The position numbers and the translations under genes were made by a program. Shown here in pieces: positions 1 through 64,000 of a DNA stretch of 64,000 nt; position 1 is the first letter of the stretch, and every line of letters starts with the position of its first letter. Below the pieces are notes generated by a model. That model worked only from the letters and a program-made list of their open reading frames with translations. It searched no databases and was not told where the DNA came from. The DNA is from Planctomycetota bacterium (GTDB lineage Bacteria; Planctomycetota; Phycisphaerae; Phycisphaerales; UBA1924). The DNA lies in NCBI GenBank assembly GCA_018968885.1, contig JAGWZK010000007.1, positions 1 through 64,000 of the forward strand, given 5' to 3'.

Positions 1-2
1 TC

Positions 3-467
3 CACTTCGACTCCTGCCCCGACGATCCTGCACAGGCCGAGCTCTTCGCCAAGCACACCGAAACCCTCATCCGCGAAACCCGCCTCCTCGCCCGCACCCT
101 CCTCAAACTCTCTCCGCCGCCCGCGCCCCCACGTTCACGTCGCGGCAGGTCCACCGACTCCACCGAAATCGACAACGACATCGCCTCCAACACCACCTCG
201 GATATTGACAACTCCACCTCTTCCACGGCCGCTGAGACTGACTCCATTCCGGCACGCGCCACCAATACCCGCCCAACTTCTGAGTCTGCTCGCTCCTCTC
301 GCATCAACCGCAACTCCCGCAAACCCGCCTTCTCACCCGCCGAGGTCGCCGAAATCCTCTCCGCACTCCTGGATCACGAAGCCGATGTCAAATTGCGCAG
401 ACTCCAACCACAGGATCAGGTTTCACCCGAATCCGCTTCGATCACGCATCCCGATCCATCCAACTAA
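3..467 (+). CDS. 3' end of an unidentified protein (partial)
   Basis: An open frame enters from the left edge and ends at a TAA at 465-467; the true start lies outside the window. The visible 154 residues begin with a charged, leucine-rich helical stretch (LFAKHTETLIRETRLLARTL), then a long Ser/Thr/Pro/Arg-rich, probably disordered segment, then a short helical motif (FSPAEVAEILSALLDHEADV) near the C-terminus. I do not recognise a family. The last four bases overlap the 3' end of the convergent antiporter gene. Codon use, with C/G-ending third positions, resembles the neighbours, which is the main reason to prefer this frame over the other open frame at 205-537. Confidence 0.55.
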   Translation, partial: HFDSCPDDPAQAELFAKHTETLIRETRLLARTLLKLSPPPAPPRSRRGRSTDSTEIDNDIASNTTSDIDNSTSSTAAETDSIPARATNTRPTSESARSSRINRNSRKPAFSPAEVAEILSALLDHEADVKLRRLQPQDQVSPESASITHPDPSN

Positions 468-2245
468 TTCCGTGATTCTTCGCGCATCCGTCCCAATCCC
501 CTCTTCCCAAGCGCGTGCACCACATCGCGGCTCATGATCGTCGCCGTCGCCACTTCCTCGATCGTCGCATCATCCGCCCCCGCCTCACGCGCTTGAATCG
601 CATACGACAAGAATGGCGCTCGGACCGCGATATACAGCGATGGATTCGCCGCGCGGGCCATGCGCGTCGCCGCGATCGCCGAATCATGATCCGGAATCGT
701 GATGATGAATGCCGCCGCTTTACCCACACCCGCTGCGTGCAGCACCTCAGGATTGGTCACATCCCCATACATGATCGACCGCCCCAGTTCCGTCTGCCGG
801 TGCACGGTGCTGGGGTTGAGTTCGATGATCGAGATCCGCCACCCAAGCGTCCGCAGCTTTTCCGCGACATCGCGTCCCACCGGTCCAAATCCCGCAATCA
901 GCGCCAGCGGCGCAGGCGCGATCTCTCCATTCGTCGGTTCCGCCTCATTCTGCCCGCGCGTGCGATCGCGCGATTCACGAAGCGATGACCTGCGTATCCA
1001 AGGCGCAGGTCTGATCTTCTGTGCCTGATGCGCGAGTCGATGCGCTGGCCCCACCAGCATCGGCGAAATGATCAATGTGAGAATGACAATCGCGATCAGC
1101 CGCGCCTGCCCCTCCGACGTGATGATCCCTTGATCCGCCGCCTGCGACAGCACCACCAAGCTGAATTCACCCGCCTGCGACAAGTACAACCCGGCGAGCA
1201 CTGCGAGCGATGCCGATGCGCCAAGCACCCATGCCGACAAGCCGATGAGCATCGATTTCACCGTCAACAACGCGATCGTGCCCAGGATGATCTGCCCCCA
1301 GCCGCTGCTGAGTGCGGCTAGTTCGACCTTGAGCCCCACCGCTGTGAAAAAGATCGGCATGAGCAGGTCGCGGATCGGCGCGAATTGCCCCGTCAGTTGC
1401 TGCTTGTACGGTGTCGTCGCCAGCATGAATCCGGCGAGAAACGCCCCCATCTCAGGGCTGACTCCCACCGCCGCCGCACCGATCGCCGCCGCCAGCGCGG
1501 TCGCTGCGGAAAAGACCAGAACCAACTCAGTGCTGCCCGTCCGCGCCACCAGGTGCATGGCGCGAGGCAGCACATATCGCCCAGCCAGAATCAGAACCGT
1601 GATGCCGCCAACACCGATGCCGCCGGATCGAAGAATGTCGAGCAGCGTCGTCGTGCTCTTCACCGTGTTCTCCACATCCGCATCGGCCTGCGCCCACTGC
1701 GCGATCGCCGGCAAGAGCGCCAGCGCCACCACCGACAGCAGATCCTGCACAATCGAAATCCCGATGCACAGACGCCCGATCATCGCCTTGATCTCACGCC
1801 GCTCCTGCAATATCCGCAAGAGAAGCGCAGTCGATGACATCGCAAACGCCAGCCCGATCGCCACCGCTTGCGGCAGTGACGCATCGAATGCAAGTCCGAT
1901 CGGCGTGCTGCCGGCAATGAAGACAATCGTCGACACCGCGCCAACGGCCAGAATCGGCAGCATGCCGCGGCGGATCGCCTCGACTTCCAATTGCAGGCCG
2001 ATGCCGAACATCAGAAGGATCGTGGCCAGATGCGTGATCTGCTCGATGCTGTCCGCATCGCGCACGATCCCCAGCACCGGACCAACCAGAAAGCCAGCCA
2101 AGAGAAAGCCGGGAATGGCTTCGAGCTTCAATCGGCGAAACAGAGTGGCGACAAGCGCAGCGGTGGCAGTCAGGGCCAAGAGCGAGATGGCGAGGGGCGC
2201 GGAGGTGGCATCGGCGCTGGCGAGGGTCGCCAGAGAATGGGTCAT
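464..2245 (-). CDS. Kef/YbaL-type cation:proton antiporter with RCK domain
   Basis: 593-residue inner-membrane protein of the CPA2 monovalent cation:proton antiporter family. Residues about 20-410 carry a dozen hydrophobic segments, with the family-typical stretches GFLLAGFLVGPVLG and LLMFGIGLQLEV near the N-terminus and YLSQAGEFSLVV further on. After a polar linker, a C-terminal Rossmann TrkA-N (RCK) domain starts at about residue 445 with the nucleotide-binding motif GFGPVGRDVAE. This layout matches KefB/KefC/YbaL, which move K+ or Na+ against H+ under nucleotide control. No TrkA-C domain follows. The start ATG overlaps the mnmG stop by 4 bp (ATGA), so it should be translationally coupled to mnmG. 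The exact ion cannot be told from the sequence. Confidence 0.9.
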   Translation of the reverse strand: MTHSLATLASADATSAPLAISLLALTATAALVATLFRRLKLEAIPGFLLAGFLVGPVLGIVRDADSIEQITHLATILLMFGIGLQLEVEAIRRGMLPILAVGAVSTIVFIAGSTPIGLAFDASLPQAVAIGLAFAMSSTALLLRILQERREIKAMIGRLCIGISIVQDLLSVVALALLPAIAQWAQADADVENTVKSTTTLLDILRSGGIGVGGITVLILAGRYVLPRAMHLVARTGSTELVLVFSAATALAAAIGAAAVGVSPEMGAFLAGFMLATTPYKQQLTGQFAPIRDLLMPIFFTAVGLKVELAALSSGWGQIILGTIALLTVKSMLIGLSAWVLGASASLAVLAGLYLSQAGEFSLVVLSQAADQGIITSEGQARLIAIVILTLIISPMLVGPAHRLAHQAQKIRPAPWIRRSSLRESRDRTRGQNEAEPTNGEIAPAPLALIAGFGPVGRDVAEKLRTLGWRISIIELNPSTVHRQTELGRSIMYGDVTNPEVLHAAGVGKAAAFIITIPDHDSAIAATRMARAANPSLYIAVRAPFLSYAIQAREAGADDATIEEVATATIMSRDVVHALGKRGLGRMREESRN

Positions 2246-4236
2246 GAATGCGCTCCGTCACGAGGTGGAGGAGTGCGAGGGTAGGAGTAATTGTTGGACT
2301 TGCCATGCGCTTCCCCCCACCGCTTCATGTGAACCGCGACCAGCGACAAGTCTGCAGGAGTCACCCCCTCAAGACGCCCCGCCTGTCCGAAGGTATCCGG
2401 ACGGAATCGCACCAGCGCGTTGCGTGCTTCATTACGCAATCCAGAGATCGATGCGTAGTCGATCGCGTGCGGGATGCGCCGCGATTCCATCTCGTGATGA
2501 CGACGCACATGGGCCTGTTCGCGGCGGACGTACGACTCATAGCGGAGGTCTGCGTGCACCGTCACCCACACCGCACGGGGAAGGTTGAAGATATCGCCTT
2601 GATTCGCCCACGAATGAAACTCCTGCAGCGCGATGTCGTTGCCTCGCAGCGCATCCGCCGCGCTGCGCCCATGAATGTGGAAGTGATCTGCCCAGGTGCG
2701 CAGGTCTTCGATGGCGGTGCAGCGGGCCCGGAAGTGCGCATGACGAAGGCGGCCAAGCTCGGTGGTGCTGAGAAGTCCCAGCTCGGCGGCGATGGGTGTG
2801 AGGCGGTCGGCGGCGTTGTCCGCGCGAAGCAGAAGTCGATGCTCAGCGCGGCTGGTGAACATGCGATACGGCTCACGCGGGGTCTTGGTGACCAGATCGT
2901 CCATCAGCACGCCGATGTACGCGGCATGGCGAGGGATGATCCACTCAGATTCGCCACGGATGTGCCGCACAGCGTTGACGCCAGCGACGAGACCTTGCGC
3001 TGCGGCCTCTTCGTAGCCACTGGTGCCGTTGATCTGACCGGCAAGAAACAGGCCGGAGATGCGCTTGGTCTCGCCGGTGGCGTGAATCTGATGCGGAGGC
3101 ACCATGTCGTACTCGACCGCGTAGCCGTGGCGATAGATCTCGGCATGTTCACAGCCGGGAAGGGCGCGGACGATGGCGGCCTGCACATCGGCGGGAAGAC
3201 TGGTGCTGATGCCGTTGCAGTAGATCCAATCGTCAGAGAGAGATTCGGGCTCGAGATAGACGTGATGGGCGGTGCGATCGCGGAAGCGGACAACTTTGTC
3301 TTCGATGCTGGGGCAATAGCGCGGACCGGCGGATTCGATCTGGCCGGAATACATGGGAGCGCGATGGAGATTGGCCCGGATCAGATCGTGAATGGGTTCA
3401 GACGTGTGCGTCTCGCGGCAATCGACTTGGGTGAGAACGGGAAAGGCGCTGAGGGATGGCGCGATGGTGTGCAATGCCGAGGAAGTCGCCTCGTTCAAGT
3501 TGGTCGGCAGACCGGAGAGATCAGAGAATGGTGTCGGATGTTCATCGCCCACCTGGGGCTTGAGATCATCCCAGCGGATGCTCGAACGCTTCAAGCGTGG
3601 AGGCGTACCCGTCTTCAAGCGACCGAGTTCAAACCCTTGCTCGCGCAACCAATCAGAGATACCGAGTGCGGGTGCCTCACCGAAACGGCCACCGGCGGTC
3701 TTGGATTCGCCGGTGTGCATCAGCCCGCGCATGAAGGTGCCGGTGGTGAGGACGGCTGCGCGAGCCCTCAGCATCACGATGCCTTGATCGGGCGTCTGAA
3801 TCGTGATGCCGCTGACGGTGGGCAACGGCGAAGCGGGTTCAACATCAATCGCAACAACCTGACCGGCGAAGAGGCGGATCTCTTCACGAGACGTGATGAG
3901 GGCCTGCACTGCGCTGGCATAGGCGTGCTTATCGCATTGAGCGCGGGGGCCGTGGACAGCCGGGCCTTTGCTGGTGTTCAAGACGCGGAACTGGATGCCG
4001 GTGGCATCGGTCGCAAGTCCCATGAGGCCACCGAGAGCATCGATCTCGCGGACGAGTTGGCCCTTGGCCAGCCCTCCGATGGCGGGATTGCAGGACATCA
4101 CACCGATCTTGGAGGGATCGAGCGTGACCAGCGCGACCGAACCGGGCATACCCAGCAAGTTGGCGGCGGCCCACGCCGCTTCGACCCCGGCGTGCCCGCC
4201 CCCGATGACCACGATGTCAAAGTGAAGACTCTGCAC
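2242..4236 (-). CDS. mnmG: tRNA uridine-5-carboxymethylaminomethyl modification enzyme MnmG
   Basis: 664-residue FAD protein (GidA/MnmG) that with MnmE installs the cmnm5 group on U34 of certain tRNAs in the cytoplasm. The N-terminus has the dinucleotide-binding motif GGGHAGVEAA, followed by the highly conserved MSCNPAIGGLAKGQLVREID and ALGG segments. The mid-protein GTFMRG and LKTGTPPRL stretches and the DLVTKTPREPYRMFTSRAE motif are diagnostic. It is slightly longer than the usual 620-630 residues. The start is GTG at 4234-4236. A TACACT hexamer ends only 5 nt upstream and there is no Shine-Dalgarno sequence, suggesting a leaderless message. mnmE and rsmG are not adjacent; instead a K+/H+ antiporter gene overlaps the stop codon. 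Confidence 0.97.
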   Translation of the reverse strand: MQSLHFDIVVIGGGHAGVEAAWAAANLLGMPGSVALVTLDPSKIGVMSCNPAIGGLAKGQLVREIDALGGLMGLATDATGIQFRVLNTSKGPAVHGPRAQCDKHAYASAVQALITSREEIRLFAGQVVAIDVEPASPLPTVSGITIQTPDQGIVMLRARAAVLTTGTFMRGLMHTGESKTAGGRFGEAPALGISDWLREQGFELGRLKTGTPPRLKRSSIRWDDLKPQVGDEHPTPFSDLSGLPTNLNEATSSALHTIAPSLSAFPVLTQVDCRETHTSEPIHDLIRANLHRAPMYSGQIESAGPRYCPSIEDKVVRFRDRTAHHVYLEPESLSDDWIYCNGISTSLPADVQAAIVRALPGCEHAEIYRHGYAVEYDMVPPHQIHATGETKRISGLFLAGQINGTSGYEEAAAQGLVAGVNAVRHIRGESEWIIPRHAAYIGVLMDDLVTKTPREPYRMFTSRAEHRLLLRADNAADRLTPIAAELGLLSTTELGRLRHAHFRARCTAIEDLRTWADHFHIHGRSAADALRGNDIALQEFHSWANQGDIFNLPRAVWVTVHADLRYESYVRREQAHVRRHHEMESRRIPHAIDYASISGLRNEARNALVRFRPDTFGQAGRLEGVTPADLSLVAVHMKRWGEAHGKSNNYSYPRTPPPRDGAHS

Positions 4237-4241
4237 GAGGA

Positions 4242-4247
4242 AGTGTA
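4242..4247 (-). promoter_or_regulatory. Candidate -10 box (TACACT) of leaderless mnmG
   Basis: On the minus strand TACACT is followed by TCCTC and then the GTG start, so transcription would begin at or next to the start codon. TTTTGA (16-bp gap) or TTGACT (14-bp gap) upstream may act as a weak -35 element. The same box and 5-nt spacing precede pyrG. Confidence 0.5.
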
Positions 4248-4255
4248 GAGGAGGA

Positions 4256-4297
4256 GTTGAAAGTCAAAAGTTCAAAGTAGAAAGCAGGAAGAAGGAG
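4256..4297. repeat. Degenerate heptanucleotide tandem repeat
   Basis: Six consecutive 7-bp units read GTTGAAA, GTCAAAA, GTTCAAA, GTAGAAA, GCAGGAA, GAAGGAG (family pattern GTNNAAA, equivalent to AGTNNAA). The same units in reverse complement occur at 36622-36649. The run sits just upstream of mnmG and overlaps the region where its -35 element would lie. Confidence 0.75.
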
Positions 4298-4506
4298 ATT
4301 GGCCGTGGTTATCACCGCATTCGGTCTGTGGCATCACACCCCTGGAAGCGGTGAGAGAGGCGATACATCTGAGCAAGAACCGTGATGTAGATGGTCCAAT
4401 CGGCACGTCCGCGAGAAAAACTGGCGTGCAGGACTGTGAACGCGGTTGCGGCGGTGTTAGATCACTCGATGCGGGGAGCGCAAACGCCCATCGGAGAAGT
4501 TTTTGT

Positions 4507-4674
4507 GCCAAGATTCAGAGTGAATCTGCCAAGAATCAACCTGAACTTGCCAAGGTTTGGAATGAACTTGCCAAGGTTTGGAATGAACTTGCCAAGGTTT
4601 GGAGTGAATGTGCCAAGGTTTGGAGTGAATGTGCCAAGGTTCATAGCAAATCTAAGGACATTCAGAGTGATTGA
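4507..4674. repeat. 21-bp tandem repeat array, eight units
   Basis: Eight contiguous 21-bp units; the first seven begin GCCAAG. Units 3 and 4 are identical and so are units 5 and 6 (consensus start GCCAAGGTTTGG, then a GAA-containing half ending CTT or TGT). The outer units are more diverged, and the last ends with a TGA stop in the plus frame. The unit length is a multiple of both 3 and 7. There are no unique spacers, so it is not a CRISPR. A partial copy of the motif lies at 12916-12943. Confidence 0.9.
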
Positions 4675-4763
4675 GGCGACCTGACCATGTCAAGCTGGCA
4701 CGATCACCCCCATCATCAAGGGATGATCCAGGTACGTCCGAATTTCAAAACCCGCAATGCCTT

Positions 4764-4798
4764 GAGCCCGGCACTCGGTACTCAGCACTCAGAACTAT
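4764..4798. repeat. Heptanucleotide repeat abutting the nuoD stop
   Basis: Five 7-bp units: GAGCCCG, GCACTCG, GTACTCA, GCACTCA, GAACTAT. The core pattern is GNACTCN. The last unit runs into the stop codon of nuoD (4795-4797), so the repeat forms the immediate 3' end of that gene. Confidence 0.65.
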
Positions 4799-6114
4799 CT
4801 GTCCAGTTCGGCGGCGACGACGTTGATCGAGCCGATCACGGCGACGATGTCGGAGAGCATGTGCCCCTCGCACATCTTGCTCACGACCTGATAGTTGATG
4901 AAGCAAGGTGGGCGGGTCTTGGCGCGGAAGGACTTGGGGCCACCATCGCTGACGATGTAATAGCCGAGCTGGCCGTTGGCGGTTTCCTGGCAGGAGTAGA
5001 CCTCGGCGATCGGCGGCTTCCAGCCGCGATTGGACATGATGATCTCGAAGTGCTGGATGAGGCCTTCGATGGAGCCGTAGACATCCTTCTTGTTGGGCTT
5101 GACAACCTTGCCATCGGCGAAGGTATCGACGGGGCCGCCGGGAATGTTGTCGATGAGCTGGCGGATGATGTGAAGAGATTGCTTGATCTCTTCGCAGCGG
5201 ACGCGATAGCGGGCGAGGGCATCCCCTTCGGTGGAGATAGGGACCTGGAACTGGACGGCGGGTGCGCCCTGGCCGTCCCAGTTGTCCTGATAGCAGAGGT
5301 AGGGTTCATCCTTGCGGACATCGCGGCGGACGCCGCTGGCGCGGGCCATGGGTCCGGTGAGGGACCAGGCGATCGCCTCTTCCTGAGTCATGGTGCCAAC
5401 GCCCTGGACGCGATCGATGAAGATGCGGTTGCGGTTGAGGAGACCTTCGAGGTCTTCCATGGCGCGGGGGATTTCGTTGTTGATGAGGTTTTTGACCATC
5501 ACCTTGAATGTGGCTTCGTCGGGGAGTTCCTGCATCAGGCCGCCGACGCGCGTCCAATCGGGATGGAAGCGCTGGCCGGAGATGTAATCGACGAGGTCGT
5601 AGATCTTTTCACGGACATTGAAGGCGTAGATAAAGCCGGTGAAGGCATTGAGGTCGAGGCCTGCCGCGCCGACACAGAGGAGGTGATTCTGGATGCGGGC
5701 GATCTCCGCCATGATGGTGCGGAGGACCTTGCAGCGGGGTGTGATGTCGATGCCGAAAAGTTTTTCGACCGCGCCGTGCCAGGCGATATCGTTGGCGATG
5801 GGGGACAAATAGTCCATGCGGCTGACGATGGTGACGTACTGGTTGTAGTCGAGATGCTCGGCGAGTTTTTCGAAGCCGGAATGGAGATAGCCGATGTGGG
5901 GCGTGCAGCGGGCGATGCGTTCGCCGTCCAATTCGAGGACAAGGCGGAGCGTGGTGTGGGTGGCGGGGTGCTGGGGACCGAAATTCAGGACCCAGCGGTC
6001 GCCGGTGTCGACGTGGTCCTTGATGTAGTCGGTTTTCTCGACATCGACATCGAAACCTTCGTGTGGCTTGATCGTGTACGGCACGCGGTCGCTCCGAATC
6101 GCGATCACGGTCAA
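4795..6114 (-). CDS. nuoD: NADH-quinone oxidoreductase subunit D
   Basis: 439-residue 49-kDa-type subunit of respiratory complex I, part of the peripheral arm that forms the quinone-binding site with NuoB. Signature stretches include the N-terminal NFGPQHPATHTTLRL motif, HIGYLHSGFEKLAE, YLSPIANDIAWHGAVEKL and the C-terminal SDIVAVIGSINVVAAELDR. A TTG at 6112-6114 and a GTG at 6106-6108 are both possible starts; no ATG fits and no clear Shine-Dalgarno is visible. A TACACT box lies about 34 nt upstream. No other nuo gene is next to it: upstream is a divergent glycosyltransferase and downstream a repeat spacer, so this subunit is encoded apart from any nuo operon in view. Confidence 0.95.
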   Translation of the reverse strand: MTVIAIRSDRVPYTIKPHEGFDVDVEKTDYIKDHVDTGDRWVLNFGPQHPATHTTLRLVLELDGERIARCTPHIGYLHSGFEKLAEHLDYNQYVTIVSRMDYLSPIANDIAWHGAVEKLFGIDITPRCKVLRTIMAEIARIQNHLLCVGAAGLDLNAFTGFIYAFNVREKIYDLVDYISGQRFHPDWTRVGGLMQELPDEATFKVMVKNLINNEIPRAMEDLEGLLNRNRIFIDRVQGVGTMTQEEAIAWSLTGPMARASGVRRDVRKDEPYLCYQDNWDGQGAPAVQFQVPISTEGDALARYRVRCEEIKQSLHIIRQLIDNIPGGPVDTFADGKVVKPNKKDVYGSIEGLIQHFEIIMSNRGWKPPIAEVYSCQETANGQLGYYIVSDGGPKSFRAKTRPPCFINYQVVSKMCEGHMLSDIVAVIGSINVVAAELDR

Positions 6115-6211
6115 CGTGAGCGCGGGATTGCTGGGTCGTTCGAGGGCGAGTGTATGCGTCAGGGAGCGTGATGTGCGGGGTGTGTGCGGGGTGGGATTGA
6201 GAACTTGGCGG

Positions 6212-6240
6212 TTGTGACAGGGAGGAATCCCCGGTACGCT
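6212..6240 (+). promoter_or_regulatory. Candidate promoter of the glycosyltransferase gene
   Basis: TTGTGA (6212-6217), a 17-bp spacer and TACGCT (6235-6240), with the ATG 9 nt after the -10 box. There is no well-placed Shine-Dalgarno sequence. The identical TACGCT with 9-nt spacing precedes the MFS gene at 57127. Confidence 0.5.
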
Positions 6241-6249
6241 TGTGAATCG

Positions 6250-8430
6250 ATGCGGGTGTGCCTGATCTCAACTGAGTTTGCACCTTTTCACGGTTGGGGA
6301 GCCGGGACTTATGCCTCGCTGATGAGCAAGGCGTTGGCCGAGGCGGGGCATGAGGTGCATGTTCTGACGTGGGATAGAGCGATCCTGGAGAAGGCCGCCG
6401 CGATGCGGCCGGGGGTGCACTTCCACGCGATCGAATGGGATCGGCCCCCCACTTCGCTGGCGGGGTATCCATCACATCCGGTGCGGCACGCGATGGGTGT
6501 GTATGACACGCTGAGAGAACTGCACGCGCGGCACCGGTTTGAGTACATCGAGTACCCGGACTTCGGAGGCGAAGGGCACTTTGTGGGCAGGGCGCGGCGG
6601 ACGATGGGTGAGTTTGCCGATGCGGTGATCGGCGTTCGGCTGCATGCGTCGGTGGAATGGCTGATGCAACTGAATCGGACGGAAAGGGTGGGGAAGGATT
6701 GGGTTTTCAACCGGCACATTGAGGCGCAGGCGATACGCGATGCAGATGTGGCGATCGCGCCTTCGCGTGCGATGATCGATGTGGTGAAACGGCAACTGGG
6801 CGCGAATCTGGGAGCACCGACCAATCGACCGGGGCGGGTGATCCAGGTGGTGCACAATCCATTTGATAGTTCACTTCTGGGCGAAGCACGCGATGGAGGC
6901 GTGAAGCACTTGAGGGATGAGCCACCGGTGCTGCTGTGCGTGGGCCGGATCGCGCATCAGAAGGGGACGCACATCTTTGTGGATGCGGTGCTGCGACTGC
7001 TGGACTCCGGGCGCGATGTGCGGGCGCGGATCATGGGGGGGGATACGCCGACAGGACCATTGGCACGTTCGATGCTTGCGACATTGCGGGAGATGATTCC
7101 GGCGCGGCATGCGGCGAAATTTGAGATCCACGATGATCAGCATCCGCGGCACGTGCTGCTGGAGCAGATTCGTGAAGCGACGGTGTGCGTGTATCCATCG
7201 CTGTGGGAGAACTTCCCGTATGCGTGCGCGGAGGCGATGGCGAGCGGCGCGACGGTGCTGGGCTCGGATGGGGGCGGCATTCCGGAGATGATCGAGAATG
7301 GTGTGAACGGGATGCTGTTCCGATCAGAGGATGCCGCGGATTGTGCGGAGAAGATGGCACGACTGCTGGATGACCCGGGACTTGCGAAGCGATTGGCGAG
7401 CGCGGCTCCGGCGCGGATTGCGCAGTTGTGTGATCCGGCGCGAGCGGTGCGAGAGACCATAGAGGCGGTGGAGCAATCCAGAAGAAGTGCGGAGCAGGGG
7501 CTTCGGCCTTCGCGGGTGACCTCGCTTTTGCCGCCGCGAGATGCGTCGGTGCTGATACCGGTGAGCGAGACGACGCGCGAGGACCAACTGGAGAGGACCC
7601 TGGCGAGCGTGCTGGAGCAGCGTGCTGTGCCGCGAGAAGTGATCATTGCGTTGCCTGGAAGCGCGAATGCGGGGATCATGGAGTCTGCAGCGCGGCTGGC
7701 GCAGAACCCGCGCAAGGGGATTGCGGTGCAATGTGTGACGAGCGCGGCGCGGACACCGGGAGCGGTGCGGAATGCGGGATTTGCGGCAGCGGATTCACGC
7801 CTGGTGCTGCTGGTGACGCCGGGAGACACGCTTGATGCGCGGCTGCTGGGGACGTTGACAGATGCCATGGCGACGGAGCCGAGTGCATCGTTTGCGGCAT
7901 CGCTGACGCGATACCAGAAGGTGGATGGAGAGGTCTCGCAGCAGTCGGTGGGGATCTGGATCGGGATTGATCGGGATGCATTGCCGGTGATGAACTGCGC
8001 GGGCCCGGCGATGCTGCTGATGGTGCGAGATCATGTGCTGGCGGCGGGGGGATTTGATGAGACGCTACCGGCGATGGAGACTTGGGAGTTGTTTTGTTCG
8101 CTGGCGCAGCGCGGCGGCACTGGTGTGATCGTGCCGCAATTCATGGTGGACGCGGCGGCGAGCGAAGCGATTGATCCGGTGGTTCACGATGCGATTCGTG
8201 ATGCGATCAACTGGCGGCATCCGACGCTGTCGACCAATCCGGGGTGGACGATTCGCTTGATGCAGTGCGATCGATACAGCCCGGATGTGGTGCCGTATGA
8301 CGTGATTCGGGAGAATCTGCGGTATCGGCTGGCGGACAAGGCGAATGTGATGCTGAAGTCATTGGGGATTCAGAAGTTTTTCAAGCGGATTGTGATGAAG
8401 TCGGAAGAGCGGGCGGGGAAGACGTTGTGA
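6250..8430 (+). CDS. Two-domain glycosyltransferase (GT4 followed by GT2-like)
   Basis: 726-residue protein. Residues about 1-210 form a GT-B acceptor domain (RVCLISTEFAPFHGWGAGTY, the usual start of GT4 enzymes). Residues about 220-400 are a GT1/GT4 nucleotide-sugar domain with VLLCVGRIAHQKGTHIF, YPSLWENFPYACAEAMASG and GGIPEMIENGVNGMLF, the E-x7-E region. Residues about 455-700 look like a GT2 (GT-A) module opening with DASVLIPVSETTREDQLERT and containing VLLVTPGDTLDARL, with a weak DxD equivalent. Two catalytic modules in one chain suggest sequential sugar additions, as in surface glycan synthesis; donor and acceptor are unknown. The ATG at 6250 is chosen because conserved sequence begins there and a -10-like box sits 9 nt before it. 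Confidence 0.85.
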   Translation: MRVCLISTEFAPFHGWGAGTYASLMSKALAEAGHEVHVLTWDRAILEKAAAMRPGVHFHAIEWDRPPTSLAGYPSHPVRHAMGVYDTLRELHARHRFEYIEYPDFGGEGHFVGRARRTMGEFADAVIGVRLHASVEWLMQLNRTERVGKDWVFNRHIEAQAIRDADVAIAPSRAMIDVVKRQLGANLGAPTNRPGRVIQVVHNPFDSSLLGEARDGGVKHLRDEPPVLLCVGRIAHQKGTHIFVDAVLRLLDSGRDVRARIMGGDTPTGPLARSMLATLREMIPARHAAKFEIHDDQHPRHVLLEQIREATVCVYPSLWENFPYACAEAMASGATVLGSDGGGIPEMIENGVNGMLFRSEDAADCAEKMARLLDDPGLAKRLASAAPARIAQLCDPARAVRETIEAVEQSRRSAEQGLRPSRVTSLLPPRDASVLIPVSETTREDQLERTLASVLEQRAVPREVIIALPGSANAGIMESAARLAQNPRKGIAVQCVTSAARTPGAVRNAGFAAADSRLVLLVTPGDTLDARLLGTLTDAMATEPSASFAASLTRYQKVDGEVSQQSVGIWIGIDRDALPVMNCAGPAMLLMVRDHVLAAGGFDETLPAMETWELFCSLAQRGGTGVIVPQFMVDAAASEAIDPVVHDAIRDAINWRHPTLSTNPGWTIRLMQCDRYSPDVVPYDVIRENLRYRLADKANVMLKSLGIQKFFKRIVMKSEERAGKTL

Positions 8431-8522
8431 AGTCGCTTACGCCGGTTTTTTTGGTGTGGGATGTATGGGGTTTGATGCGAGAAATGCGTGAATTGTGGCA
8501 TGTGGCTGGCGTTGAACCACGA

Positions 8523-8539
8523 GCAGTCTTTCAGACTGC
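8523..8539. repeat. Short palindrome GCAGTCT-TTC-AGACTGC
   Basis: Perfect 7-bp stem with a TTC loop. It has the same architecture as the palindrome at 8633-8649, resembling REP-type intergenic hairpins. No T-run follows, so it is not a typical terminator. Confidence 0.6.
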
Positions 8540-8632
8540 GAGGAGATATGCGGACAAGTTCCAGTTTGGGATGCTGTCCGGTGGTGTCGTCGTCCGCCTG
8601 CAGCGTACTCCTCCACCACCGGCTACTGACGG

Positions 8633-8649
8633 TCACGCCTTCGGCGTGA
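8633..8649. repeat. Short palindrome TCACGCC-TTC-GGCGTGA
   Basis: Perfect 7-bp stem with the same TTC loop as the hairpin 110 bp upstream but an unrelated stem sequence. It lies about 85 bp before the methyltransferase start. Confidence 0.6.
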
Positions 8650-8732
8650 AGGCGGCGCTGCGCGATCGTTTGCGAGTATGAGTGTCATTAGCATGGGAAA
8701 GGTGACAGAAGACAAGCCGGAAACTTTGGAAT

Positions 8733-10817
8733 ATGCGTAAGAAAATGAAACGTCACTCTGGGTCGGAACCCACATCGCGCGACGCGCAAGGGAGCTTGTC
8801 GCGGTTGGGAAAGCCGGGGAGTGCGTCGGAGAACAGCAGCAATCTTGCGGGATTGTGGGCGATACACCAGTTGGCAGAACTCGCACGAAAGCGGTGGCCA
8901 AGGCGCAGGGAAGCGATTGCGCGGGCGTTTGCGAGCAGCGAGAAGGCACTTGGCCAAGATGGATTGCTGTGGTACTACGCGGAGTGCTTTGAGTGGTATT
9001 CGCAGGGCTTGGACATCCTCGATGTTGATCAAGCGACCGACCATATCTCGCTTTCCTATGAGAACTCGCTAGGGCTATTGACTGAGCAATCGGCCAACAA
9101 GCGAACTACGCAAGGTGCGTTCTACACGCCCGAAACGTTGGTGGATCACTTGGTGGAGCGGACGGTGGTGGATGGAGGATTCGAGAAGATGCCGCGGATC
9201 TGCGATCCTGCGTGCGGGACGGGGAACTTTCTGGTGTTGGCGGGGAGTGCTCTGGGAGAGAGTCGGCGGGCGTGGCAGTCGCTGTATGGAACTGACATTG
9301 ATCTGGCGGCGGTGTTGATCTGCCGCTGGCGCATCTGGATTGCCTCAGGGTGTGACCCCGAAGTGTGGAAGCACGTGTGCAAGAACATTTGCGTTGGAGA
9401 CTCGCTGGGAGGACCGCCGCCTGCGTTGACTGGGGCGGCGTTGAGGGAGTGGCAAAGACAATCGCCGACTCCTCCGAGCAATGGGCACACGTGGGCAAAG
9501 ACCAAAGAGTTGCAGCGCGGGGGGAAGTGGCGTGGGTTTGATGTGATATTAGGGAACCCGCCGTTTTTGAGTCAGTTGTCGGCGAGTACGACGCATGATG
9601 CAGCGCGGCAGGCGTGGCTGAAGTATCGGTTTGGGGGGTTGGTGGGTGCGTACACGGATGCCGCGGCGTTGTTTCTGGCGTTGGCGGTGGAGCACTTGGC
9701 GCCGGGGGGAAAGTTGGGATTGGTGCTGCCATCGAGCGTGCTGGCGACGCGGGATTGCGCTGCGGTGCGGCGGTTTGTGGCCGAGGAGACGAGGATTCGG
9801 TCAGTGTGGGTGAATCCGGCGCGAGCGTTTTATGGAGTGAACGTACTGACGTGTGCGCTGGTTGCTGAACGGATTGCGGAGAAGGGCGGAGAGGGGAAGA
9901 GGCCGCAGCGGATTCAGACGTATGTGAATCAGGGAGCGGCGAAGGGTGAGGTGTTGAAGATCTCGGCGACGGAGATGCGCGAGATGCCAACGTGGGGAGT
10001 TTTCACGCGCGGACTGAGCGGGTTGCCGCAGATTGTGGTGAAGCGGGTGAGGACGCTGGGAGATTTGGCGCAGGCGACGGCGTATTTTCGCGATCAGTAT
10101 TACGGGTTGAAGGGGCATATCAGTGAAGGAGATACGTGGGATGATGAGAACCGTGCGCCGCTGATCACTTCGGGGTTGATTGATCTGGGGCGGATACATT
10201 GGGAGACACGGGCGACGCGGGTGTTGAAGGAAGAATGGACACGGCCCGTGGTGGATGTGAAGTCGCTGAGTGAAGATGCGGGGATGCGGAAGTGGGTCGA
10301 GCAACGGCGGGTGCCGAAGGTGTTGCTGCCGACGCAAACAAGGGTGTTGGAGCCGTGGGTGGATGAAGCGGGGGTGGCGCTGCCGTGTGTGCCGGTGATC
10401 ACTGTGGTGCCGCGAAGTCGTGCGGCGGATGAGTTGTGGTTGATTGGGGCGGTGCTGGCTTCGCCGGTGGTGAGTGCGATCGCGCGGATCGAGGCGGCGG
10501 GGGCGGCTCTGTCGGCAGAGGCGATCAAGCTGAGCGCCAAGCAGTGTCTGGGATTACCTCAGCCCAAGGAGGCGACGTGGGCGGAAGTCGCGGCAAGGTT
10601 TCGAGAGGTGTGTGGGGACGGGGCGAAACAAGAGACGCTGCAACAGTTTGGTGAGGTGGCGATCAGGGCGTATGACCTTCCCGCGGGTGTGGGCAAGCGA
10701 ATCATGGAATGGTGGCTTCCAAAGGCGATGCAGTCGCGGTTTGGGGCGGAGCGTGGGCAAACAGCGGCACAATCAGGCCGAGTGGAGGCCCCGAAGGGAG
10801 CCCTGAGCCGGGCGTGA
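8733..10817 (+). CDS. N6-adenine DNA methyltransferase, TaqI/type IIG-like, orphan
   Basis: 694-residue class I SAM-dependent DNA methyltransferase. The sequence GAFYTPETLVDHLV (about 128-141) is the usual lead-in of type I/IIG methylases. SAM-binding motif I DPACGTG is at 158-164 and the catalytic motif NPPF, which marks N6-adenine enzymes, is at 275-278. The C-terminal third (about 430-640) resembles a TaqI/Eco57I-type target-recognition region. The N-terminal 110 residues show no obvious PD-(D/E)xK nuclease motif, and no restriction gene flanks it, so it is either an orphan methylase or part of a defence system encoded elsewhere. The ATG at 8733 has no strong Shine-Dalgarno. The recognition sequence cannot be inferred. 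Confidence 0.85.
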   Translation: MRKKMKRHSGSEPTSRDAQGSLSRLGKPGSASENSSNLAGLWAIHQLAELARKRWPRRREAIARAFASSEKALGQDGLLWYYAECFEWYSQGLDILDVDQATDHISLSYENSLGLLTEQSANKRTTQGAFYTPETLVDHLVERTVVDGGFEKMPRICDPACGTGNFLVLAGSALGESRRAWQSLYGTDIDLAAVLICRWRIWIASGCDPEVWKHVCKNICVGDSLGGPPPALTGAALREWQRQSPTPPSNGHTWAKTKELQRGGKWRGFDVILGNPPFLSQLSASTTHDAARQAWLKYRFGGLVGAYTDAAALFLALAVEHLAPGGKLGLVLPSSVLATRDCAAVRRFVAEETRIRSVWVNPARAFYGVNVLTCALVAERIAEKGGEGKRPQRIQTYVNQGAAKGEVLKISATEMREMPTWGVFTRGLSGLPQIVVKRVRTLGDLAQATAYFRDQYYGLKGHISEGDTWDDENRAPLITSGLIDLGRIHWETRATRVLKEEWTRPVVDVKSLSEDAGMRKWVEQRRVPKVLLPTQTRVLEPWVDEAGVALPCVPVITVVPRSRAADELWLIGAVLASPVVSAIARIEAAGAALSAEAIKLSAKQCLGLPQPKEATWAEVAARFREVCGDGAKQETLQQFGEVAIRAYDLPAGVGKRIMEWWLPKAMQSRFGAERGQTAAQSGRVEAPKGALSRA

Positions 10818-10856
10818 GATCGACGTGAAATCGTCGGCCGAGAAACCCTAAAGTGT

Positions 10857-10894
10857 GTGGTTCAGGGTGGACGCGCGTCCGCAACCTGAACCAC
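10857..10894 (+). promoter_or_regulatory. Long hairpin in the leader of the subtilisin-like gene
   Basis: Perfect 10-bp arms GTGGTTCAGG (10857-10866) and CCTGAACCAC (10885-10894) enclose an inner palindrome GGACGCGCGTCC (10869-10880). No T-run follows, so it is not a standard terminator. It ends 16 nt before the ATG at 10911, with GGAG at 10900-10903 just after it, so it could affect message stability or translation. Confidence 0.6.
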
Positions 10895-10910
10895 ATTACG
10901 GAGTTTTCGC

Positions 10911-12875
10911 ATGGCGATCTTGTCGCAAACCACTCGGCACACCACTCGCTTGTTTCTTGTGATCGCAGGTTTGGCTGCCGCGTTGAGCGTCACGGGGTGC
11001 GAGAGCACCAAGAAAGCGGAAACGCAGGCGGCGGCTGGCGGGAGCGCGACCGCCGTCATCACACCGAAGATCGCGGTGAAGACGGCGGATGATCTGCCGC
11101 GGCACACGTACACGATCAGCGGCAAGGCGAGTGAATTTCTGGTGACGGACCAGCCGTTCAAGGCGTTTGTGGCGAAAGTGAAAGCGGATACGCAGGAGAC
11201 GCTGGCGAAGTATGAGATCAAGGATCCGACGACGCTCTCCGGGTATTACGCGCTGCTGCAGCAGGTGGCGATGTTTGAGGGGGATACGGCGACGGCGGTG
11301 AAGTATGCGAACATGGTGCGCGACCTGGAGACCAAGGAAAGTAAGAAGTTGATGAGCGGCCAGATGATTCGCGCGTACGCGGCGGCAAAGGGTGCGGGGG
11401 CACCGGGGACGCCAGCGTTTGATGCGGAGTTCAAGAACACGCTGAAGAAGAATGTCGCGGCGTTGCCGATCGAGAAGGTGCGCGAGGAATTGACGAGCGC
11501 GCGAGGCCGGGCCCAGATTGTGAATAAGGAATTGCTGATGGGGAGCATCGCGGGTCAGTTGGACCCGGTGGTGGCGCAGCAGAATGGTGTGCTGTCGAGC
11601 GACCTGGCTAATGGGTTGATCGGGGCGCGCGTGACGCTGGACACGATGCTGCCGGTGATGCCCAAGATGGCGGAGGTGTATGGGGAGATTCTCGCGGCGA
11701 ATCCGACGCAGCGCGCGGATACGTGGACACCGACGCTGGTGACGATTCCCCCCACTGCCGCCGGAAAGCCGGTGACGATCGCGGTGTGGGACAGCGGCGT
11801 GGATATGCCGATCTTTGAGAAGACGGGTCAGGCGTGGACCAACCCGCGTGAGACAGTGAATGGCAATGATGATGACAACAACGGCTACGTGGATGATGTG
11901 CACGGCATCGCGTATGACCTGCGCAACGACAAGGTGCCGGAGGTGTTGCACCCGATTTCGGAATTGAAGAGCCCCTTGCCCCTGATGGAAGGGAACATGA
12001 AGGGTCTTGGCGATGTTCAGTCTGGCATTGAGAGCAAAGAGGCGGATGCGTTCCGCTCGTACATCAAGACGTTGAAGCGTGAGCAGATCAGTCCTTTCCT
12101 TGAGGATCTGGGACTTTACGGAAACTACTCGCACGGCACGCACGTCGCGGGGATTGCCAGCGAAGGGAATCCTTTCGCGCGGATTCTGGCAGCGCGGATC
12201 ACGTTTGATTTCAAAGAGATGCCGCAGGTGTGCCCCAGTGAGGAGATGTCGCGCAAGACTGCGCAGGCGGCGATCGACACGGTGAACTATTTCAAAGCGG
12301 CGGAAGTGCGGGTGGTGAATATGTCTTGGGGTGGTAGCCGCAAGGACATCGAGACTACGCTGGAAAAGTGCGGCATCGGCAAGACTTCTGAGGAGCGGGC
12401 GGAGATTTCCCGCAAGTTGTTCAATATCGAGAAGGAAGGATTGGAGCGGGCGATGCGTTCGGCTCCTGACATTCTCTTCATCTGCGCTGCAGGCAACAGC
12501 GACAACGACAATGACTTTGCGGAGTTGATCCCCAGCGGCTTGAAACTGCCCAACATGCTCACCGTGGGCGCGATCGATTCGGCGGCCAAGCCAACGGGAT
12601 TCACGACGTTTGGCAAGGGTGTTCGTTTGTATGCCAACGGGTTTGAGGTTGATTCGTATGTGCCGGGTGGGAAGCGGATGAAGTTCAACGGGACGTCGAT
12701 GGCTTCGCCCAATGCGGCGAACCTGGCGGCGAAACTGTTTGCCCTGAAGCCCACCCTCACCGTGCCGCAGGTGATCGAGTTGATGAACAAGGGTGCGGAC
12801 CCGATGGTTGGGTATGAGGGCCGCTATGTGATCAACCCCAAGAAGACGATTGAGATGCTGGGGGCGACGAAGTGA
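10911..12875 (+). CDS. Subtilisin-like (S8) serine protease, lipoprotein
   Basis: 654 residues. The N-terminus has basic residues, a hydrophobic segment and a lipobox LSVTGC with Cys30, so the mature protein should be lipid-anchored to the periplasmic face. After about 250 residues of unassigned helical sequence comes an S8 catalytic domain: Asp in AVWDSGVD, His in SHGTHVAGIAS and Ser in FNGTSMASPNAA, with the oxyanion Asn region in ICAAGNSDNDND. A roughly 100-residue insert separates the Asp and His motifs and includes an acidic, calcium-site-like NGNDDDNNGYVDD stretch. A GGAG motif precedes the ATG by 7 nt and a large hairpin lies in the leader. An intrinsic terminator follows at 12944. The substrate is unknown. 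Confidence 0.9.
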   Translation: MAILSQTTRHTTRLFLVIAGLAAALSVTGCESTKKAETQAAAGGSATAVITPKIAVKTADDLPRHTYTISGKASEFLVTDQPFKAFVAKVKADTQETLAKYEIKDPTTLSGYYALLQQVAMFEGDTATAVKYANMVRDLETKESKKLMSGQMIRAYAAAKGAGAPGTPAFDAEFKNTLKKNVAALPIEKVREELTSARGRAQIVNKELLMGSIAGQLDPVVAQQNGVLSSDLANGLIGARVTLDTMLPVMPKMAEVYGEILAANPTQRADTWTPTLVTIPPTAAGKPVTIAVWDSGVDMPIFEKTGQAWTNPRETVNGNDDDNNGYVDDVHGIAYDLRNDKVPEVLHPISELKSPLPLMEGNMKGLGDVQSGIESKEADAFRSYIKTLKREQISPFLEDLGLYGNYSHGTHVAGIASEGNPFARILAARITFDFKEMPQVCPSEEMSRKTAQAAIDTVNYFKAAEVRVVNMSWGGSRKDIETTLEKCGIGKTSEERAEISRKLFNIEKEGLERAMRSAPDILFICAAGNSDNDNDFAELIPSGLKLPNMLTVGAIDSAAKPTGFTTFGKGVRLYANGFEVDSYVPGGKRMKFNGTSMASPNAANLAAKLFALKPTLTVPQVIELMNKGADPMVGYEGRYVINPKKTIEMLGATK

Positions 12876-12915
12876 TGCGGAAACACCCCGTGATGTATCT
12901 TACATAACGCAAATG

Positions 12916-12943
12916 TGTCAAGGTTCAAAGTGAAACTTGCAAG
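12916..12943. repeat. Heptanucleotide/21-bp-like repeat copy after the protease gene
   Basis: Four 7-bp units TGTCAAG, GTTCAAA, GTGAAAC, TTGCAAG. GTTCAAA is shared with the run at 4256-4297. The stretch also aligns to about one and a third units of the 21-bp array at 4507-4674 with few mismatches. It ends directly at the base of the terminator stem. Confidence 0.65.
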
Positions 12944-12976
12944 ACCCGCCCTGTCTATCGGGGCGGGTTTTTCGTT
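12944..12976 (+). terminator. Intrinsic terminator
   Basis: Stem ACCCGCCC (12944-12951) and GGGCGGGT (12961-12968) with a 9-nt loop, followed by TTTTCGTTTT. It lies about 70 bp after the protease stop and 38 bp before the M24 peptidase start, so the two genes are separately transcribed. Confidence 0.85.
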
Positions 12977-13013
12977 TTGCGACGGGCAGGTCAATGGCCA
13001 ATGATCTCGCCAC

Positions 13014-14213
13014 ATGTCCACACCAATCCAAGCTCCCAATTGGCTCCCCACCGCCCAAGCCGCACTTGCCGCACGCAACATTGATGCGTGGCTGGTGCAT
13101 GACTTTCGCGGGAACAACTCGGTTCTGACTGCGCTGTTGGGGAAGTCGTATTGGACGACGCGGCGGGTGGTCTTGATCGTGCCAGCGCGGGGTGAGCCGA
13201 CACTGCTGGTGCACGCGATTGATGACAGTGTGCTGCGAAGTGCGCCGATCAAGCGCGAGTTGTACTTGTCATGGCAGGATTTCCGGGGTGCGCTGGCGCG
13301 GCATGGTGCGCAGTGGGCGCGGGTAGCGATGGAGTATGCGCCGGGGGCGATGCTGCCGGTGGTCTCGATCGTTGATGCGGGGACGGTAGAGTTTGTGCGC
13401 TCCCTGGGACTGGATGTGACCTCATCGGCGAATCTGGTGCAGACGTGCATCGCGCGGTGGAGTGAGGAAGCGACGGCGAATCATGAGCGCGCCTCCAAGG
13501 CGTGCGCGACGATCATGCAGGAGGCGTTTGGCAAGATTCGGCATGCGCTGAGTACGAATACCCCGACGACGGAGTATCAGGTGCAGCAATTCATCATGGA
13601 TCGATTCAAGCAGGAGGGGCTGGAGACGGCGGACACGCCGATCGTGGGGATTAATGGGCACGCGGGGGACCCACACTTTGAAGTCTCCAAGGAGAATCCG
13701 TCAACTTTCAAGAAAGGCGATTGGGTGCTGATTGACCTCTGGGCACGGGTGCCGGGGGAACAGAACATTTTCAGCGACATCACATGGACGGGGTATTGCG
13801 GCAGCAGTGTGCCGGAGAAGCTGCAGAAGGCGTTTGATGCGGTGCTGGCGGGACGGGATGCCGCGATGAACCTGGTGATGGACTCTGCGAGGGCAGGAAA
13901 ATCGCTGCAAGGATGGGAAGTGGACAATATCTGCTATGACACGATTGTGGGGCGAGGATTCAAAGATGGGATTCGCCACCGCACGGGGCACTCACTCAGC
14001 CCGGGACCGAAGGTGCATGGAGTGGGTGTGAATGTTGACAATCTGGAGACGCACGACACGCGCGAGTTGATTTCGGGAATCGGCTTCACGATCGAGCCGG
14101 GTGTGTATTACCCCGACTTTGGCATTCGCAGTGAGATCAACATGCACATGCACCCGACGCTTGGGGCGCGGGTGACAAGCTCGATTCAGCGCGAGGTGGT
14201 TCTGCTGGGGTGA
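13014..14213 (+). CDS. M24 family metallopeptidase (Xaa-Pro aminopeptidase-like)
   Basis: 399 residues in the two-domain arrangement of creatinase/prolidase-like enzymes: an N-terminal domain (about 1-150) and a C-terminal pita-bread domain. The five metal ligands are present in order: Asp in VLIDLWA, Asp in FSDITWT, His in HRTGHSLSPG, Glu in FTIEPGVYYPD and Glu in GIRSEINMH. There is no signal peptide, so it is probably cytoplasmic and releases N-terminal residues from Xaa-Pro peptides. No good Shine-Dalgarno precedes the ATG. It is followed 6 bp later by the zinc-ribbon membrane protein gene, so the two may be co-transcribed. Confidence 0.9.
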   Translation: MSTPIQAPNWLPTAQAALAARNIDAWLVHDFRGNNSVLTALLGKSYWTTRRVVLIVPARGEPTLLVHAIDDSVLRSAPIKRELYLSWQDFRGALARHGAQWARVAMEYAPGAMLPVVSIVDAGTVEFVRSLGLDVTSSANLVQTCIARWSEEATANHERASKACATIMQEAFGKIRHALSTNTPTTEYQVQQFIMDRFKQEGLETADTPIVGINGHAGDPHFEVSKENPSTFKKGDWVLIDLWARVPGEQNIFSDITWTGYCGSSVPEKLQKAFDAVLAGRDAAMNLVMDSARAGKSLQGWEVDNICYDTIVGRGFKDGIRHRTGHSLSPGPKVHGVGVNVDNLETHDTRELISGIGFTIEPGVYYPDFGIRSEINMHMHPTLGARVTSSIQREVVLLG

Positions 14214-14219
14214 GAACTC

Positions 14220-15182
14220 ATGATGATACTCTTGCCATTGCTCGGCGTATGGGCGTGCTTCATGGTGGTGCTCTGGGCCAAGCGCGGCGATGGGCGGCGA
14301 GATCTGCGGCGATGCCCGAGGTGCTGGTATTCGATGGATGGGCAGGCGGGGTTGAAGTGTCCGGAATGCGGATATGCAGCGCGGATTGAAAGTGAGTTGT
14401 TTCAGCCGCGGAGCCACAGAGGAGTATTTCGGGCGGGTCTTGTGGTGATGGTGATGACGGCGGCGGCATGGATGTGGATGGTGATTCCGGGAGCGTGGAC
14501 GAATAAGGTGCCGCGATTTGCCTTGCGGATCGCTCTGAACATGGCAGAACCGTATCGAGGAGTGCCGCGGACGCGTACGGAGATTGATCAGAGCGTGCCA
14601 AACAGGCAGTGGATGACTTCAGAGGTGGCTTGGTCGCGAGTGCTGTGGCAGCAGCAGGTGAACAACGTGATGCGGCAGTGGGCGGATGCGGTGATGGAGA
14701 AGAGTGGGCCGATTACCGCTGAGGAGTTGCCACATCTGGTGGAGTTGGCCAACCTGGCGAACGAGAGCTATGTGCAAACTGGAGGTTTGGCGCACGGCGA
14801 GGGGTGGATCTCGGATGTGGTGAAGATGGATGTGGCGCGAGTGCGTGCGAACTCGAGTGATCCGTGGGTGAAGTTGCGGGCCGAATGGGTGCTGAGTGAT
14901 CTGCAGTATGTTGGCGGGGACTATTCGCACCGAATGGATTGGGGAGTGATTCCTGAAGAGGTGCTGCAGATGTCCTTGGCGCACTCGGATACAAACGTGC
15001 GGCTGTATGGTGTAGATCGAGTTGGGGTTGCCGCACGATTAAAGCTGATGACTCCGCGCAAGACGCAGTTTCCGCAGGTGGGTGACTTGGTGCGGCAGAT
15101 GGCGGCGAGTGACCCGGATCTGGGAGTGCGCAGGCGGGCCAAGGATGTGGTGTCGTACATGGAGGCGTTCAACATCAAATGA
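14220..15182 (+). CDS. Zinc-ribbon membrane protein with HEAT-like C-terminus, unknown function
   Basis: 320 residues. A membrane segment at about 3-19 is followed by a cytoplasm-facing zinc ribbon RCPRCWYSMDG...LKCPECGY (two CxxC knuckles), then a second membrane helix (about 77-93, VVMVMTAAAWMWMVIPG). The remaining 220 residues are soluble and helical, ending in HEAT-like units (VRLYGVDRVGVAARL, LGVRRRAKDVVSYME). Planctomycete genomes carry many such CPxC...CPECG membrane proteins of unknown role. It starts 6 bp after the M24 peptidase stop, and its TGA overlaps the next start (ATGA), suggesting an operon running into the amino-sugar genes. Confidence 0.75.
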   Translation: MMILLPLLGVWACFMVVLWAKRGDGRRDLRRCPRCWYSMDGQAGLKCPECGYAARIESELFQPRSHRGVFRAGLVVMVMTAAAWMWMVIPGAWTNKVPRFALRIALNMAEPYRGVPRTRTEIDQSVPNRQWMTSEVAWSRVLWQQQVNNVMRQWADAVMEKSGPITAEELPHLVELANLANESYVQTGGLAHGEGWISDVVKMDVARVRANSSDPWVKLRAEWVLSDLQYVGGDYSHRMDWGVIPEEVLQMSLAHSDTNVRLYGVDRVGVAARLKLMTPRKTQFPQVGDLVRQMAASDPDLGVRRRAKDVVSYMEAFNIK

Positions 15183-16948
15183 AGAGCATGCGGCGACATC
15201 CTGATGAAGAGCCGGTTTTGTTTCCGAGGCCACGAAGTGTGACGCGCCAGAGTGGTGTGTTTCATATTGGAACGAACGGACTCGCACTCGCGGTCAAGGT
15301 GCGCCATGGTGAGATGGATGGCCCAGGCCACTACAGCATTCATGTCAACGACTTGGTGGAGATCACGTGCGCGGATGCCGAAGGAGAACGCGCAGCGCGG
15401 ACGACTCTGCGTCAATTGCACGTGCAGTATGGCCAAACATGGCCTCGCCTGGAGATTTATGATGGGCCGGAGTTCGCAACGCGAGGCGTGATGCTGGATG
15501 TGTCGCGGTGCCGCGTGCCGACGATGCGGGAGTTTTTCGAGATCATCGATCTGCTGGCATTGTTGAAATTCAATCACCTGCAGTTGTACACCGAGCACGC
15601 CTTTGCGTATTTCGGGCATGAGGAGGCGTGGCGGGGCTGGTCGCCACTCACGCCGAGTGAGATTCAGCGATTGGATGCATATTGCCGGGGCAAAGGGATG
15701 GCACTGGCAGCGAACCAGAACTGCTTTGGGCATCTGGCGCATTGGCTGAAGATGCCCAAGTATCAGCATCTTGCGGAGACGCATGGGGAATGGATGTTTG
15801 ATGTGTGGCCACGGTCGGGGCCGTTTTCGCTGTGCCCGACGGATGAGAAATCCGTGGACTTCGTGCGTGATCTACTCACGCAATTGTGCCCCAATTTTTC
15901 GAGCCCGATTGTCAACATCGGATGCGATGAGACGTATGACGTGGGATTTGGTCGCTCGCACGAAGCGGTGCAGACGCGGGGGCGGCACGCGGTGTACGCG
16001 GAGTTTGTGTCCAAGGTCTGTGACATCACGCGCGAACTGAATCGACGACCGGCGTTCTGGGCGGATATCGCGTTGCATGACCCCGAAACGCTGGACCAAC
16101 TGCCGCAAGATCTGATTGCATTGTGCTGGGGGTACGAGCCGGATTCACAGTTTTACGAATGGGCGAAGGAGTGTAACAGCCGCGGCATGGAGACCTGGGT
16201 GTGCCCGGGGACGAGTTCGTGGTGCAGCGTCACGGGACGGAGTGCGGAGTCTCTTGAGAACATCCGCCGCGCTTCCGTGCCGGATATCGAAGCCGTCGCG
16301 GAGGGATTTCTCATCACTGACTGGGGAGATCGCGGCCATCATCAGACGTGGCCGATTTCGCTGTTGGGAATTGCGCGAGCGGCCCAGGCGGCGTGGAATC
16401 CAGATTCACTCCTTCATCCGGATTTAGATGCCGCGATTTCGCAGTGGGCATATGGGGATGCGAGTGGAGAGATCGCAGGATTGGTGCATGAGATCGGGGA
16501 TATTGACTACCCGATTCGGCAGATTGCGGGGAAGTTGACGCGGCCGAATGATCCGAAACCCGCGCCACGACTGTTGAATCAATCTGCACTCTTTGCAGAC
16601 TTGTGGAAGCCGTGGGATCAGGGAGTGGAGATTGCGCCGCTGGCGATGTGGCATGAGGCGGCTGAGCGGTTGCACGACTGCCGCGTAAAGCTGGGGAAGA
16701 GCAACGCATCGGCATTGATTCGCGATGAAGTCGGGCACACGCTGGATTGTGCAACGCTGGCGCTGACCCGGGCGATGTTGCGGCGAAAGCCGAACGCGAC
16801 ATCGGGCGAGATCACGGCACTGGAGCCGCAACTTCAGCACATCATGCAGGAACACGCGCGGCTGTGGCCGATTCGATCCCGCTCGGGGGGATTGGAGCAA
16901 TCTCTGGAGTTCTATCGCACGATCGGAAAGACGCTGGTGCCGCGATGA
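15179..16948 (+). CDS. Family 20-like beta-N-acetylhexosaminidase, cytoplasmic
   Basis: 589 residues without a signal peptide. Residues about 1-95 match the small alpha/beta domain that precedes GH20 barrels. The TIM barrel begins with ATRGVMLDVSRCRVPT (about 100-115) and carries the catalytic pair Asp250-Glu251 in NIGCDETYDVG, the acid/base Glu and the Asp that orients the substrate N-acetyl group. The C-terminal 180 residues are helical. It overlaps the upstream gene by 4 bp and anmK downstream by 4 bp. That context suggests it releases GlcNAc from cell-wall (GlcNAc-anhydroMurNAc) sugars in the cytosol, the job NagZ (GH3) does in other bacteria. That role is inference; chitin fragments are an alternative substrate. 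Confidence 0.8.
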   Translation: MKSMRRHPDEEPVLFPRPRSVTRQSGVFHIGTNGLALAVKVRHGEMDGPGHYSIHVNDLVEITCADAEGERAARTTLRQLHVQYGQTWPRLEIYDGPEFATRGVMLDVSRCRVPTMREFFEIIDLLALLKFNHLQLYTEHAFAYFGHEEAWRGWSPLTPSEIQRLDAYCRGKGMALAANQNCFGHLAHWLKMPKYQHLAETHGEWMFDVWPRSGPFSLCPTDEKSVDFVRDLLTQLCPNFSSPIVNIGCDETYDVGFGRSHEAVQTRGRHAVYAEFVSKVCDITRELNRRPAFWADIALHDPETLDQLPQDLIALCWGYEPDSQFYEWAKECNSRGMETWVCPGTSSWCSVTGRSAESLENIRRASVPDIEAVAEGFLITDWGDRGHHQTWPISLLGIARAAQAAWNPDSLLHPDLDAAISQWAYGDASGEIAGLVHEIGDIDYPIRQIAGKLTRPNDPKPAPRLLNQSALFADLWKPWDQGVEIAPLAMWHEAAERLHDCRVKLGKSNASALIRDEVGHTLDCATLALTRAMLRRKPNATSGEITALEPQLQHIMQEHARLWPIRSRSGGLEQSLEFYRTIGKTLVPR

Positions 16949-18078
16949 ATGCCGAACCTAGTGCGGAGGGAAACAGGACGCGGTTGGTGGTGGGTTGCAT
17001 GAGTGGGACGAGTGTGGATGGATTGGATGCGGCGCTTGTGGAGGTTTCCGGGACTGGGTTGATGATGAAGGCGCGAGTGCTGCACACGGCATCGCGGACG
17101 CTCGGGACGCTGGGGCCGATTTTGCGGAAGATGGTGGATCAGCACCTGATGAGCGCTGGGGAGATGGCGCGGGCGATGACGGAGTTCTCGCTGCTGCATA
17201 TTGCCGCGATTCGTGAGGCGTGCGGCGGGAAGAATCCGGATCTGATCTGTGTGCATGGGCAGACAGTGTTTCATGCTCCCCCACATTCGTGGCAGATGCT
17301 GCAACCGTCACCGATCGCGCGGGTGTTTGGGTGTCCGGTGGTGTATGACTTGCGGGCGGCGGATATCGCGGCGGGGGGCCAAGGGGCACCGATCACGCCG
17401 CTGGCGGACTTGGTGCTGTTTGGGGATGAGAAGCGGCGGCGGGGCGTGGTGAACCTGGGTGGATTCTGCAATGTGACGCTGCTGCCGCGGAGTGAGGGGA
17501 GTTTGGAGAGTCAGCGCGATGGGATTGTGGCGCGGGATGTGTGCGCGTGTAATCATGTGCTGGATTTGATCGCGAGAGAGCGTTTTGGCGTGCCGTTCGA
17601 TGAGCAGGGGTCGGCGGCGGCGGGTGCGAATCAGATTGACGGTGAGGCGTTGGATGGGTTGCGGGCTCTGGTGCAGGGGCAGGCCAAGAGTGGGCGTTCG
17701 CTGGGGACGGGGGATGAGTTGTTTGCGTGGTTGCAGAAGTGCTCGGGCGTGCCGGGAAACGTGCTGGCACGGACGGCGTGCATGGCGATTGCGGAGACGA
17801 TTCTGGAGGTGTGCGGCGAAGTGGAAGTGCTGATCCTGGCTGGGGGAGGGACACGGAATGAGGCGCTGGTCGGGTTTGTGAGGGAAGGGGCACGAGATCG
17901 GGAGCAGGTGGTGCTGCTGTCGAGCGATGTGGGGATTGATGTCTCGGCGCGAGAGTCGGCGTGCTTTGCGGTGCTGGGAGCGTTGTGCCAGGATGGAGTG
18001 CCGATCACGCTGCCGCAGGTGACGGGGGTGAAAGTGGCGCCGGTGAGTGGGAGTTGGGTGGGGAGAGAGAGGCAATAG
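16945..18078 (+). CDS. anmK: Anhydro-N-acetylmuramic acid kinase
   Basis: 377 residues, about the length of E. coli AnmK, which phosphorylates and opens 1,6-anhydroMurNAc to give MurNAc-6-phosphate in the cytosol. The ATP-binding signature GCMSGTSVDGLDAALVEV is at the N-terminus, followed by ICVHGQTVFHAPP and a GGGTRNEAL phosphate motif near the C-terminus. The start at 16945 is chosen because it overlaps the GH20 stop (ATGA) and the conserved region begins about 16 residues later. Its product is the substrate of MurQ, encoded just downstream. Confidence 0.95.
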   Translation: MNAEPSAEGNRTRLVVGCMSGTSVDGLDAALVEVSGTGLMMKARVLHTASRTLGTLGPILRKMVDQHLMSAGEMARAMTEFSLLHIAAIREACGGKNPDLICVHGQTVFHAPPHSWQMLQPSPIARVFGCPVVYDLRAADIAAGGQGAPITPLADLVLFGDEKRRRGVVNLGGFCNVTLLPRSEGSLESQRDGIVARDVCACNHVLDLIARERFGVPFDEQGSAAAGANQIDGEALDGLRALVQGQAKSGRSLGTGDELFAWLQKCSGVPGNVLARTACMAIAETILEVCGEVEVLILAGGGTRNEALVGFVREGARDREQVVLLSSDVGIDVSARESACFAVLGALCQDGVPITLPQVTGVKVAPVSGSWVGRERQ

Positions 18079-18148
18079 GCACTTGGCACGAGGCATGAGA
18101 GGAAGGCAAATACCAAAGGCCAGATAGCCAAGAGAAAGGCAAAGGAAA
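18079..18148. repeat. Degenerate heptanucleotide repeat after anmK
   Basis: Ten successive 7-bp frames starting right after the anmK stop. They include GCACTTG, GCACGAG, GCATGAG, then CAAATAC, CAAAGGC, CAGATAG, CCAAGAG. Similarity between adjacent units holds only at a 7-bp shift. Confidence 0.55.
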
Positions 18149-18150
18149 GC

Positions 18151-18172
18151 ACACCGGTCGGGAGACCGGTGT
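18151..18172. repeat. REP-like hairpin
   Basis: Perfect 9-bp stem ACACCGGTC and GACCGGTGT with a GGGA loop, between anmK and murQ. There is no T-run after it on either strand. It may be a dispersed palindromic element or a message-processing site rather than a terminator. Confidence 0.65.
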
Positions 18173-18207
18173 CACCCAAGCCAGGAAACACCAAAGCAGG
18201 TCATTCC

Positions 18208-18213
18208 TACCGT
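18208..18213 (+). promoter_or_regulatory. Candidate -10 box (TACCGT) of leaderless murQ
   Basis: TACCGT ends 7 nt before the murQ ATG and no Shine-Dalgarno is present. This gives murQ a promoter independent of anmK. Confidence 0.45.
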
Positions 18214-18220
18214 TTGCAGC

Positions 18221-19123
18221 ATGTTGCCACCTGATCGATCACACATTCTGACCGAGATGCGGAACCCGATGAGCGCGGGGATTCATCGGCAGACGGTGGA
18301 TGAGATTCTGCGGACGATTCAGCAGGCGGATCGTGAAGTGCTGGATGCGGTGGCGGCGGCAGGACCAGCGGTTGCGAGGTTTGTGACGGCGGTGGAAGAG
18401 ACGTTTATCGCCGGAGGGAGGCTGATTTATCTGGGGGCTGGGACGAGTGGGCGGCTGGGCGTGCTGGATGCTTCTGAGATTCCACCGACGTTTCAACTGC
18501 CTCCGGGGCGGATCATTGGGATCATCGCGGGAGGTGATGGGGCGCTGCGGGTCTCGAGTGAGGGGAAAGAAGACGACCCGCGTGGGGCGGTGGAGGCATT
18601 GAGCGCGTTGGGGCTGTCGCGGATGGACACGGTGCTGGGGATCGCGGCGGGAGGAACCACGCCTTATGTACTGGGGGCGCTGGCGTTTGCCAAATCGATT
18701 GCGAATCCGCCATTGACGGGGATGCTGTCGTGTGCCCCGATATCCACCCCCCCCCACTGCGATCATCTGATCGTGGCGGCGACGGGGCCGGAGGTGGTGA
18801 CGGGCTCGACGCGCATGAAAGCGGGGACGGCGACGAAGCTGATTCTGAATCAGATTTCGACAACGTTGATGATTCGATCCGGGCGGGTGTATGAAAACCT
18901 GATGGTGGATGTGAAGGCAACGAATGAGAAGTTGCGAGATCGAGCGGCGCGGATTGTCGGCATACTGACGGGTCTGGATCGCGGGGCGGCGCTGGCGAAG
19001 GTGGACGAGGCCGGGGGGAGTGTGAAATTGGCGGTGGTGATGGCACGAAAGGGCGTGTCGGCTGTGGAGGCACAGACGCTCTTGAATCATGCGGGTGGGC
19101 ATCTGTACAAGATTCTGGGGTGA
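18221..19123 (+). CDS. murQ: N-acetylmuramic acid 6-phosphate etherase
   Basis: 300-residue SIS-domain protein that removes D-lactate from MurNAc-6-phosphate to give GlcNAc-6-phosphate. The sugar-phosphate loop LGAGTSGRLGVLDASE is at 71-86, with the catalytic Glu in the ASEIPPTF segment. The second family motif GSTRMKAGTATKLILNQIST and the C-terminal AKVDEAGGSVKLAVV helix are both intact. It completes the GH20-AnmK-MurQ route from anhydro-muropeptide sugar to GlcNAc-6-phosphate. The gene is 142 bp after anmK, with a heptamer repeat and a hairpin between them, and has its own -10-like box. Confidence 0.96.
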   Translation: MLPPDRSHILTEMRNPMSAGIHRQTVDEILRTIQQADREVLDAVAAAGPAVARFVTAVEETFIAGGRLIYLGAGTSGRLGVLDASEIPPTFQLPPGRIIGIIAGGDGALRVSSEGKEDDPRGAVEALSALGLSRMDTVLGIAAGGTTPYVLGALAFAKSIANPPLTGMLSCAPISTPPHCDHLIVAATGPEVVTGSTRMKAGTATKLILNQISTTLMIRSGRVYENLMVDVKATNEKLRDRAARIVGILTGLDRGAALAKVDEAGGSVKLAVVMARKGVSAVEAQTLLNHAGGHLYKILG

Positions 19124-19127
19124 GGCG

Positions 19128-19133
19128 TACCCT
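19128..19133 (+). promoter_or_regulatory. Candidate -10 box (TACCCT) before the DapB-like dehydrogenase
   Basis: TACCCT ends 7 nt before the ATG at 19141 and starts 4 bp after the murQ stop. There is no Shine-Dalgarno sequence. It would allow leaderless expression separate from murQ. Confidence 0.45.
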
Positions 19134-19140
19134 TGGGCCC

Positions 19141-20139
19141 ATGCATCGCATCATTCATATCGGCGTCGGCCCTCTGGGACAACGGATCATCGGCGAACTG
19201 ACGGAGCGGAAGCTGGCGCGTGTCGTCGCTGCGGTGGATTCCTCAAGTGAACTGGCGGGAAAGCCGTTGGCAAGGTTTGTGCCCCAGTTTGATGAGGCAT
19301 TGACGATTGCGCCATCGCTGGAAGCGGTGAGTGACTGGTCGCGATTTGATGCGGCGATGGTGACGACATCGAGTGATCTGGTCGCGTGCGCGGATACGTT
19401 TCGAGCGTTGTTGCGCCAAGGCAAGGCTGTGGTGAGCACGTGCGAGGAACTGGTGTATCCGTGGCTGCGGCACGTGGGTCTGGCGGAAGAACTGGATGCA
19501 CTGGCCAAGCGGCACGGGGGGCGACTGCTGGGAACGGGTGTTAATCCGGGTTTCCTGATGGATCATCTGCCGAGCGTGCTGACGGCGGTGTGCAAGAACG
19601 TGCGGACGATCAAGTGCCTCCGGATTCAGGACGCATCGAGCCGGCGGGTGCCGTTCCAGAAGAAAATCGGGGCGGGAATCACCGAAGCCGAATTCGCCAA
19701 GCGCGTGAAGGATGGGACGCTGAGGCACGTGGGGCTTGGTGAATCCCTGCACTTTATTGCTCACTATGTGGGGCTGAAGATTGAACGGTGGGAAGAGGAC
19801 ATTGCTCCGGTGCTGGCGAGCCGCGATCTGAATTGTGCGATCGGGCCGATTGCCAAGGGGACGCCGAGTGGCGTGCGGCAGACAGCGCGAGGATATTTTG
19901 ACGAGCACACGGTGATTGAACTGGAGTTTCAGGCGGCGATCGGGCAGAGTGATCCGCATGACCGGGTGGTGATCGACGCCGATCCGCCGATTGACTGCGT
20001 GATCCATGGGGGAGTGCATGGTGATCTGGCGACGTCGGCGATTGCCTGCAATGCGATCGGGCGGCTGCTCGCCGCGCCACCGGGATTGCACACGATGGCG
20101 AGCATTCCCAGCGTGGTGCACGCGCCCAGCGGGAAGTGA
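19141..20139 (+). CDS. DapB-like NAD(P)-dependent dehydrogenase, substrate unknown
   Basis: 332 residues. An N-terminal Rossmann fold opens HIGVGPLGQRIIGELTERK (a variant of GxGxxG) and continues into the AAVDSSSELAGKPL region typical of dihydrodipicolinate-reductase-like folds. The middle segment GTGVNPGFLMDHLPSVLTAV and the C-terminal domain match the 2,4-diaminopentanoate dehydrogenase/DapB-like family rather than true DapB, whose KHHxxK site I cannot find. It therefore probably oxidises an amino-acid-like substrate, but which one is unknown. The start at 19141 is used because the fold begins there and a -10-like box lies just before it. Confidence 0.75.
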   Translation: MHRIIHIGVGPLGQRIIGELTERKLARVVAAVDSSSELAGKPLARFVPQFDEALTIAPSLEAVSDWSRFDAAMVTTSSDLVACADTFRALLRQGKAVVSTCEELVYPWLRHVGLAEELDALAKRHGGRLLGTGVNPGFLMDHLPSVLTAVCKNVRTIKCLRIQDASSRRVPFQKKIGAGITEAEFAKRVKDGTLRHVGLGESLHFIAHYVGLKIERWEEDIAPVLASRDLNCAIGPIAKGTPSGVRQTARGYFDEHTVIELEFQAAIGQSDPHDRVVIDADPPIDCVIHGGVHGDLATSAIACNAIGRLLAAPPGLHTMASIPSVVHAPSGK

Positions 20140-20162
20140 ACCGTTGATCGGCGGAGAGCCGA

Positions 20163-20168
20163 TATCGT
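20163..20168 (+). promoter_or_regulatory. Candidate -10 box (TATCGT) before the alpha-oxoamine synthase
   Basis: TATCGT ends 6 nt before the ATG at 20175, in a 35-bp intergenic gap with no Shine-Dalgarno. It fits the TANNNT pattern seen before several other genes here. Confidence 0.4.
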
Positions 20169-20174
20169 TGGCGT

Positions 20175-21314
20175 ATGCCACGAGTTCCCAATAGCGAATT
20201 GACTGCGACGAACGCGATTTTCCCCGTGAACGGCTTGCCGCGTAGGGTGTTGAACTTTGCGGGGTGCAATTACTTGGGCTTGGCGCATGAGCCGCGGGTG
20301 CATGCGGCGGCGATTCGCGGCATGGGGCGGTATGGATTGACCACGACGGCAAGCCGCGAAACCACGGGGAATACCGACGCGCACACGGGGCTGGAGAGGG
20401 AACTGGCGGAGTTTTTGGGGATGGATTCGGCGATTCTGACGACGGAGGGGTACACGGCGAATATGGCGTTGTGTGAGGCGTTGGGGCAATCTCACAAAGT
20501 GGCACTCATTGATGAGAAGTCGCATCGTTCGGTGGGGCACGCGGCGGAAGCGAGTGGGATGCGCGTGATGCGGTATCGGCATCGGGATGCGGCGCATGCG
20601 GCGGAGCTGGCGAGGACGGCCGCACGCGAGGTGGGCGCGGATGGGGTGGTGATTCTGACGGATGGGGTGTTTACTGCGGATGGGGTGATTGCGCCACTGC
20701 GGGAATTGGTGAAGGCGCTGCCTGGGGCCGGGTCGGTGCTGGTGGTGGATGATTGCCACGGGTTCTGCGTGCTGGGTCAAAGTGGGCGCGGGACGTGTGA
20801 TCATCTGGGAGTGCGTGACCCACGCATCGTGATCACGACGACGCTTGGGAAGGGATTAGGGTGTTACGGGGGCGTGATCGCGGGAGCGAAGGAAGTGATA
20901 GATCGCGTGCAGCAAGGCGCGCGGATCTATCGAGGAACGACGCCGTGCCCACCACCGCTGATTGAAGCGGCACGCGAGGCGGTGCGGGTGTTGATTGAAC
21001 GGCCGCAATTGTCTAAGAAGTTGCTGGAGCAGGCGGCATACCTGCGTAAGGGGTTGACGCGGTGCGGCGTGAAACTGAATGATGCACCGACGCCGATTCT
21101 GGCGTTTGTGTTGGATAGTGAAACGCAAATGGATGAGGTGAGTGCTGGCTTGCTGCAGCGCGGTGTGTTTGCGCCGGTCATTGAGTATCCGGGGGGCCCG
21201 GCGCAAAGGTACTTTCGCATCACGCTGACGGCGGAACATACGCGCGAGCATCTGGATCAATTGATTGAGGGATTTGCCACGTTGCTGGATGCGAAGACAC
21301 TTGTTGCTGCGTGA
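20175..21314 (+). CDS. Alpha-oxoamine synthase family PLP enzyme (BioF/Kbl/SPT-like)
   Basis: 379-residue fold-type I PLP enzyme. The family joins an acyl-CoA (or acyl-ACP) to an amino acid with loss of CO2. Visible signatures are the glycine-rich entry NFAGCNYLGLAHEPRV, the SRETTGNTDAHTGLERELAE stretch (normally S-R-x-x-x-G-x-x-x-x-H-x-x-LE), the cofactor-binding VVDDCHGFCVLGQSGRG and the Schiff-base Lys in ITTTLGKGLGCYGG. BioF (biotin), Kbl (threonine breakdown) and serine palmitoyltransferase cannot be separated by eye. No bio genes or tdh are adjacent, so a lipid role next to hpnD/hpnE is possible but unproven. It converges on the NagB-like gene with a 25-bp gap. Confidence 0.85.
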   Translation: MPRVPNSELTATNAIFPVNGLPRRVLNFAGCNYLGLAHEPRVHAAAIRGMGRYGLTTTASRETTGNTDAHTGLERELAEFLGMDSAILTTEGYTANMALCEALGQSHKVALIDEKSHRSVGHAAEASGMRVMRYRHRDAAHAAELARTAAREVGADGVVILTDGVFTADGVIAPLRELVKALPGAGSVLVVDDCHGFCVLGQSGRGTCDHLGVRDPRIVITTTLGKGLGCYGGVIAGAKEVIDRVQQGARIYRGTTPCPPPLIEAAREAVRVLIERPQLSKKLLEQAAYLRKGLTRCGVKLNDAPTPILAFVLDSETQMDEVSAGLLQRGVFAPVIEYPGGPAQRYFRITLTAEHTREHLDQLIEGFATLLDAKTLVAA

Positions 21315-21339
21315 TGGGATGGCGAGTTAGCGCACAGGG

Positions 21340-22779
21340 CTATCTCACTAAACCCAGGATTTCGAGATGGCGATCGGTGCCAAGAACGTTGGCCAAATAG
21401 ACACGTCCCTCGACGTTGATGTGAATCGGAGAATCGGCTCGAGCAGGTGATGATCCGAGCCAGATCCATTGAAATTGCCAGGGCTGCACATCGTGCGCAC
21501 ACAGCACCTGAATGGGTTGCCCGGCGGAGGCCTGCAACGCCGCTTGCGAGAGAAGGCCCGAGACGTCGTCAAAGGCGATGATGTGATCTGGCTTGTGGGT
21601 GTTGATGGCGGATGAGATACCGCTTATCCATGCAGCAAGTGAATCGGCTGAACAATGGGTGTGACGGCGCGATCCCTCGGGATCGCCACGGAGGCACACT
21701 GTGTGTATGGTGACGCCTTGTTCAGTGAAGGAACGCAGCATTCCGGGAAATTCGGTCGACGGTGAATCTGCATCGCGAGAGACGAGGAGAACTCGTCTCC
21801 AGCCACGGGGATTGACGGAGCCTCGGATAGCTCGCGCGGCTATTTCGCGGAGCTCTGGCCGAGGGTCCTGATCTGGCGCCACCCCGGCAAAGGTGGCGAG
21901 GAGTTCTGGACAGGTCTCACAATCCTGATCCTGAATCCCTGAGCCAGCAACCATGGCTTGCGCGATGGTCAAGTCGTCCCATGTTCGATTGGCTTGGGCC
22001 AAGGGACCAACTTGCCATGGAAAGCCGATGTGGGTCAAGAGACCCGCGGCAGCACGATCGGAAATCAGCGTTGCGCTGGCAAGAATGGGGCTGATTGTGT
22101 CACTGGAGTGCCATAAGACACTGGCGACGCTGTCGCTGCCTGTGCCGATGAGAACGCGGTGTGCGGCCTCTTTGAGATTCGTGAGCCCGAGGGTGATCGC
22201 GCGTCGGGGTTGCGAGCCATCAGCGGCAAAGACCAGTCGAGTGCGTGAGTCGCTCCAACCGTTGATTTCGTTCTGGCCGAGTTGGCCACTCTGCCGGGCG
22301 CGGAGGAGGACCAGGTCTATGCCGCCAAGTTCGGCGATGCGATTCTCGATAGAGGAGCAGAAGGCGGGAAGAGACTCTCGCTCGCCTCCTTCCAGCGACC
22401 AGATGTTGGCACCGCAGATGTCGGTGCGGGTCTGCAGGAAGTGGCGGAGGTGGGCAGACTGGCTCATCACGCCGGATGGCGACGGCCACCAATCCCAGAC
22501 GGGGATAGCGGCGACATTGGCGAGGGAGAGGGTGCTGGCATTCACGCGGGATGCCAATTCGTCGAGGACCAACGTGACGGCATCAGGGATGTCGGAGGGA
22601 GAGGAAATGTCGAAAGCCAGAAGGGCAAGCCGCCCCTCGGCGGCGCGGCGGCGAATGACCGCCTGAATCTGGTCGGCAGCGTGTGCCGCGGCTTGGGTGG
22701 CAAAGGGAAAAACCTGCACGCGAGATTGGTTGGTGTTGGACACTGCGGGGTGATCGTTGGCAGGGTGGGCAGAGGGCAT
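21340..22779 (-). CDS. Catalytically degenerate NagB-LmbE-like fusion protein
   Basis: 479 residues. Residues about 20-280 follow the glucosamine-6-phosphate deaminase (NagB) fold: GGIDLVLLRARQSGQLGQNE, SDSRTRL, RRAITLGLTNLKEA and PILASATLISD align with conserved NagB blocks. However, the active-site DGHIAFNE becomes SGQLGQNE (164-171), losing the catalytic Asp and His. Residues about 325-479 resemble the LmbE/PIG-L deacetylase domain fused to NagB in some bacteria, but the zinc-binding HPDD is replaced by RDADS (335-339). Both halves therefore look non-catalytic. The start at 22779 is chosen where family similarity begins; the open frame upstream runs antisense to hpnD. A ligand-binding or regulatory role is a guess. 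Confidence 0.75.
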   Translation of the reverse strand: MPSAHPANDHPAVSNTNQSRVQVFPFATQAAAHAADQIQAVIRRRAAEGRLALLAFDISSPSDIPDAVTLVLDELASRVNASTLSLANVAAIPVWDWWPSPSGVMSQSAHLRHFLQTRTDICGANIWSLEGGERESLPAFCSSIENRIAELGGIDLVLLRARQSGQLGQNEINGWSDSRTRLVFAADGSQPRRAITLGLTNLKEAAHRVLIGTGSDSVASVLWHSSDTISPILASATLISDRAAAGLLTHIGFPWQVGPLAQANRTWDDLTIAQAMVAGSGIQDQDCETCPELLATFAGVAPDQDPRPELREIAARAIRGSVNPRGWRRVLLVSRDADSPSTEFPGMLRSFTEQGVTIHTVCLRGDPEGSRRHTHCSADSLAAWISGISSAINTHKPDHIIAFDDVSGLLSQAALQASAGQPIQVLCAHDVQPWQFQWIWLGSSPARADSPIHINVEGRVYLANVLGTDRHLEILGLVR

Positions 22780-22827
22780 CGGCTGCGAGGCGGGTGCAAG
22801 GAAGTCGAGTTTGACGGGTTCCCGCGA

Positions 22828-22833
22828 TACCCT
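22828..22833 (+). promoter_or_regulatory. Candidate -10 box (TACCCT) of hpnD
   Basis: TACCCT lies 6 nt before a GTG (22840) and 12 nt before an ATG (22846) in the 60-bp divergent gap. TTGACG is only 11 bp upstream, too close for a standard -35 element. Confidence 0.4.
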
Positions 22834-22839
22834 CGGCGA

Positions 22840-23757
22840 GTGAAGATGGAGTTGTCGGAAAGGTATTGCCGCCGAATCACGCGCCAAAGAGCGCGGAACT
22901 TTTATCTTGGGTTGATGTTGACGCCCCAGCCCAAGCGGGCGGCGTTGTATGCGGTGTATGCGTGGATGCGGTGCGCGGATGATCTGGCGGATGATTCGCC
23001 TGGGCCGATTACGGGTGGATTGCGCTTGGACGCGTTTGAGCAGCAGACTGCCGCGACACTGGATGCGGCGGGGACGCTGGTGGATACGGATGCGTTGTGG
23101 CCGAGCGTTCAGCAGACGATGCGCGAGTATCCGATTCAGCGGGTGTGGCTGGATGAGGCGCTGGCCGGGTTGCGGGCGGATCAGGGGGGGACGACCATTC
23201 ACACACGGGGGGATCTGGATCGCTATTGCCATGAGGTTGCGGGGACTGTGGGGATGATCTGCACGGCGATCTGGCGGTCGGATGTGCCTCGACATGAGGG
23301 AGAATGGCCAAGGGCTTTGGAGTTTGCGCGAGTGCGGGGATTGGCGTTTCAATTGACGAACATTCTGAGAGATGTTCGCGCGGATGCGGAGTTGCGACCG
23401 GCGAGGTCGTACTTGCCATTGGACTCGTATGTGGAGTTTGGTTTGACTCTTCAGGATCTATTGGCGTGGCGCGATGAGAGGAAGTGCGCAGCGCTCATGG
23501 GATACTGGGTGCAGGAGGCGCGGCGCTTGTATGACGCGACGGCGGAACTGGAGTTGTTGATTCCAGCTGAGTGCAGACGCTCGCTGGTGACGATGACGCG
23601 CTTGTATCGAACGCTGCTGGAGCAGATTGGCGAAGAGCCGCGGTCGGTGGTGTCTCCAGAGCGGGTGCGGGTAGCGACGTGGCGGAAGTTGAGCATACTC
23701 ATGTCGTCGATGCGGACACCTCAATCGGTTAAATCACCAACCCATGCGACTGCCTGA
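22840..23757 (+). CDS. hpnD: Squalene/phytoene synthase family protein (HpnC/HpnD-like)
   Basis: About 305 residues, a head-to-head prenyl synthase. The first aspartate-rich motif is DDLADD in AWMRCADDLADD and the second is NILRDVRAD; together they bind the diphosphate-magnesium clusters of two farnesyl diphosphates. YCRRITRQRARNFYLGLML near the N-terminus and RSYLPLDSY are also typical. Because an HpnE-like gene overlaps its 3' end, the most likely job is making presqualene diphosphate/hydroxysqualene for squalene. Only one synthase is present here, so HpnC and HpnD cannot be told apart with certainty. GTG at 22840 or ATG at 22846 is the start. Confidence 0.85.
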   Translation: MKMELSERYCRRITRQRARNFYLGLMLTPQPKRAALYAVYAWMRCADDLADDSPGPITGGLRLDAFEQQTAATLDAAGTLVDTDALWPSVQQTMREYPIQRVWLDEALAGLRADQGGTTIHTRGDLDRYCHEVAGTVGMICTAIWRSDVPRHEGEWPRALEFARVRGLAFQLTNILRDVRADAELRPARSYLPLDSYVEFGLTLQDLLAWRDERKCAALMGYWVQEARRLYDATAELELLIPAECRRSLVTMTRLYRTLLEQIGEEPRSVVSPERVRVATWRKLSILMSSMRTPQSVKSPTHATA

Positions 23758-25168
23758 GCACCATTCAATCTTGATTCTGGGCGCGGGGCTCGCGGGCCTG
23801 GCGGCGGGTGTGACGTTGGCACGTGAGGGCGTGGCGTGCACGATCTTGGAAACGCGCAAGCACTTGGGGGGTCGCGCGGCGAGCACGATTGACCCGCGCA
23901 GCGGAGAAGAGATTGACAACTGCCAGCATGTGGCGCTGGGGTGTTGCACGCAGTATCTAAGGTTTTTGCACGAGATCGGGTCGCTCAAGCATCTGGAGTG
24001 GACACAGGAGCAACACTGGATTCATGCGGCGATCGGGGCGAGGGAGCATGCAACCCCAAGCGTTTCACGGATTGGCAATGCCCCACTGCCTGCGCCGTTG
24101 CAGGGAGTGCCGTCGCTGTTGGGCGCGAAGTTTCTCTCTTTTCCGGCAAAACTCGCGGCGATTCAACTCGCAACCCAGGTATTGCTGACGGATCGGCGGA
24201 GAATGGCAGACCTCACTTTTTCGCAGTGGCTGCTGCAAGTGGGTGTGGATTCGCCGGAATTGGTTGAACGACTGCTGACGCCGATCATCGTGAGCGCGTG
24301 CAACTGTCTGCCTAAAGAATGTGGTGCGGATGTTGCGTTGCACGTGCTACAGGATGCGATCTTTGCTTTGCCATCAGCGAGCGAGATTGGTGTGAGCAGG
24401 GTGCCACTTTCGGTGCTGTATGAGCCAATCCCGGAAATTCTGGCACGGGCAGGGTCGCAGTTGCACACCGGGGTGAGCGTGCAGGAGTTTGATGAGCGGC
24501 AAGTGACGATTTCCGTAGGCACGACGATGCAAACGGTGACCGCAGATCGGGTGATTTGTGCGTTGCCATTCGAGAGGGTGTTGACATTGGCCTCGGCGGA
24601 ACTCAAGCGTGCGGATCGGCGGTTCGAGGCACTGGCTGACCTGAAACACGGGCCGATCCTGGGTGTGCACCTGAAGTTTGCCGAGCCCGTGTGCCCTCAT
24701 CCGCACGCGGTGCTGGTGGATCGCCCGACGCAATGGGTATTTCGCAAAGATGATGCCGGCAGACATCTGCACTGTGTGATCTCTGGTGCAACCGAGTGGA
24801 TGGAGTTGACGGAAGCGCAAATCGTCGAGCGGGTGTGTGCGGATCTGGTGGCGTGCTTTGGCACTGTTGCCCAGCAAAAGCCGTTGTCGGCGCGGGCGAT
24901 CAAGGAGCGCCGGGCGACGTTTGTACCTTCGCCGAGTTCGTATCGCGCTCGGCCGAGCGTCGAACCAGTGGCAGTCGGGGGTGTGCTGTTGGCGGGGGAT
25001 TACACGCAGACGGGGTGGCCGGCGACGATGGAATCGGCGGTGCGGTCGGGGGCGATGGCTGCGGCGGTGGCAATGGGTCGTGCGCCGGATGCCTTTCTGG
25101 AACCGGCGTTGGGCAGACCTTTACTGACAAGATTCCTGCCGCCATTCCTACAGTCTGACTCACATTGA
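23744..25168 (+). CDS. hpnE: Hydroxysqualene dehydroxylase-like FAD enzyme
   Basis: 474 residues of the amine oxidase/phytoene desaturase superfamily. The N-terminal FAD motif is ILILGAGLAGLAAGVTLA, followed by LETRKHLGGRAAS, where Glu binds the FAD ribose. The C-terminal FAD segment is VGGVLLAGDYTQTGWPATMESA. HpnE removes the hydroxyl from hydroxysqualene to give squalene, completing the FPP-to-squalene route begun by the overlapping upstream gene (14-bp overlap). No squalene-hopene cyclase is in the window, so whether the squalene goes to hopanoids is unknown. Confidence 0.88.
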   Translation: MRLPEHHSILILGAGLAGLAAGVTLAREGVACTILETRKHLGGRAASTIDPRSGEEIDNCQHVALGCCTQYLRFLHEIGSLKHLEWTQEQHWIHAAIGAREHATPSVSRIGNAPLPAPLQGVPSLLGAKFLSFPAKLAAIQLATQVLLTDRRRMADLTFSQWLLQVGVDSPELVERLLTPIIVSACNCLPKECGADVALHVLQDAIFALPSASEIGVSRVPLSVLYEPIPEILARAGSQLHTGVSVQEFDERQVTISVGTTMQTVTADRVICALPFERVLTLASAELKRADRRFEALADLKHGPILGVHLKFAEPVCPHPHAVLVDRPTQWVFRKDDAGRHLHCVISGATEWMELTEAQIVERVCADLVACFGTVAQQKPLSARAIKERRATFVPSPSSYRARPSVEPVAVGGVLLAGDYTQTGWPATMESAVRSGAMAAAVAMGRAPDAFLEPALGRPLLTRFLPPFLQSDSH

Positions 25169-25178
25169 GGGAGTTTGC

Positions 25179-26393
25179 ATGGCATTGGCTCAATCCAAAC
25201 CCAAGGCGATTCTGGCGGTGGTGATCAATCTGGTCATCATCGGGTTTCTGGTCAAGACTTTCATTCTGAACCCCAAGCCGCAGAATGGGGCTCCGGCGTT
25301 GCCGAAGGGGGATGGGGCGGCGAGTACGCAAACGCCTGGGGCCACTTCTGCGCCGACATCTGGTGCGGCAACCACGCCAGCCGCGGCGAAGCCACCAACG
25401 GTGTCCAAGGCCCCCACTGACGCTTCGACGCCGTCAAAAATAGATTCGTCGAAGATTGACACGTCTGCGATTCGCGCTGGATTGTTCTCTGCCATGAACC
25501 CGCCCCCATCCAAGCCCGCCGGAGCCGTGCGCATCGCCTTCTACAACGTGGAGAATCTCTTTGACAATCGCGCGGATGGAAACTCCAAGGCAAGTGATGA
25601 GAAGCCCAAGCCACACAAGGAGGGGCTGGCACTGGCGATTCACGCAGTGAACCCCGACATTCTGGCGTTGAGTGAGATTGAATCGCTGGATGCTCTCAAG
25701 GAATTCCGTGATCAGTATCTGGCAGATCTGGGATATGTGCATGTGGCGAGCATTGATGCAGGCGACGGGCGCGGTATCGAACAATCGGTGCTATCGCGTT
25801 TTCCGATCAGTGGTGTGAAAAACTGGGTGGGTTCGCCTCTGGAGGGGGTCCACCAGATTGACAACGCCGAAAGCCGCATCAAGATGGGTGATCCGTTGAA
25901 ATTGCACCGATCGCCCTTGCGAGCGGTGGTGACGATTCCGGCGAGCGCATCGGGAACGGGAGCGGATGTGCCACTGGTGGTGTATGTGATGCACCATAAG
26001 GCGGGACGGGAGTTTGATTACTGGCGCGAGGCGGAGGCCAAGTTTGTCATCAGCAAGGTGAAGGAAGATCTGAAGCCCAATGCGTTGGTGGCGTTGATGG
26101 GGGATTTTAATTCGTTTGCGCGTGACGCCGCGGGGCGGTTGTATACGGCGGGAGGAATGTCGGACTGCTTTGCGGATCGGACGCGGGACGCGACGTGGGC
26201 AACACACGAATCAGGACGACCGATTGACCATATTTTCGCTTCGGCAGCGCTCGCCAAAGCGGTGGTGCCGAACACGCGGATCATCTATGGCACGCCGGTG
26301 CGGCCGCCACGGTCGGATTGGAACACGACTCCAGCACCCAAGGGATATGCCAGCGATCACTTTCCGATCAGCATTGACGTGAAGTTGAATTGA
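25179..26393 (+). CDS. Membrane-anchored endonuclease/exonuclease/phosphatase (EEP) family protein
   Basis: 404 residues. One membrane segment (about 10-28) is followed by an 85-residue Ala/Pro/Thr-rich linker, then an EEP fold. Family motifs are present: AFYNVENLFD at its start, ILALSEIES (metal-binding Glu), LMGDFNS (catalytic Asp/Asn), and HIFAS and SDHFPI at the end (His). The enzyme should cleave phosphodiesters (nucleic acid or lipid head groups) outside the cytoplasm. A GAGGGAG ribosome-binding site precedes the ATG, 10 bp after hpnE, so it may be co-transcribed with the squalene genes without an obvious functional link. Confidence 0.85.
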   Translation: MALAQSKPKAILAVVINLVIIGFLVKTFILNPKPQNGAPALPKGDGAASTQTPGATSAPTSGAATTPAAAKPPTVSKAPTDASTPSKIDSSKIDTSAIRAGLFSAMNPPPSKPAGAVRIAFYNVENLFDNRADGNSKASDEKPKPHKEGLALAIHAVNPDILALSEIESLDALKEFRDQYLADLGYVHVASIDAGDGRGIEQSVLSRFPISGVKNWVGSPLEGVHQIDNAESRIKMGDPLKLHRSPLRAVVTIPASASGTGADVPLVVYVMHHKAGREFDYWREAEAKFVISKVKEDLKPNALVALMGDFNSFARDAAGRLYTAGGMSDCFADRTRDATWATHESGRPIDHIFASAALAKAVVPNTRIIYGTPVRPPRSDWNTTPAPKGYASDHFPISIDVKLN

Positions 26394-26434
26394 CGTGATG
26401 CTGCGTCAGGTGGTCTTAGAACATCGGCCTGCGA

Positions 26435-28198
26435 TTAGTTCGACGGGGCCTGGTCGGGTGCTGAACCAGGCTTGCTATCCATGCCCGGCAAGGGCTGGAA
26501 GGTGCCGTCAGGGGCCACACGCAGCTGGTCAGATTCCAAAAGGTAGTTGAGTACCGCTATGCGCAGATCGGTGCGGGCCTGATCGCGATCGTTCTGGGCA
26601 CGGAGGAGATCGTTCTGGGAATCGACGATGCGCTGGGGCTCGACCTCATCGGCCTTCAACTGCTGTTCTTCGAGACGGCGCTCGTTAATCTTCACCTGCT
26701 GCTCAGCCAGTGACAACTGATTGCGGGCCAGATCGATGCGGCGGAGTGCCGACCACACAGCGACGACAATGTCATCACGCGCTTTGGCGTAGTCGCGTTT
26801 GCGGGCTTCGAGAGAGATCAGGGAACGCTTGAGCCCGAGCCGCTCGATCTCCCTATCCAGGGGCAGGCCGAGGGTGATGCCAGCGGAGTAGTCCAGATCG
26901 TCGGGCTGAAGAGAGAGTCCGCCGTTGCGTTTATCAGGGTCAGTGGGCAACGAAGTCGACGCCGTGAAATCCAATGATGGGAGCAACTGGTCCTTGGCAT
27001 TGGAGACGCCACGCTGCGCATCATCGAGACGGTCGCGCTGGGTTTGCAGATCGAGTCGATAGTCCAAAGCGAGTTCGCCGGCTTTTTCAAGCTCGATCTG
27101 GGGCTCGGGGAGTTCGAAGCGAATTTCACCCAACACGACGGAATCCTGAGGCTTGAGGCCCAGTCGAATCTTAAATCGATCGAGCGCGAGGCGATAGGAC
27201 TCATTGAGACTGGCGAGCTGAGACTGCGCGCCCAGCACCTGATTCTGCGTGATGCTGCGCTGGAAGGGAGGGCGACGACCCGCCTCCACGCGAGCCGCCT
27301 CGGCTTCGTCGATCTTGCGAAAGCTATCCAGCGACTTTTCCTGATTGAGAATGCGGCTGCGCTGCTGAATCAGGTTGAAATAATCCTGCGCCAGATTCAC
27401 CAGATAGCGGCGACGGAAACGTTCAAACTCGCGTGCCGAATAGATCAGATCGCGCTCGGCCTGAATGATGTCTTCGCGGGCCACAGTGCCGAAACCACGA
27501 AGGAGGGGGATGGAAGTAGAGAGAGCGAGTTCGCTGGATTGGCGATACCTGCCACTGGCCTGTTCGCGGAGTTGCTGGGTGGCGCGGGTGATCCAGCGGG
27601 CCTCGACCTCGCCACCGAAGGGAAGGCGCTGGGTGAGGCGCATGGTGTTGATGACGGAAAGCGCGTGCTGGAAATCACCATCCGCACCAGAGCCGGAGAT
27701 GCCAGCGAACGTGTCGTTGAACAATCGGGGCGACCAGCGATGACGCTCCGTGAGCAGGCGGATGGCGGAAAGGAGGTACTCCTCCTGCGCGGTCAGGTAT
27801 TCGCGGCCAGTGATCTGACCTTGTCTCCACGCGCTAGGGAGATCGATCTTCAGAGCGTCACCAGTTGGTGCGACCGAGTAACTCTGCAAGCGAGCCGCCA
27901 CATCGCGCATTTCGTCAGCGGCCTGATACTGCAAGGAGCCAGCATCGGGGTTGGTTGTATTCGGCGTTTTGTTCAAAGCCCGCAGGCGATCAGCACGCTC
28001 GACGGAAGGAACGGCTGTTGTGCGAGACGGAGCGCCCGCCCCCCCACCCATGCGTTTGGCTTGGTCGCCAACGACGTTTGCGAGTCGCTTATCGATCGCC
28101 TCCATGCTCGTTGCGCACCCCTGAAGGAGCAGACAGGCAACGATCAGGCCCGATAAGTTCCAGTGTTTTTGATTGGTTTGTTCGGTTTTGGTTTGCAT
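26435..28198 (-). CDS. TolC-family outer-membrane efflux lipoprotein
   Basis: 587 residues. The signal peptide ends in a lipobox LLQGC with Cys28, so the protein is probably lipid-anchored in the outer membrane like the OprM/CusC branch. The body is long helical hairpins typical of OEP domains: repeated Q/E/R-rich helices such as ERDLIYSAREFERFRRRYLV, and a second half with KRDYAKARDDIVVAVWSALR. No inner-membrane transporter or adaptor gene lies alongside, so the pump it serves is encoded elsewhere. A 205-bp gap separates it from the divergent GH35-like gene, with a TACACT box about 37 nt before the start. Confidence 0.9.
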   Translation of the reverse strand: MQTKTEQTNQKHWNLSGLIVACLLLQGCATSMEAIDKRLANVVGDQAKRMGGGAGAPSRTTAVPSVERADRLRALNKTPNTTNPDAGSLQYQAADEMRDVAARLQSYSVAPTGDALKIDLPSAWRQGQITGREYLTAQEEYLLSAIRLLTERHRWSPRLFNDTFAGISGSGADGDFQHALSVINTMRLTQRLPFGGEVEARWITRATQQLREQASGRYRQSSELALSTSIPLLRGFGTVAREDIIQAERDLIYSAREFERFRRRYLVNLAQDYFNLIQQRSRILNQEKSLDSFRKIDEAEAARVEAGRRPPFQRSITQNQVLGAQSQLASLNESYRLALDRFKIRLGLKPQDSVVLGEIRFELPEPQIELEKAGELALDYRLDLQTQRDRLDDAQRGVSNAKDQLLPSLDFTASTSLPTDPDKRNGGLSLQPDDLDYSAGITLGLPLDREIERLGLKRSLISLEARKRDYAKARDDIVVAVWSALRRIDLARNQLSLAEQQVKINERRLEEQQLKADEVEPQRIVDSQNDLLRAQNDRDQARTDLRIAVLNYLLESDQLRVAPDGTFQPLPGMDSKPGSAPDQAPSN

Positions 28199-28403
28199 TT
28201 AGAAGGAGATCTGTACGAGAGATTTGCCGACAGTGTATCGAGTTCTCAGGGAGATGTTTGGAGAACTGTTTTCCGCCGCCTATTGTTGTCCCACTTCAAA
28301 AATCGTGCTTTTGGGAGGGGCGAAGGACCGCCATCGACACCGCCAAGAGCACCAAGATTCGGGTTTCGGCAGGGACGCCGGCGCCTCCGGAGATCCCTCA
28401 GAC

Positions 28404-31235
28404 ATGCCAACGGTGACGTGTGATGGTCGGAGTTTCATGCTCGACGGGCGCCGTATCTGGCTGGTCAGCGGGACAATTCCCTATGCCCGGATTCCTCACG
28501 AGTCGTGGGCGGACCGCATCCATGCGGCTCGCTTAGCCGGGCTGAACTGTATCGACACATCGGTGGTCTGGTCACGACATGAGCCGCGGCCGGGTCAATT
28601 CGAATTCAGTGGCGACAACGACCTGCGGCGGTTTGTGCAATTAGTGCAACGAGCCGGCATGTACTGCATCCTGCGCGTCGGTCCCTTCATTGGGCAGCGG
28701 CACGATCTGGGCGGGCTGCCGGCGTGGCTGCTGGATATTCCCGGTGTGCGGTTGCGGACCAACAACACTCAGTTCCTAGAAGCTTGCTCACGCTACTTTG
28801 CCCAGGTTGCTGAACAGGTGCGGGATTTGCAGGCAAGTGCCCCCGGTGCTGGTGGGCCGATTCTGCTCTTTGGGCTGGAGTCCAAGTGGTCGTGTTCGCT
28901 GGCTCCGCTTGCGGAGTCGTATCTTGGCGAGTTGCAACGCTATTTGCGTGAGTCTGGGTTGGAGCTGCAGACGATCAACGACAACAACCTTTGGCAAACG
29001 GCTGAGGGGCAGTTGGATGGGTGGGCCGGGTCAGAGAATCTGCTGTCGATGATGAGGCAGTTGGCGGTGGTGCGAGGGGACCAACCGCGGATTGTGGTGG
29101 ATTTCAATATCTCAGATGACCACGCCGTGTGGGGCAAGGAAGACCCCAAGCCACGTTCGCCGGATGCGTTGCAGAGGCGTTTGGCGGAGATTCTGGCAGG
29201 TGGCGGGCAATTCAATATTCAACCCTTTGCCGGTGGCACATTCTTTGGCACCGAGGCGGGTCGGTCGGCGGACAGTGTGGATGGGTTTTACACGTCGTCG
29301 GATGATGAGCACGCTCCGATCGGTGAAGCGGGCGCACCAGGGTCGACATTTCAGGCGATCCGGCGGATCAGCACGTTTGCCTCGCGATTCAGCCGCGTGC
29401 TCGCACACCTGGAACCTTCGTACCAGCCGGTCGTGGCAGACCCTTCCTTTGCTGTCGCAGGCGAAGGCAAACGCAAGTCCAGCCACAGCGGCGTGAAGGT
29501 TGTGCATACGACGGGCCCCCAGGGCGGCATCGTGTTTGTCTTTGGCGATGAGCATGCCGATCCGTCGGAGCCGGGGTCGCGAACGACCGCACTCGTGCTG
29601 GCGGATGGATCGCCGTTGCCGATCAATCTGGGACGCCAGTCGGTGGGTTGGTACCTTCTGGATGTGAATGTCGCGGGTCGCTCACGGATTGATTTCACCA
29701 ATCTGTCATGCCTTGGTATGGCGGGCAAGATCGTCACGCTTTTTGGCCCGGCATCGTTCCGAGGCACACTGAGCGTGAATGGCTCAAACGTGGATGTCGA
29801 CGTGCCCGCCAAGGGTGCCAAGACGCCTGAGGTCTTTGAGCACGAGGGGCTGATCTTCGTGGTCGTCAATGAGGAGCAGTGCGATCAGACGTACTTTGAC
29901 GGCGAGGCGGTGTTCGTTGGCGTGCTGGGTGTGACCAGCGATGGCAAGCCTGTGGGTTCGCCCGGGCAGAAGACTTGCCTGCGCATCAATCCAGCCGGAG
30001 AGATGAACCCGGTGCCGGTGGTGCATGCCGCCGAGCACAAGTCTCATCATGTATCGATCGCGCATTGGTCATGCGCGCAGATGCACAGCTATACCGATGG
30101 ATCATCGGAGCGTTACGCGAGTATTGACGGTCCGGGTTCGCTGACGGCGCTTGGAGCGCATGATTCGTACGGGTGGTATCGGATTCAATTCCCCGGCCAC
30201 GGAACGCACAAGGCAAAGTTGGCGTTTCCAGGTTCTGGCGATCGCCTGCACCTTTTTGTCGATGATCACGAAACTGCGGTGTATGGGCCCGGTCCGGGCG
30301 GATCATCTGAAGCGTCACTGCAACTGAAGAAGGGTGGCCAGCAACTGGTGGTTCTCGCTGAGAACTTTGGCCGCTTCTGTGGCGGCATGCACATGGAAGA
30401 GCCCAAAGGGCTGTGCAGCCATATCTTCGAAGCCGTGCCCTTCAAGCCCGGCAAGCCAAAGATCACCCGCGAAGATCCCATTGAGGTTCTGGCATTCCGC
30501 GCACCGGTGTGGGATGTCCGCGAAGGGGATTGCACCAGTCCCTTCCGCCTGACGTGGAGCATTCCGCGGCAAACAAAGCGCGTGGGAATCATGGTCCGCA
30601 GCCACGGCCTGCCAATACGGGCCTTGCTCGTGGTGGGTGGCAAACCGATCGAGCTGCTTGATGAAGCAGGTCCGGCCAAGATTTTCATTTCTGAAGAGAC
30701 GCTGGGGAGAGCTCCCTCCACAGTGCAACTGGCACTGATCCCATCGGATCAGATGGCGCTGAACAGCGAGGAAGAGGTTGAATCAATCGCTTCGCTTGTG
30801 ACAGATCGCCTGGCGTTTGATGAACTAACCGAGAACCTGAGCGAGCATGCCGAGTGGGCCTTTGCCAAGTGGGAAGAGCCGAGCGCCTCAGAGTTTGCTC
30901 CGGTCAAGAACAAGCCAACAGGCCCGACATGGTGGAAGGGAACATTTCGATTGCCGAATGTTTCGACCACGGCAGTTCCTGCATACCTGGAACTGGATGG
31001 GTTCAGCAAGGGGCAGGTGTCGCTCAACGGTCGCCCCGTCGGTCGCTTCTTCCTCGCGACGGCGAATGGAACCAAGGTCGGTCCGCAGACGCGATACTTT
31101 GTCCCCGCTTCGTACCTCAAGCCCGGTCAGGAAAACGAGATCATGGTCTTTGATGAGCATGGTGGCAACCCCGGCAAGGTGCGACTGAGCTTTGATCACG
31201 AGCAGCACCCGATCGCTGCACTTGTGCGAGGATGA
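28404..31235 (+). CDS. GH35-like protein with substituted catalytic residues
   Basis: 943 residues. The first 400 match a GH35 beta-galactosidase barrel: SGTIPYARIPHESWADRI, AGLNCIDTSVVWSRHEPRPG, CILRVGPFIGQRHDLGGLP and FNIQPFAGGTFFG align block by block. At the acid/base position the usual ENEY is ESKW (Glu159-Ser160-Lys161), so the proton donor is Lys. The nucleophile Glu of the TEF-type motif is Asp233 in VVDFNI. Later regions contain beta-sandwich, carbohydrate-binding-like modules (about 430-943). No signal peptide is visible from the chosen ATG at 28404, which is preceded by a distant GGAG; an in-frame upstream extension has no family similarity. It may be a sugar-binding protein or have altered chemistry. 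Confidence 0.8.
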   Translation: MPTVTCDGRSFMLDGRRIWLVSGTIPYARIPHESWADRIHAARLAGLNCIDTSVVWSRHEPRPGQFEFSGDNDLRRFVQLVQRAGMYCILRVGPFIGQRHDLGGLPAWLLDIPGVRLRTNNTQFLEACSRYFAQVAEQVRDLQASAPGAGGPILLFGLESKWSCSLAPLAESYLGELQRYLRESGLELQTINDNNLWQTAEGQLDGWAGSENLLSMMRQLAVVRGDQPRIVVDFNISDDHAVWGKEDPKPRSPDALQRRLAEILAGGGQFNIQPFAGGTFFGTEAGRSADSVDGFYTSSDDEHAPIGEAGAPGSTFQAIRRISTFASRFSRVLAHLEPSYQPVVADPSFAVAGEGKRKSSHSGVKVVHTTGPQGGIVFVFGDEHADPSEPGSRTTALVLADGSPLPINLGRQSVGWYLLDVNVAGRSRIDFTNLSCLGMAGKIVTLFGPASFRGTLSVNGSNVDVDVPAKGAKTPEVFEHEGLIFVVVNEEQCDQTYFDGEAVFVGVLGVTSDGKPVGSPGQKTCLRINPAGEMNPVPVVHAAEHKSHHVSIAHWSCAQMHSYTDGSSERYASIDGPGSLTALGAHDSYGWYRIQFPGHGTHKAKLAFPGSGDRLHLFVDDHETAVYGPGPGGSSEASLQLKKGGQQLVVLAENFGRFCGGMHMEEPKGLCSHIFEAVPFKPGKPKITREDPIEVLAFRAPVWDVREGDCTSPFRLTWSIPRQTKRVGIMVRSHGLPIRALLVVGGKPIELLDEAGPAKIFISEETLGRAPSTVQLALIPSDQMALNSEEEVESIASLVTDRLAFDELTENLSEHAEWAFAKWEEPSASEFAPVKNKPTGPTWWKGTFRLPNVSTTAVPAYLELDGFSKGQVSLNGRPVGRFFLATANGTKVGPQTRYFVPASYLKPGQENEIMVFDEHGGNPGKVRLSFDHEQHPIAALVRG

Positions 31236-31270
31236 ATAGGTGCTGATTGATGGATGGATGCACCGCGGGC

Positions 31271-32005
31271 TCATCGTCCGCGTGGTTTGCCATCGATGGG
31301 TCCGCCGCAACCAGCGCAGCCGGGTTCCCTCGCTTGAGCGAGTCGGCCGCAATACACGCAGAAGCGTGGCACGGTGGGGTGGTCGCGAAATTGCGAGCGA
31401 TTGGCGGGTTGGAAACGTGCTGCACCGCGTGACGCGGTGCCGCGCCCGTTGGTGGCAATGGCGATGACGGCCATGAGTGCCAAGCCGATGGGCACGACAC
31501 CGAGGAGGCCGAGTCCGTTACGAAAGGCGGCACCAGACATCGCCAGCGCAATACCGACGAAAAGGACCATAAAGAACATTGCTGCGCAGCCAATCGGTTG
31601 TCGGTGCGCGGCGGAGTTCATGGCAAGTGGGCCGCCCGAGTGAGCAACCGGCGATGAATTGGCCATAGTGCCCATGATCATGGCGGGAATCAGAAAATCT
31701 GCTGCAGAGGTTGTGGAGCCGGAATGACCAGATGCTCCTCCGCTTGCAACAAATCCTGTGCTGTTGAGGCCCTGGCCGCCAGCTGCCTGACTTGACAACC
31801 CACCAGGTCCCTGCGGCGGACCTTGCATTCCATCCACGTAAAGCATCTGTTGCGGCGGATCGATCGCGCCATCGGGCCCCTCGAGTGGTGGTCCGTAGTC
31901 TGCCGAATGGTCTTGCGATGAAAGATCGGGAGTGGAATCCACTCCGCCATCGAAACCGCTATCAAATCCACCATCAAAGCCGCCGCCGAAATCGCCATCT
32001 GACAT
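31271..32005 (-). CDS. Glycine-rich membrane protein with C-terminal zinc ribbon, unknown
   Basis: 244 residues. The N-terminus is a low-complexity Asp/Gly/Phe repeat (GGGFDGGFDSGFDGG), then a Pro/Gly/Gln-rich region, two adjacent hydrophobic segments (about 143-190) and a C-terminal CVYCGRL...GCAGCGG zinc ribbon. No enzymatic motif is seen. ATG at 32005 is preferred over a longer frame because AAGGGG lies just upstream and the composition changes there. The function is unknown; the zinc-ribbon plus membrane-pair layout recurs in this window. Confidence 0.6.
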   Translation of the reverse strand: MSDGDFGGGFDGGFDSGFDGGVDSTPDLSSQDHSADYGPPLEGPDGAIDPPQQMLYVDGMQGPPQGPGGLSSQAAGGQGLNSTGFVASGGASGHSGSTTSAADFLIPAMIMGTMANSSPVAHSGGPLAMNSAAHRQPIGCAAMFFMVLFVGIALAMSGAAFRNGLGLLGVVPIGLALMAVIAIATNGRGTASRGAARFQPANRSQFRDHPTVPRFCVYCGRLAQAREPGCAGCGGPIDGKPRGR

Positions 32006-32172
32006 GCAACACCCCTTTGCTTGTCGATCTGGTGAACGGTGACAAATTGACCGCGGCGTGACCGCAGTCAGCGTGCTCTGATTATTGGGAAAATCGGGCA
32101 AGGACTTGCAGGCGCAGATGACCAGCCGTTGCGGTCAAAGCCGGCCGACACTTGTCAAAGCAGATTGCACAC

Positions 32173-32967
32173 TCAAAGTGCTTCCGCTTCGGATTTACTC
32201 TTTCGCGACTTTGGCTTGTTGGGTTCGGCGAGCTGCTGCTTGAGGTCGTCGTTCACATACAGATAGCAGCGGCAATTGGTGCACATGGTGATCTTGCCAC
32301 TGGCCAGGAGGCCGTTGACCGCCTGCACGGGAATCAGCATCATGCAGCCGCCACAAGTGAACTCCTGATCTTTGCGACTCTGGAGTTCGACATGAGCGAC
32401 GGTGTCTTCGCCACGCTGATGGAAGGTGCGCTCGTAATCGCGCAACACATCAGAGGGGACATCGGCGGCGTTGGTGGCACGCTCGGCCTTCAGGGCTTCG
32501 AGCTTGTCCTTGATTTCGGTGGCGCGGGTGTCGCGATTGTTCTTGGCGACGCCAGCCATGCTCTCACGTTCCTGACGCTGAGCAGCGAGCTCGTCGGACT
32601 GCTTGCGGAGGCCGTCGATCTTCTCCAGCAATTCGAGGGCGGATTTCTCTGCAGCACCCTTCTCGTTCCCCATGGTGTTCACTTCGACAAGGAAGGCCTG
32701 ATACTGCTTGTTGGTCTGAGCAGTGTTCATCTGCTCTTTCAGCTTGTTGATCTTGTCTTCGAGGCGTTTGCTTTCGCCCTCAAAGTTGCTGGCCTGGGCC
32801 TGCAGAGTCTTGATGTCACCTTCGACCTTGGCACGCTTGGCCTCGAAATCTGAGGCCAACTTGGTCTGCTCGGCCAGTACTTTTTCCGCCACTTTGAGGC
32901 GTGACTGAAGAGCATCGATCTGTTTGTCAACCGTGAAGACCTTGACCAGTTTGGCTGTGACGCTCAT
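32173..32967 (-). CDS. Coiled-coil C4-type zinc-ribbon protein (DUF164/CdsZ-like)
   Basis: 264 residues. About 170 residues of long antiparallel coiled coil, rich in Lys/Glu/Gln with Leu/Ala heptads, are followed by a C4 zinc ribbon: CGGC at about 215 and CTNC about 26 residues later. It ends in a basic tail. The family has been linked to RNA or nucleic-acid binding and, in chlamydiae, to secretion, but no single function is established. GGGAG sits 5 nt before the ATG at 32967, favouring that start over an ATG four codons upstream. It follows cdsA on the same strand with a 78-bp gap. Confidence 0.85.
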   Translation of the reverse strand: MSVTAKLVKVFTVDKQIDALQSRLKVAEKVLAEQTKLASDFEAKRAKVEGDIKTLQAQASNFEGESKRLEDKINKLKEQMNTAQTNKQYQAFLVEVNTMGNEKGAAEKSALELLEKIDGLRKQSDELAAQRQERESMAGVAKNNRDTRATEIKDKLEALKAERATNAADVPSDVLRDYERTFHQRGEDTVAHVELQSRKDQEFTCGGCMMLIPVQAVNGLLASGKITMCTNCRCYLYVNDDLKQQLAEPNKPKSRKSKSEAEAL

Positions 32968-33045
32968 CGGAGCTCCCATCGTCGCCCGCTCGTCGCCGCC
33001 GGACGATCAGCAGCGGGCCACTCCACCGACACCATTCTAGGGGTG

Positions 33046-33981
33046 TCAGCCCCCCAAGTGCGACCCCGAATTCCAACCTGTGTGCCAGGGGAGTCCCGAC
33101 AGCCACCAATAAGCGACCGGGGCCACCAGAATCGGCGAATCCAGCACGTCCAGCACGCCTCCGAAGCCAGGAATGGAGGAGCCGCTGTCTTTGGTGCCGG
33201 CATCGCGTTTGAGGAGACTTTCCAGTAGATCGCCCACCTGACCGACCAGACCAAAGATGGCCCCCACCACGATGGCCTCGATGGTGCGCACTCCTGGATT
33301 AAGACCGGCATCACGCAGAAGCGACAGGCCGACGATTGCCACAATCGCGGAGAGCGCGACGCCGCCCGCGAGCCCTTCCCAAGTTTTGCCGGGGCTGAGC
33401 CAGGGGATCAACTTGTGCTTGCCCAAGGCCTTGCCGGTGAAGTATGCACCGATGTCGCAGGACTTGGTCACGGCAAGAACCCACAATACCACCCAAGCAG
33501 AGTGTTCGCGGCGGATGGCAAGCACAAAGCCGAACATGAAGCCCAGATACACCAGCGACAGGAGAACGCCACCGGCTCCTGCGATGACGCCATCAGTGGA
33601 TTTGTGGCGAGAGAAATAGACGAGTGCCGCGACGAGGCACAAGGCGCTGACGGATTCGGTGAGAGAGACCGCGGCAGGGCCGGACATAGTGGCCGGAGTG
33701 AGATATGAAACGGCCAGACCAAGCACCGCAGCACCGGTCATCATGCGCTTGCTGGAGACGATCCCCTTGGCCTTGAGCATGGCAGCGAGTTCGCGGGCGG
33801 CAAGCACGGCAAGCCCGAGCATGGTGACGAACATGACCACACCGGGAGCGATGTTTCCCTTTACGGTGAACCAGAGGGGCCACCAGGCGGGGGCAGCGCG
33901 AGTGGATAGAAACTCATCGAGCCAGAGAAGCCCCAGCAGGAGCAGGATCATCAACGGGCCCAGGATCAGTCGCTTGGTCAC
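33046..33981 (-). CDS. cdsA: Phosphatidate cytidylyltransferase
   Basis: 311-residue integral membrane enzyme with about eight hydrophobic segments. It makes CDP-diacylglycerol from phosphatidate and CTP, the branch point for bacterial phospholipids. The family signature lies in the C-terminal part: KSCDIGAYFTGKALGKHKL, WLSPGKTWEG and VGDLLESLLKRDAGTKDSG, with the metal-binding Asp residues, then PGFGGVLDVLDS. It overlaps uppS by 4 bp in the common uppS-cdsA order, but frr and pyrH, which usually precede them, are absent. Confidence 0.95.
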   Translation of the reverse strand: MTKRLILGPLMILLLLGLLWLDEFLSTRAAPAWWPLWFTVKGNIAPGVVMFVTMLGLAVLAARELAAMLKAKGIVSSKRMMTGAAVLGLAVSYLTPATMSGPAAVSLTESVSALCLVAALVYFSRHKSTDGVIAGAGGVLLSLVYLGFMFGFVLAIRREHSAWVVLWVLAVTKSCDIGAYFTGKALGKHKLIPWLSPGKTWEGLAGGVALSAIVAIVGLSLLRDAGLNPGVRTIEAIVVGAIFGLVGQVGDLLESLLKRDAGTKDSGSSIPGFGGVLDVLDSPILVAPVAYWWLSGLPWHTGWNSGSHLGG

Positions 33982-34829
33982 GCGCTGTGCTCCGAAGATT
34001 TCTGCACACCTCCGAAACGACGATCGCGCGAGGCGTAATCGATGATCGCCTTGTGCAGGGCTGCATGGTCAAAATCGGGCCAATAGCACGGCGTCACGTA
34101 AAGCTCTGCGTACGAAAGTTGCCAGAGGAGGAAATTGCTGACGCGAAACTCACCGGCGGTGCGGACGACCAGATCAGGATCAGGAATGCCGCGGGTGTAG
34201 AGCGCATCGGTCAGAGTGTGCTCATCGATTTTGTCGGGACTGAGTTCACCTTTGCGTACTTTTTCGGCCAGAGTGCGGGCGGCGTTGGCGATTTCCTGGC
34301 GCGAGCCGTAGTTGAGCGCAAGACACAGCATGGGGCCAGTGCATGATGCGGTGGCGGCTTCGACATTCTCCATTGCCTGCACGACCTCGGTGGGGAGTTC
34401 CTTGCGGCTGCCAATGAAGCGAACGCGGATATTTTCGCGGATGAAGGCCTCACGCTCCCCATCGCAATACATCACGGCCATGGCCATCAGGGCATCGATC
34501 TCACCCTGGGGGCGTTTCCAATTCTCGTTGGAAAACGAATAGAGCGTGACACACTCCACACCCAGGCGGCCGCATTGCTCCACTGTGCTGCGCACAGCAG
34601 AAGCACCGTTACGGTGGCCAAAGATGCGTGGGAATCCCCGTTCCTCGGCCCAGCGGCCGTTGCCATCCATGATAAAGGCGATGTGACGGGGAATACGGGC
34701 TGGATGAATGTGCGGCAGGTGCGCGAGCGGGTCGGCCTTGGGGTTGATCTGACGCATCCGCGCCAGCGCAGCTTGAGCAGCGTGATCGAGTGAGTAATCT
34801 GGAGTCGGCGGGGCTGATGACGCGGTCAT
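33978..34829 (-). CDS. uppS: Undecaprenyl diphosphate synthase
   Basis: 283-residue cis-prenyltransferase that extends farnesyl diphosphate to the C55 carrier used for peptidoglycan and surface polysaccharides. HIAFIMDGNGRWAEERG carries the catalytic Asp and FGHRNGA follows; VTLYSFSNENWKRP and the C-terminal ELYVTPCYWPDFD are family marks. A roughly 45-residue N-terminal extension precedes the catalytic core. It lies 8 bp after purA and overlaps cdsA by 4 bp, so all three form one operon. Confidence 0.96.
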   Translation of the reverse strand: MTASSAPPTPDYSLDHAAQAALARMRQINPKADPLAHLPHIHPARIPRHIAFIMDGNGRWAEERGFPRIFGHRNGASAVRSTVEQCGRLGVECVTLYSFSNENWKRPQGEIDALMAMAVMYCDGEREAFIRENIRVRFIGSRKELPTEVVQAMENVEAATASCTGPMLCLALNYGSRQEIANAARTLAEKVRKGELSPDKIDEHTLTDALYTRGIPDPDLVVRTAGEFRVSNFLLWQLSYAELYVTPCYWPDFDHAALHKAIIDYASRDRRFGGVQKSSEHSA

Positions 34830-34837
34830 TGTGTCAT

Positions 34838-36579
<1,742 letters not shown>

Positions 36580-36621
36580 ATCGGACGAATCTCACCGGCC
36601 CAGCACCTTTGGCTTCTGGAA

Positions 36622-36649
36622 TTCCACTTTCAACTTTTGACTTTGAACT
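36622..36649. repeat. Heptanucleotide repeat between the zinc-finger and FHA genes
   Basis: Units TTCCACT, TTCAACT, TTTGACT, TTGAACT. In reverse complement they read AGTTCAA, AGTCAAA, AGTTGAA, AGTGGAA, sharing three units with the run upstream of mnmG (4256-4297), 32 kb away. Confidence 0.7.
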
Positions 36650-36666
36650 TGACTGCTCAGAGCGGC

Positions 36667-37209
36667 TCACAGTTTGGGGGCGTTGCTGTCGTCTGAGAAA
36701 TCAAAATCGACGCTGCTGTCATCGCTGGTCAGGGGTTTCAAGCCAAGGTCACTGCCAGAATTCTCATTGACCTTTTTGGCCGGGGCTTTGCCTGAGGCGG
36801 CGGCACCGGGCTTCGACGTGGGCTTGGCGGCGGGCGCGGGTTCGGTGGGCCGGATGCCCATGGCTGCCGCAACCAGACCACGCTCCAACGCACTCTTGCT
36901 GTCAACCTGGGCAGGGCGGCCATCGATGCGGACCACGAAGACTGCGGGACCGACGCAGATGTGATCACCACTGGCAAGCGTGTGTTCGGCGACCATGGAG
37001 CGATTCACATAGGTGCCGTTCGACGATCCCAAGTCCTTGATCACCGCCCGCTTCTCGTCCACGGTGATCTCGCAATGTTGCCGCGACACGCTGGAAACGG
37101 GGATGCGTATGGCGCAATCTGTGTTGCGGCCAACGATCTGCCGCGGCTTGCGCACGGGCACTTCTTGCTGGCGCCCTTCAGGTGTCACGAGTATCAGTGT
37201 CAGGTCCAC
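36667..37209 (-). CDS. FHA-domain protein
   Basis: 180 residues from a GTG at 37209. The N-terminal 100 residues form a forkhead-associated phosphothreonine-binding domain with the full set of marks: GRNTDCAIRI, SVSRQHCEIT, KDLGSSNGTYVN. The rest is an Ala/Pro/Lys linker and an acidic tail (SSVDFDFSDDSNAPKL), probably disordered. It should dock to phosphothreonine partners of Ser/Thr kinases, none of which is nearby. AAGGG 9 nt before the GTG supports this start; an ATG 12 codons upstream is possible. Confidence 0.8.
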   Translation of the reverse strand: MDLTLILVTPEGRQQEVPVRKPRQIVGRNTDCAIRIPVSSVSRQHCEITVDEKRAVIKDLGSSNGTYVNRSMVAEHTLASGDHICVGPAVFVVRIDGRPAQVDSKSALERGLVAAAMGIRPTEPAPAAKPTSKPGAAASGKAPAKKVNENSGSDLGLKPLTSDDSSVDFDFSDDSNAPKL

Positions 37210-37295
37210 GTGGCGAATACCCTTCTGTAGTGAGGTCGGCGGCATGCCGGAATCGGTTGCCACCCTCCTATGCCCACTTCCCCAGCCCTTCACTT

Positions 37296-38549
37296 ATGCC
37301 AGAGCGTACCGCAAGTTTATCGCTGCCGCAACGCCCGGACGCCACCCCGCAGACGGCCCGGAGAATCATCGGCAAAGGGCGTGTTGAGGGTGCACAAGGG
37401 GCTAGGTCGCTCTACATTCACATGCCTTTTTGTGCCCATAAGTGCCACTATTGCGACTTCTACAGCATCGTCGACCAGCAGGATCGCCAGGAACCCTTCA
37501 CAAGGCGGCTGGAGCGCGAACTGCTCGCCCTGGCACCGGCAGCTGGTTCTCTCAGAACGATTTTTGTGGGCGGAGGCACACCCAGCATGCTGCGCGTGCC
37601 CCTGTGGCAGGATGTGCTGCAGACTCTGAGGATGGGATTTGATGTATCCCAACTTGCCGAGTTCACGGTCGAATGCAATCCCGAATCGATTTCCTCCCCA
37701 CTGGTGGATACGTTGGTGCGTGGTGGTGTGACACGGATCAGTATGGGAGCGCAGTCTTTCAACCACCATCATTTGAAGACGCTGGATCGGCGGCACGACC
37801 CGGCGAATGTGGAGAGAGGATTGGCGATGGTTCGCGCTGCGGGGATCAGACGAACCAATGTGGACCTGATTTTTGCTGTGCCCGGCCAGAGCATGCAGGA
37901 TTGGCACGATGACCTGAAACGTGCGCTGGACCTTGGGACTGAACATATCTCGGCGTATTCGCTGACGTATGAACCCAAGACCGAACTCACCGCACGCTTG
38001 GCGCGAGGAGAGTTTTCACCCTGCGATGAGGACCTTGAAGCCGACATGCTGGAAAGCACCATCGATGTGCTGCGGTCATCGGGGTTTGAACGCTACGAAG
38101 TGTCGAACTTTGCCAAACCGGGTGAAGAGTGCCGACACAACCTGGCGTATTGGAGGCAGGAGGAGTGGCTGGCGGCAGGCCCGGCGGCGTCTGCACACGT
38201 GCGCGGCCATCGCTACAAGAACACTCCCCGGTTGGATGATTACCTAGCAATTGATGACGAAGGATTTGCGCCGATTGTGGATCATGAGGGGCCGGATCCC
38301 AAGCGAGCGCTGACTGAATTGCTGATGACGGGAGTGCGGATTCGGGAGGGTGTGGATGTGGCGCGGGTTGCGTCGGCGGCGGGCGAGATCGGAGTGGACG
38401 TCTTTGACGCGGTGAAGCGGAGTGCGAACGCACTGACGCGTCAGGGGCTGATGAAAGCTGATGAAGCGAAATGGGCACCGACGCCGAAGGGGATGTCGAT
38501 GGCGGATCACATGGCGGTGGAATTGATGAGGGCGATGGAATCGACGTGA
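37296..38549 (+). CDS. hemW: HemW-like radical SAM protein
   Basis: 417 residues. The 4Fe-4S radical SAM motif CAHKCHYC (CxxxCxxC) sits in SLYIHMPFCAHKCHYCDFYS. FVGGGTPSML, EFTVECNPES and RISMGAQSFN are the usual HemN/HemW blocks, and the C-terminal HemN domain follows. The short N-terminal region before the cluster, lacking the long HemN extension, favours HemW, a heme chaperone-like protein, over coproporphyrinogen dehydrogenase. It is divergent from the FHA gene. The ATG at 37296 lies about 40 codons before the cluster region and has no Shine-Dalgarno, so the exact start is uncertain. Confidence 0.88.
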   Translation: MPERTASLSLPQRPDATPQTARRIIGKGRVEGAQGARSLYIHMPFCAHKCHYCDFYSIVDQQDRQEPFTRRLERELLALAPAAGSLRTIFVGGGTPSMLRVPLWQDVLQTLRMGFDVSQLAEFTVECNPESISSPLVDTLVRGGVTRISMGAQSFNHHHLKTLDRRHDPANVERGLAMVRAAGIRRTNVDLIFAVPGQSMQDWHDDLKRALDLGTEHISAYSLTYEPKTELTARLARGEFSPCDEDLEADMLESTIDVLRSSGFERYEVSNFAKPGEECRHNLAYWRQEEWLAAGPAASAHVRGHRYKNTPRLDDYLAIDDEGFAPIVDHEGPDPKRALTELLMTGVRIREGVDVARVASAAGEIGVDVFDAVKRSANALTRQGLMKADEAKWAPTPKGMSMADHMAVELMRAMEST

Positions 38550-38556
38550 TGATTGG

Positions 38557-40092
38557 TCAGTGTGCGTTGGGATGCATCCAGCCCTTGAAAATGGTGATCC
38601 AGAGAATGCGGATATCGAACCAAATGGACCAGTGACGAATGTAGAAAAGGTCGTACTGGAGGCGCTTACGCAGGGAAGTGTCGCCACGGAGGCCGTTGAT
38701 CTGGGCCCAGCCGGTCATGCCTGCTTTGACGTGCTGGCGGAGCATGTAGCCACGCCAGTTCTGGCGGAATTCGTCAATCAGATCGGCACGCTCGGGGCGT
38801 GGGCCAACCAGGGACATCTGGCCTTTGAGAACATTGAGAAACTGTGGAAGTTCATCTAGCGAGGTGCGGCGCAAAAGGCGGCCAATGGTGGTGATTCGGG
38901 GATCGTCGCGCTCGGTCCAGCCGGTGAGGCCGGATTGGTATTCGGCGGGCCAGCGGTCTTTGGGGAGCAGGGAGCGGAATTTGTACATCTTGAAGGTCTC
39001 GCCGTTCAGCCCGACGCGACGCTGCTTGAAGATGATGGGTCCGGGGCTTGTGAGCTTGATCGCCATCGCGATGACGAGCATGACCGGAGAAAGCACGATG
39101 AGGCCGAAAAGTGCGCCGCAGACATCCAGGGCGCGCTTGCTCGCGCCACCCAGGCCGTAAAGAGGACTTTCGCGGATGCTGAGGATGGGCATGCCGTCGA
39201 GTTCGGCAACGGACATGCTCTGCGGCAGATAACGCGGATGCACGTCAGGAACAATTCGAACATCGAGAGCGAACTGTTCAAGGCGACGGAGAATGCCAGG
39301 AATTGTCGCGGCGGCGGAATTGGGAATGGCCAGGTACACCGCATCGGGGTTGTGCTCATCGATGAGCTTTTCCAGATCGGAGATGCCGCCATGGACCGGA
39401 CGACCCAGACACTCGGTGCGGCGCGTCTGTTCGTGGTGAGAGATGAAGCCGGCGACATGGATACCAGTCCAAGAGTTGCGCTCAAGGGTGTGAAAGACGA
39501 TCTGCCCGAGCCGACCCGTGCCGATAACGATGACGTGCCGCAGATTGAGGCCGCGACGGCGGATCATTCGCAGAACGACGCGGAAGGTGATGCGAAACGC
39601 AACAAGGAAGAGGGGCAAAAGCAGAAGCAGCAGCCCCATCTGCAAGCGATTGGACTGCACCCAGGGATTCAGTCCGTCGGCTCCCGCGTTGCGGGCGTTG
39701 GCGAGGGTCTGACTCTCTGAAGCCCAGAGGACGACGATGGCCATCCCCAGAGCCAAGAGTGAAGCGCGGATGACGACCAGACCCTCGCGGAGGATCGATT
39801 GATCTCGACGGGCCTGATAAAGGCGCGAAGCCCAGAACATGAGAACGACGGCAGGAACAATAATGAGAAGGAGCGGCCCTTTGAGGAATGACGACCAATT
39901 GGCAGGCCACCCTTCGGCGAGAATGTGGCGTCGGAACCCCCACGCGGCAAAACACGCTGCGGATGCGACAACGGCATCTGAGACAGTGAGGAGAAAGGCG
40001 AAAAGTTGATGCCGCTGCTTCAGCACGCGCGGTCGACCCCTTGACATTCTCCCAGCGCTCGCCTTGGTCAGGCGGTGCGACCTTACACACAT
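38557..40092 (-). CDS. Polyprenyl-phosphate sugar-1-phosphate transferase (WcaJ-like)
   Basis: 511 residues. Four N-terminal membrane segments and a central CoA-binding-like domain (HVIVIGTGRLGQIVFHTLE, about 175) precede a fifth hydrophobic segment and the C-terminal catalytic domain of the bacterial sugar transferase family: KRALDVCGALFGLIVLSP, SPGPIIFKQRRVGLNG, FKMYKFRSL and DELPQFLNVLKGQMSLVGPRP. Such enzymes load the first sugar phosphate onto undecaprenyl phosphate to start exopolysaccharide or O-unit synthesis. Start is the ATG at 40092 or, with a closely placed GGGAG, the ATG at 40047. No other EPS genes are adjacent. Confidence 0.92.
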   Translation of the reverse strand: MCVRSHRLTKASAGRMSRGRPRVLKQRHQLFAFLLTVSDAVVASAACFAAWGFRRHILAEGWPANWSSFLKGPLLLIIVPAVVLMFWASRLYQARRDQSILREGLVVIRASLLALGMAIVVLWASESQTLANARNAGADGLNPWVQSNRLQMGLLLLLLPLFLVAFRITFRVVLRMIRRRGLNLRHVIVIGTGRLGQIVFHTLERNSWTGIHVAGFISHHEQTRRTECLGRPVHGGISDLEKLIDEHNPDAVYLAIPNSAAATIPGILRRLEQFALDVRIVPDVHPRYLPQSMSVAELDGMPILSIRESPLYGLGGASKRALDVCGALFGLIVLSPVMLVIAMAIKLTSPGPIIFKQRRVGLNGETFKMYKFRSLLPKDRWPAEYQSGLTGWTERDDPRITTIGRLLRRTSLDELPQFLNVLKGQMSLVGPRPERADLIDEFRQNWRGYMLRQHVKAGMTGWAQINGLRGDTSLRKRLQYDLFYIRHWSIWFDIRILWITIFKGWMHPNAH

Positions 40093-40189
40093 GGTCGAAA
40101 GGGACGGAACGTTGTCGGAGGGTAGGTTGGCAGGGCAGTGCCAATCCCCGGGGTTGTTTCCCTATGTCGTCCAGTCCTAGTGGTCGAGT

Positions 40190-41200
40190 CTAGTCGCTGG
40201 AAGTGGGCCACGCGTTGCCGACACGTGGAGAAGTTTGTCGCAAACCCATGTCTTGCAAGGTTTTGCGATCCGTATCTGTCAGCACGCTGGGGGCGGGGGG
40301 AACGATTACCGTGACAAAATAGAGATCACCGGGTTCGCCACTTTTGTCCGTTGAATGAGGCTTGATGCCGCGACCTTGAAGGCGGAGCAGCTTTCCGGAG
40401 GCGATGCCGGGTGGGACCTTGAGAAGAACCGCGCTCTCCAAGGTTGGAACCGGGATGGTGGTGCCGAGGGTCGCTTCGGAGAGTGTGAGAGGAAGATCGG
40501 CGTAGAGATCTTTGGAACCGGGGCGGCACGCGGAGCCGGGGTATTGGACGCGCCGGAAGATCGGGTGGTGGCCGACATGAATCGTGACGACAACATCCTG
40601 ACCCAGATCACCGGCGGCGCGAACACGGAGCTTGTCACCTTCGAGTGTGCCAGCGGGGATGCGCAGTTCGATGTTGCGGGGCTTGGAGGGAGGGATCTCA
40701 ATGCGCAGCGGTTCGAGGCCACCCTTGGCGGCGGTGAGAAAGGTGACCGTGTGCTCGACATTGAGTGGCTCGAGATCGGGTTGCGGCTCGGCTGAACGCG
40801 AGCGCGAACGCGACGATTTGGCACGCTTGCCGCCGGAAGCAGCTCGCGAAGCACGGCCCGAGAAAAAAGTGGAGAAGATATCGGAGAACTCGTCAGGATC
40901 GACGCTGGCTCCGTAGGGATTCGCAGAGCCCCAACCGGATGAGGAGTGAGAATGTGACTGGGACTGAGGTTGGGTGCCGGCCTTGGCGACTTCGTAGCCG
41001 TAGTGGTCGTACAACTCGCGACGCTTGGGATCAGAGAGAATCTCGTGGGCTTCCTGCACCTGAGCAAATCGCTTCTGGGCATCGGGTGCTTTGTTGACAT
41101 CGGGGTGCAGTTCGCGGGCGCGGCTGCGATAGGCGCGTTTGATCTCTTCGGCCGAGGCGGACCGGGAAACACCGAGCGTGGAATAGAGATCCGCGGGCAT
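40190..41200 (-). CDS. DnaJ-family co-chaperone, CbpA type
   Basis: 336 residues. The N-terminal J domain (DLYSTLGVSRSASAEEIKRA, with the HPD triad in ARELHPDVNK) stimulates Hsp70. A Ser/Gly/Arg-rich linker follows (SRSRSRS) and then two beta-sandwich C-terminal substrate domains (about 150-320, NIELRIPAGTLEGDKLRVRA). There is no cysteine-rich zinc domain between them, as in CbpA rather than DnaJ. GGAGG lies 11 nt upstream of the ATG. It is followed on the same strand, 97 bp later, by the sugar transferase. Confidence 0.93.
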   Translation of the reverse strand: MPADLYSTLGVSRSASAEEIKRAYRSRARELHPDVNKAPDAQKRFAQVQEAHEILSDPKRRELYDHYGYEVAKAGTQPQSQSHSHSSSGWGSANPYGASVDPDEFSDIFSTFFSGRASRAASGGKRAKSSRSRSRSAEPQPDLEPLNVEHTVTFLTAAKGGLEPLRIEIPPSKPRNIELRIPAGTLEGDKLRVRAAGDLGQDVVVTIHVGHHPIFRRVQYPGSACRPGSKDLYADLPLTLSEATLGTTIPVPTLESAVLLKVPPGIASGKLLRLQGRGIKPHSTDKSGEPGDLYFVTVIVPPAPSVLTDTDRKTLQDMGLRQTSPRVGNAWPTSSD

Positions 41201-41244
41201 CGCGAACTGGACCTCCGACTGAAGGAAACCAAGAGTCGTTGAGA

Positions 41245-42495
41245 TTACTTGGCTGGCTTGATCGCTTCAGCAGCTTTCTTGGCTGCTTCTTCGGCTGCCT
41301 TCTTAACCTCTTCGGCCTTCTTTGCCGCTTCATCGGCTGCAATATTCTTATTGGCTTGCTCAGCGGCCTTGCGCTTGATCTCTTCGACGATCTGGGCCTC
41401 GGTCTTAGGATCGGCCTTTGCTGGTGCAGCGCCATCGATTTTGGCCGGGGCCGGCTGTGCTGCCGGGGCGGGGCGCTCGACGTTCATGATCTCAATCTCA
41501 AAGAAGAGGTCCGCGTTGGCGGGGATCATGCCACGAGCTCGATCGCCGTAGGCCTGGGCAGCGGGAACAACCAGGCGACGGATCGCGCCCTTGCCAATGC
41601 CAATGAGGCCATCGTTCCAACCGGGGATGAGTGAACCCTGGAGGAAATTGAGGGGTTGGGCACGATCGCGCGAAGAGTCAAACTTGTAACCGGAGGCAAG
41701 CCAACCTTCGTAGTGAGCAGCGACGCGGTCGCTGGCCTGGATAAATGGCTCGGTTCCGGTGCCAGTGTAATCGATGGCGATGATGCCGTTGGCGAGGCGA
41801 GTGGCCTTGACGCCGGAATCGAAGCGAGAGAAGGAGGTCCACGCGCCCGCGGCAGGGCCCCAGACCTGCTTGCCGGAAGCGTCGAAGCCCCGATCAGCGA
41901 TGTCGAGTTTGCTTGCGGAGATGTTCATCTCGCTGGTCATTTCGATTGCACCGCCGAGGCCCGTGGGATAAGCGGTGGGAGTTTTGGCTGTAGCAGTTTC
42001 ACCTGAGAGCGTGACGGCGAGATTCAACGTGCCAATGAGATCCGAGGATTTGAACTTAGGGAAGGCATCAGGCGCGGCCCAGAGGCCAGTGACCGATGAG
42101 CCGACACCAGGGATGCGGCGGAATTCGAAAGTGCGGATGTGAGTCGCACCCTTGGACTTGTAGAACTGGATCACGGCCTCGCGATAGGGCGTGTTGAGCT
42201 TGTCAGCACGGGCCGACTCCATGTAAATGGTGTCGCTCATGCCTTCGATGACGACGGGAGCAAAGTGCACGACGACATCGGTGGACTTGGAGGCGTCGTC
42301 GCCCTGGGCGACGGGGGCCGATGATTTCCACGAGCCGATGAGCATGGCACCGAGCTTGGCAAATTCAGGATTGGTCCACGCCGGAGCGGCAGCCGCCACT
42401 GCAGGTGCTGCGGCCTTTGGCTCATCGATGTGAGCAAGGGCCAACGAGGAGGAAAGACCACAAACGGCGACGAGAGTGAGGATGGACTTTGTCAT
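41245..42495 (-). CDS. Exported CpeT-like plus FKBP-type peptidyl-prolyl isomerase
   Basis: About 416 residues. A signal peptide (ILTLVAVCGLSSSLALAH) is followed by a region (about 35-215) that resembles the CpcT/CpeT beta-barrel family (LGAMLIGSWKSS, DTIYMESARAD, PYREAVIQFYKS). An FKBP domain follows (about 225-335): VAAHYEGWLASGYKFDSS, GWNDGLIGIGKGAIRRLVVP, AYGDRARGMIPANADLFFEIE. The tail is Ala/Lys/Glu helix (KKAAEEAAKKAAEAIKPAK). The isomerase site looks intact, so periplasmic protein folding is likely; what the CpeT-like part binds is unknown. ATG at 42495 is preferred over a TTG three codons upstream. Confidence 0.8.
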   Translation of the reverse strand: MTKSILTLVAVCGLSSSLALAHIDEPKAAAPAVAAAAPAWTNPEFAKLGAMLIGSWKSSAPVAQGDDASKSTDVVVHFAPVVIEGMSDTIYMESARADKLNTPYREAVIQFYKSKGATHIRTFEFRRIPGVGSSVTGLWAAPDAFPKFKSSDLIGTLNLAVTLSGETATAKTPTAYPTGLGGAIEMTSEMNISASKLDIADRGFDASGKQVWGPAAGAWTSFSRFDSGVKATRLANGIIAIDYTGTGTEPFIQASDRVAAHYEGWLASGYKFDSSRDRAQPLNFLQGSLIPGWNDGLIGIGKGAIRRLVVPAAQAYGDRARGMIPANADLFFEIEIMNVERPAPAAQPAPAKIDGAAPAKADPKTEAQIVEEIKRKAAEQANKNIAADEAAKKAEEVKKAAEEAAKKAAEAIKPAK

Positions 42496-42503
42496 GGTGT
42501 TCA

Positions 42504-42509
42504 ATGGTA
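42504..42509 (-). promoter_or_regulatory. Candidate -10 box (TACCAT) of the FKBP gene
   Basis: TACCAT ends 8 nt before the ATG at 42495. TTGATG lies 18 bp upstream as a possible -35 element. No Shine-Dalgarno is visible. Confidence 0.4.
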
Positions 42510-42586
42510 TTAAGGTGTCCGAGGGGTCATCAACTCTGGGATTGCGGAGTCACAAACCGCAGGTCAAATCTGGAGTGGATCGAGGC

Positions 42587-44584
42587 TTACGCCGTCTGGG
42601 GCTGGGCTGCGGGACGGAGCCAGCGGGCGAGTTCTTCTGCGGCGTTGGCGGGGGACTTGGAGGCAGGGGTCGTGCTGCGAAGTTGACGCTGTTCGAGCGC
42701 CGCGGCAATCAAGCCCATGAACATCGGGGCGGGGCGAAGGGGGCGGGACATGAGCTCGGGGTGGAATTGGCCTGCGACAAAATAGGGATGAGTGACCCGA
42801 GGACCACTACCGGCGTGCGGGCCTTGGCGAAGTTCGAGAACCTGCATGATGGGCCGAGTCGGATGGCGGCCGGAGAAGACTAAGCCGGCCTTTTCGAGGG
42901 ATGGAACGAATTCGGGCTCGACCTCGTAGCGATGGCGGAAGCGCTCGCGAACGGTGCTGGCGTTGCCATAGAGGAAGGAAGCGAGAGAGCCGGGAGTGAT
43001 CAGAACATCTTGAGCACCAAGGCGCATGGAGCCGCCGAGACCTTCGATTTTCTTCTGCTCGGGGAGTTCGCTGATGACGGGGTACTTGGTGTTGGCGTCA
43101 AACTCGGTGGAGAAGGCACCGGAGAGGCCCAGGACGTTGCGGGCGAACTCAATCACGGCGACCTGGAAGCCAAGGCAGATGCCCAGATAAGGAATGCCAT
43201 TCTCGCGGCAATGTCGGACGGTGGCGATCTTGCCTTCCACGCCGCGAGAACCAAAGCCACCGGGAACGATCACGCCATCCAGACCCTTGAGGATTGCGGA
43301 GACGTTGGTGTTGTCGATTTCGGTGGTATCGATCCACTTGAGCTCGATATCGGCAGAGAGATACGCCGAGCAGTGTTCGAGAGATTTATCGATGCTGGCG
43401 TAGGCATCGCGGAGATTGGCGTATTTGCCAGCGATGCCGATAGAAACGGGGCGCGTGGGCGGAGTCGTGAGTTTGCGGACGAAGGCCGTGTATTTTTCGC
43501 GTGCTTTATCTTCGTGGCCAAGATCCACACGGTCGTGAAGATTGAGAATCGAGAGGATTTCGCGGTCGAGGCCTTCTTGTCGCATCTCTTCGGGAATGGT
43601 GTAGATGCTGGGGCGATCGTGCATGCTGAAGGTGCGGCGGAGCGGGACATTCGAGAACATCGCGATCTTCTGCATCACTTTTTCACCGACCGGGTTGCTG
43701 GCGCGGCAGCCGATCATGTGGGGTTGGATACCTGCCTCCAAGAGTCGTTTGATGCCGAGCTGCGCGGCCTTGGATTTCTGTTCGCCCAGGGCCTTGGGCT
43801 CGATGATGTAGGTGAGAGCGACGAAACAACAGGAGTTGGGGCCTTCTTCAAAAGCGAGCTGTCGAAGAGCCTCGATGAAGTAGTTGTTCTCGTAATCGCC
43901 GACGGTGCCGCCAACTTCGACGATAACGACATCGGCGGGAGAGTTGCCATCACCGATGAGGGCGAGTTCGCGGAGTTTGCGTTTGACCTCGCCGGTGTAG
44001 TGCGGGATCACCTGCACATCGCGGCCGAGGTACACACCCTGGCGTTCGCGTTCGAGAATTTCGGCGAAGATGCGGCCGCTTGTGGTGAAGTTGTCGGCGG
44101 TCAGGTTCTGCTCAAGGATGCGCTCATACGTACCCAGGTCCATATCGCACTCGGTGCCATCGTCGAGCACGAAGACTTCGCCGTGGCGATAGGGATTGAG
44201 CGTGCCAGAATCCTGATTGAGGTACCCCTCCATCTTGATGGGGGCGACGCATAGACCCTTATCCTTCAACATCTTGGCGAGACTTGAGGCGAATATGCCT
44301 TTGCCCAGGCCGCTGATGACCGTGCCGAAGACAACGACATATTTGTGCTGACCGCGAACGTACCCCTCTGGGATGGGGCTGTAGAACTCTGAATCGGTGC
44401 TGCCATTGCCAGCGCCGAGGGATGCGAGGGAGATGGATGACTGGGGGACACCGCCCCCACTGCCACCCTGCCGCGGTGGTGGCCGCTTTCCCCCAGCGCG
44501 TGAGGCAACCGGGCGGGGGACCCGGGTGAATTCCAAGTCTTCCAGATGAGTTTGACCGTCCGTGGAAATCGTCTGGGGGGGCAT
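42587..44584 (-). CDS. pyrG: CTP synthase with N-terminal extension
   Basis: 665 residues; makes CTP from UTP, ATP and glutamine. The synthetase domain opens YVVVFGTVISGLGKGIFASS, a variant of the usual GGVVSSLGKG. The nearby KIDPYLNVD is here KMEGYLNQD. The glutaminase domain has its nucleophile in LGICLGFQVAVIEFARN and the His/Glu pair in QFHPELMSRP. About 80 Pro/Gly/Ser-rich residues precede the synthetase domain, far more than normal. A -10-like TACACT box 5 nt before the ATG at 44584 supports that the extension is translated. Aspartate, a common ligand residue in KIDP, is Glu here. Confidence 0.95.
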   Translation of the reverse strand: MPPQTISTDGQTHLEDLEFTRVPRPVASRAGGKRPPPRQGGSGGGVPQSSISLASLGAGNGSTDSEFYSPIPEGYVRGQHKYVVVFGTVISGLGKGIFASSLAKMLKDKGLCVAPIKMEGYLNQDSGTLNPYRHGEVFVLDDGTECDMDLGTYERILEQNLTADNFTTSGRIFAEILERERQGVYLGRDVQVIPHYTGEVKRKLRELALIGDGNSPADVVIVEVGGTVGDYENNYFIEALRQLAFEEGPNSCCFVALTYIIEPKALGEQKSKAAQLGIKRLLEAGIQPHMIGCRASNPVGEKVMQKIAMFSNVPLRRTFSMHDRPSIYTIPEEMRQEGLDREILSILNLHDRVDLGHEDKAREKYTAFVRKLTTPPTRPVSIGIAGKYANLRDAYASIDKSLEHCSAYLSADIELKWIDTTEIDNTNVSAILKGLDGVIVPGGFGSRGVEGKIATVRHCRENGIPYLGICLGFQVAVIEFARNVLGLSGAFSTEFDANTKYPVISELPEQKKIEGLGGSMRLGAQDVLITPGSLASFLYGNASTVRERFRHRYEVEPEFVPSLEKAGLVFSGRHPTRPIMQVLELRQGPHAGSGPRVTHPYFVAGQFHPELMSRPLRPAPMFMGLIAAALEQRQLRSTTPASKSPANAAEELARWLRPAAQPQTA

Positions 44585-44589
44585 CTCAG

Positions 44590-44595
44590 AGTGTA
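44590..44595 (-). promoter_or_regulatory. Candidate -10 box (TACACT) of leaderless pyrG
   Basis: TACACT, then CTGAG, then ATG: the same hexamer and 5-nt spacing as at mnmG. There is no Shine-Dalgarno sequence. It lies in the 57-bp divergent gap to the M1 aminopeptidase gene. Confidence 0.5.
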
Positions 44596-44641
44596 AGCAC
44601 CCGAATCAGCCAAAGGAACACTTCGGGGCAAGGATTGCGTC

Positions 44642-46537
44642 ATGAAGAACCTGCGGTCCTTGGTATTGTCGGGTGTGCTGGTTGTCGGGCTTGGGTTACC
44701 GGGCATGGGTGCCGAGAAGCACGCCGAGGGAGCCGATAGGGAGTTTGCCGAGCAACCCGACAAACATTCCAATGTGGATGGAAGCCGGAAGCATTGGCCG
44801 AAGCCCCCACTGGTGGACTTTGTGCATGTGGATCTGGATGTGACAATGCCGGACCTGAGCGTTGCGGCGGTCAAGATCTCGCAGCAGCTGGTGGTAAAGG
44901 GGATCAAGGAAGAAACCGAGACGATCGAACTGGATGGCCCCAGCCCCAAATGGGCGAAGATGACCAAGATCGAGGCCAAGGGGCGGCGGATGATCTTTGT
45001 CCATCGCAATGAGAAGATGTCAATCGACGTGATGCCCGCACTGAAGCGGGGCGAAGAGCTGACCCTGACATTTGAATTTGACCTGAAACTGGGAGGCAAG
45101 CCGGGAGTCGGGTTGATCTATGTGCCGGGAGACGCCAAGGCGACGCCAGCGATTGCTCCGATGGTGTATTCGCAGGGGCAATCGGAGTGGAACCACCTGT
45201 GGTTCTTCTGTCACGACTTTCCAAATGAGCGGATGACCAGCGCGGTGACGATGCGCGTGCCGCGCGGAGTGACGACTGTTTCCAACGGGACATTGGAGGA
45301 AGTTGAGGAACCGGCTGGAGAGGGGTTGATGGTGTGGAAATGGAATCAGGAGCAGCCACACGCAGCATATCTGATCAGCTTGGCAATGGGCAAGTTTGAG
45401 AGAATTGAGATGGCGAGTGCCAAAGGCGTGGGAACGGATGGGAAGGATGTGCCTGTTGATGTGTATGTCGAGCCAGGGAAAGGTGCAATTGCGCGGCAGC
45501 GATTTGCGGATACGGGGGCGATGATCGAATTCTTTGCCAAGCAGTTTGATGAGCCGTACCCATTTGACAAGTACTCACAGACGACGGTGCGGGCATTCTC
45601 TTGGGGTGGGATGGAGAACAGCAGCGCCACCACACTCACGGATCTGGCGGTGGCGAGTGACGTGCCGACGGACCCGACCCTGATCTCGCATGAGTTGGCG
45701 CATCAGTGGTTGGGAAATCTGGTGACATGCCGCACATGGGAGCATGTGTGGCTGAATGAAGGGTGGGCGACATACGCCGAGTCGTTGTGGAGCGCAGAGG
45801 CAGCAAGGCGAGAGGGTGAAAACGCACAGGCGGCGTACTTGGAAGGGTTGCTGAAGTATCGGGGTGGCTTGGTCGAGGCGTACGCGAAGGATGAGGGATC
45901 CAGAGAACCAATGGCAAGCGCTGTATATGCCGCCCCAGATGATGTTTTTGAGAAGTCTGACGACCCGTACGCCAAAGGTGCGTGGGTGTTGCACATGTTG
46001 CGTGAACGGCTGGGGGATGAGGCGTTCTGGAGAGGGACGCGCGAGTACGTAAACCGGTGGAAGTTTCGCGAGGTGGAGACGGGGGATTTTCGTCGGAGCA
46101 TGGAAGAAGCGAGCGGGGAGACACTGGAGAGGTTTTTTGATGACTGGGTGTATCGGTTTGGGATGCCGCGAATTGTGGTGCGAGTGGAGCCGGTGATGGA
46201 GCAGGTGGGTGGCGAGGATGGGCATCATTTCAAAGTGAGGGTGGAGCAGACAAACCCGGATGGGAGTCCACGGGCGCTGCGTGTGCCGCTGGAGTTGGTG
46301 GGAAAGGGTGGGCGGCGTGACGTGATGGTGACAATGGAGGGAGCGGTCTGGGAGGAAGTGGTGACCACAGATTTTGCGGTGGAACGGGGTGAGGTGGACC
46401 CAGAGGCGACGGTGCTGGCGACTTGGGATGTGGATGGATCGAAGATCCCGTTGTGTGACACATGCGGGGCGTGGAATAGGTCGCAGAACGAATCGACGAA
46501 GAAGGAAGCCACGCCAACAATCACCCCCGAGCCGTAA
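44642..46537 (+). CDS. Exported M1-family metallo-aminopeptidase
   Basis: 631 residues. A signal peptide (NLRSLVLSGVLVVGLGLPGMGA) leads into an N-terminal beta-domain, then the gluzincin catalytic domain: exopeptidase motif GGMENSSATTL (GGMEN for the usual GAMEN), zinc motif HELAHQWLGN, and the third ligand Glu in HVWLNEGWATYAE. A C-terminal beta-sandwich region follows (about 510-600), with a final CDTCG motif. It trims N-terminal residues from peptides, here in the periplasm. AAGGA lies 7 nt before the ATG. yebC follows closely. Confidence 0.94.
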   Translation: MKNLRSLVLSGVLVVGLGLPGMGAEKHAEGADREFAEQPDKHSNVDGSRKHWPKPPLVDFVHVDLDVTMPDLSVAAVKISQQLVVKGIKEETETIELDGPSPKWAKMTKIEAKGRRMIFVHRNEKMSIDVMPALKRGEELTLTFEFDLKLGGKPGVGLIYVPGDAKATPAIAPMVYSQGQSEWNHLWFFCHDFPNERMTSAVTMRVPRGVTTVSNGTLEEVEEPAGEGLMVWKWNQEQPHAAYLISLAMGKFERIEMASAKGVGTDGKDVPVDVYVEPGKGAIARQRFADTGAMIEFFAKQFDEPYPFDKYSQTTVRAFSWGGMENSSATTLTDLAVASDVPTDPTLISHELAHQWLGNLVTCRTWEHVWLNEGWATYAESLWSAEAARREGENAQAAYLEGLLKYRGGLVEAYAKDEGSREPMASAVYAAPDDVFEKSDDPYAKGAWVLHMLRERLGDEAFWRGTREYVNRWKFREVETGDFRRSMEEASGETLERFFDDWVYRFGMPRIVVRVEPVMEQVGGEDGHHFKVRVEQTNPDGSPRALRVPLELVGKGGRRDVMVTMEGAVWEEVVTTDFAVERGEVDPEATVLATWDVDGSKIPLCDTCGAWNRSQNESTKKEATPTITPEP

Positions 46538-46561
46538 TCTAGATCATCAGGAAAGTACACG

Positions 46562-47320
46562 TTGGCAAAGCACAATCGATGGAGCAAGGTCAAGCACCGC
46601 AAAGCGGCGGTGGAAAAGAAACGGAGCAAAGCGTGGACCAAGATCATCCGCGCGGTGATGGTGGCAGCGCGAGCGGCGGGTCCGGACCCTTCGGCCAACA
46701 CATCGCTGCGTTTTGCGATGGATGAGGCGCGGTATGCCAATATCCCGCGCGATACGGTGGAAAGAGCAATCAAGAAGGCCACCGGCGAGGGTGCGGGGGA
46801 TAACTTTGAGACGATGCGCTACGAGGGGTACGCACCCGGTGGTGTTGCGGTGATCGTGGATGCACTGACGGACAATCGCACGCGGACGATCGCAGATGTG
46901 CGGCTGGCGTTTTCAGATGCTGAGGGGAACGTGGGCGCTACAGGGTCTGTTGCGTACATGTTTGCTCAACGCGGAGAGATTTCGCTGGCGCCGTCGGCGA
47001 AAGTGAACGGCGACAGAGTGATGGAAATCGCCATCGACGCGGGAGCCGAAGATGTTGAAGAGCCTGGCGATGAGGAGAGTGGATGGACGGTGTACACCGA
47101 TCCGGTGGCATTCGAAAATGTGAAGCTGAAGTTGGAAGGCGCGGGGTTGAGCGTGGCCGAGGCGGCGATCAGCATGATTCCAGCGAATCGCGTCGAAGTG
47201 CGAGGCGAGCAGGCCAAGGGCCTGATGGATCTGGTTGATGCTCTGGAGGAATTGGATGATGTGCAGAAAGTGTATCACAATGGTGTGATTCCTGACGATG
47301 AACTGGCGAAGATGGAGTAG
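46562..47320 (+). CDS. yebC: YebC/PmpR-family protein (TACO1-like)
   Basis: 252 residues. The N-terminal HNRWSKVKHRKAAVEKKRSK and RYANIPRDTVERAIKKATGEG are family marks, as are YEGYAPGGVAVIVDALTDNR and the acidic pocket. Members act as transcriptional regulators or aid translation of proline-rich stretches. The start codon is TTG at 46562, six bases after AGGAAAG. The FmdB-like gene follows 12 bp downstream. Confidence 0.95.
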   Translation: MAKHNRWSKVKHRKAAVEKKRSKAWTKIIRAVMVAARAAGPDPSANTSLRFAMDEARYANIPRDTVERAIKKATGEGAGDNFETMRYEGYAPGGVAVIVDALTDNRTRTIADVRLAFSDAEGNVGATGSVAYMFAQRGEISLAPSAKVNGDRVMEIAIDAGAEDVEEPGDEESGWTVYTDPVAFENVKLKLEGAGLSVAEAAISMIPANRVEVRGEQAKGLMDLVDALEELDDVQKVYHNGVIPDDELAKME

Positions 47321-47332
47321 AAGGAAGAACTG

Positions 47333-47593
47333 ATGCCGATGTACGAATATGCCAGCCAAACACCAGAAGCGGACGGGACGACGCAGGTGATTGAATTGCT
47401 GCGGCCGATGTCTCAAGCGGACGCACCAGTTGAGGATCCCGAAGGCCGCGGACGCATCTTCAAGCGAGTGCTTTCAACGACCAGAGTGATGGGGAGTGTG
47501 GCAGGCAGCGGGAGTGGCAGCGCAGGTGGCCGCGGCGGAGGCGGTTGTTGCCCATGTGGCAAGGGCGCGGGAACATGCTCACGCAAGGCGTAG
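47333..47593 (+). CDS. FmdB-like small protein lacking the zinc cysteines
   Basis: 86 residues. PMYEYASQT at the start and the overall layout (...RPMSQADAPVEDPEGRGRIFKRVLS) follow FmdB-type zinc ribbons. Where FmdB has YEYxCxxCG and CPxCG, this protein has YEYASQTPEADG and DPEGR, so the four zinc cysteines are missing. The tail is Gly/Ser-rich, ending GGCCPCGKGAGTCSRK, where other cysteines remain. It starts 12 bp after yebC with GAAGGA upstream, so the two are likely co-transcribed. The function is unknown. Confidence 0.65.
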   Translation: MPMYEYASQTPEADGTTQVIELLRPMSQADAPVEDPEGRGRIFKRVLSTTRVMGSVAGSGSGSAGGRGGGGCCPCGKGAGTCSRKA

Positions 47594-47603
47594 CACCGCT
47601 GGC

Positions 47604-48191
47604 TTAGCGCGAAGGATTGGATCGCACACCGCTGGAGCCAGCAGCGGAATCCTCAATAGTCTTCTTTTTCAGGTGCAAACGCTCAGAACCAACTTCGCCA
47701 TGCTGAACATCGACTGTTCCCGTCGAGGGATCAATGCCGGTGATTCTCCAGCCGCCTGGAATCTCGTCGCCGACCTTGCGAGGTTTGCCCGCAATCACGG
47801 CAAGGGGCTGACGTCCGGTGAGAATCGACGTGACCTCAACAGTCTTGAGATCTGCCACAGCGCTCTTGCGTTTGGCATCGGGCTGAGTCGGCTCGGGCAC
47901 ACTGTTGATTGGCAGATCTGTTTGTGAGGGATCCGCCTGCACTGGCACCCACACGGGAGTCTTTCCGTACGGACTGGACCGCAGGGCCTCAATGGCCTGG
48001 GTGGCGGCCGTGGGCTGCGTGGCTCCGTCGATGGCAGGCACACGGAACGAAGCGGGCAACTCCATCTGCGTCGAAGCCGCAGCAGTTGAAGGACCGCGGC
48101 CGATGGGGAGAAAGCGTGAAAACGCAGCACCGGCGACAGGAACCAGGCACGCTCCAACACACAGCAGGCGATACTGCAAGAGTTGATTCAC
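47604..48191 (-). CDS. PilP/GspC-like pilus or secretion protein
   Basis: 195 residues with one N-terminal membrane segment (LLCVGACLVPVAGAAF). The C-terminal part VEVTSILTGRQPLAVIAG...GDEIPGGWRITGI resembles the PilP/GspC homology region, a periplasmic beta-domain that links inner-membrane assembly proteins to the secretin. The rest is Pro/Thr-rich linker. It begins with GTG overlapping the stop of the pilO remnant (GTGA), as expected for the last gene of a PilZ-GspE-GspF-PilO-PilP operon. Confidence in the exact family is moderate. Confidence 0.65.
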   Translation of the reverse strand: MNQLLQYRLLCVGACLVPVAGAAFSRFLPIGRGPSTAAASTQMELPASFRVPAIDGATQPTAATQAIEALRSSPYGKTPVWVPVQADPSQTDLPINSVPEPTQPDAKRKSAVADLKTVEVTSILTGRQPLAVIAGKPRKVGDEIPGGWRITGIDPSTGTVDVQHGEVGSERLHLKKKTIEDSAAGSSGVRSNPSR

Positions 48192-48550
48192 TTGACACCT
48201 CCGGCTGGCTGCGCGGGATTGACTGGCTGATCCATTGTCAGCTCGACTTTCAGACCGTCGGGCGGAAGGCGGAGGTGCTGGGTCTCGATAGTGGCTCGCA
48301 CCAGTGATCCCTCTTTGCCAGCGGTGACTGCGGGCTCAATGCGTAGGGATTCAACGCGCGTGACACCCAGGGAATTCTGAAGTTGATCCAGAGAGCGGGC
48401 GACACCTTCGTATGTCCCAACCACTTCCATGGAATATCCGGACATTTCAAAACCGGCTTTAGCTGCAGCACCCGCAGTTTGACCAGTCGTGCGGAGAGGT
48501 TCGATGCGATCCATACGCAGTTGCTGCCGTAGTGCGAGGTTACGGTAACC
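48188..48550 (-). pseudogene. PilO remnant (C-terminal part only)
   Basis: About 120 codons. LRQQLRMDRIEPLRT, GYSMEVVGTYEGVARSLDQL and VTRVESLRI fit the C-terminal ferredoxin-like domain of PilO-type assembly proteins. The membrane helix and first domain are missing; upstream sequence switches to the gspF frame around the palindrome at 48538-48550. No start codon in its own frame has a ribosome-binding site. It is in the correct operon position before the PilP-like gene. Confidence 0.7.
48538..48550. repeat. Palindrome at the gspF-pilO junction
   Basis: GGTTAC-G-GTAACC, a perfect 6-bp inverted repeat with a 1-bp centre, exactly where homology changes from GspF to PilO. It could have promoted the deletion or mark an assembly artefact. 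Confidence 0.6.
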
Positions 48551-49239
48551 AGGCCAATCAACATCGCGATCCAGTTCTCGCGAATCGTGTCCCCCACTGT
48601 CTGCAATATGCGCGTCATCACAGGCATTTGTACGCCCTGACTGACGAAGGTCGCAGCAAACTTGGGAATCACGAAAATGACAATCACCGACACCGCCAAT
48701 GTGATCGCGCACAGCACGATGACTGGATACGTCATGGCCCGACGCAGGAGTTGCTTGGTCTCCTGAATCTTGTCGAGAAGATCCGCAAGCAAACGCATCA
48801 CGCCGACCAGATCTCCTGATCGTTCGGCAGCTCGCAGAGTTTCCATATACACGGGTCCAAAATGGTGTTCGTAACTGCGCAGCGCCTCAGTCAACGGCAA
48901 CCCGGCCTCGATGCTTCCGGCCACATCGCGCAGCATGCTTTGCAATGCCGGGTTCTTCTCCGTGTCGGCGATCCCTGCAAGCCCCTGTGCCAGCGGGATC
49001 TTGGCTTCGACGAGAACGGCGAGTTCGCGCGTCAATTGTGAAATGATCTCCGGAGTGATCCGTCCTTGCTGGAAGCTGAATAGCACCATCGGCGCTTTGG
49101 TTTATGTCACATCAAGGGGTGTCAACCCCTGCGTGCTCAACTTGCGAATGGCATCTGCCACTGTGGCCGCAGGGATCTGACCCCGTGTGCGTTGGCCCTG
49201 TGCCGTCACAGCGGAGTACTTGAACATTGGCTCGCTCAT
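48538..49239 (-). pseudogene. GspF/PilC platform protein, disrupted and truncated
   Basis: The ATG at 49237-49239 overlaps the gspE stop (ATGA) and reads MSEPMFKYSAVTAQGQRTRG, the usual GspF opening, but an in-frame TAA at 49102-49104 ends it after 45 codons. The same frame resumes with the first T2SF domain (LTRELAVLVEAKIPLAQGLA) and first membrane helix (YPVIVLCAITLAVSVIVIFV), then is lost after WIAMLIGLV near 48550. The second domain, about half of the normal 400 residues, is absent. An internal ATG at 49087-49089 could restart a stub. The platform function is very likely lost. Confidence 0.8.
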
Positions 49240-50927
49240 GCCGCTCGCCTCATTTCAAGGTTGGTTGCGGCATCGTGGGTCTCCGTCTCAACCTCCGCCT
49301 TCAAAGAGTCAAGTTCAGACAGAGGAATGCAACCGAGAAGGGCCTTGCGCAACCCATCGTGACACATCGGGCGGAAACCATCAATCATCGCGGCTTGCCC
49401 AACTTCGGAAATCGAACGATCATTCTCAATCATCGCTCGAAGGCGCTGCGTGATCCGAAGCATTTCAAAAACAGCCACTCGGCCTCGTGTACCCAGGTTG
49501 CCGCACTCAGGGCAGCCGGCACCACGACGAAGCATGGCCGCTTGCTCAGGGGTCAGCGCCAGAGACGCAATGCGTTCACCTCTCTCCTCATCAGGAACAG
49601 CGCAGGCCTGGCACACTTTCTTCACGAGGCGTTGCGCCACGCAAGCAAGAAGTCCGTTATTGATCGCATATCCCGGAACACCAAAGGCCTTCAGTCGAGG
49701 TAGCGATCCCAGTGCATCGTTCGTGTGGAGCGTCGACAGCACCAAGTGGCCGGTCAACGCAGCTTGAATCGCGATCCTCGCGGTCTCTTCATCTCGGATC
49801 TCGCCGACCAAAACCACATTGGGGTCCTGGCGCAGAATCGATCTGAGCGCTGTGGCAAAGGTCAGCCCAACCTCGTGGTTCACCTGAATCTGTCGAACCA
49901 GCGGCAGCCGGATCTCCACCGGATCCTCGATGGTCATGATGTTGCGATTGGGAGCGTTCACCGCTGCCAAAGCGGTGTACAAGGTGGTGGTCTTTCCCGA
50001 GCCCGTAGGGCCCGTCACGACGAACATGCCGTGGGGTTTGCGGATCAATTCTTCAAACCAGCCAGTCATGTCTTCGGGCATGGCGAGGTCTTTGACATTG
50101 CCTACCGCGCTGGCCGAACGAAGCAGTCGCATGACCACGTTCTCGCCGTGAATTGTCGGAACCGTGGAGAGGCGGATATCAACATAGGTGTTATTGCCAC
50201 TGAATCGGAATTTGCCATCCTGTGGCTTACGGGTCTGAGTCAGGTCGAGCTTTGCGAGCACCTTCAGTCGCTGCACGATCCCCGCATGCATGTCTTTGGG
50301 TGGCCCTTGCAGCGGACGTAACGTGCCATCGACCCGATATCGCAGATGCAGCACTTCCTCGTCCGGATTGATGTGAATGTCGCTTGCACCCATTTCCAGC
50401 GCAGTCATCAAGATCTGCTGCGCTGCCGCGACGATCGGCTCATCGCCGGTGGTCAGGTCCCTTTCAGTTCCTGAATCAGACGCCTTGGCCGCCGCGTTGG
50501 CACTTTGCCCCAACGAATACGCACGCGCGATCAAGCCCCTGAGCAGTTGCGCATCGCACACAACAGGATCAACTTCGCGTTTGACGATCTGACGCACCTG
50601 GTCGATCGCCTGAAGATTCAGCGGATCGAGCATGGCCACTGTCACGGTCTGCTCAAACACAAAGAGCGGAAAGACCTGGAATTTCTCTGCCAGGGCTCGC
50701 GGCAGGATGGCAGAATTCTTGTGCTCAATTTCGTACAGCGGCAGATCCACAAACGGATACTCGCACACCTTTGCTCGCGTAATCGCGAGCGAACGGTGAG
50801 AGATCACGCCAAGGTTCACGAGCGACTCAAGCGGATCACCTGGACGCTCTTGCGCGCGCACCACATCCCGCTCGGTGATGAGCTTGTCGGCAATCAGGGT
50901 GCGCAACAGAAACGAGTTTGTGTCCAT
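49236..50927 (-). CDS. GspE/PilB-type secretion or pilus ATPase
   Basis: 563 residues, a hexameric ATPase that powers type II secretion or type IV pilus extension at the inner-membrane face. An N-terminal MshEN domain (about 5-130) precedes the N2D domain. The P-loop GPTGSGKTTTLY is at 306-317, the Asp box near TIEDPVE, Walker B in PNVVLVGEIRDEETA and the His box in GHLVLSTLHTND. A zinc-binding tetracysteine cluster (CQAC...CPEC) follows. All motifs are intact although the partner gspF is broken. It lies between the PilZ gene (11-bp gap) and gspF (4-bp overlap). GspE and PilB cannot be separated by sequence alone. Confidence 0.94.
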   Translation of the reverse strand: MDTNSFLLRTLIADKLITERDVVRAQERPGDPLESLVNLGVISHRSLAITRAKVCEYPFVDLPLYEIEHKNSAILPRALAEKFQVFPLFVFEQTVTVAMLDPLNLQAIDQVRQIVKREVDPVVCDAQLLRGLIARAYSLGQSANAAAKASDSGTERDLTTGDEPIVAAAQQILMTALEMGASDIHINPDEEVLHLRYRVDGTLRPLQGPPKDMHAGIVQRLKVLAKLDLTQTRKPQDGKFRFSGNNTYVDIRLSTVPTIHGENVVMRLLRSASAVGNVKDLAMPEDMTGWFEELIRKPHGMFVVTGPTGSGKTTTLYTALAAVNAPNRNIMTIEDPVEIRLPLVRQIQVNHEVGLTFATALRSILRQDPNVVLVGEIRDEETARIAIQAALTGHLVLSTLHTNDALGSLPRLKAFGVPGYAINNGLLACVAQRLVKKVCQACAVPDEERGERIASLALTPEQAAMLRRGAGCPECGNLGTRGRVAVFEMLRITQRLRAMIENDRSISEVGQAAMIDGFRPMCHDGLRKALLGCIPLSELDSLKAEVETETHDAATNLEMRRAA

Positions 50928-50938
50928 GTCGATTTCGC

Positions 50939-51325
50939 TTATGAGAATTGCTTGATCAACGCCTCCACCGTGTTGATCTGCTCCGGACTCGCGCGATCGA
51001 AACTACCTCCAATCAGATACGCCGGGCGGCGATCTGTCATCTGCACACGCTGCACGCGCACCGCAATTTCGATCAAGGGTGCCAGGGCCTCATCTGCAGC
51101 CACGATCCGCACGTTCACGCGGCACCGTTTGGGAATGAACACTCCGGTCATGAACGCAAGCCCGCCAGAGGAAAGATCGACCACATCCGCATCAATCCAC
51201 CCGCCATGACCGGCGGAGGTGAAACGAACCAAGGCCCTGTGTTCTTGATCGATGGCGATTTTGCAACGAAGAGATACATCAAGCCGCGAATGGCGACGGA
51301 CAATCAGCGAATCGGATTGTTCCAT
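50939..51325 (-). CDS. PilZ-domain (c-di-GMP-binding) protein
   Basis: 128 residues. The c-di-GMP signature is complete: RRHSR (the RxxxR motif) at 10-14 and DLSSGG (D/NxSxxG) about 40 residues later, within a beta-barrel domain filling the protein. It is likely a cytoplasmic effector controlling the pilus/secretion ATPase encoded 11 bp downstream. AGGAG lies 5 nt before the ATG. It is the first gene of the disrupted gspE-gspF-pilO-pilP operon. Confidence 0.88.
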   Translation of the reverse strand: MEQSDSLIVRRHSRLDVSLRCKIAIDQEHRALVRFTSAGHGGWIDADVVDLSSGGLAFMTGVFIPKRCRVNVRIVAADEALAPLIEIAVRVQRVQMTDRRPAYLIGGSFDRASPEQINTVEALIKQFS

Positions 51326-51776
51326 GATGACTCCTCTCTGTGGCAGCGAGCTGACCGCAGTCCGGACGACATCGCCTCTGTTATGGGCGGATTCGGCTTT
51401 TTCCTGACTTCAGTCCAACATCTTTGGGTAAGTTCAGGCGGAAACCCGCACTCTCACTTGCCCAGCCGCACGCCCCTGCCGACGAGTTGCCTCGAAGTTA
51501 TCAGACGATTCCCAGCCAATCCGAACATATTCCTATCACAAATAGCTGCCTCTAATCGTCACGCCTATACTGTGACGTGGCGAAAGGACCGACTCGCCGC
51601 CGCTGAGCACGGTTTTCTGTTCCGTGTCCAAGCGCATTCTGCAACGATTCGGATCGGAGTGACTCTCCGCCGAAATCCTCGAAGCGCCCAAGTGCAGATC
51701 GAAGCGAAGCGATCATCATCGCCAGCTGACGGTTCCGATCTCGCCGGTGTCGCTGTACGAAAGGTTTGGTAGTTCG
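51326..51776. other. Divergent intergenic region and rpsB leader
   Basis: 451 bp between the PilZ gene and rpsB. It holds a TATACT -10-like box inside an inverted repeat at 51557-51577, which would give rpsB an untranslated leader of about 200 nt. No protein-coding frame is convincing. A leader this long could hold an S2 autoregulatory structure, but I cannot draw a specific one. Confidence 0.55.
51557..51577 (+). promoter_or_regulatory. rpsB -10 box inside an inverted repeat
   Basis: CGTCAC (51557-51562) and GTGACG (51572-51577) flank TATACT (51566-51571), a 5/6 match to the -10 consensus. No TTGACA-like -35 is at 16-18 bp. An inverted repeat around a -10 box suggests an operator for a dimeric regulator. 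Confidence 0.45.
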
Positions 51777-52577
51777 ATGGCAAACACCCTTGTTCAGGAT
51801 CTGATCGAATCCGGTATTCACTTCGGCCAGCGCTCCAGCGCTTGGAACCCGAAGATGCAGCCGTATATCTACGGCAAGCGCAATGGCATCCACATCATCG
51901 ATATCAAGGAAACCGTCAAGGGTCTCCTCCTCGCCAAGCGCCTGATCACCAAGACAATCAGCGATGGCAAGGACGTCTGCTTTGTCGGCACCAAGCGCCA
52001 GGCCAAGGCCGTGCTGGAAGCCCGCGTCAAGGATGTCAAGCAGCACTACGTCAGCGAGCGCTGGCTGGGTGGTACGCTCACCAATTTCCGCACGATTCGC
52101 TCGCGCCTCAAGCGCCTCGAAGAGCTCGAGGCCATCGAGGCCCAAGGCCAAGGCGACACCAAGTACTCCAAGAAGATGGAGTCGCAGCTCCGCCGCGAGA
52201 AGCGGCGGATTCTCCGCAACCTCGAAGGCATCCGCAACATGGACAAGCTCCCGGGCATCCTTATTGTGTTTGATGTCAAGGGCGAAATCACCGCCATCCG
52301 CGAGGCCAAGAAGCTTGGCATCACCACCATCGGCCTGATCGACACCGACGGCGACCCCGACCTTGTCGATATCGCGATTCCCGGCAACGACGACTCGATG
52401 CGCGCCATCGACGTCATCGTCCGCGAACTTTGCATCGCCGTTTCCGAAGGCAAGCAGAGCCGCGAGCAGGCAGCCCCTGCCGCTGGTGACGCGGCCCCCT
52501 CGGGCGAGCAGCGCGAACGCCGCAGCCGTCGGGCCCAGTTCAAGGCCGATGACGCCGCAGCCAGCGCAGCCAACTGA
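51777..52577 (+). CDS. rpsB: 30S ribosomal protein S2
   Basis: 266 residues of S2, which binds the small-subunit platform near S1. LIESGIHFGQRSSAWNPKM and YIYGKRNGIHIIDI at the start, RWLGGTLTNFRTI, LPGILIVFDVKGE and TIGLIDTDGDPDLVDIAIPGNDD are canonical. The last 45 residues are a charged Ala/Arg/Glu extension. ATG at 51777 begins the conserved MANTLVQDL. tsf follows 122 bp later; pyrH and frr, the usual next genes, do not. Two hairpins lie in the gap (52599-52616 and 52640-52666). Confidence 0.97.
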   Translation: MANTLVQDLIESGIHFGQRSSAWNPKMQPYIYGKRNGIHIIDIKETVKGLLLAKRLITKTISDGKDVCFVGTKRQAKAVLEARVKDVKQHYVSERWLGGTLTNFRTIRSRLKRLEELEAIEAQGQGDTKYSKKMESQLRREKRRILRNLEGIRNMDKLPGILIVFDVKGEITAIREAKKLGITTIGLIDTDGDPDLVDIAIPGNDDSMRAIDVIVRELCIAVSEGKQSREQAAPAAGDAAPSGEQRERRSRRAQFKADDAAASAAN

Positions 52578-52598
52578 GCTTTTCGCACTGAGAGTTCC

Positions 52599-52616
52599 GG
52601 GTGATTCTCATCACCC
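52599..52616 (+). promoter_or_regulatory. Hairpin between rpsB and tsf
   Basis: Stem GGGTGAT and ATCACCC with a TCTC loop, about 20 bp after the rpsB stop. A second 7-bp stem (CGCACCA/TGGTGCG) lies at 52640-52666. Neither is followed by a T-run; they may set relative S2 and EF-Ts levels or protect the 3' end. Confidence 0.45.
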
Positions 52617-52699
52617 ATTTAGAGTTCCATATCCAATCCCGCACCACTCCACACCGGGCTGGTGCGTCTTGAAACCTGTATTGCAACGGAGTTCCTTTC

Positions 52700-53515
52700 A
52701 TGGCAGAGATCAACGCCAAAGACGTGATGAAGCTTCGCGATAAGACCGGCCTTCCCATGATGGCCTGCAAGGCCGCCCTCCACGAGGCCAATGGCGATGT
52801 GGAAAAGGCCGAAGAGATTCTGCGTAAGCAGCTGAAGGGCAAAATGGACAGCCGCGCCGGTCGCGCTGCTGGCGAAGGCGCCATCAAGGTCGCCACCAGC
52901 CGCGAAGCCGCCGTCATCGTCGAGGTTCGCGCTGAGACCGACTTCACCGCCAAGAGCGAGAAGTTCCAGGCCGCCGCCGCCAAGGTTGCCGAGTTGGCGA
53001 TCTCCTGCCCCTCCGGCCAGATTGCTCCCTCCCCCGCCATGATCGCGGCAGTGGACGAAGTCCGCATCTCCACCGGTGAGAATTGCTCCATCGCCCGCGC
53101 TCACAAGCTCACTCAGGACCCGGGCACCGGCGCCTTCGGCACCTACGTCCACCACGACGGCAAGACCGGCGTGCTTGTCCAGGCCGAAGGCAGCATCAGT
53201 GATGAGACCCTCCGCGACATCTGCATGCACATTGCAGCCGCCGATCCCCGCCCAATCGCCGTCACAGCCGACGCGCTGCCTCAGCACGTCGTCGATAAGG
53301 AGCGCAATTTTCGCATCGAGCAGGCCATGGCCAGCGGCAAGCCTAAGGAAATCGCCGAGAAGATGGTCGAAGGTGGCATGCGTAAGTTCTACGAGGAAAT
53401 CGCCCTCGTCGAACAGCCCTTCATCCGCGACCCTGCCAAGAAGATCAAGGAACTGGTCGGACCCAAGGCCCGCATCGTCGCCTTCTTCCGCTGGGCTGTG
53501 GGCGAAGAGGCCTGA
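52700..53515 (+). CDS. tsf: Elongation factor Ts
   Basis: 271 residues; the nucleotide exchange factor for EF-Tu. An N-terminal UBA-like domain (VMKLRDKTGLPMMACKAALH) and the two subdomains of the core are present (AAVIVEVRAETDFTAKSEKF; GVLVQAEG; FRIEQAMASGKPKEIAEKMV). TGLPMMAC stands for the usual TGAGMMDC. GGAG sits 9-12 nt before the ATG. It is the last gene before a strong bidirectional terminator. Confidence 0.97.
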   Translation: MAEINAKDVMKLRDKTGLPMMACKAALHEANGDVEKAEEILRKQLKGKMDSRAGRAAGEGAIKVATSREAAVIVEVRAETDFTAKSEKFQAAAAKVAELAISCPSGQIAPSPAMIAAVDEVRISTGENCSIARAHKLTQDPGTGAFGTYVHHDGKTGVLVQAEGSISDETLRDICMHIAAADPRPIAVTADALPQHVVDKERNFRIEQAMASGKPKEIAEKMVEGGMRKFYEEIALVEQPFIRDPAKKIKELVGPKARIVAFFRWAVGEEA

Positions 53516-53547
53516 ATATCGGCCGATTGAGAATTTCAAAAACAAAG

Positions 53548-53584
53548 CCGGGCTTCCCCTCGAAGGAAGCCCGGTTAAGTTTTT
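53548..53584. terminator. Bidirectional intrinsic terminator
   Basis: Perfect 10-bp stem CCGGGCTTCC (53548-53557) and GGAAGCCCGG (53565-53574), loop CCTCGAA. T-runs follow on both strands: TTAAGTTTTT on plus, CTTTGTTTTTG on minus. It separates tsf from the convergent tatA gene. Confidence 0.9.
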
Positions 53585-53603
53585 CGGAAACACCAATCAA
53601 CAC

Positions 53604-54104
53604 TCAACGCTGCGGCGGGTATGGCTGATAGCCACTCTGCTGCTGAGGCGGATAAGGCGCATTCTGCGGAGCGCCGGGATACTGCTGCTGCTGTGGCTGG
53701 CCGTACCCCTGCTGATCGGGCTGACCCTGAGGCACGGGTGCGCGATACACCGGCTGACCCTGAGGATGTTGGTATTGGCCCTGCTGGGCGTAACCCTGCT
53801 GACCTTGCGCCTGCCCCGGTGGCAATTGCTGCTGATACTGCTGCGGTTGGTATCCCTGCCCAGCCGGAGGCGCGTTGGGATTGGCTTCGTCTTCGATGCT
53901 GCGGAGACCCTTCTTGAACTCGGTCACGCCGCGCCCCATGTTGCGCATCACTTCCGGCAGACGACCGCCGAAGAGAAGCAACGCAATGCACAGAATGATC
54001 AGAAGCTGCCAGATGGAGAAATCAAGTCCGAGTGCCAAGGTCTGCATGGGCATTGCGTGTGATTCCGATGTTGGTGTGAGTGTTGAAAGCACAGAGTAAA
54101 GCAT
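53604..54104 (-). CDS. tatA: TatA/TatB-family protein with Pro/Gln-rich tail
   Basis: 166 residues. The core is a typical TatA: hydrophobic helix FSIWQLLIILCIALLLFG, hinge GGRLPEVMRNMG and amphipathic helix GRGVTEFKKGLRSIEDE. A low-complexity tail of about 100 residues, rich in Gln, Pro, Tyr and Gly (QQGQYQHPQGQPVYRAP), follows. The ATG at 54104 is chosen because GGAGGG lies 7 nt upstream, which adds about 17 residues before the MPMQ at 54053 where TatA homology starts. tatC is not in the window. It forms the pore part of twin-arginine export, but TatA and TatB cannot be separated here. Confidence 0.88.
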   Translation of the reverse strand: MLYSVLSTLTPTSESHAMPMQTLALGLDFSIWQLLIILCIALLLFGGRLPEVMRNMGRGVTEFKKGLRSIEDEANPNAPPAGQGYQPQQYQQQLPPGQAQGQQGYAQQGQYQHPQGQPVYRAPVPQGQPDQQGYGQPQQQQYPGAPQNAPYPPQQQSGYQPYPPQR

Positions 54105-54279
54105 GGTGTCGCCCTCCAGGGCGAAAATGAATCCCTTTCGGCATTGATCGAACTGAGAATGACACAAGGCCACATCTCAATCAGGCTTTCCTGCTCTCGA
54201 CCACTGCTGGGTAGATTGTACCCCTGAAATCCCCCTCACAAACGATTGTGCAAGGGAACACTTGCACGCACAACGTGCC

Positions 54280-54762
54280 TCATTTGGGAAGCTCGCTGAG
54301 CCAATCCAGTACTTCCTTTGCGCTCCGAACCCCCTCCATCCGCCCTACTTCACGCCCATCACGCAGGGCGATGAGAACCGGAATGGAAAAGACCTTCAAA
54401 GACCCGGCTCCTGCCTGGTCCTTATCCACATCGATGTACGCCGGTATGCCGGTTGCGCGAAGGGCATCGGTCACACGTTGATCAGCCAGAGCTCCCTGCT
54501 TGAATGCTTGGCATGGTCCGCACCATGAGGCCGTGGCAAACGCGATCATGACTTTCTTTTCCGCACTCGCTCGGGCCACACCCGCAGCGACAGTCTGCGG
54601 CTGGCCCAAAAACGCTGCAGGAATCGATACCCCTCCACTGTTGGGGCCATTGCGATACCACTGCAACGCTATCAGAAACAGTGCGCCGATCACAATGGCA
54701 GCAAAGGGGCCGATGACGACTCGCCTGCGCGATGTGCTTCGTGTCAAAAGTGAAACGGTCAT
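54280..54762 (-). CDS. Membrane-anchored thioredoxin-like protein
   Basis: 160 residues. One membrane helix (VVIGPFAAIVIGALFLIAL) precedes a thioredoxin fold whose active site is WCGPC in FATASWCGPCQAFKQ and whose cis-Pro is in VFSIPVLIAL. It probably reduces or isomerises disulfides facing the periplasm. AGGAGGGGG lies 6 nt upstream of the ATG at 54762. It overlaps hscB by 4 bp (ATGA), so the two are coupled. Confidence 0.87.
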   Translation of the reverse strand: MTVSLLTRSTSRRRVVIGPFAAIVIGALFLIALQWYRNGPNSGGVSIPAAFLGQPQTVAAGVARASAEKKVMIAFATASWCGPCQAFKQGALADQRVTDALRATGIPAYIDVDKDQAGAGSLKVFSIPVLIALRDGREVGRMEGVRSAKEVLDWLSELPK

Positions 54763-55268
54763 CTCCAACCCCCTCCTACCGCATCCCGCAGTGTTTCCGC
54801 CAACCGCTCTACATACCGCCACTGATTCAAGAGTGAACGCACCACTCGATGATCCCCGCTCGCAAACGCGCGTGATGTTGATGCAAGCAGATCTGCACGT
54901 TGTGCGACAACCCAGTCGCTCCACCGAGTCAGGGCCTCACCGTCCCTGGATTGAATCGCCTCGTCCACGGCCTCACGAACCTCCATGAACTCCATCAGGA
55001 AGGACGGATCGAGGGGGATCTCAGTTCGCGCCATGGCAGGATTCTGAATCGTCAAAAGCGATTCAGCACGCTTTTGTGGATCCGCAAGCGTGGCCCGGGC
55101 TTGATTGAGCGTCGCCATCGCGGCTTCGGAATCTCCATCCCCGCCCGTCGCGGAGTCGGGGTGGAGAGTCGCCACACGGGCAAAATACGCCGCGTCAACC
55201 GCCGCGCGGGTGAGATTCATGCTTAGAGGCAGACCGAGAGTGCGGAATGGATCGATTGGATGGGGCAT
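54759..55268 (-). CDS. hscB: HscB-like Fe-S cluster co-chaperone
   Basis: 169 residues. A J domain (DPFRTLGLPLSMNLTRAAVD, with HPD in ATLHPDSA) is followed by a three-helix HscB C-terminal domain with SFLMEFMEVREAVDEAI, a close match to the family motif that binds IscU. HscB delivers the scaffold to Hsp70. hscA and isc genes are not adjacent; the partner gene downstream is a thioredoxin-like protein. The ATG has no obvious ribosome-binding site. Confidence 0.85.
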   Translation of the reverse strand: MPHPIDPFRTLGLPLSMNLTRAAVDAAYFARVATLHPDSATGGDGDSEAAMATLNQARATLADPQKRAESLLTIQNPAMARTEIPLDPSFLMEFMEVREAVDEAIQSRDGEALTRWSDWVVAQRADLLASTSRAFASGDHRVVRSLLNQWRYVERLAETLRDAVGGGWR

Positions 55269-55384
55269 TGGTCAATAGGAGGGGACACCGAGGGAATGGT
55301 TCAGCATTTCACAGGTCAAAGATACCAGAGGATTGACTCGATAAACTGCCTCGAACGGGGATCAATGCTTCTTTGAGACTTTCC

Positions 55385-56086
55385 ATGACCACATCCATTC
55401 GGCACATCGGCATCGTTGGAGTCAGCCCCGAGGGCGCGGCAATCTTCTACCGCCAATTAGCCCGCCACTGCGATCGACTGCTGCTCCCCAACCAGCATCC
55501 TCGCATCAGTCTCCATGCCGAGCCGGTGGAAGAGTACCTGATCTCCATCCGAAAGCACGACTGGCTGGGGGTGGGCCGCCTGCTCCGCAAGAGTGCCGAG
55601 ATTCTCGCTCGCTGCGGAGCAGAGTTTGTTGTGACACCCGACAACGCCGTCCAGCACGGTTTGCAGATCGCTTCTAGTGCCTCTCCCATTCCGTGGCTGA
55701 CCATGACTGATCTTGTCGCCGCTGCCATTGAGCATGACAAGCGGGCCCGCATCGGTGTCATCGGCACCAAGTGGGTCACTACCGGCGCAACCTACCAGAC
55801 TGCTCTGGGCTTGAAAGGCATCGAAACCTACGCCCCTGATGCTGACCAGACTGAATCACTGCATCGCATCATCGTGGAAGAATTGCTGCACGGGCAGATT
55901 CGGCCCGAATCACGCAGCGAAGTGCTCACCATCATCCAGACCATGCGCGATCGCCACCACTGCGATGGTGTGATTCTGGCGTGCAGCGAGGCACCCATGC
56001 TGATCACGAGAGAGAATTCACCGCTGCCTGTGTATGACGCTGGCGACATCCTTGCGGCAGGCGCAATTTCGCGGGTGCGTGCGTAA
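55385..56086 (+). CDS. Aspartate/glutamate racemase-family protein, one Cys substituted
   Basis: 233 residues in the two-lobed Asp/Glu racemase fold: HIGIVGVSPEGAAIFYRQL at the start and RIGVIGTKWVTTGATYQTAL at the second lobe. Two-base racemases use two cysteines. The second is present (Cys200 in ILACSEAPML), but the first, usually PCNTxxH, is replaced by Asp86 in TPDNAVQH. It may act on one isomer only or be a lyase-like relative. ATG at 55385 starts the conserved region; a TTG four codons upstream is possible. Confidence 0.8.
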   Translation: MTTSIRHIGIVGVSPEGAAIFYRQLARHCDRLLLPNQHPRISLHAEPVEEYLISIRKHDWLGVGRLLRKSAEILARCGAEFVVTPDNAVQHGLQIASSASPIPWLTMTDLVAAAIEHDKRARIGVIGTKWVTTGATYQTALGLKGIETYAPDADQTESLHRIIVEELLHGQIRPESRSEVLTIIQTMRDRHHCDGVILACSEAPMLITRENSPLPVYDAGDILAAGAISRVRA

Positions 56087-56119
56087 GCGCTTCGGCAAAG
56101 CCGCCTTTGAGCAAAACAA

Positions 56120-56962
56120 TCACTTCTTGCCATCAGACGGAGCCGGAGCTGGCAACGGTGTTGCATTCTTCTTGGCTTCTTCAATCGCTGCTTTCACCTC
56201 GGGAGGCATGGTGAAGCTCATGGTGAACGTTGCGTTCATCTCAACCTTGCGATATGTGGTGATCAATTCCACATCGGCCGAACGCTGCACGTATCGGGTC
56301 GCAAACTTGATTCCTCCGAACTCCTTGTAATCTCCCACTATCGTGAGTGTGGCTTTCTTGTTCGCCGCGGCGTTGGCTTCATCGGCATAGCCAACCAGCA
56401 GGCCTGTCGCAGGATCAAAGTACAAAGTCTGGTTCTTACCCGCTTTGGTTGTGACCTTCACAACATTCGCGGGTTTGCCATCGAAGGGTGAATCGGGTTG
56501 AGCATCCATCTTTGTGTACTTGCGCTTCCACTCGATCTCGGTGTAAAAATCGCCAGACTCTTTAAGGCCATCGAGATCTTCCCCCTCCAGAATGCGCGCT
56601 GTGCGCACGTCTCTGGCCCAACCGATTGTGCCGTCGAAACCTTGCTCAAAGGTGTTCAGGCCGGGTGACTCAAGCTCCACCCGAATCTGGTCCGGTGCCT
56701 TCTGCCAGGCCACCAGCCGTGAACGAGTCTTGGTCTTGGTGTTTTCCACAACACCTTCCACATACCTCGTCGTGATCGCACGATACTTGGCCTCGCCCCC
56801 CAGAGCTTCGACATACCGGGTCAGAATCTCTTCCGCCGTCTTGGCGGCTGCCGTCACGTTTTCAGTTGTTTCCAGATGTGACACCGTCGCGTTCGAGACG
56901 CCCGCAGCACCGCCGCAGAAAGCCAACGTCAGCACAGTCACACCCAACGCGATCGTCTTCAT
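56120..56962 (-). CDS. Exported LolA-like outer-membrane lipoprotein-sorting family protein
   Basis: 280 residues. A signal peptide (IALGVTVLTLAFCGGAAG) is followed by a start typical of LolA-like folds (TAEEILTRYVEALGGEAKY) and an alternating beta-strand body (YTEIEWKRKYTKM, KVTTKAGKNQTLYFD, GDYKEFGGIKFATR). The last 30 residues are Glu/Lys/Ala then Pro-rich. It probably binds a lipid or lipoprotein in the periplasm; the cargo is unknown. GGAG lies 8 nt before the ATG. Confidence 0.75.
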   Translation of the reverse strand: MKTIALGVTVLTLAFCGGAAGVSNATVSHLETTENVTAAAKTAEEILTRYVEALGGEAKYRAITTRYVEGVVENTKTKTRSRLVAWQKAPDQIRVELESPGLNTFEQGFDGTIGWARDVRTARILEGEDLDGLKESGDFYTEIEWKRKYTKMDAQPDSPFDGKPANVVKVTTKAGKNQTLYFDPATGLLVGYADEANAAANKKATLTIVGDYKEFGGIKFATRYVQRSADVELITTYRKVEMNATFTMSFTMPPEVKAAIEEAKKNATPLPAPAPSDGKK

Positions 56963-57111
56963 CTTGAATGCTCCACGGTGTTCTCAGTCATAGCCGGTGC
57001 TGATCGCAACGGCCACAACTCTATCGGCTCGCCTCACCGGGGTTCACTACCCCCAAATGAGTGTCTTTTCATTGCGGCCTGCCTGCAAAACCACCCCGAT
57101 GCAGTCTCTGG

Positions 57112-57117
57112 TACGCT
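57112..57117 (+). promoter_or_regulatory. Candidate -10 box (TACGCT) of the MFS gene
   Basis: TACGCT ends 9 nt before the ATG at 57127, matching hexamer and spacing at the glycosyltransferase gene (6235). No clear -35 element or Shine-Dalgarno sequence. Confidence 0.45.
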
Positions 57118-57126
57118 GACACGCCC

Positions 57127-58437
57127 ATGTCCGTTCAGGCCGAAAAGCCACAATCTGCACGCCCAACCTCGGGCATCCGTCCTCTCGTCGCTGCGTGGCT
57201 GGGGTGGACCTTTGACGGCCTCGATGGCTACCTCTACATCATGGTGGCCATCCCCTTTGTCACCAAACTCGTCAAACTTGAGCATCAGGCGACCGGAACA
57301 CTCAGCACCGTTTCAGCAGCCGACCTTTCCAGCGAAGTCTCCCTCAAGGCCTCCATCATCCAAGCCGTCTTCCTTGTTGGCTGGGCCCTCGGCGGCGCCT
57401 TCTTCGGGCGCATCGGCGATCGACTTGGTCGCTCGCGCACCCTCACCCTCACCATTCTCACTTATGCCATCTTCACCGGCCTTTCCTTCTTTGCGGAGCG
57501 ATGGTGGCACCTTCTCATCTTCCGCTTTCTGGCGGCACTGGGCATCGGAGGAGAATGGGCAGCCGGCTCTGCCCTGGTTGCAGAGACTCTTCCCCCCAAG
57601 CATCGGCACTGGGCCAGTGCTCTGCTGCAATCCGGCTATATCTGCGGCTGCATCGCCGCCACTCTCACCGGCGGTTTGATGGCAGAATTCGATCCCAAGT
57701 GGGTCTTTGTCGTCGGCGTTCTACCTGCATTTGTCACGTTGTGGATTCGCCACTCCGTCCCCGAACCCACTGAGTGGGCAGCGGCCGCCGCAAAGAACAA
57801 TCCGCCCAAGATCCGCGACCTCTTCGCCCCTGGCATCGGCCGCACCACCACGCTGCTCCTGATCCACATTTCGATCGCGCTCACCGTCGCCTGGGCCTTC
57901 CTCTTCTTCACACCGCAAGCCATCAGCCGCATACCCGAAGTGAAAGACTGGGCCCCCGCCCAAATCGCGGCTCTCAAGACCAAAGTCACCGTTGCGTACT
58001 TTGTCACCAACATCATCGCCAACTTTGCCGCAACCGCCATCTCGCGCCGCTTCGGTCCCAGACTGGCCTTCTTCCTTTTCATGTTCGCTGGATTGGCGAT
58101 CCTCCTGACTGGTTATCGCACCCAACCATCCCTTGGCAACATTTACTGGATCACCTGCGGCTTTGCCTTCACCGGGCTTGGGTTGTTTGCCATCTTCCCC
58201 CTCTACGTGCCCCTGCTCTTCCCCACCTTGCTACGGACGTTGGGTTCAGGCCTGACGTATAACTTTGGCCGCCTGGTCGCCGCAGCGGGCACCCTCTTTG
58301 CCGGAGCCATTATCCATAAAGCCGGCGGCCCAGCCCAAGCCGTCTGGTGGGTGGCCTTGATCTACATTCCCGGCCTGTTTGTGTGCTGGCTCCTGCCCAT
58401 TCCGCCTTTGGAAAAATCAGCACAAAGCCATAATTGA
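57127..58437 (+). CDS. MFS transporter
   Basis: 436 residues with about 12 membrane helices. The first-loop MFS signature is present as FFGRIGDRLGRSRTLTLTI. The early WLGWTFDGLDGYLYIMVAIP, with acidic residues in helix 1, and FRFLAALGIGGEWAAGSALV place it near the aromatic-acid/sialate/shikimate proton symporters. The substrate is not evident. The ATG at 57127 begins just before the conserved first helix and has a -10-like box 9 nt upstream. Confidence 0.88.
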   Translation: MSVQAEKPQSARPTSGIRPLVAAWLGWTFDGLDGYLYIMVAIPFVTKLVKLEHQATGTLSTVSAADLSSEVSLKASIIQAVFLVGWALGGAFFGRIGDRLGRSRTLTLTILTYAIFTGLSFFAERWWHLLIFRFLAALGIGGEWAAGSALVAETLPPKHRHWASALLQSGYICGCIAATLTGGLMAEFDPKWVFVVGVLPAFVTLWIRHSVPEPTEWAAAAAKNNPPKIRDLFAPGIGRTTTLLLIHISIALTVAWAFLFFTPQAISRIPEVKDWAPAQIAALKTKVTVAYFVTNIIANFAATAISRRFGPRLAFFLFMFAGLAILLTGYRTQPSLGNIYWITCGFAFTGLGLFAIFPLYVPLLFPTLLRTLGSGLTYNFGRLVAAAGTLFAGAIIHKAGGPAQAVWWVALIYIPGLFVCWLLPIPPLEKSAQSHN

Positions 58438-58491
58438 CAAATACTTAGAGTTCGTTTCTCGCTCCTTCTCGGTGTTCGGACTGCGTAGGTC

Positions 58492-58497
58492 TACCAT
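58492..58497 (+). promoter_or_regulatory. Candidate -10 box (TACCAT) of astA
   Basis: TACCAT ends 9 nt before the ATG at 58507. No Shine-Dalgarno precedes that start. The same hexamer lies 8 nt before the FKBP gene start. Confidence 0.4.
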
Positions 58498-58506
58498 GGC
58501 CGGTCG

Positions 58507-59826
58507 ATGAACATGCGTGAATGTACCCAGGGAACGCCCGTTATCGGGACCTTGGGCGCATCCTCCACTTTCACACCCTCCACCCAGAGCCCCTCGCGGC
58601 CGGGTGTCGTTTCCGCGGAGGCCCCTGTGTTCCTCATTCGTGCCGCCCAGAGCAAAGACGTTTCCACCTTTCTGAAACTGGCACGGATGGTGTACTTCAT
58701 TAACCTGCCCCCGGATGAGCGCATCATCGCCGACAAGGTGACCCACTCTTCCAAGTGCTTTGGCAAAGCGGCAGGTGTCAAAGAAGACAAACCGTCCGGC
58801 AAATCGCGTAAACGGTCTGGTGGTGGCATGGCCGCCATGGAAACCGATTCGGACCTCTTTGTCTTTGCACTTGATGATCTTGAAACTGGTGGCGTCGTCG
58901 GCACCAGCCAGGTGCGCGCCCATCAGGGCGGGCCGGGGAATCCCAACTGGTCGATGCAATTGACGGAGAAGAAGTTTTTCTCACCAGCTCTTGGCCAGGG
59001 GACCACTCACACTGTTGGCAAGTTGTACGGCGATGAGACCGGGCCGAGTGAAATCGGTGGTTTGATCCTGCAACCCAGCCACCGCGGACATCGCTTGCGC
59101 CCGGGTCGCCTGCTGTCGTTCGTGCGCTTCCACTTCATCGCCCTCTATCGACATCTTTTTGCCGATCGCATTCTGGCCGAGATGATGGCACCTGTCTCCA
59201 CCGAGGGTGATAACGTTTTCTGGGATCATTTCGGCCGCAAGTTTGTGCCGGTGAAATATGCCGAGGCCGATCGCTTCTGTCAGCACAATCGCGGCTTTAT
59301 CCCAGAACTTCTGCCCAAAGAAGAGATCTACATCACGCTCTTTCCTCTCGAAGTGCAAAACATGGTCGGCGTGGTCTCGCGCGAAACCATTCCGGCGCGG
59401 CGTCTGCTCGAATCCCTCGGGTTCCGCTATCGCAACTTCATCGATCCCTTTGATGGCGGCCCACATCTGGATGCGCCTACCAGCGACATCACGCTCGTAA
59501 AGGCCACCAAACCCGGCGTGCTGGGCAAATCTATCGCCGCCGATCGTTGCGACGGATATGGCATCGTCAGCGTGCTGCACAAAGATGGTCAGTTCTTTGC
59601 CATCGAATCTCCGTACTCACTCAACGATGGTGAACTGCGCGTTCCTGCCGAATCCATGACACTCATGAAGGCCACGCCAGGCATGGCGAGTGGTGCAACA
59701 CCGCTGGAGCGGCCGGATGACGCAGCAGCGGATGCCCAAAGTGCGTCAACGACCAAGAAACGTAGATCTGCCGGGAAATCCGAAGGCAAATCCACGGGCA
59801 AAAAAACTGGCAAGTCTGGCCGTTGA
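58507..59826 (+). CDS. astA: Arginine N-succinyltransferase-like protein
   Basis: 439 residues of the AstA family, which transfers succinyl from succinyl-CoA to arginine in the AST catabolic route. Core motifs: VFLIRAAQSKDVSTFLKLA, EIGGLILQPSHRGHRL (acetyl-CoA-type loop), ADRILAEMMAPVSTEG, FWDHFGRKFVPVKYAEADR and ETIPARRLLESLGFRYRNFID. About 40 extra residues precede the core, and a Lys/Ser/Gly-rich basic tail (KKRRSAGKSEGKSTGKKTGK) follows it. It is 26 bp upstream of astD. astB, astC and astE are not in view. Confidence 0.87.
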   Translation: MNMRECTQGTPVIGTLGASSTFTPSTQSPSRPGVVSAEAPVFLIRAAQSKDVSTFLKLARMVYFINLPPDERIIADKVTHSSKCFGKAAGVKEDKPSGKSRKRSGGGMAAMETDSDLFVFALDDLETGGVVGTSQVRAHQGGPGNPNWSMQLTEKKFFSPALGQGTTHTVGKLYGDETGPSEIGGLILQPSHRGHRLRPGRLLSFVRFHFIALYRHLFADRILAEMMAPVSTEGDNVFWDHFGRKFVPVKYAEADRFCQHNRGFIPELLPKEEIYITLFPLEVQNMVGVVSRETIPARRLLESLGFRYRNFIDPFDGGPHLDAPTSDITLVKATKPGVLGKSIAADRCDGYGIVSVLHKDGQFFAIESPYSLNDGELRVPAESMTLMKATPGMASGATPLERPDDAAADAQSASTTKKRRSAGKSEGKSTGKKTGKSGR

Positions 59827-59852
59827 TCCATCAGGAAGGAACCTTCGCTGTG

Positions 59853-61400
59853 ATGCACCACGCCGCACTTGGCCAACCTGCCAGCAATCTGCTCGGAGGT
59901 GAGTGGGTCCCGATTCCTGGCTCCACGCTGGTTTCTCATTCACCGGCAGACCCCAGCCGCGTGATTCACTCGTGCGCCCCGCAACTCTCTCACGTTGATC
60001 GAGCGGTACACGGGGCACGTTCGGCGGCAGCGGCATGGGCCCGTACGACCCAAGCAACGCGCTTTGCGATTCTGAAGCGATTTGCTGCGATCTGCAAGGA
60101 GCGCGAAGCCGACCTCACACAACTCATCAGCGATGAAACTGGCAAAGTGCTGTGGGATGCCAAAGCCGAGGCCCAATTGCTCTCCGCTAAGGTGGATATC
60201 ACGCTGGAACAATCCGCCAACTCCGGTATGACGCGCGTCACCGGCTTTGAAACACCGATCTCTCCGACCCGCAAGGGCATTTGCTCATTTCGCCCTCATG
60301 GCGTCATGGCAGTGCTCGGCCCGTTCAATTTCCCTGCGCATCTGCCCAACGGGCACATCATCCCCGCACTGGCGATGGGTAACACCATCGTTTTCAAGCC
60401 CAGCGATAAGACTCCCGCGATTGGCCAACTGCTCACCGAACTTCTCGATCAGGCCCTGCGCGAGGCGGGCGCTCCGGCAGGCGTGGTGAATCTTGTTCAA
60501 GGTGGAGCCGACGTGGCGGCAGCCCTGAGCAATCACGCAGACCTCGACGGCATCCTCTTCACAGGTTCATGGCCCGTCGGGCGGCGCATCATGCAGGCCA
60601 ACCTTGATCGCCCAGGTCGCATGCTCGCTCTTGAAATGGGCGGCAACAATCCTGCGATCATCATGCCGGATGCGGACTTGAAGCAAGCCGCGATTGAGTG
60701 CGTGCGTTCAGCGTTCATCACCACCGGACAGCGTTGCACCTGCACACGCCGCGTGATCGTGCATGAGAGCCTTGCACCTCGCTTTATAAAGGCCGTCTGT
60801 ACCGCAGCGAGTAATCTGATCATCGGCCACCCGGCAAGCACCCATCCGGTCTTCATGGGCCCCTTGATCGCCAAGAGTGCACGCGATCATGTCCTGCATG
60901 TCATCGGCCAGCTCACTCGCGCTGGGGGCGAACTGCTGATTCCCCCGACCATGCCCGATCTTCCCGGCTGGTACATCACGCCGAGCGTAATGCGAGTGCC
61001 GCGATTTGAAGCGTCTACTGATGCCGATGGCCATCCGGGCGCGGATGTGGAAATCTTCGGCCCATTCCTACGCATAGCCACCTTCAGCACGTTCGACGAT
61101 GCACTCGCGCAAGCCAACAGCACGCAGTTCGGCCTGGCCAGTTCGATCTTCACTCAGGATGCCGCGACCATCGAGCGTTACCTTGCCGAAGCCCGAGCCG
61201 GGTGCATCAATATCAACGCCGGCACCGCAGGCGCATCCAGCAAACTTCCCTTCGGTGGGCTGGGCCTCTCCGGCAATCATCGCCCAGCGGGTGCATTCTC
61301 ACTGGATTACTGCGCCATACCCATCGGCAGCATGGTCGAAAGTGGTAACGGCGCGGTCATTCCCAGCGGCATGACGTTTGACGAAGCGTGGCTGAAATAA
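59853..61400 (+). CDS. astD: Succinylglutamate-semialdehyde dehydrogenase-like
   Basis: 515-residue aldehyde dehydrogenase. The NAD-site FGPFNFPAHLPNGHIIPALA, the catalytic Glu in LALEMGGNNPAI and the Cys in ITTGQRCTCTRR are intact, and the C-terminal GASSKLPFGGLGLSGNHRP is characteristic of the AstD subfamily. It oxidises N-succinylglutamate semialdehyde to N-succinylglutamate. GGAAGGA lies 9 nt before a GTG-ATG pair (59850/59853). It stops 3 bp before the convergent TPR gene. Confidence 0.9.
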   Translation: MHHAALGQPASNLLGGEWVPIPGSTLVSHSPADPSRVIHSCAPQLSHVDRAVHGARSAAAAWARTTQATRFAILKRFAAICKEREADLTQLISDETGKVLWDAKAEAQLLSAKVDITLEQSANSGMTRVTGFETPISPTRKGICSFRPHGVMAVLGPFNFPAHLPNGHIIPALAMGNTIVFKPSDKTPAIGQLLTELLDQALREAGAPAGVVNLVQGGADVAAALSNHADLDGILFTGSWPVGRRIMQANLDRPGRMLALEMGGNNPAIIMPDADLKQAAIECVRSAFITTGQRCTCTRRVIVHESLAPRFIKAVCTAASNLIIGHPASTHPVFMGPLIAKSARDHVLHVIGQLTRAGGELLIPPTMPDLPGWYITPSVMRVPRFEASTDADGHPGADVEIFGPFLRIATFSTFDDALAQANSTQFGLASSIFTQDAATIERYLAEARAGCININAGTAGASSKLPFGGLGLSGNHRPAGAFSLDYCAIPIGSMVESGNGAVIPSGMTFDEAWLK

Positions 61401-61403
61401 CCT

Positions 61404-62891
61404 TCACGCACCCTTCAGCGTCGTGATCAACTTCTTCACCGCGTCGCGGCGTTGTCTCACATCTCGATATGTAAACTGCTTGATCGTGATCGACGAGGCC
61501 ACCTTGTCCGCTTCTTCTGCCGCAGCAAGGTCCTTCTCGTGTTCGGCCTTGGCCTGCAAGGCCAGCAGCAAGCCATACCGCAGATCAAGCTCCACTTCGG
61601 CACCGGTGTCGCGCACCTCGAGGGCCTGGCGGAACATCTCCACCGCTTCGCCGATGTACTCGACACGCAAAAAGGCGTGACCGAGCATGTTCAAAGACGC
61701 CACGCGGTTTCTAGGGTCGTTCTGCGACTGCTGCAGAAACTCAATGCACTCGCCGTACATGCCAGATTCAAAGTAGCGACGCCCCAGTTCATACTTCAGC
61801 GTCATGTCGGTGGGGTATGCCTCCAGCCGCGCCTTGTACTCAGTAATCTCCAGCTTGGCCAGATCTTCTTCAGCAGATTGCAGGATCGACGCCACCATCG
61901 AATCGCCAGCTGCCTTCTCTGCCATCTGCTTGGCTTCGGCGACCTTGCGGCGCGACTGGCGAATGCGAATGTCGCCGGCCATCTGCCTCAAGCTAAACGT
62001 CTGCATCGCCATATACCCCTGCATCAAGAGGTCATACGCGCGATTCTCATCGGGAACCGTGCCACGCTCCAAAAGTGCCCGCACCAACTTGTTCAGGGCT
62101 GACACATCAGTTGGCCTGCCAGCATAATCCGCCTCGGCCGCCGCGATCACACGATCCACCGTGTCCGCAGTTTTGACCACGCGATCCGCTTCTTCGAGTT
62201 GCTTCTGCTTTTCCGCGTCGCGGATGTTGGCGCGGAAACCACCCGCCTGCCCGGTCTGATTGAATCCACCCTTGTTCATCGCCGATTGCGCTGAGAGATT
62301 GCGGATCTTCACCGCCAATTCGGCATCCGAAGGGTCCACTTTCAAAGCGGCTTCCGCGCAGCGAATCGAGACATCAAACGCCCCCACCGCAGCGAATGCA
62401 TCGCTCAGCTTCAGATAGATTTCCTTGCGTGGCCGCTTGTCTTTCTGATTGGCCACAAAAGCCCGCTCGGCAATCCACTTGGTTGGCTCGATGAAGCCAA
62501 GCTTGCCGGAGAGTTCCGCCGCGCGAGTCGGCAGAATCGCGTCCCCGTCTGGACGCAGCATCCACTCCACCATCGCCATCAGAAAACGATCGACCTCGGC
62601 CTTGCCACTGATCGGTGCCAGGGTTTCTTTCGACAGCCCCTTCTTGCTCTTGGGATCCGCCAGAAAATTCGCCATCGAACGTGCCAAACCCTGAATCGCG
62701 GGCATGTTGGTGGGTTCGAAGCGCAGCCCACCCAGCCACAGCTGGATCGCATACTCGTAATTGGTCGTCTCGTGGACGGTCCGTGCCTTATCAAAGAACG
62801 TCGCCGCCTTATCCGGCTGGGGTTGCCATGCCGGCTCGGATTCGGTGCTCTCTGCGCTCTGATCGGCTTTCTTCCAGGGGAACAGGGCCAA
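61404..62891 (-). CDS. TPR-repeat protein, unknown function
   Basis: 495 residues, all helical. TPR-like units are visible at about 30-65 (AATFFDKARTVHETTNYEYA), 175-215 (IYLKLSDAFAAVGAFDVSIR) and 360-440 (LKYELGRRYFESGMYGECIE and ASLNMLGHAFLRVEYIGEAV). A long basic-acidic coiled stretch lies between (about 235-350). There is no signal peptide or membrane segment. Start is TTG at 62891, with GGAAGGA 8 nt upstream. It is probably a scaffold for protein interactions, but no partner is implied by its neighbours. Confidence 0.75.
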   Translation of the reverse strand: MALFPWKKADQSAESTESEPAWQPQPDKAATFFDKARTVHETTNYEYAIQLWLGGLRFEPTNMPAIQGLARSMANFLADPKSKKGLSKETLAPISGKAEVDRFLMAMVEWMLRPDGDAILPTRAAELSGKLGFIEPTKWIAERAFVANQKDKRPRKEIYLKLSDAFAAVGAFDVSIRCAEAALKVDPSDAELAVKIRNLSAQSAMNKGGFNQTGQAGGFRANIRDAEKQKQLEEADRVVKTADTVDRVIAAAEADYAGRPTDVSALNKLVRALLERGTVPDENRAYDLLMQGYMAMQTFSLRQMAGDIRIRQSRRKVAEAKQMAEKAAGDSMVASILQSAEEDLAKLEITEYKARLEAYPTDMTLKYELGRRYFESGMYGECIEFLQQSQNDPRNRVASLNMLGHAFLRVEYIGEAVEMFRQALEVRDTGAEVELDLRYGLLLALQAKAEHEKDLAAAEEADKVASSITIKQFTYRDVRQRRDAVKKLITTLKGA

Positions 62892-63096
62892 GGTCTTTAT
62901 CCTTCCACAATCTACCAGGCGAGCTCACCCACGAGCCCGCCACCAACCCGAATCGGCCGCACGTCTGGCCGAGGGGATTCTACGGTGCAATCGGAATACT
63001 TGCCTTTCCGACAGGGGCCCGGCAATAGACCGGCACTTCGCGGCTGCCAACCACTTCCACGGCCAATCCGGATCGGCTGGGCCCCGCTTGGCCGCA

Positions 63097-63124
63097 CCCC
63101 ACTCACCGGGCCCCACTCACTAGG
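63097..63124. repeat. 14-bp direct repeat upstream of def
   Basis: Two adjacent 14-bp units, CCCCACTCACCGGG and CCCCACTCACTAGG, differing at two positions. They lie 12 bp before the candidate -10 box of def. The unit is a multiple of seven, like other repeats here. Confidence 0.7.
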
Positions 63125-63135
63125 CCCCCCGGCGA

Positions 63136-63141
63136 TACGAT
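63136..63141 (+). promoter_or_regulatory. Candidate -10 box (TACGAT) of leaderless def
   Basis: TACGAT ends 6 nt before the GTG start at 63148; no Shine-Dalgarno sequence is present. Confidence 0.45.
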
Positions 63142-63147
63142 CAACGC

Positions 63148-63726
63148 GTGAGCCGCGTCGACACTGCACAACTTCGCATCACCACCTACCCAGCGGAGAT
63201 TCTCCGCCAGAAGGCGGCACCTATTGACCCTTCCGAAGAGGTCCGCGAAGTCGCCCAATCCATGCTCAAACTCATGGCCAAAGCCGAAGGAATCGGCCTG
63301 GCGGCACCCCAGGTCGGCCTCCCCTGGCGCCTCTTTGTCGTCAATATCCCTTCACCCTCCCCAGAAGACTCCTCTTTTGAACCCGGTGCCTACGAGGGGC
63401 TGCCCATCGCCACCGATGGTCCAAAGGTGTACATCAACCCTGTTCTGTCGGATGCAGGGGGGGATTTGGAGTCGTACGAGGAGGGGTGCCTGTCGCTTCC
63501 AGAGATTCAGGGAACGGTCCACCGCCCCTCCATCATCACCATCACGGCCATGGACGAAAACGGCAAGCCCTTTACCCACCGTGCAGGTGGGCTGCTCGCA
63601 CGGTGCTGGCAACACGAGACCGATCATTTGGATGGCATACTGATTCTGGACAAGATGACCCAGATGGCTCGATTGAAGAACCGCCGCGCCATTCGCGATC
63701 TGGAAAAAGAGGCAGGACTTCGCTAA
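63148..63726 (+). CDS. def: Peptide deformylase
   Basis: 192 residues; removes the formyl group from nascent N-formylmethionine proteins. All three catalytic motifs are intact: GIGLAAPQVG, EEGCLSLP (metal-binding Cys) and QHETDHLDG (two His and catalytic Glu). An insert of about 20 residues lies before the second motif (PSPSPEDSSFEPGAYEG). Start is GTG at 63148 with a -10-like box 6 nt upstream. fmt follows 16 bp later in the usual def-fmt order. Confidence 0.97.
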   Translation: MSRVDTAQLRITTYPAEILRQKAAPIDPSEEVREVAQSMLKLMAKAEGIGLAAPQVGLPWRLFVVNIPSPSPEDSSFEPGAYEGLPIATDGPKVYINPVLSDAGGDLESYEEGCLSLPEIQGTVHRPSIITITAMDENGKPFTHRAGGLLARCWQHETDHLDGILILDKMTQMARLKNRRAIRDLEKEAGLR

Positions 63727-63742
63727 GCCCGTTCGTGCACGG

Positions 63743-64000
63743 ATGCACTCCACACCCCGCAAACTCGATCTGGTCTTCTTTGGCGCTGGTGCCTTTGGTG
63801 TCCCCACGCTCGCACGTCTGCATCAGACCCATACCCTGCGCGCCATTATCACCCAGCCGGATCGCCCTGCTGGCCGAGGTGGCAAACTCACCCCCACACC
63901 CATCGCCGAGTGGGCAGCAGTCAACGCGCCGTCGCTGCCGATTCTCAAGCCAGAAAACGTCAATGAACCGGCAACCCTCGCCCAGGTTCGAGGATTTTCT
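63743..64000 (+). CDS. fmt: Methionyl-tRNA formyltransferase (partial, cut by window end)
   Basis: The first 86 codons are visible; the frame is open to the window end. LDLVFFGAGAFGVPTLARL is the usual Fmt opening, followed by RAIITQPDRPAGRGGKLTPT, the formyl-donor loop, and IAEWA. The product formylates initiator Met-tRNA, the step before the reaction reversed by Def. It lies 16 bp after def. Confidence 0.95.
   Translation, partial: MHSTPRKLDLVFFGAGAFGVPTLARLHQTHTLRAIITQPDRPAGRGGKLTPTPIAEWAAVNAPSLPILKPENVNEPATLAQVRGFS

Follow-up and report, generated by a model that had tools for sequence, protein, structure and literature searches.

A diverged paralogue of the Phycisphaerales NagB-PIG-L fusion that has lost the deaminase active site

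RESULTS

Gene and genomic setting

The window, a stretch of 64,000 nucleotides of a Phycisphaerales (Planctomycetota) contig from a 3.4 Mb draft genome of 92% completeness, contains a minus-strand reading frame at 21340-22779 that starts with ATG and extends for 479 codons to a TAG, with no stop or frameshift along its length. The product, a 479-residue protein that we refer to as P0001, is a diverged paralogue of a NagB fusion protein. Scanning of all six frames confined the NagB profile signal (96.7 bits) to this frame, and the gene is real. The neighbouring genes lie on the plus strand and encode a GH20 hexosaminidase, AnmK, MurQ, a 2,4-diaminopentanoate dehydrogenase-like protein and a BioF/KBL-like enzyme (20175-21314), followed by HpnD and HpnE. 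Spacing is compact, with 25 bp between the 3′ end of the P0001 gene and the convergent BioF/KBL-like gene and 66 bp between its start and the divergent hpnD (ATG at 22846). The open frame, the upstream GH20, anmK and murQ genes on the opposite strand, the divergent hpnD and two sequence motifs, SGQLGQNE (residues 164-171) and RDADS (residues 335-339), all read as the original prediction had described them.

Two further observations concern these neighbours. The order GH20, AnmK, MurQ, diaminopentanoate dehydrogenase-like, BioF/KBL-like (15179-21314) is shared with a second Phycisphaerales genome, G010 (L135:9383-15458), so that the dehydrogenase and the BioF/KBL-like enzyme travel with MurNAc recycling genes in both genomes. 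On the other side, hpnD and hpnE (22846-25168) have no adjoining hpnC, and a weak HpnC/HpnD-like match is located on contig C37; in many relatives, an HpnC-like gene directly precedes hpnD.

The N-terminal half is a NagB domain

Residues 10-277 (21949-22752, minus strand) clearly form a domain of the NagB (glucosamine-6-phosphate deaminase) type. A family profile built from 65 Phycisphaerales NagB-PIG-L (LmbE) fusions scores this region at 98-103 bits, HHalign relates it to the family with a value of 99.8%, and the NCBIfam model PRK02122, which describes a NagB-LmbE fusion subfamily, matches with an E value of 1.7e-22, in agreement with the homology originally proposed. The PRK02122 match is restricted to residues 15-278, and its score of 79.3 bits lies far below the curated cut-off of 384. 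Members of this subfamily (PRK02122/NF002557, 'glucosamine-6-phosphate deaminase-like protein') are colinear with residues 10-277 of P0001 through their NagB domain and a PW..GP...W segment, but they comprise about 660-700 residues compared with 479, and P0001 has neither the active-site residues nor a recognisable PIG-L domain.

An AlphaFold2 model, for which an alignment of active relatives was supplied, is of high confidence across the greater part of residues 20-165 and of moderate confidence from there to residue 275. When superposed on the NagB structures of E. coli (1dea) and B. subtilis (2bkv), residues 16-258 of the model match with a Z score of about 25 and 2.5-3.2 Å over 219-234 residues. 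Since the alignment consists of active relatives, the predicted fold partly mirrors them, and folding from the single sequence, with no alignment of relatives supplied, fails; the NagB fold of P0001 is therefore supported by the model, not independently shown.

Loss of the deaminase active site

To place the substitutions, residues of P0001 were mapped to E. coli NagB numbering and compared with the E. coli and B. subtilis enzymes. At the phosphate-binding loop, which reads TGGT or TGST in NagB (positions 41-44), P0001 has ISS and an insertion; residues 56-64 (22588-22614, minus strand) correspond to D-I-S-S and part of this 6-residue insertion. The D72-E73-Y74 site is occupied by W95, D96 and W97 (22489-22497, minus strand), with loss of Asp72. 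In the SGQLGQNE segment (22267-22290, minus strand), which aligns with TGH(I/V)GFNE in the fusion family, H143 is replaced by Q166 and F146 by Q169. The phosphate-binding lysine, K208, is replaced by S217 (22129-22131, minus strand), and the active-site lid lacks 13 residues at a junction formed by residues 183-185 (22225-22233, minus strand), so that the segment bearing residue 172 is gone. What P0001 still shares with the 1dea and 2bkv enzymes at these sites comprises N147 (N170), E148 (E171) and the SRTR segment with R156, T157 and R158, whereas D72, H143, K208, the phosphate loop and the lid, all present in those enzymes, are missing.

The 65 fusions keep the family active site. H143, N147, E148 and K208 are retained in all 65, F146 in 64 or 65 of them, and D72, E73 and Y74 in 64, the remaining sequence being truncated at that site; the PHPDD motif of the PIG-L half is likewise present in 65/65. 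A separate feature of the intact family (L030/G000:C50:8694-9521 and 64 relatives) is an Asp at the position of the lid residue Arg172 in every member.

The original prediction had taken DGHIAFNE as the catalytic motif that was lost. The exchanges of His and Phe for Gln are real, but DGHIAFNE is the E. coli form: at the position of E. coli Asp141 the fusions have Thr (64/65) or, once, Ser, and Asn stands there in B. subtilis NagB. Ser164 of P0001 thus does not represent the loss of a catalytic Asp. Simulations of Streptococcus mutans NagB identify Ser37, Thr38, His130, Gly132 and Lys194 as the residues that hold the substrate, and removal of Lys194 in them eliminates nearly all of the binding energy (PMC8369159). 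Taken with the residue losses in P0001, these simulations lead us to expect neither deamination nor ordinary GlcN6P binding from this protein.

The C-terminal region

The remainder of the protein, residues 278-479 (21340-21948 including the stop codon, minus strand), is colinear with the PIG-L/LmbE deacetylase domain (PF02585) of the fusions, with similarity that does not reach significance, and the LmbE-like domain originally assigned to it is not confirmed. No Pfam or NCBIfam model matches the region. In HMMER, the PIG-L profile of the family scores about -2 to -3 bits, values that shuffled sequences equal, and the best window in sub-profile scans is equalled by 454 of 1000 shuffles. HHalign pairs WRRVLLVSRDADSPSTEFPGMLRSFTEQGVTIHTVC with the first strand-helix-strand of PIG-L, which places RDADS (residues 335-339; 21763-21777) on PHPDD, at the colinear place, with a score of 23.1 that 3 of 200 shuffles reach and that is surpassed by segments of the unrelated GH20 protein encoded in the same window. 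This single weak and non-significant match is what links the region to PIG-L; in its insecure register, RDADS stands in place of the HPDD zinc ligands. The segment that carries the distal His of the second zinc site, SDPHGTH, was not found in P0001, in a part where the alignment is also insecure. The region is modelled mostly with pLDDT below 50 (AlphaFold2), and we assign it no fold. No LmbE/PIG-L signal is present in the other reading frames, which excludes a simple frameshift of PIG-L. Because the best match falls at the colinear place, we would most naturally take the region to be a degraded PIG-L domain. The proposal that both active sites have been lost thus holds for NagB, by its residue losses, but not securely for LmbE, since the assignment of that domain is statistically insecure.

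Orthologues and the intact paralogue

Searches with P0001 covered 61 relatives together with genomes from the family (163), order (400) and class (397), amounting to about 690 distinct genomes, in addition to a collection of genome contigs (genome_contigs). The source genome is the sole representative of its genus in this set. No orthologue was found in any of them; the matches were active fusions or plain NagB proteins, up to about 40% identical. Eight short or partial matches (G490, G417, G409, G353, G410, G438, G248 and G608) were rejected as orthologues, as they are ordinary NagB proteins or fusions with intact motifs, some of them cut by a contig end. Nor does synteny reveal a hidden orthologue beside any of 15 relatives of the BioF/KBL-like gene, of which five were also inspected by eye. 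The branch leading to P0001 reaches the length limit of the tree program, and the tree does not settle its placement. No paper treating the NagB-PIG-L fusions, or describing a NagB pseudoenzyme, turned up in our literature search.

The same genome carries an intact fusion copy, with Pfam Glucosamine_iso and PIG-L domains, on a different contig (G000:C50) in the vicinity of genes encoding an esterase, a GFO/IDH/MocA-type oxidoreductase and a disaccharide hydrolase; its nearest named relatives are from Phycisphaerales (Planctomycetota) MAGs. Because the source genome yielded no NagA match that passes its cut-off, this fusion of a deacetylase with a deaminase may cover both the NagA and the NagB steps. 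Fourteen neighbourhoods around intact fusions, extending to as much as 20 kb, showed no AnmK or MurQ homologue. A connection of P0001 with muropeptide sugars, as originally suggested from its location, consequently finds little support in the neighbourhood: the gene is on the opposite strand, it is missing beside the 15 BioF/KBL-like relatives, including that of G010, where the five plus-strand genes occur in the same order, and the intact fusions in the 14 neighbourhoods are situated away from anmK and murQ.

Selection on the reading frame

The frame has remained open despite several insertions and deletions. In Markov sequences of the same dinucleotide composition, a stretch of 479 codons contains 8.4 stops on average, and 1 of 2000 such sequences is open; simulated unconstrained drift of the intact paralogue to 30% identity introduces about 10 stops, with none of 300 runs remaining open. 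Since drift would leave about 10 stops, selection has acted on the P0001 frame over much of its divergence. Among 87 columns that are hydrophobic in the family, 65 are hydrophobic in P0001, compared with a background of 45% (0/5000 shuffles). Conserved polar and hydrophobic residues are retained at similar rates (18/40 and 20/52, respectively), so a pattern of selection for the fold only is not clear.

Strong positive plus-strand GC skew extends across 4001-48000 independently of gene direction, and misleads codon-usage tests trained on genes of a single strand; given this regional skew, minus-strand genes of the window served as the reference for the codon test. With this reference, the P0001 frame has the highest codon score of its six frames. 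Codon bias is normal in the NagB half (0.24 bits, median 0.32) and at the floor of local genes in the C-terminal region (0.05), a weakness that makes recent decay possible.

DISCUSSION

Most likely, P0001 is a folded protein without enzymatic activity, or was one until recently. On balance, we consider it probable that it represents a second copy of the NagB-PIG-L fusion enzyme of Phycisphaerales, lineage-specific, fast-diverging and catalytically dead, in which the NagB fold and the frame have been kept and which acts, if at all, through that fold. In this copy the catalytic Asp and His are gone, as are the phosphate loop, the lysine that binds phosphate and the lid, while the PIG-L half would have been shortened or replaced, leaving P0001 about 200 residues shorter overall. 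The gene would still make a folded protein, working neither by chemistry nor by the usual binding of GlcN6P, and any action would be by protein-protein contact via the NagB fold, for example as an inactive companion of the intact enzyme. The originally proposed selection for a non-enzymatic role is likely to have applied for a phase of this history, as deaminase chemistry is lost and the frame is open beyond the expectation from drift.

The main rival is late decay of a gene whose frame was selected for most of its history and which was released so recently that no stop has yet appeared. The extreme length of its branch, which the tree program could not extend further, the large internal deletions, the C-terminal region with its weak codon bias and lack of a recognisable domain, and the occurrence of an orthologue in none of about 690 genomes would all fit such a course. 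However, the frame has neither stop nor frameshift and no LmbE signal is displaced into other frames, the codon bias of the NagB half is normal and the gene remains tightly spaced between its neighbours; we therefore regard decay as possible but rather unlikely.

Catalytically dead paralogues are common. The most interesting possibility under the preferred reading of P0001 as a dead second copy is that the NagB fold has been co-opted as a partner that regulates the intact NagB-PIG-L enzyme, in the manner of a prozyme, in amino-sugar recycling, which at present we would call a speculative and improbable role.

Regulators of the SorC, DeoR and CggR type use a NagB-like fold for effector binding. 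The original prediction offered a sugar-phosphate sensor as a possible role, and non-enzymatic NagB-like folds do act as sensors elsewhere; the P0001 model has a distant likeness to the CggR, SorC and DeoR effector domains (Z 11-14), and Glu148 and the SRTR segment are kept. However, P0001 has no recognisable DNA-binding or signalling domain, and the phosphate-holding loop 41-44, K208 and the lid have all been lost, where loss of Lys194 abolishes nearly all binding energy in the S. mutans simulations (PMC8369159). Chiefly because the phosphate-binding residues are gone, a sensor of this type is very unlikely. About equally unlikely is that P0001 is an enzyme whose active site has been rebuilt in another form; E171, N170 and R181 of the old pocket and the new W95-D96-W97 cluster next to it might be enlisted for such a site, but the lid is gone.

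As a singleton in one draft genome, P0001, read as the dead second copy, is mostly cautionary, in that a fold persists after both chemistry and ligand site have gone. A dead NagB-PIG-L paralogue in a genome that also has an intact copy would nevertheless be a simple test case for a dead copy that regulates its active twin.
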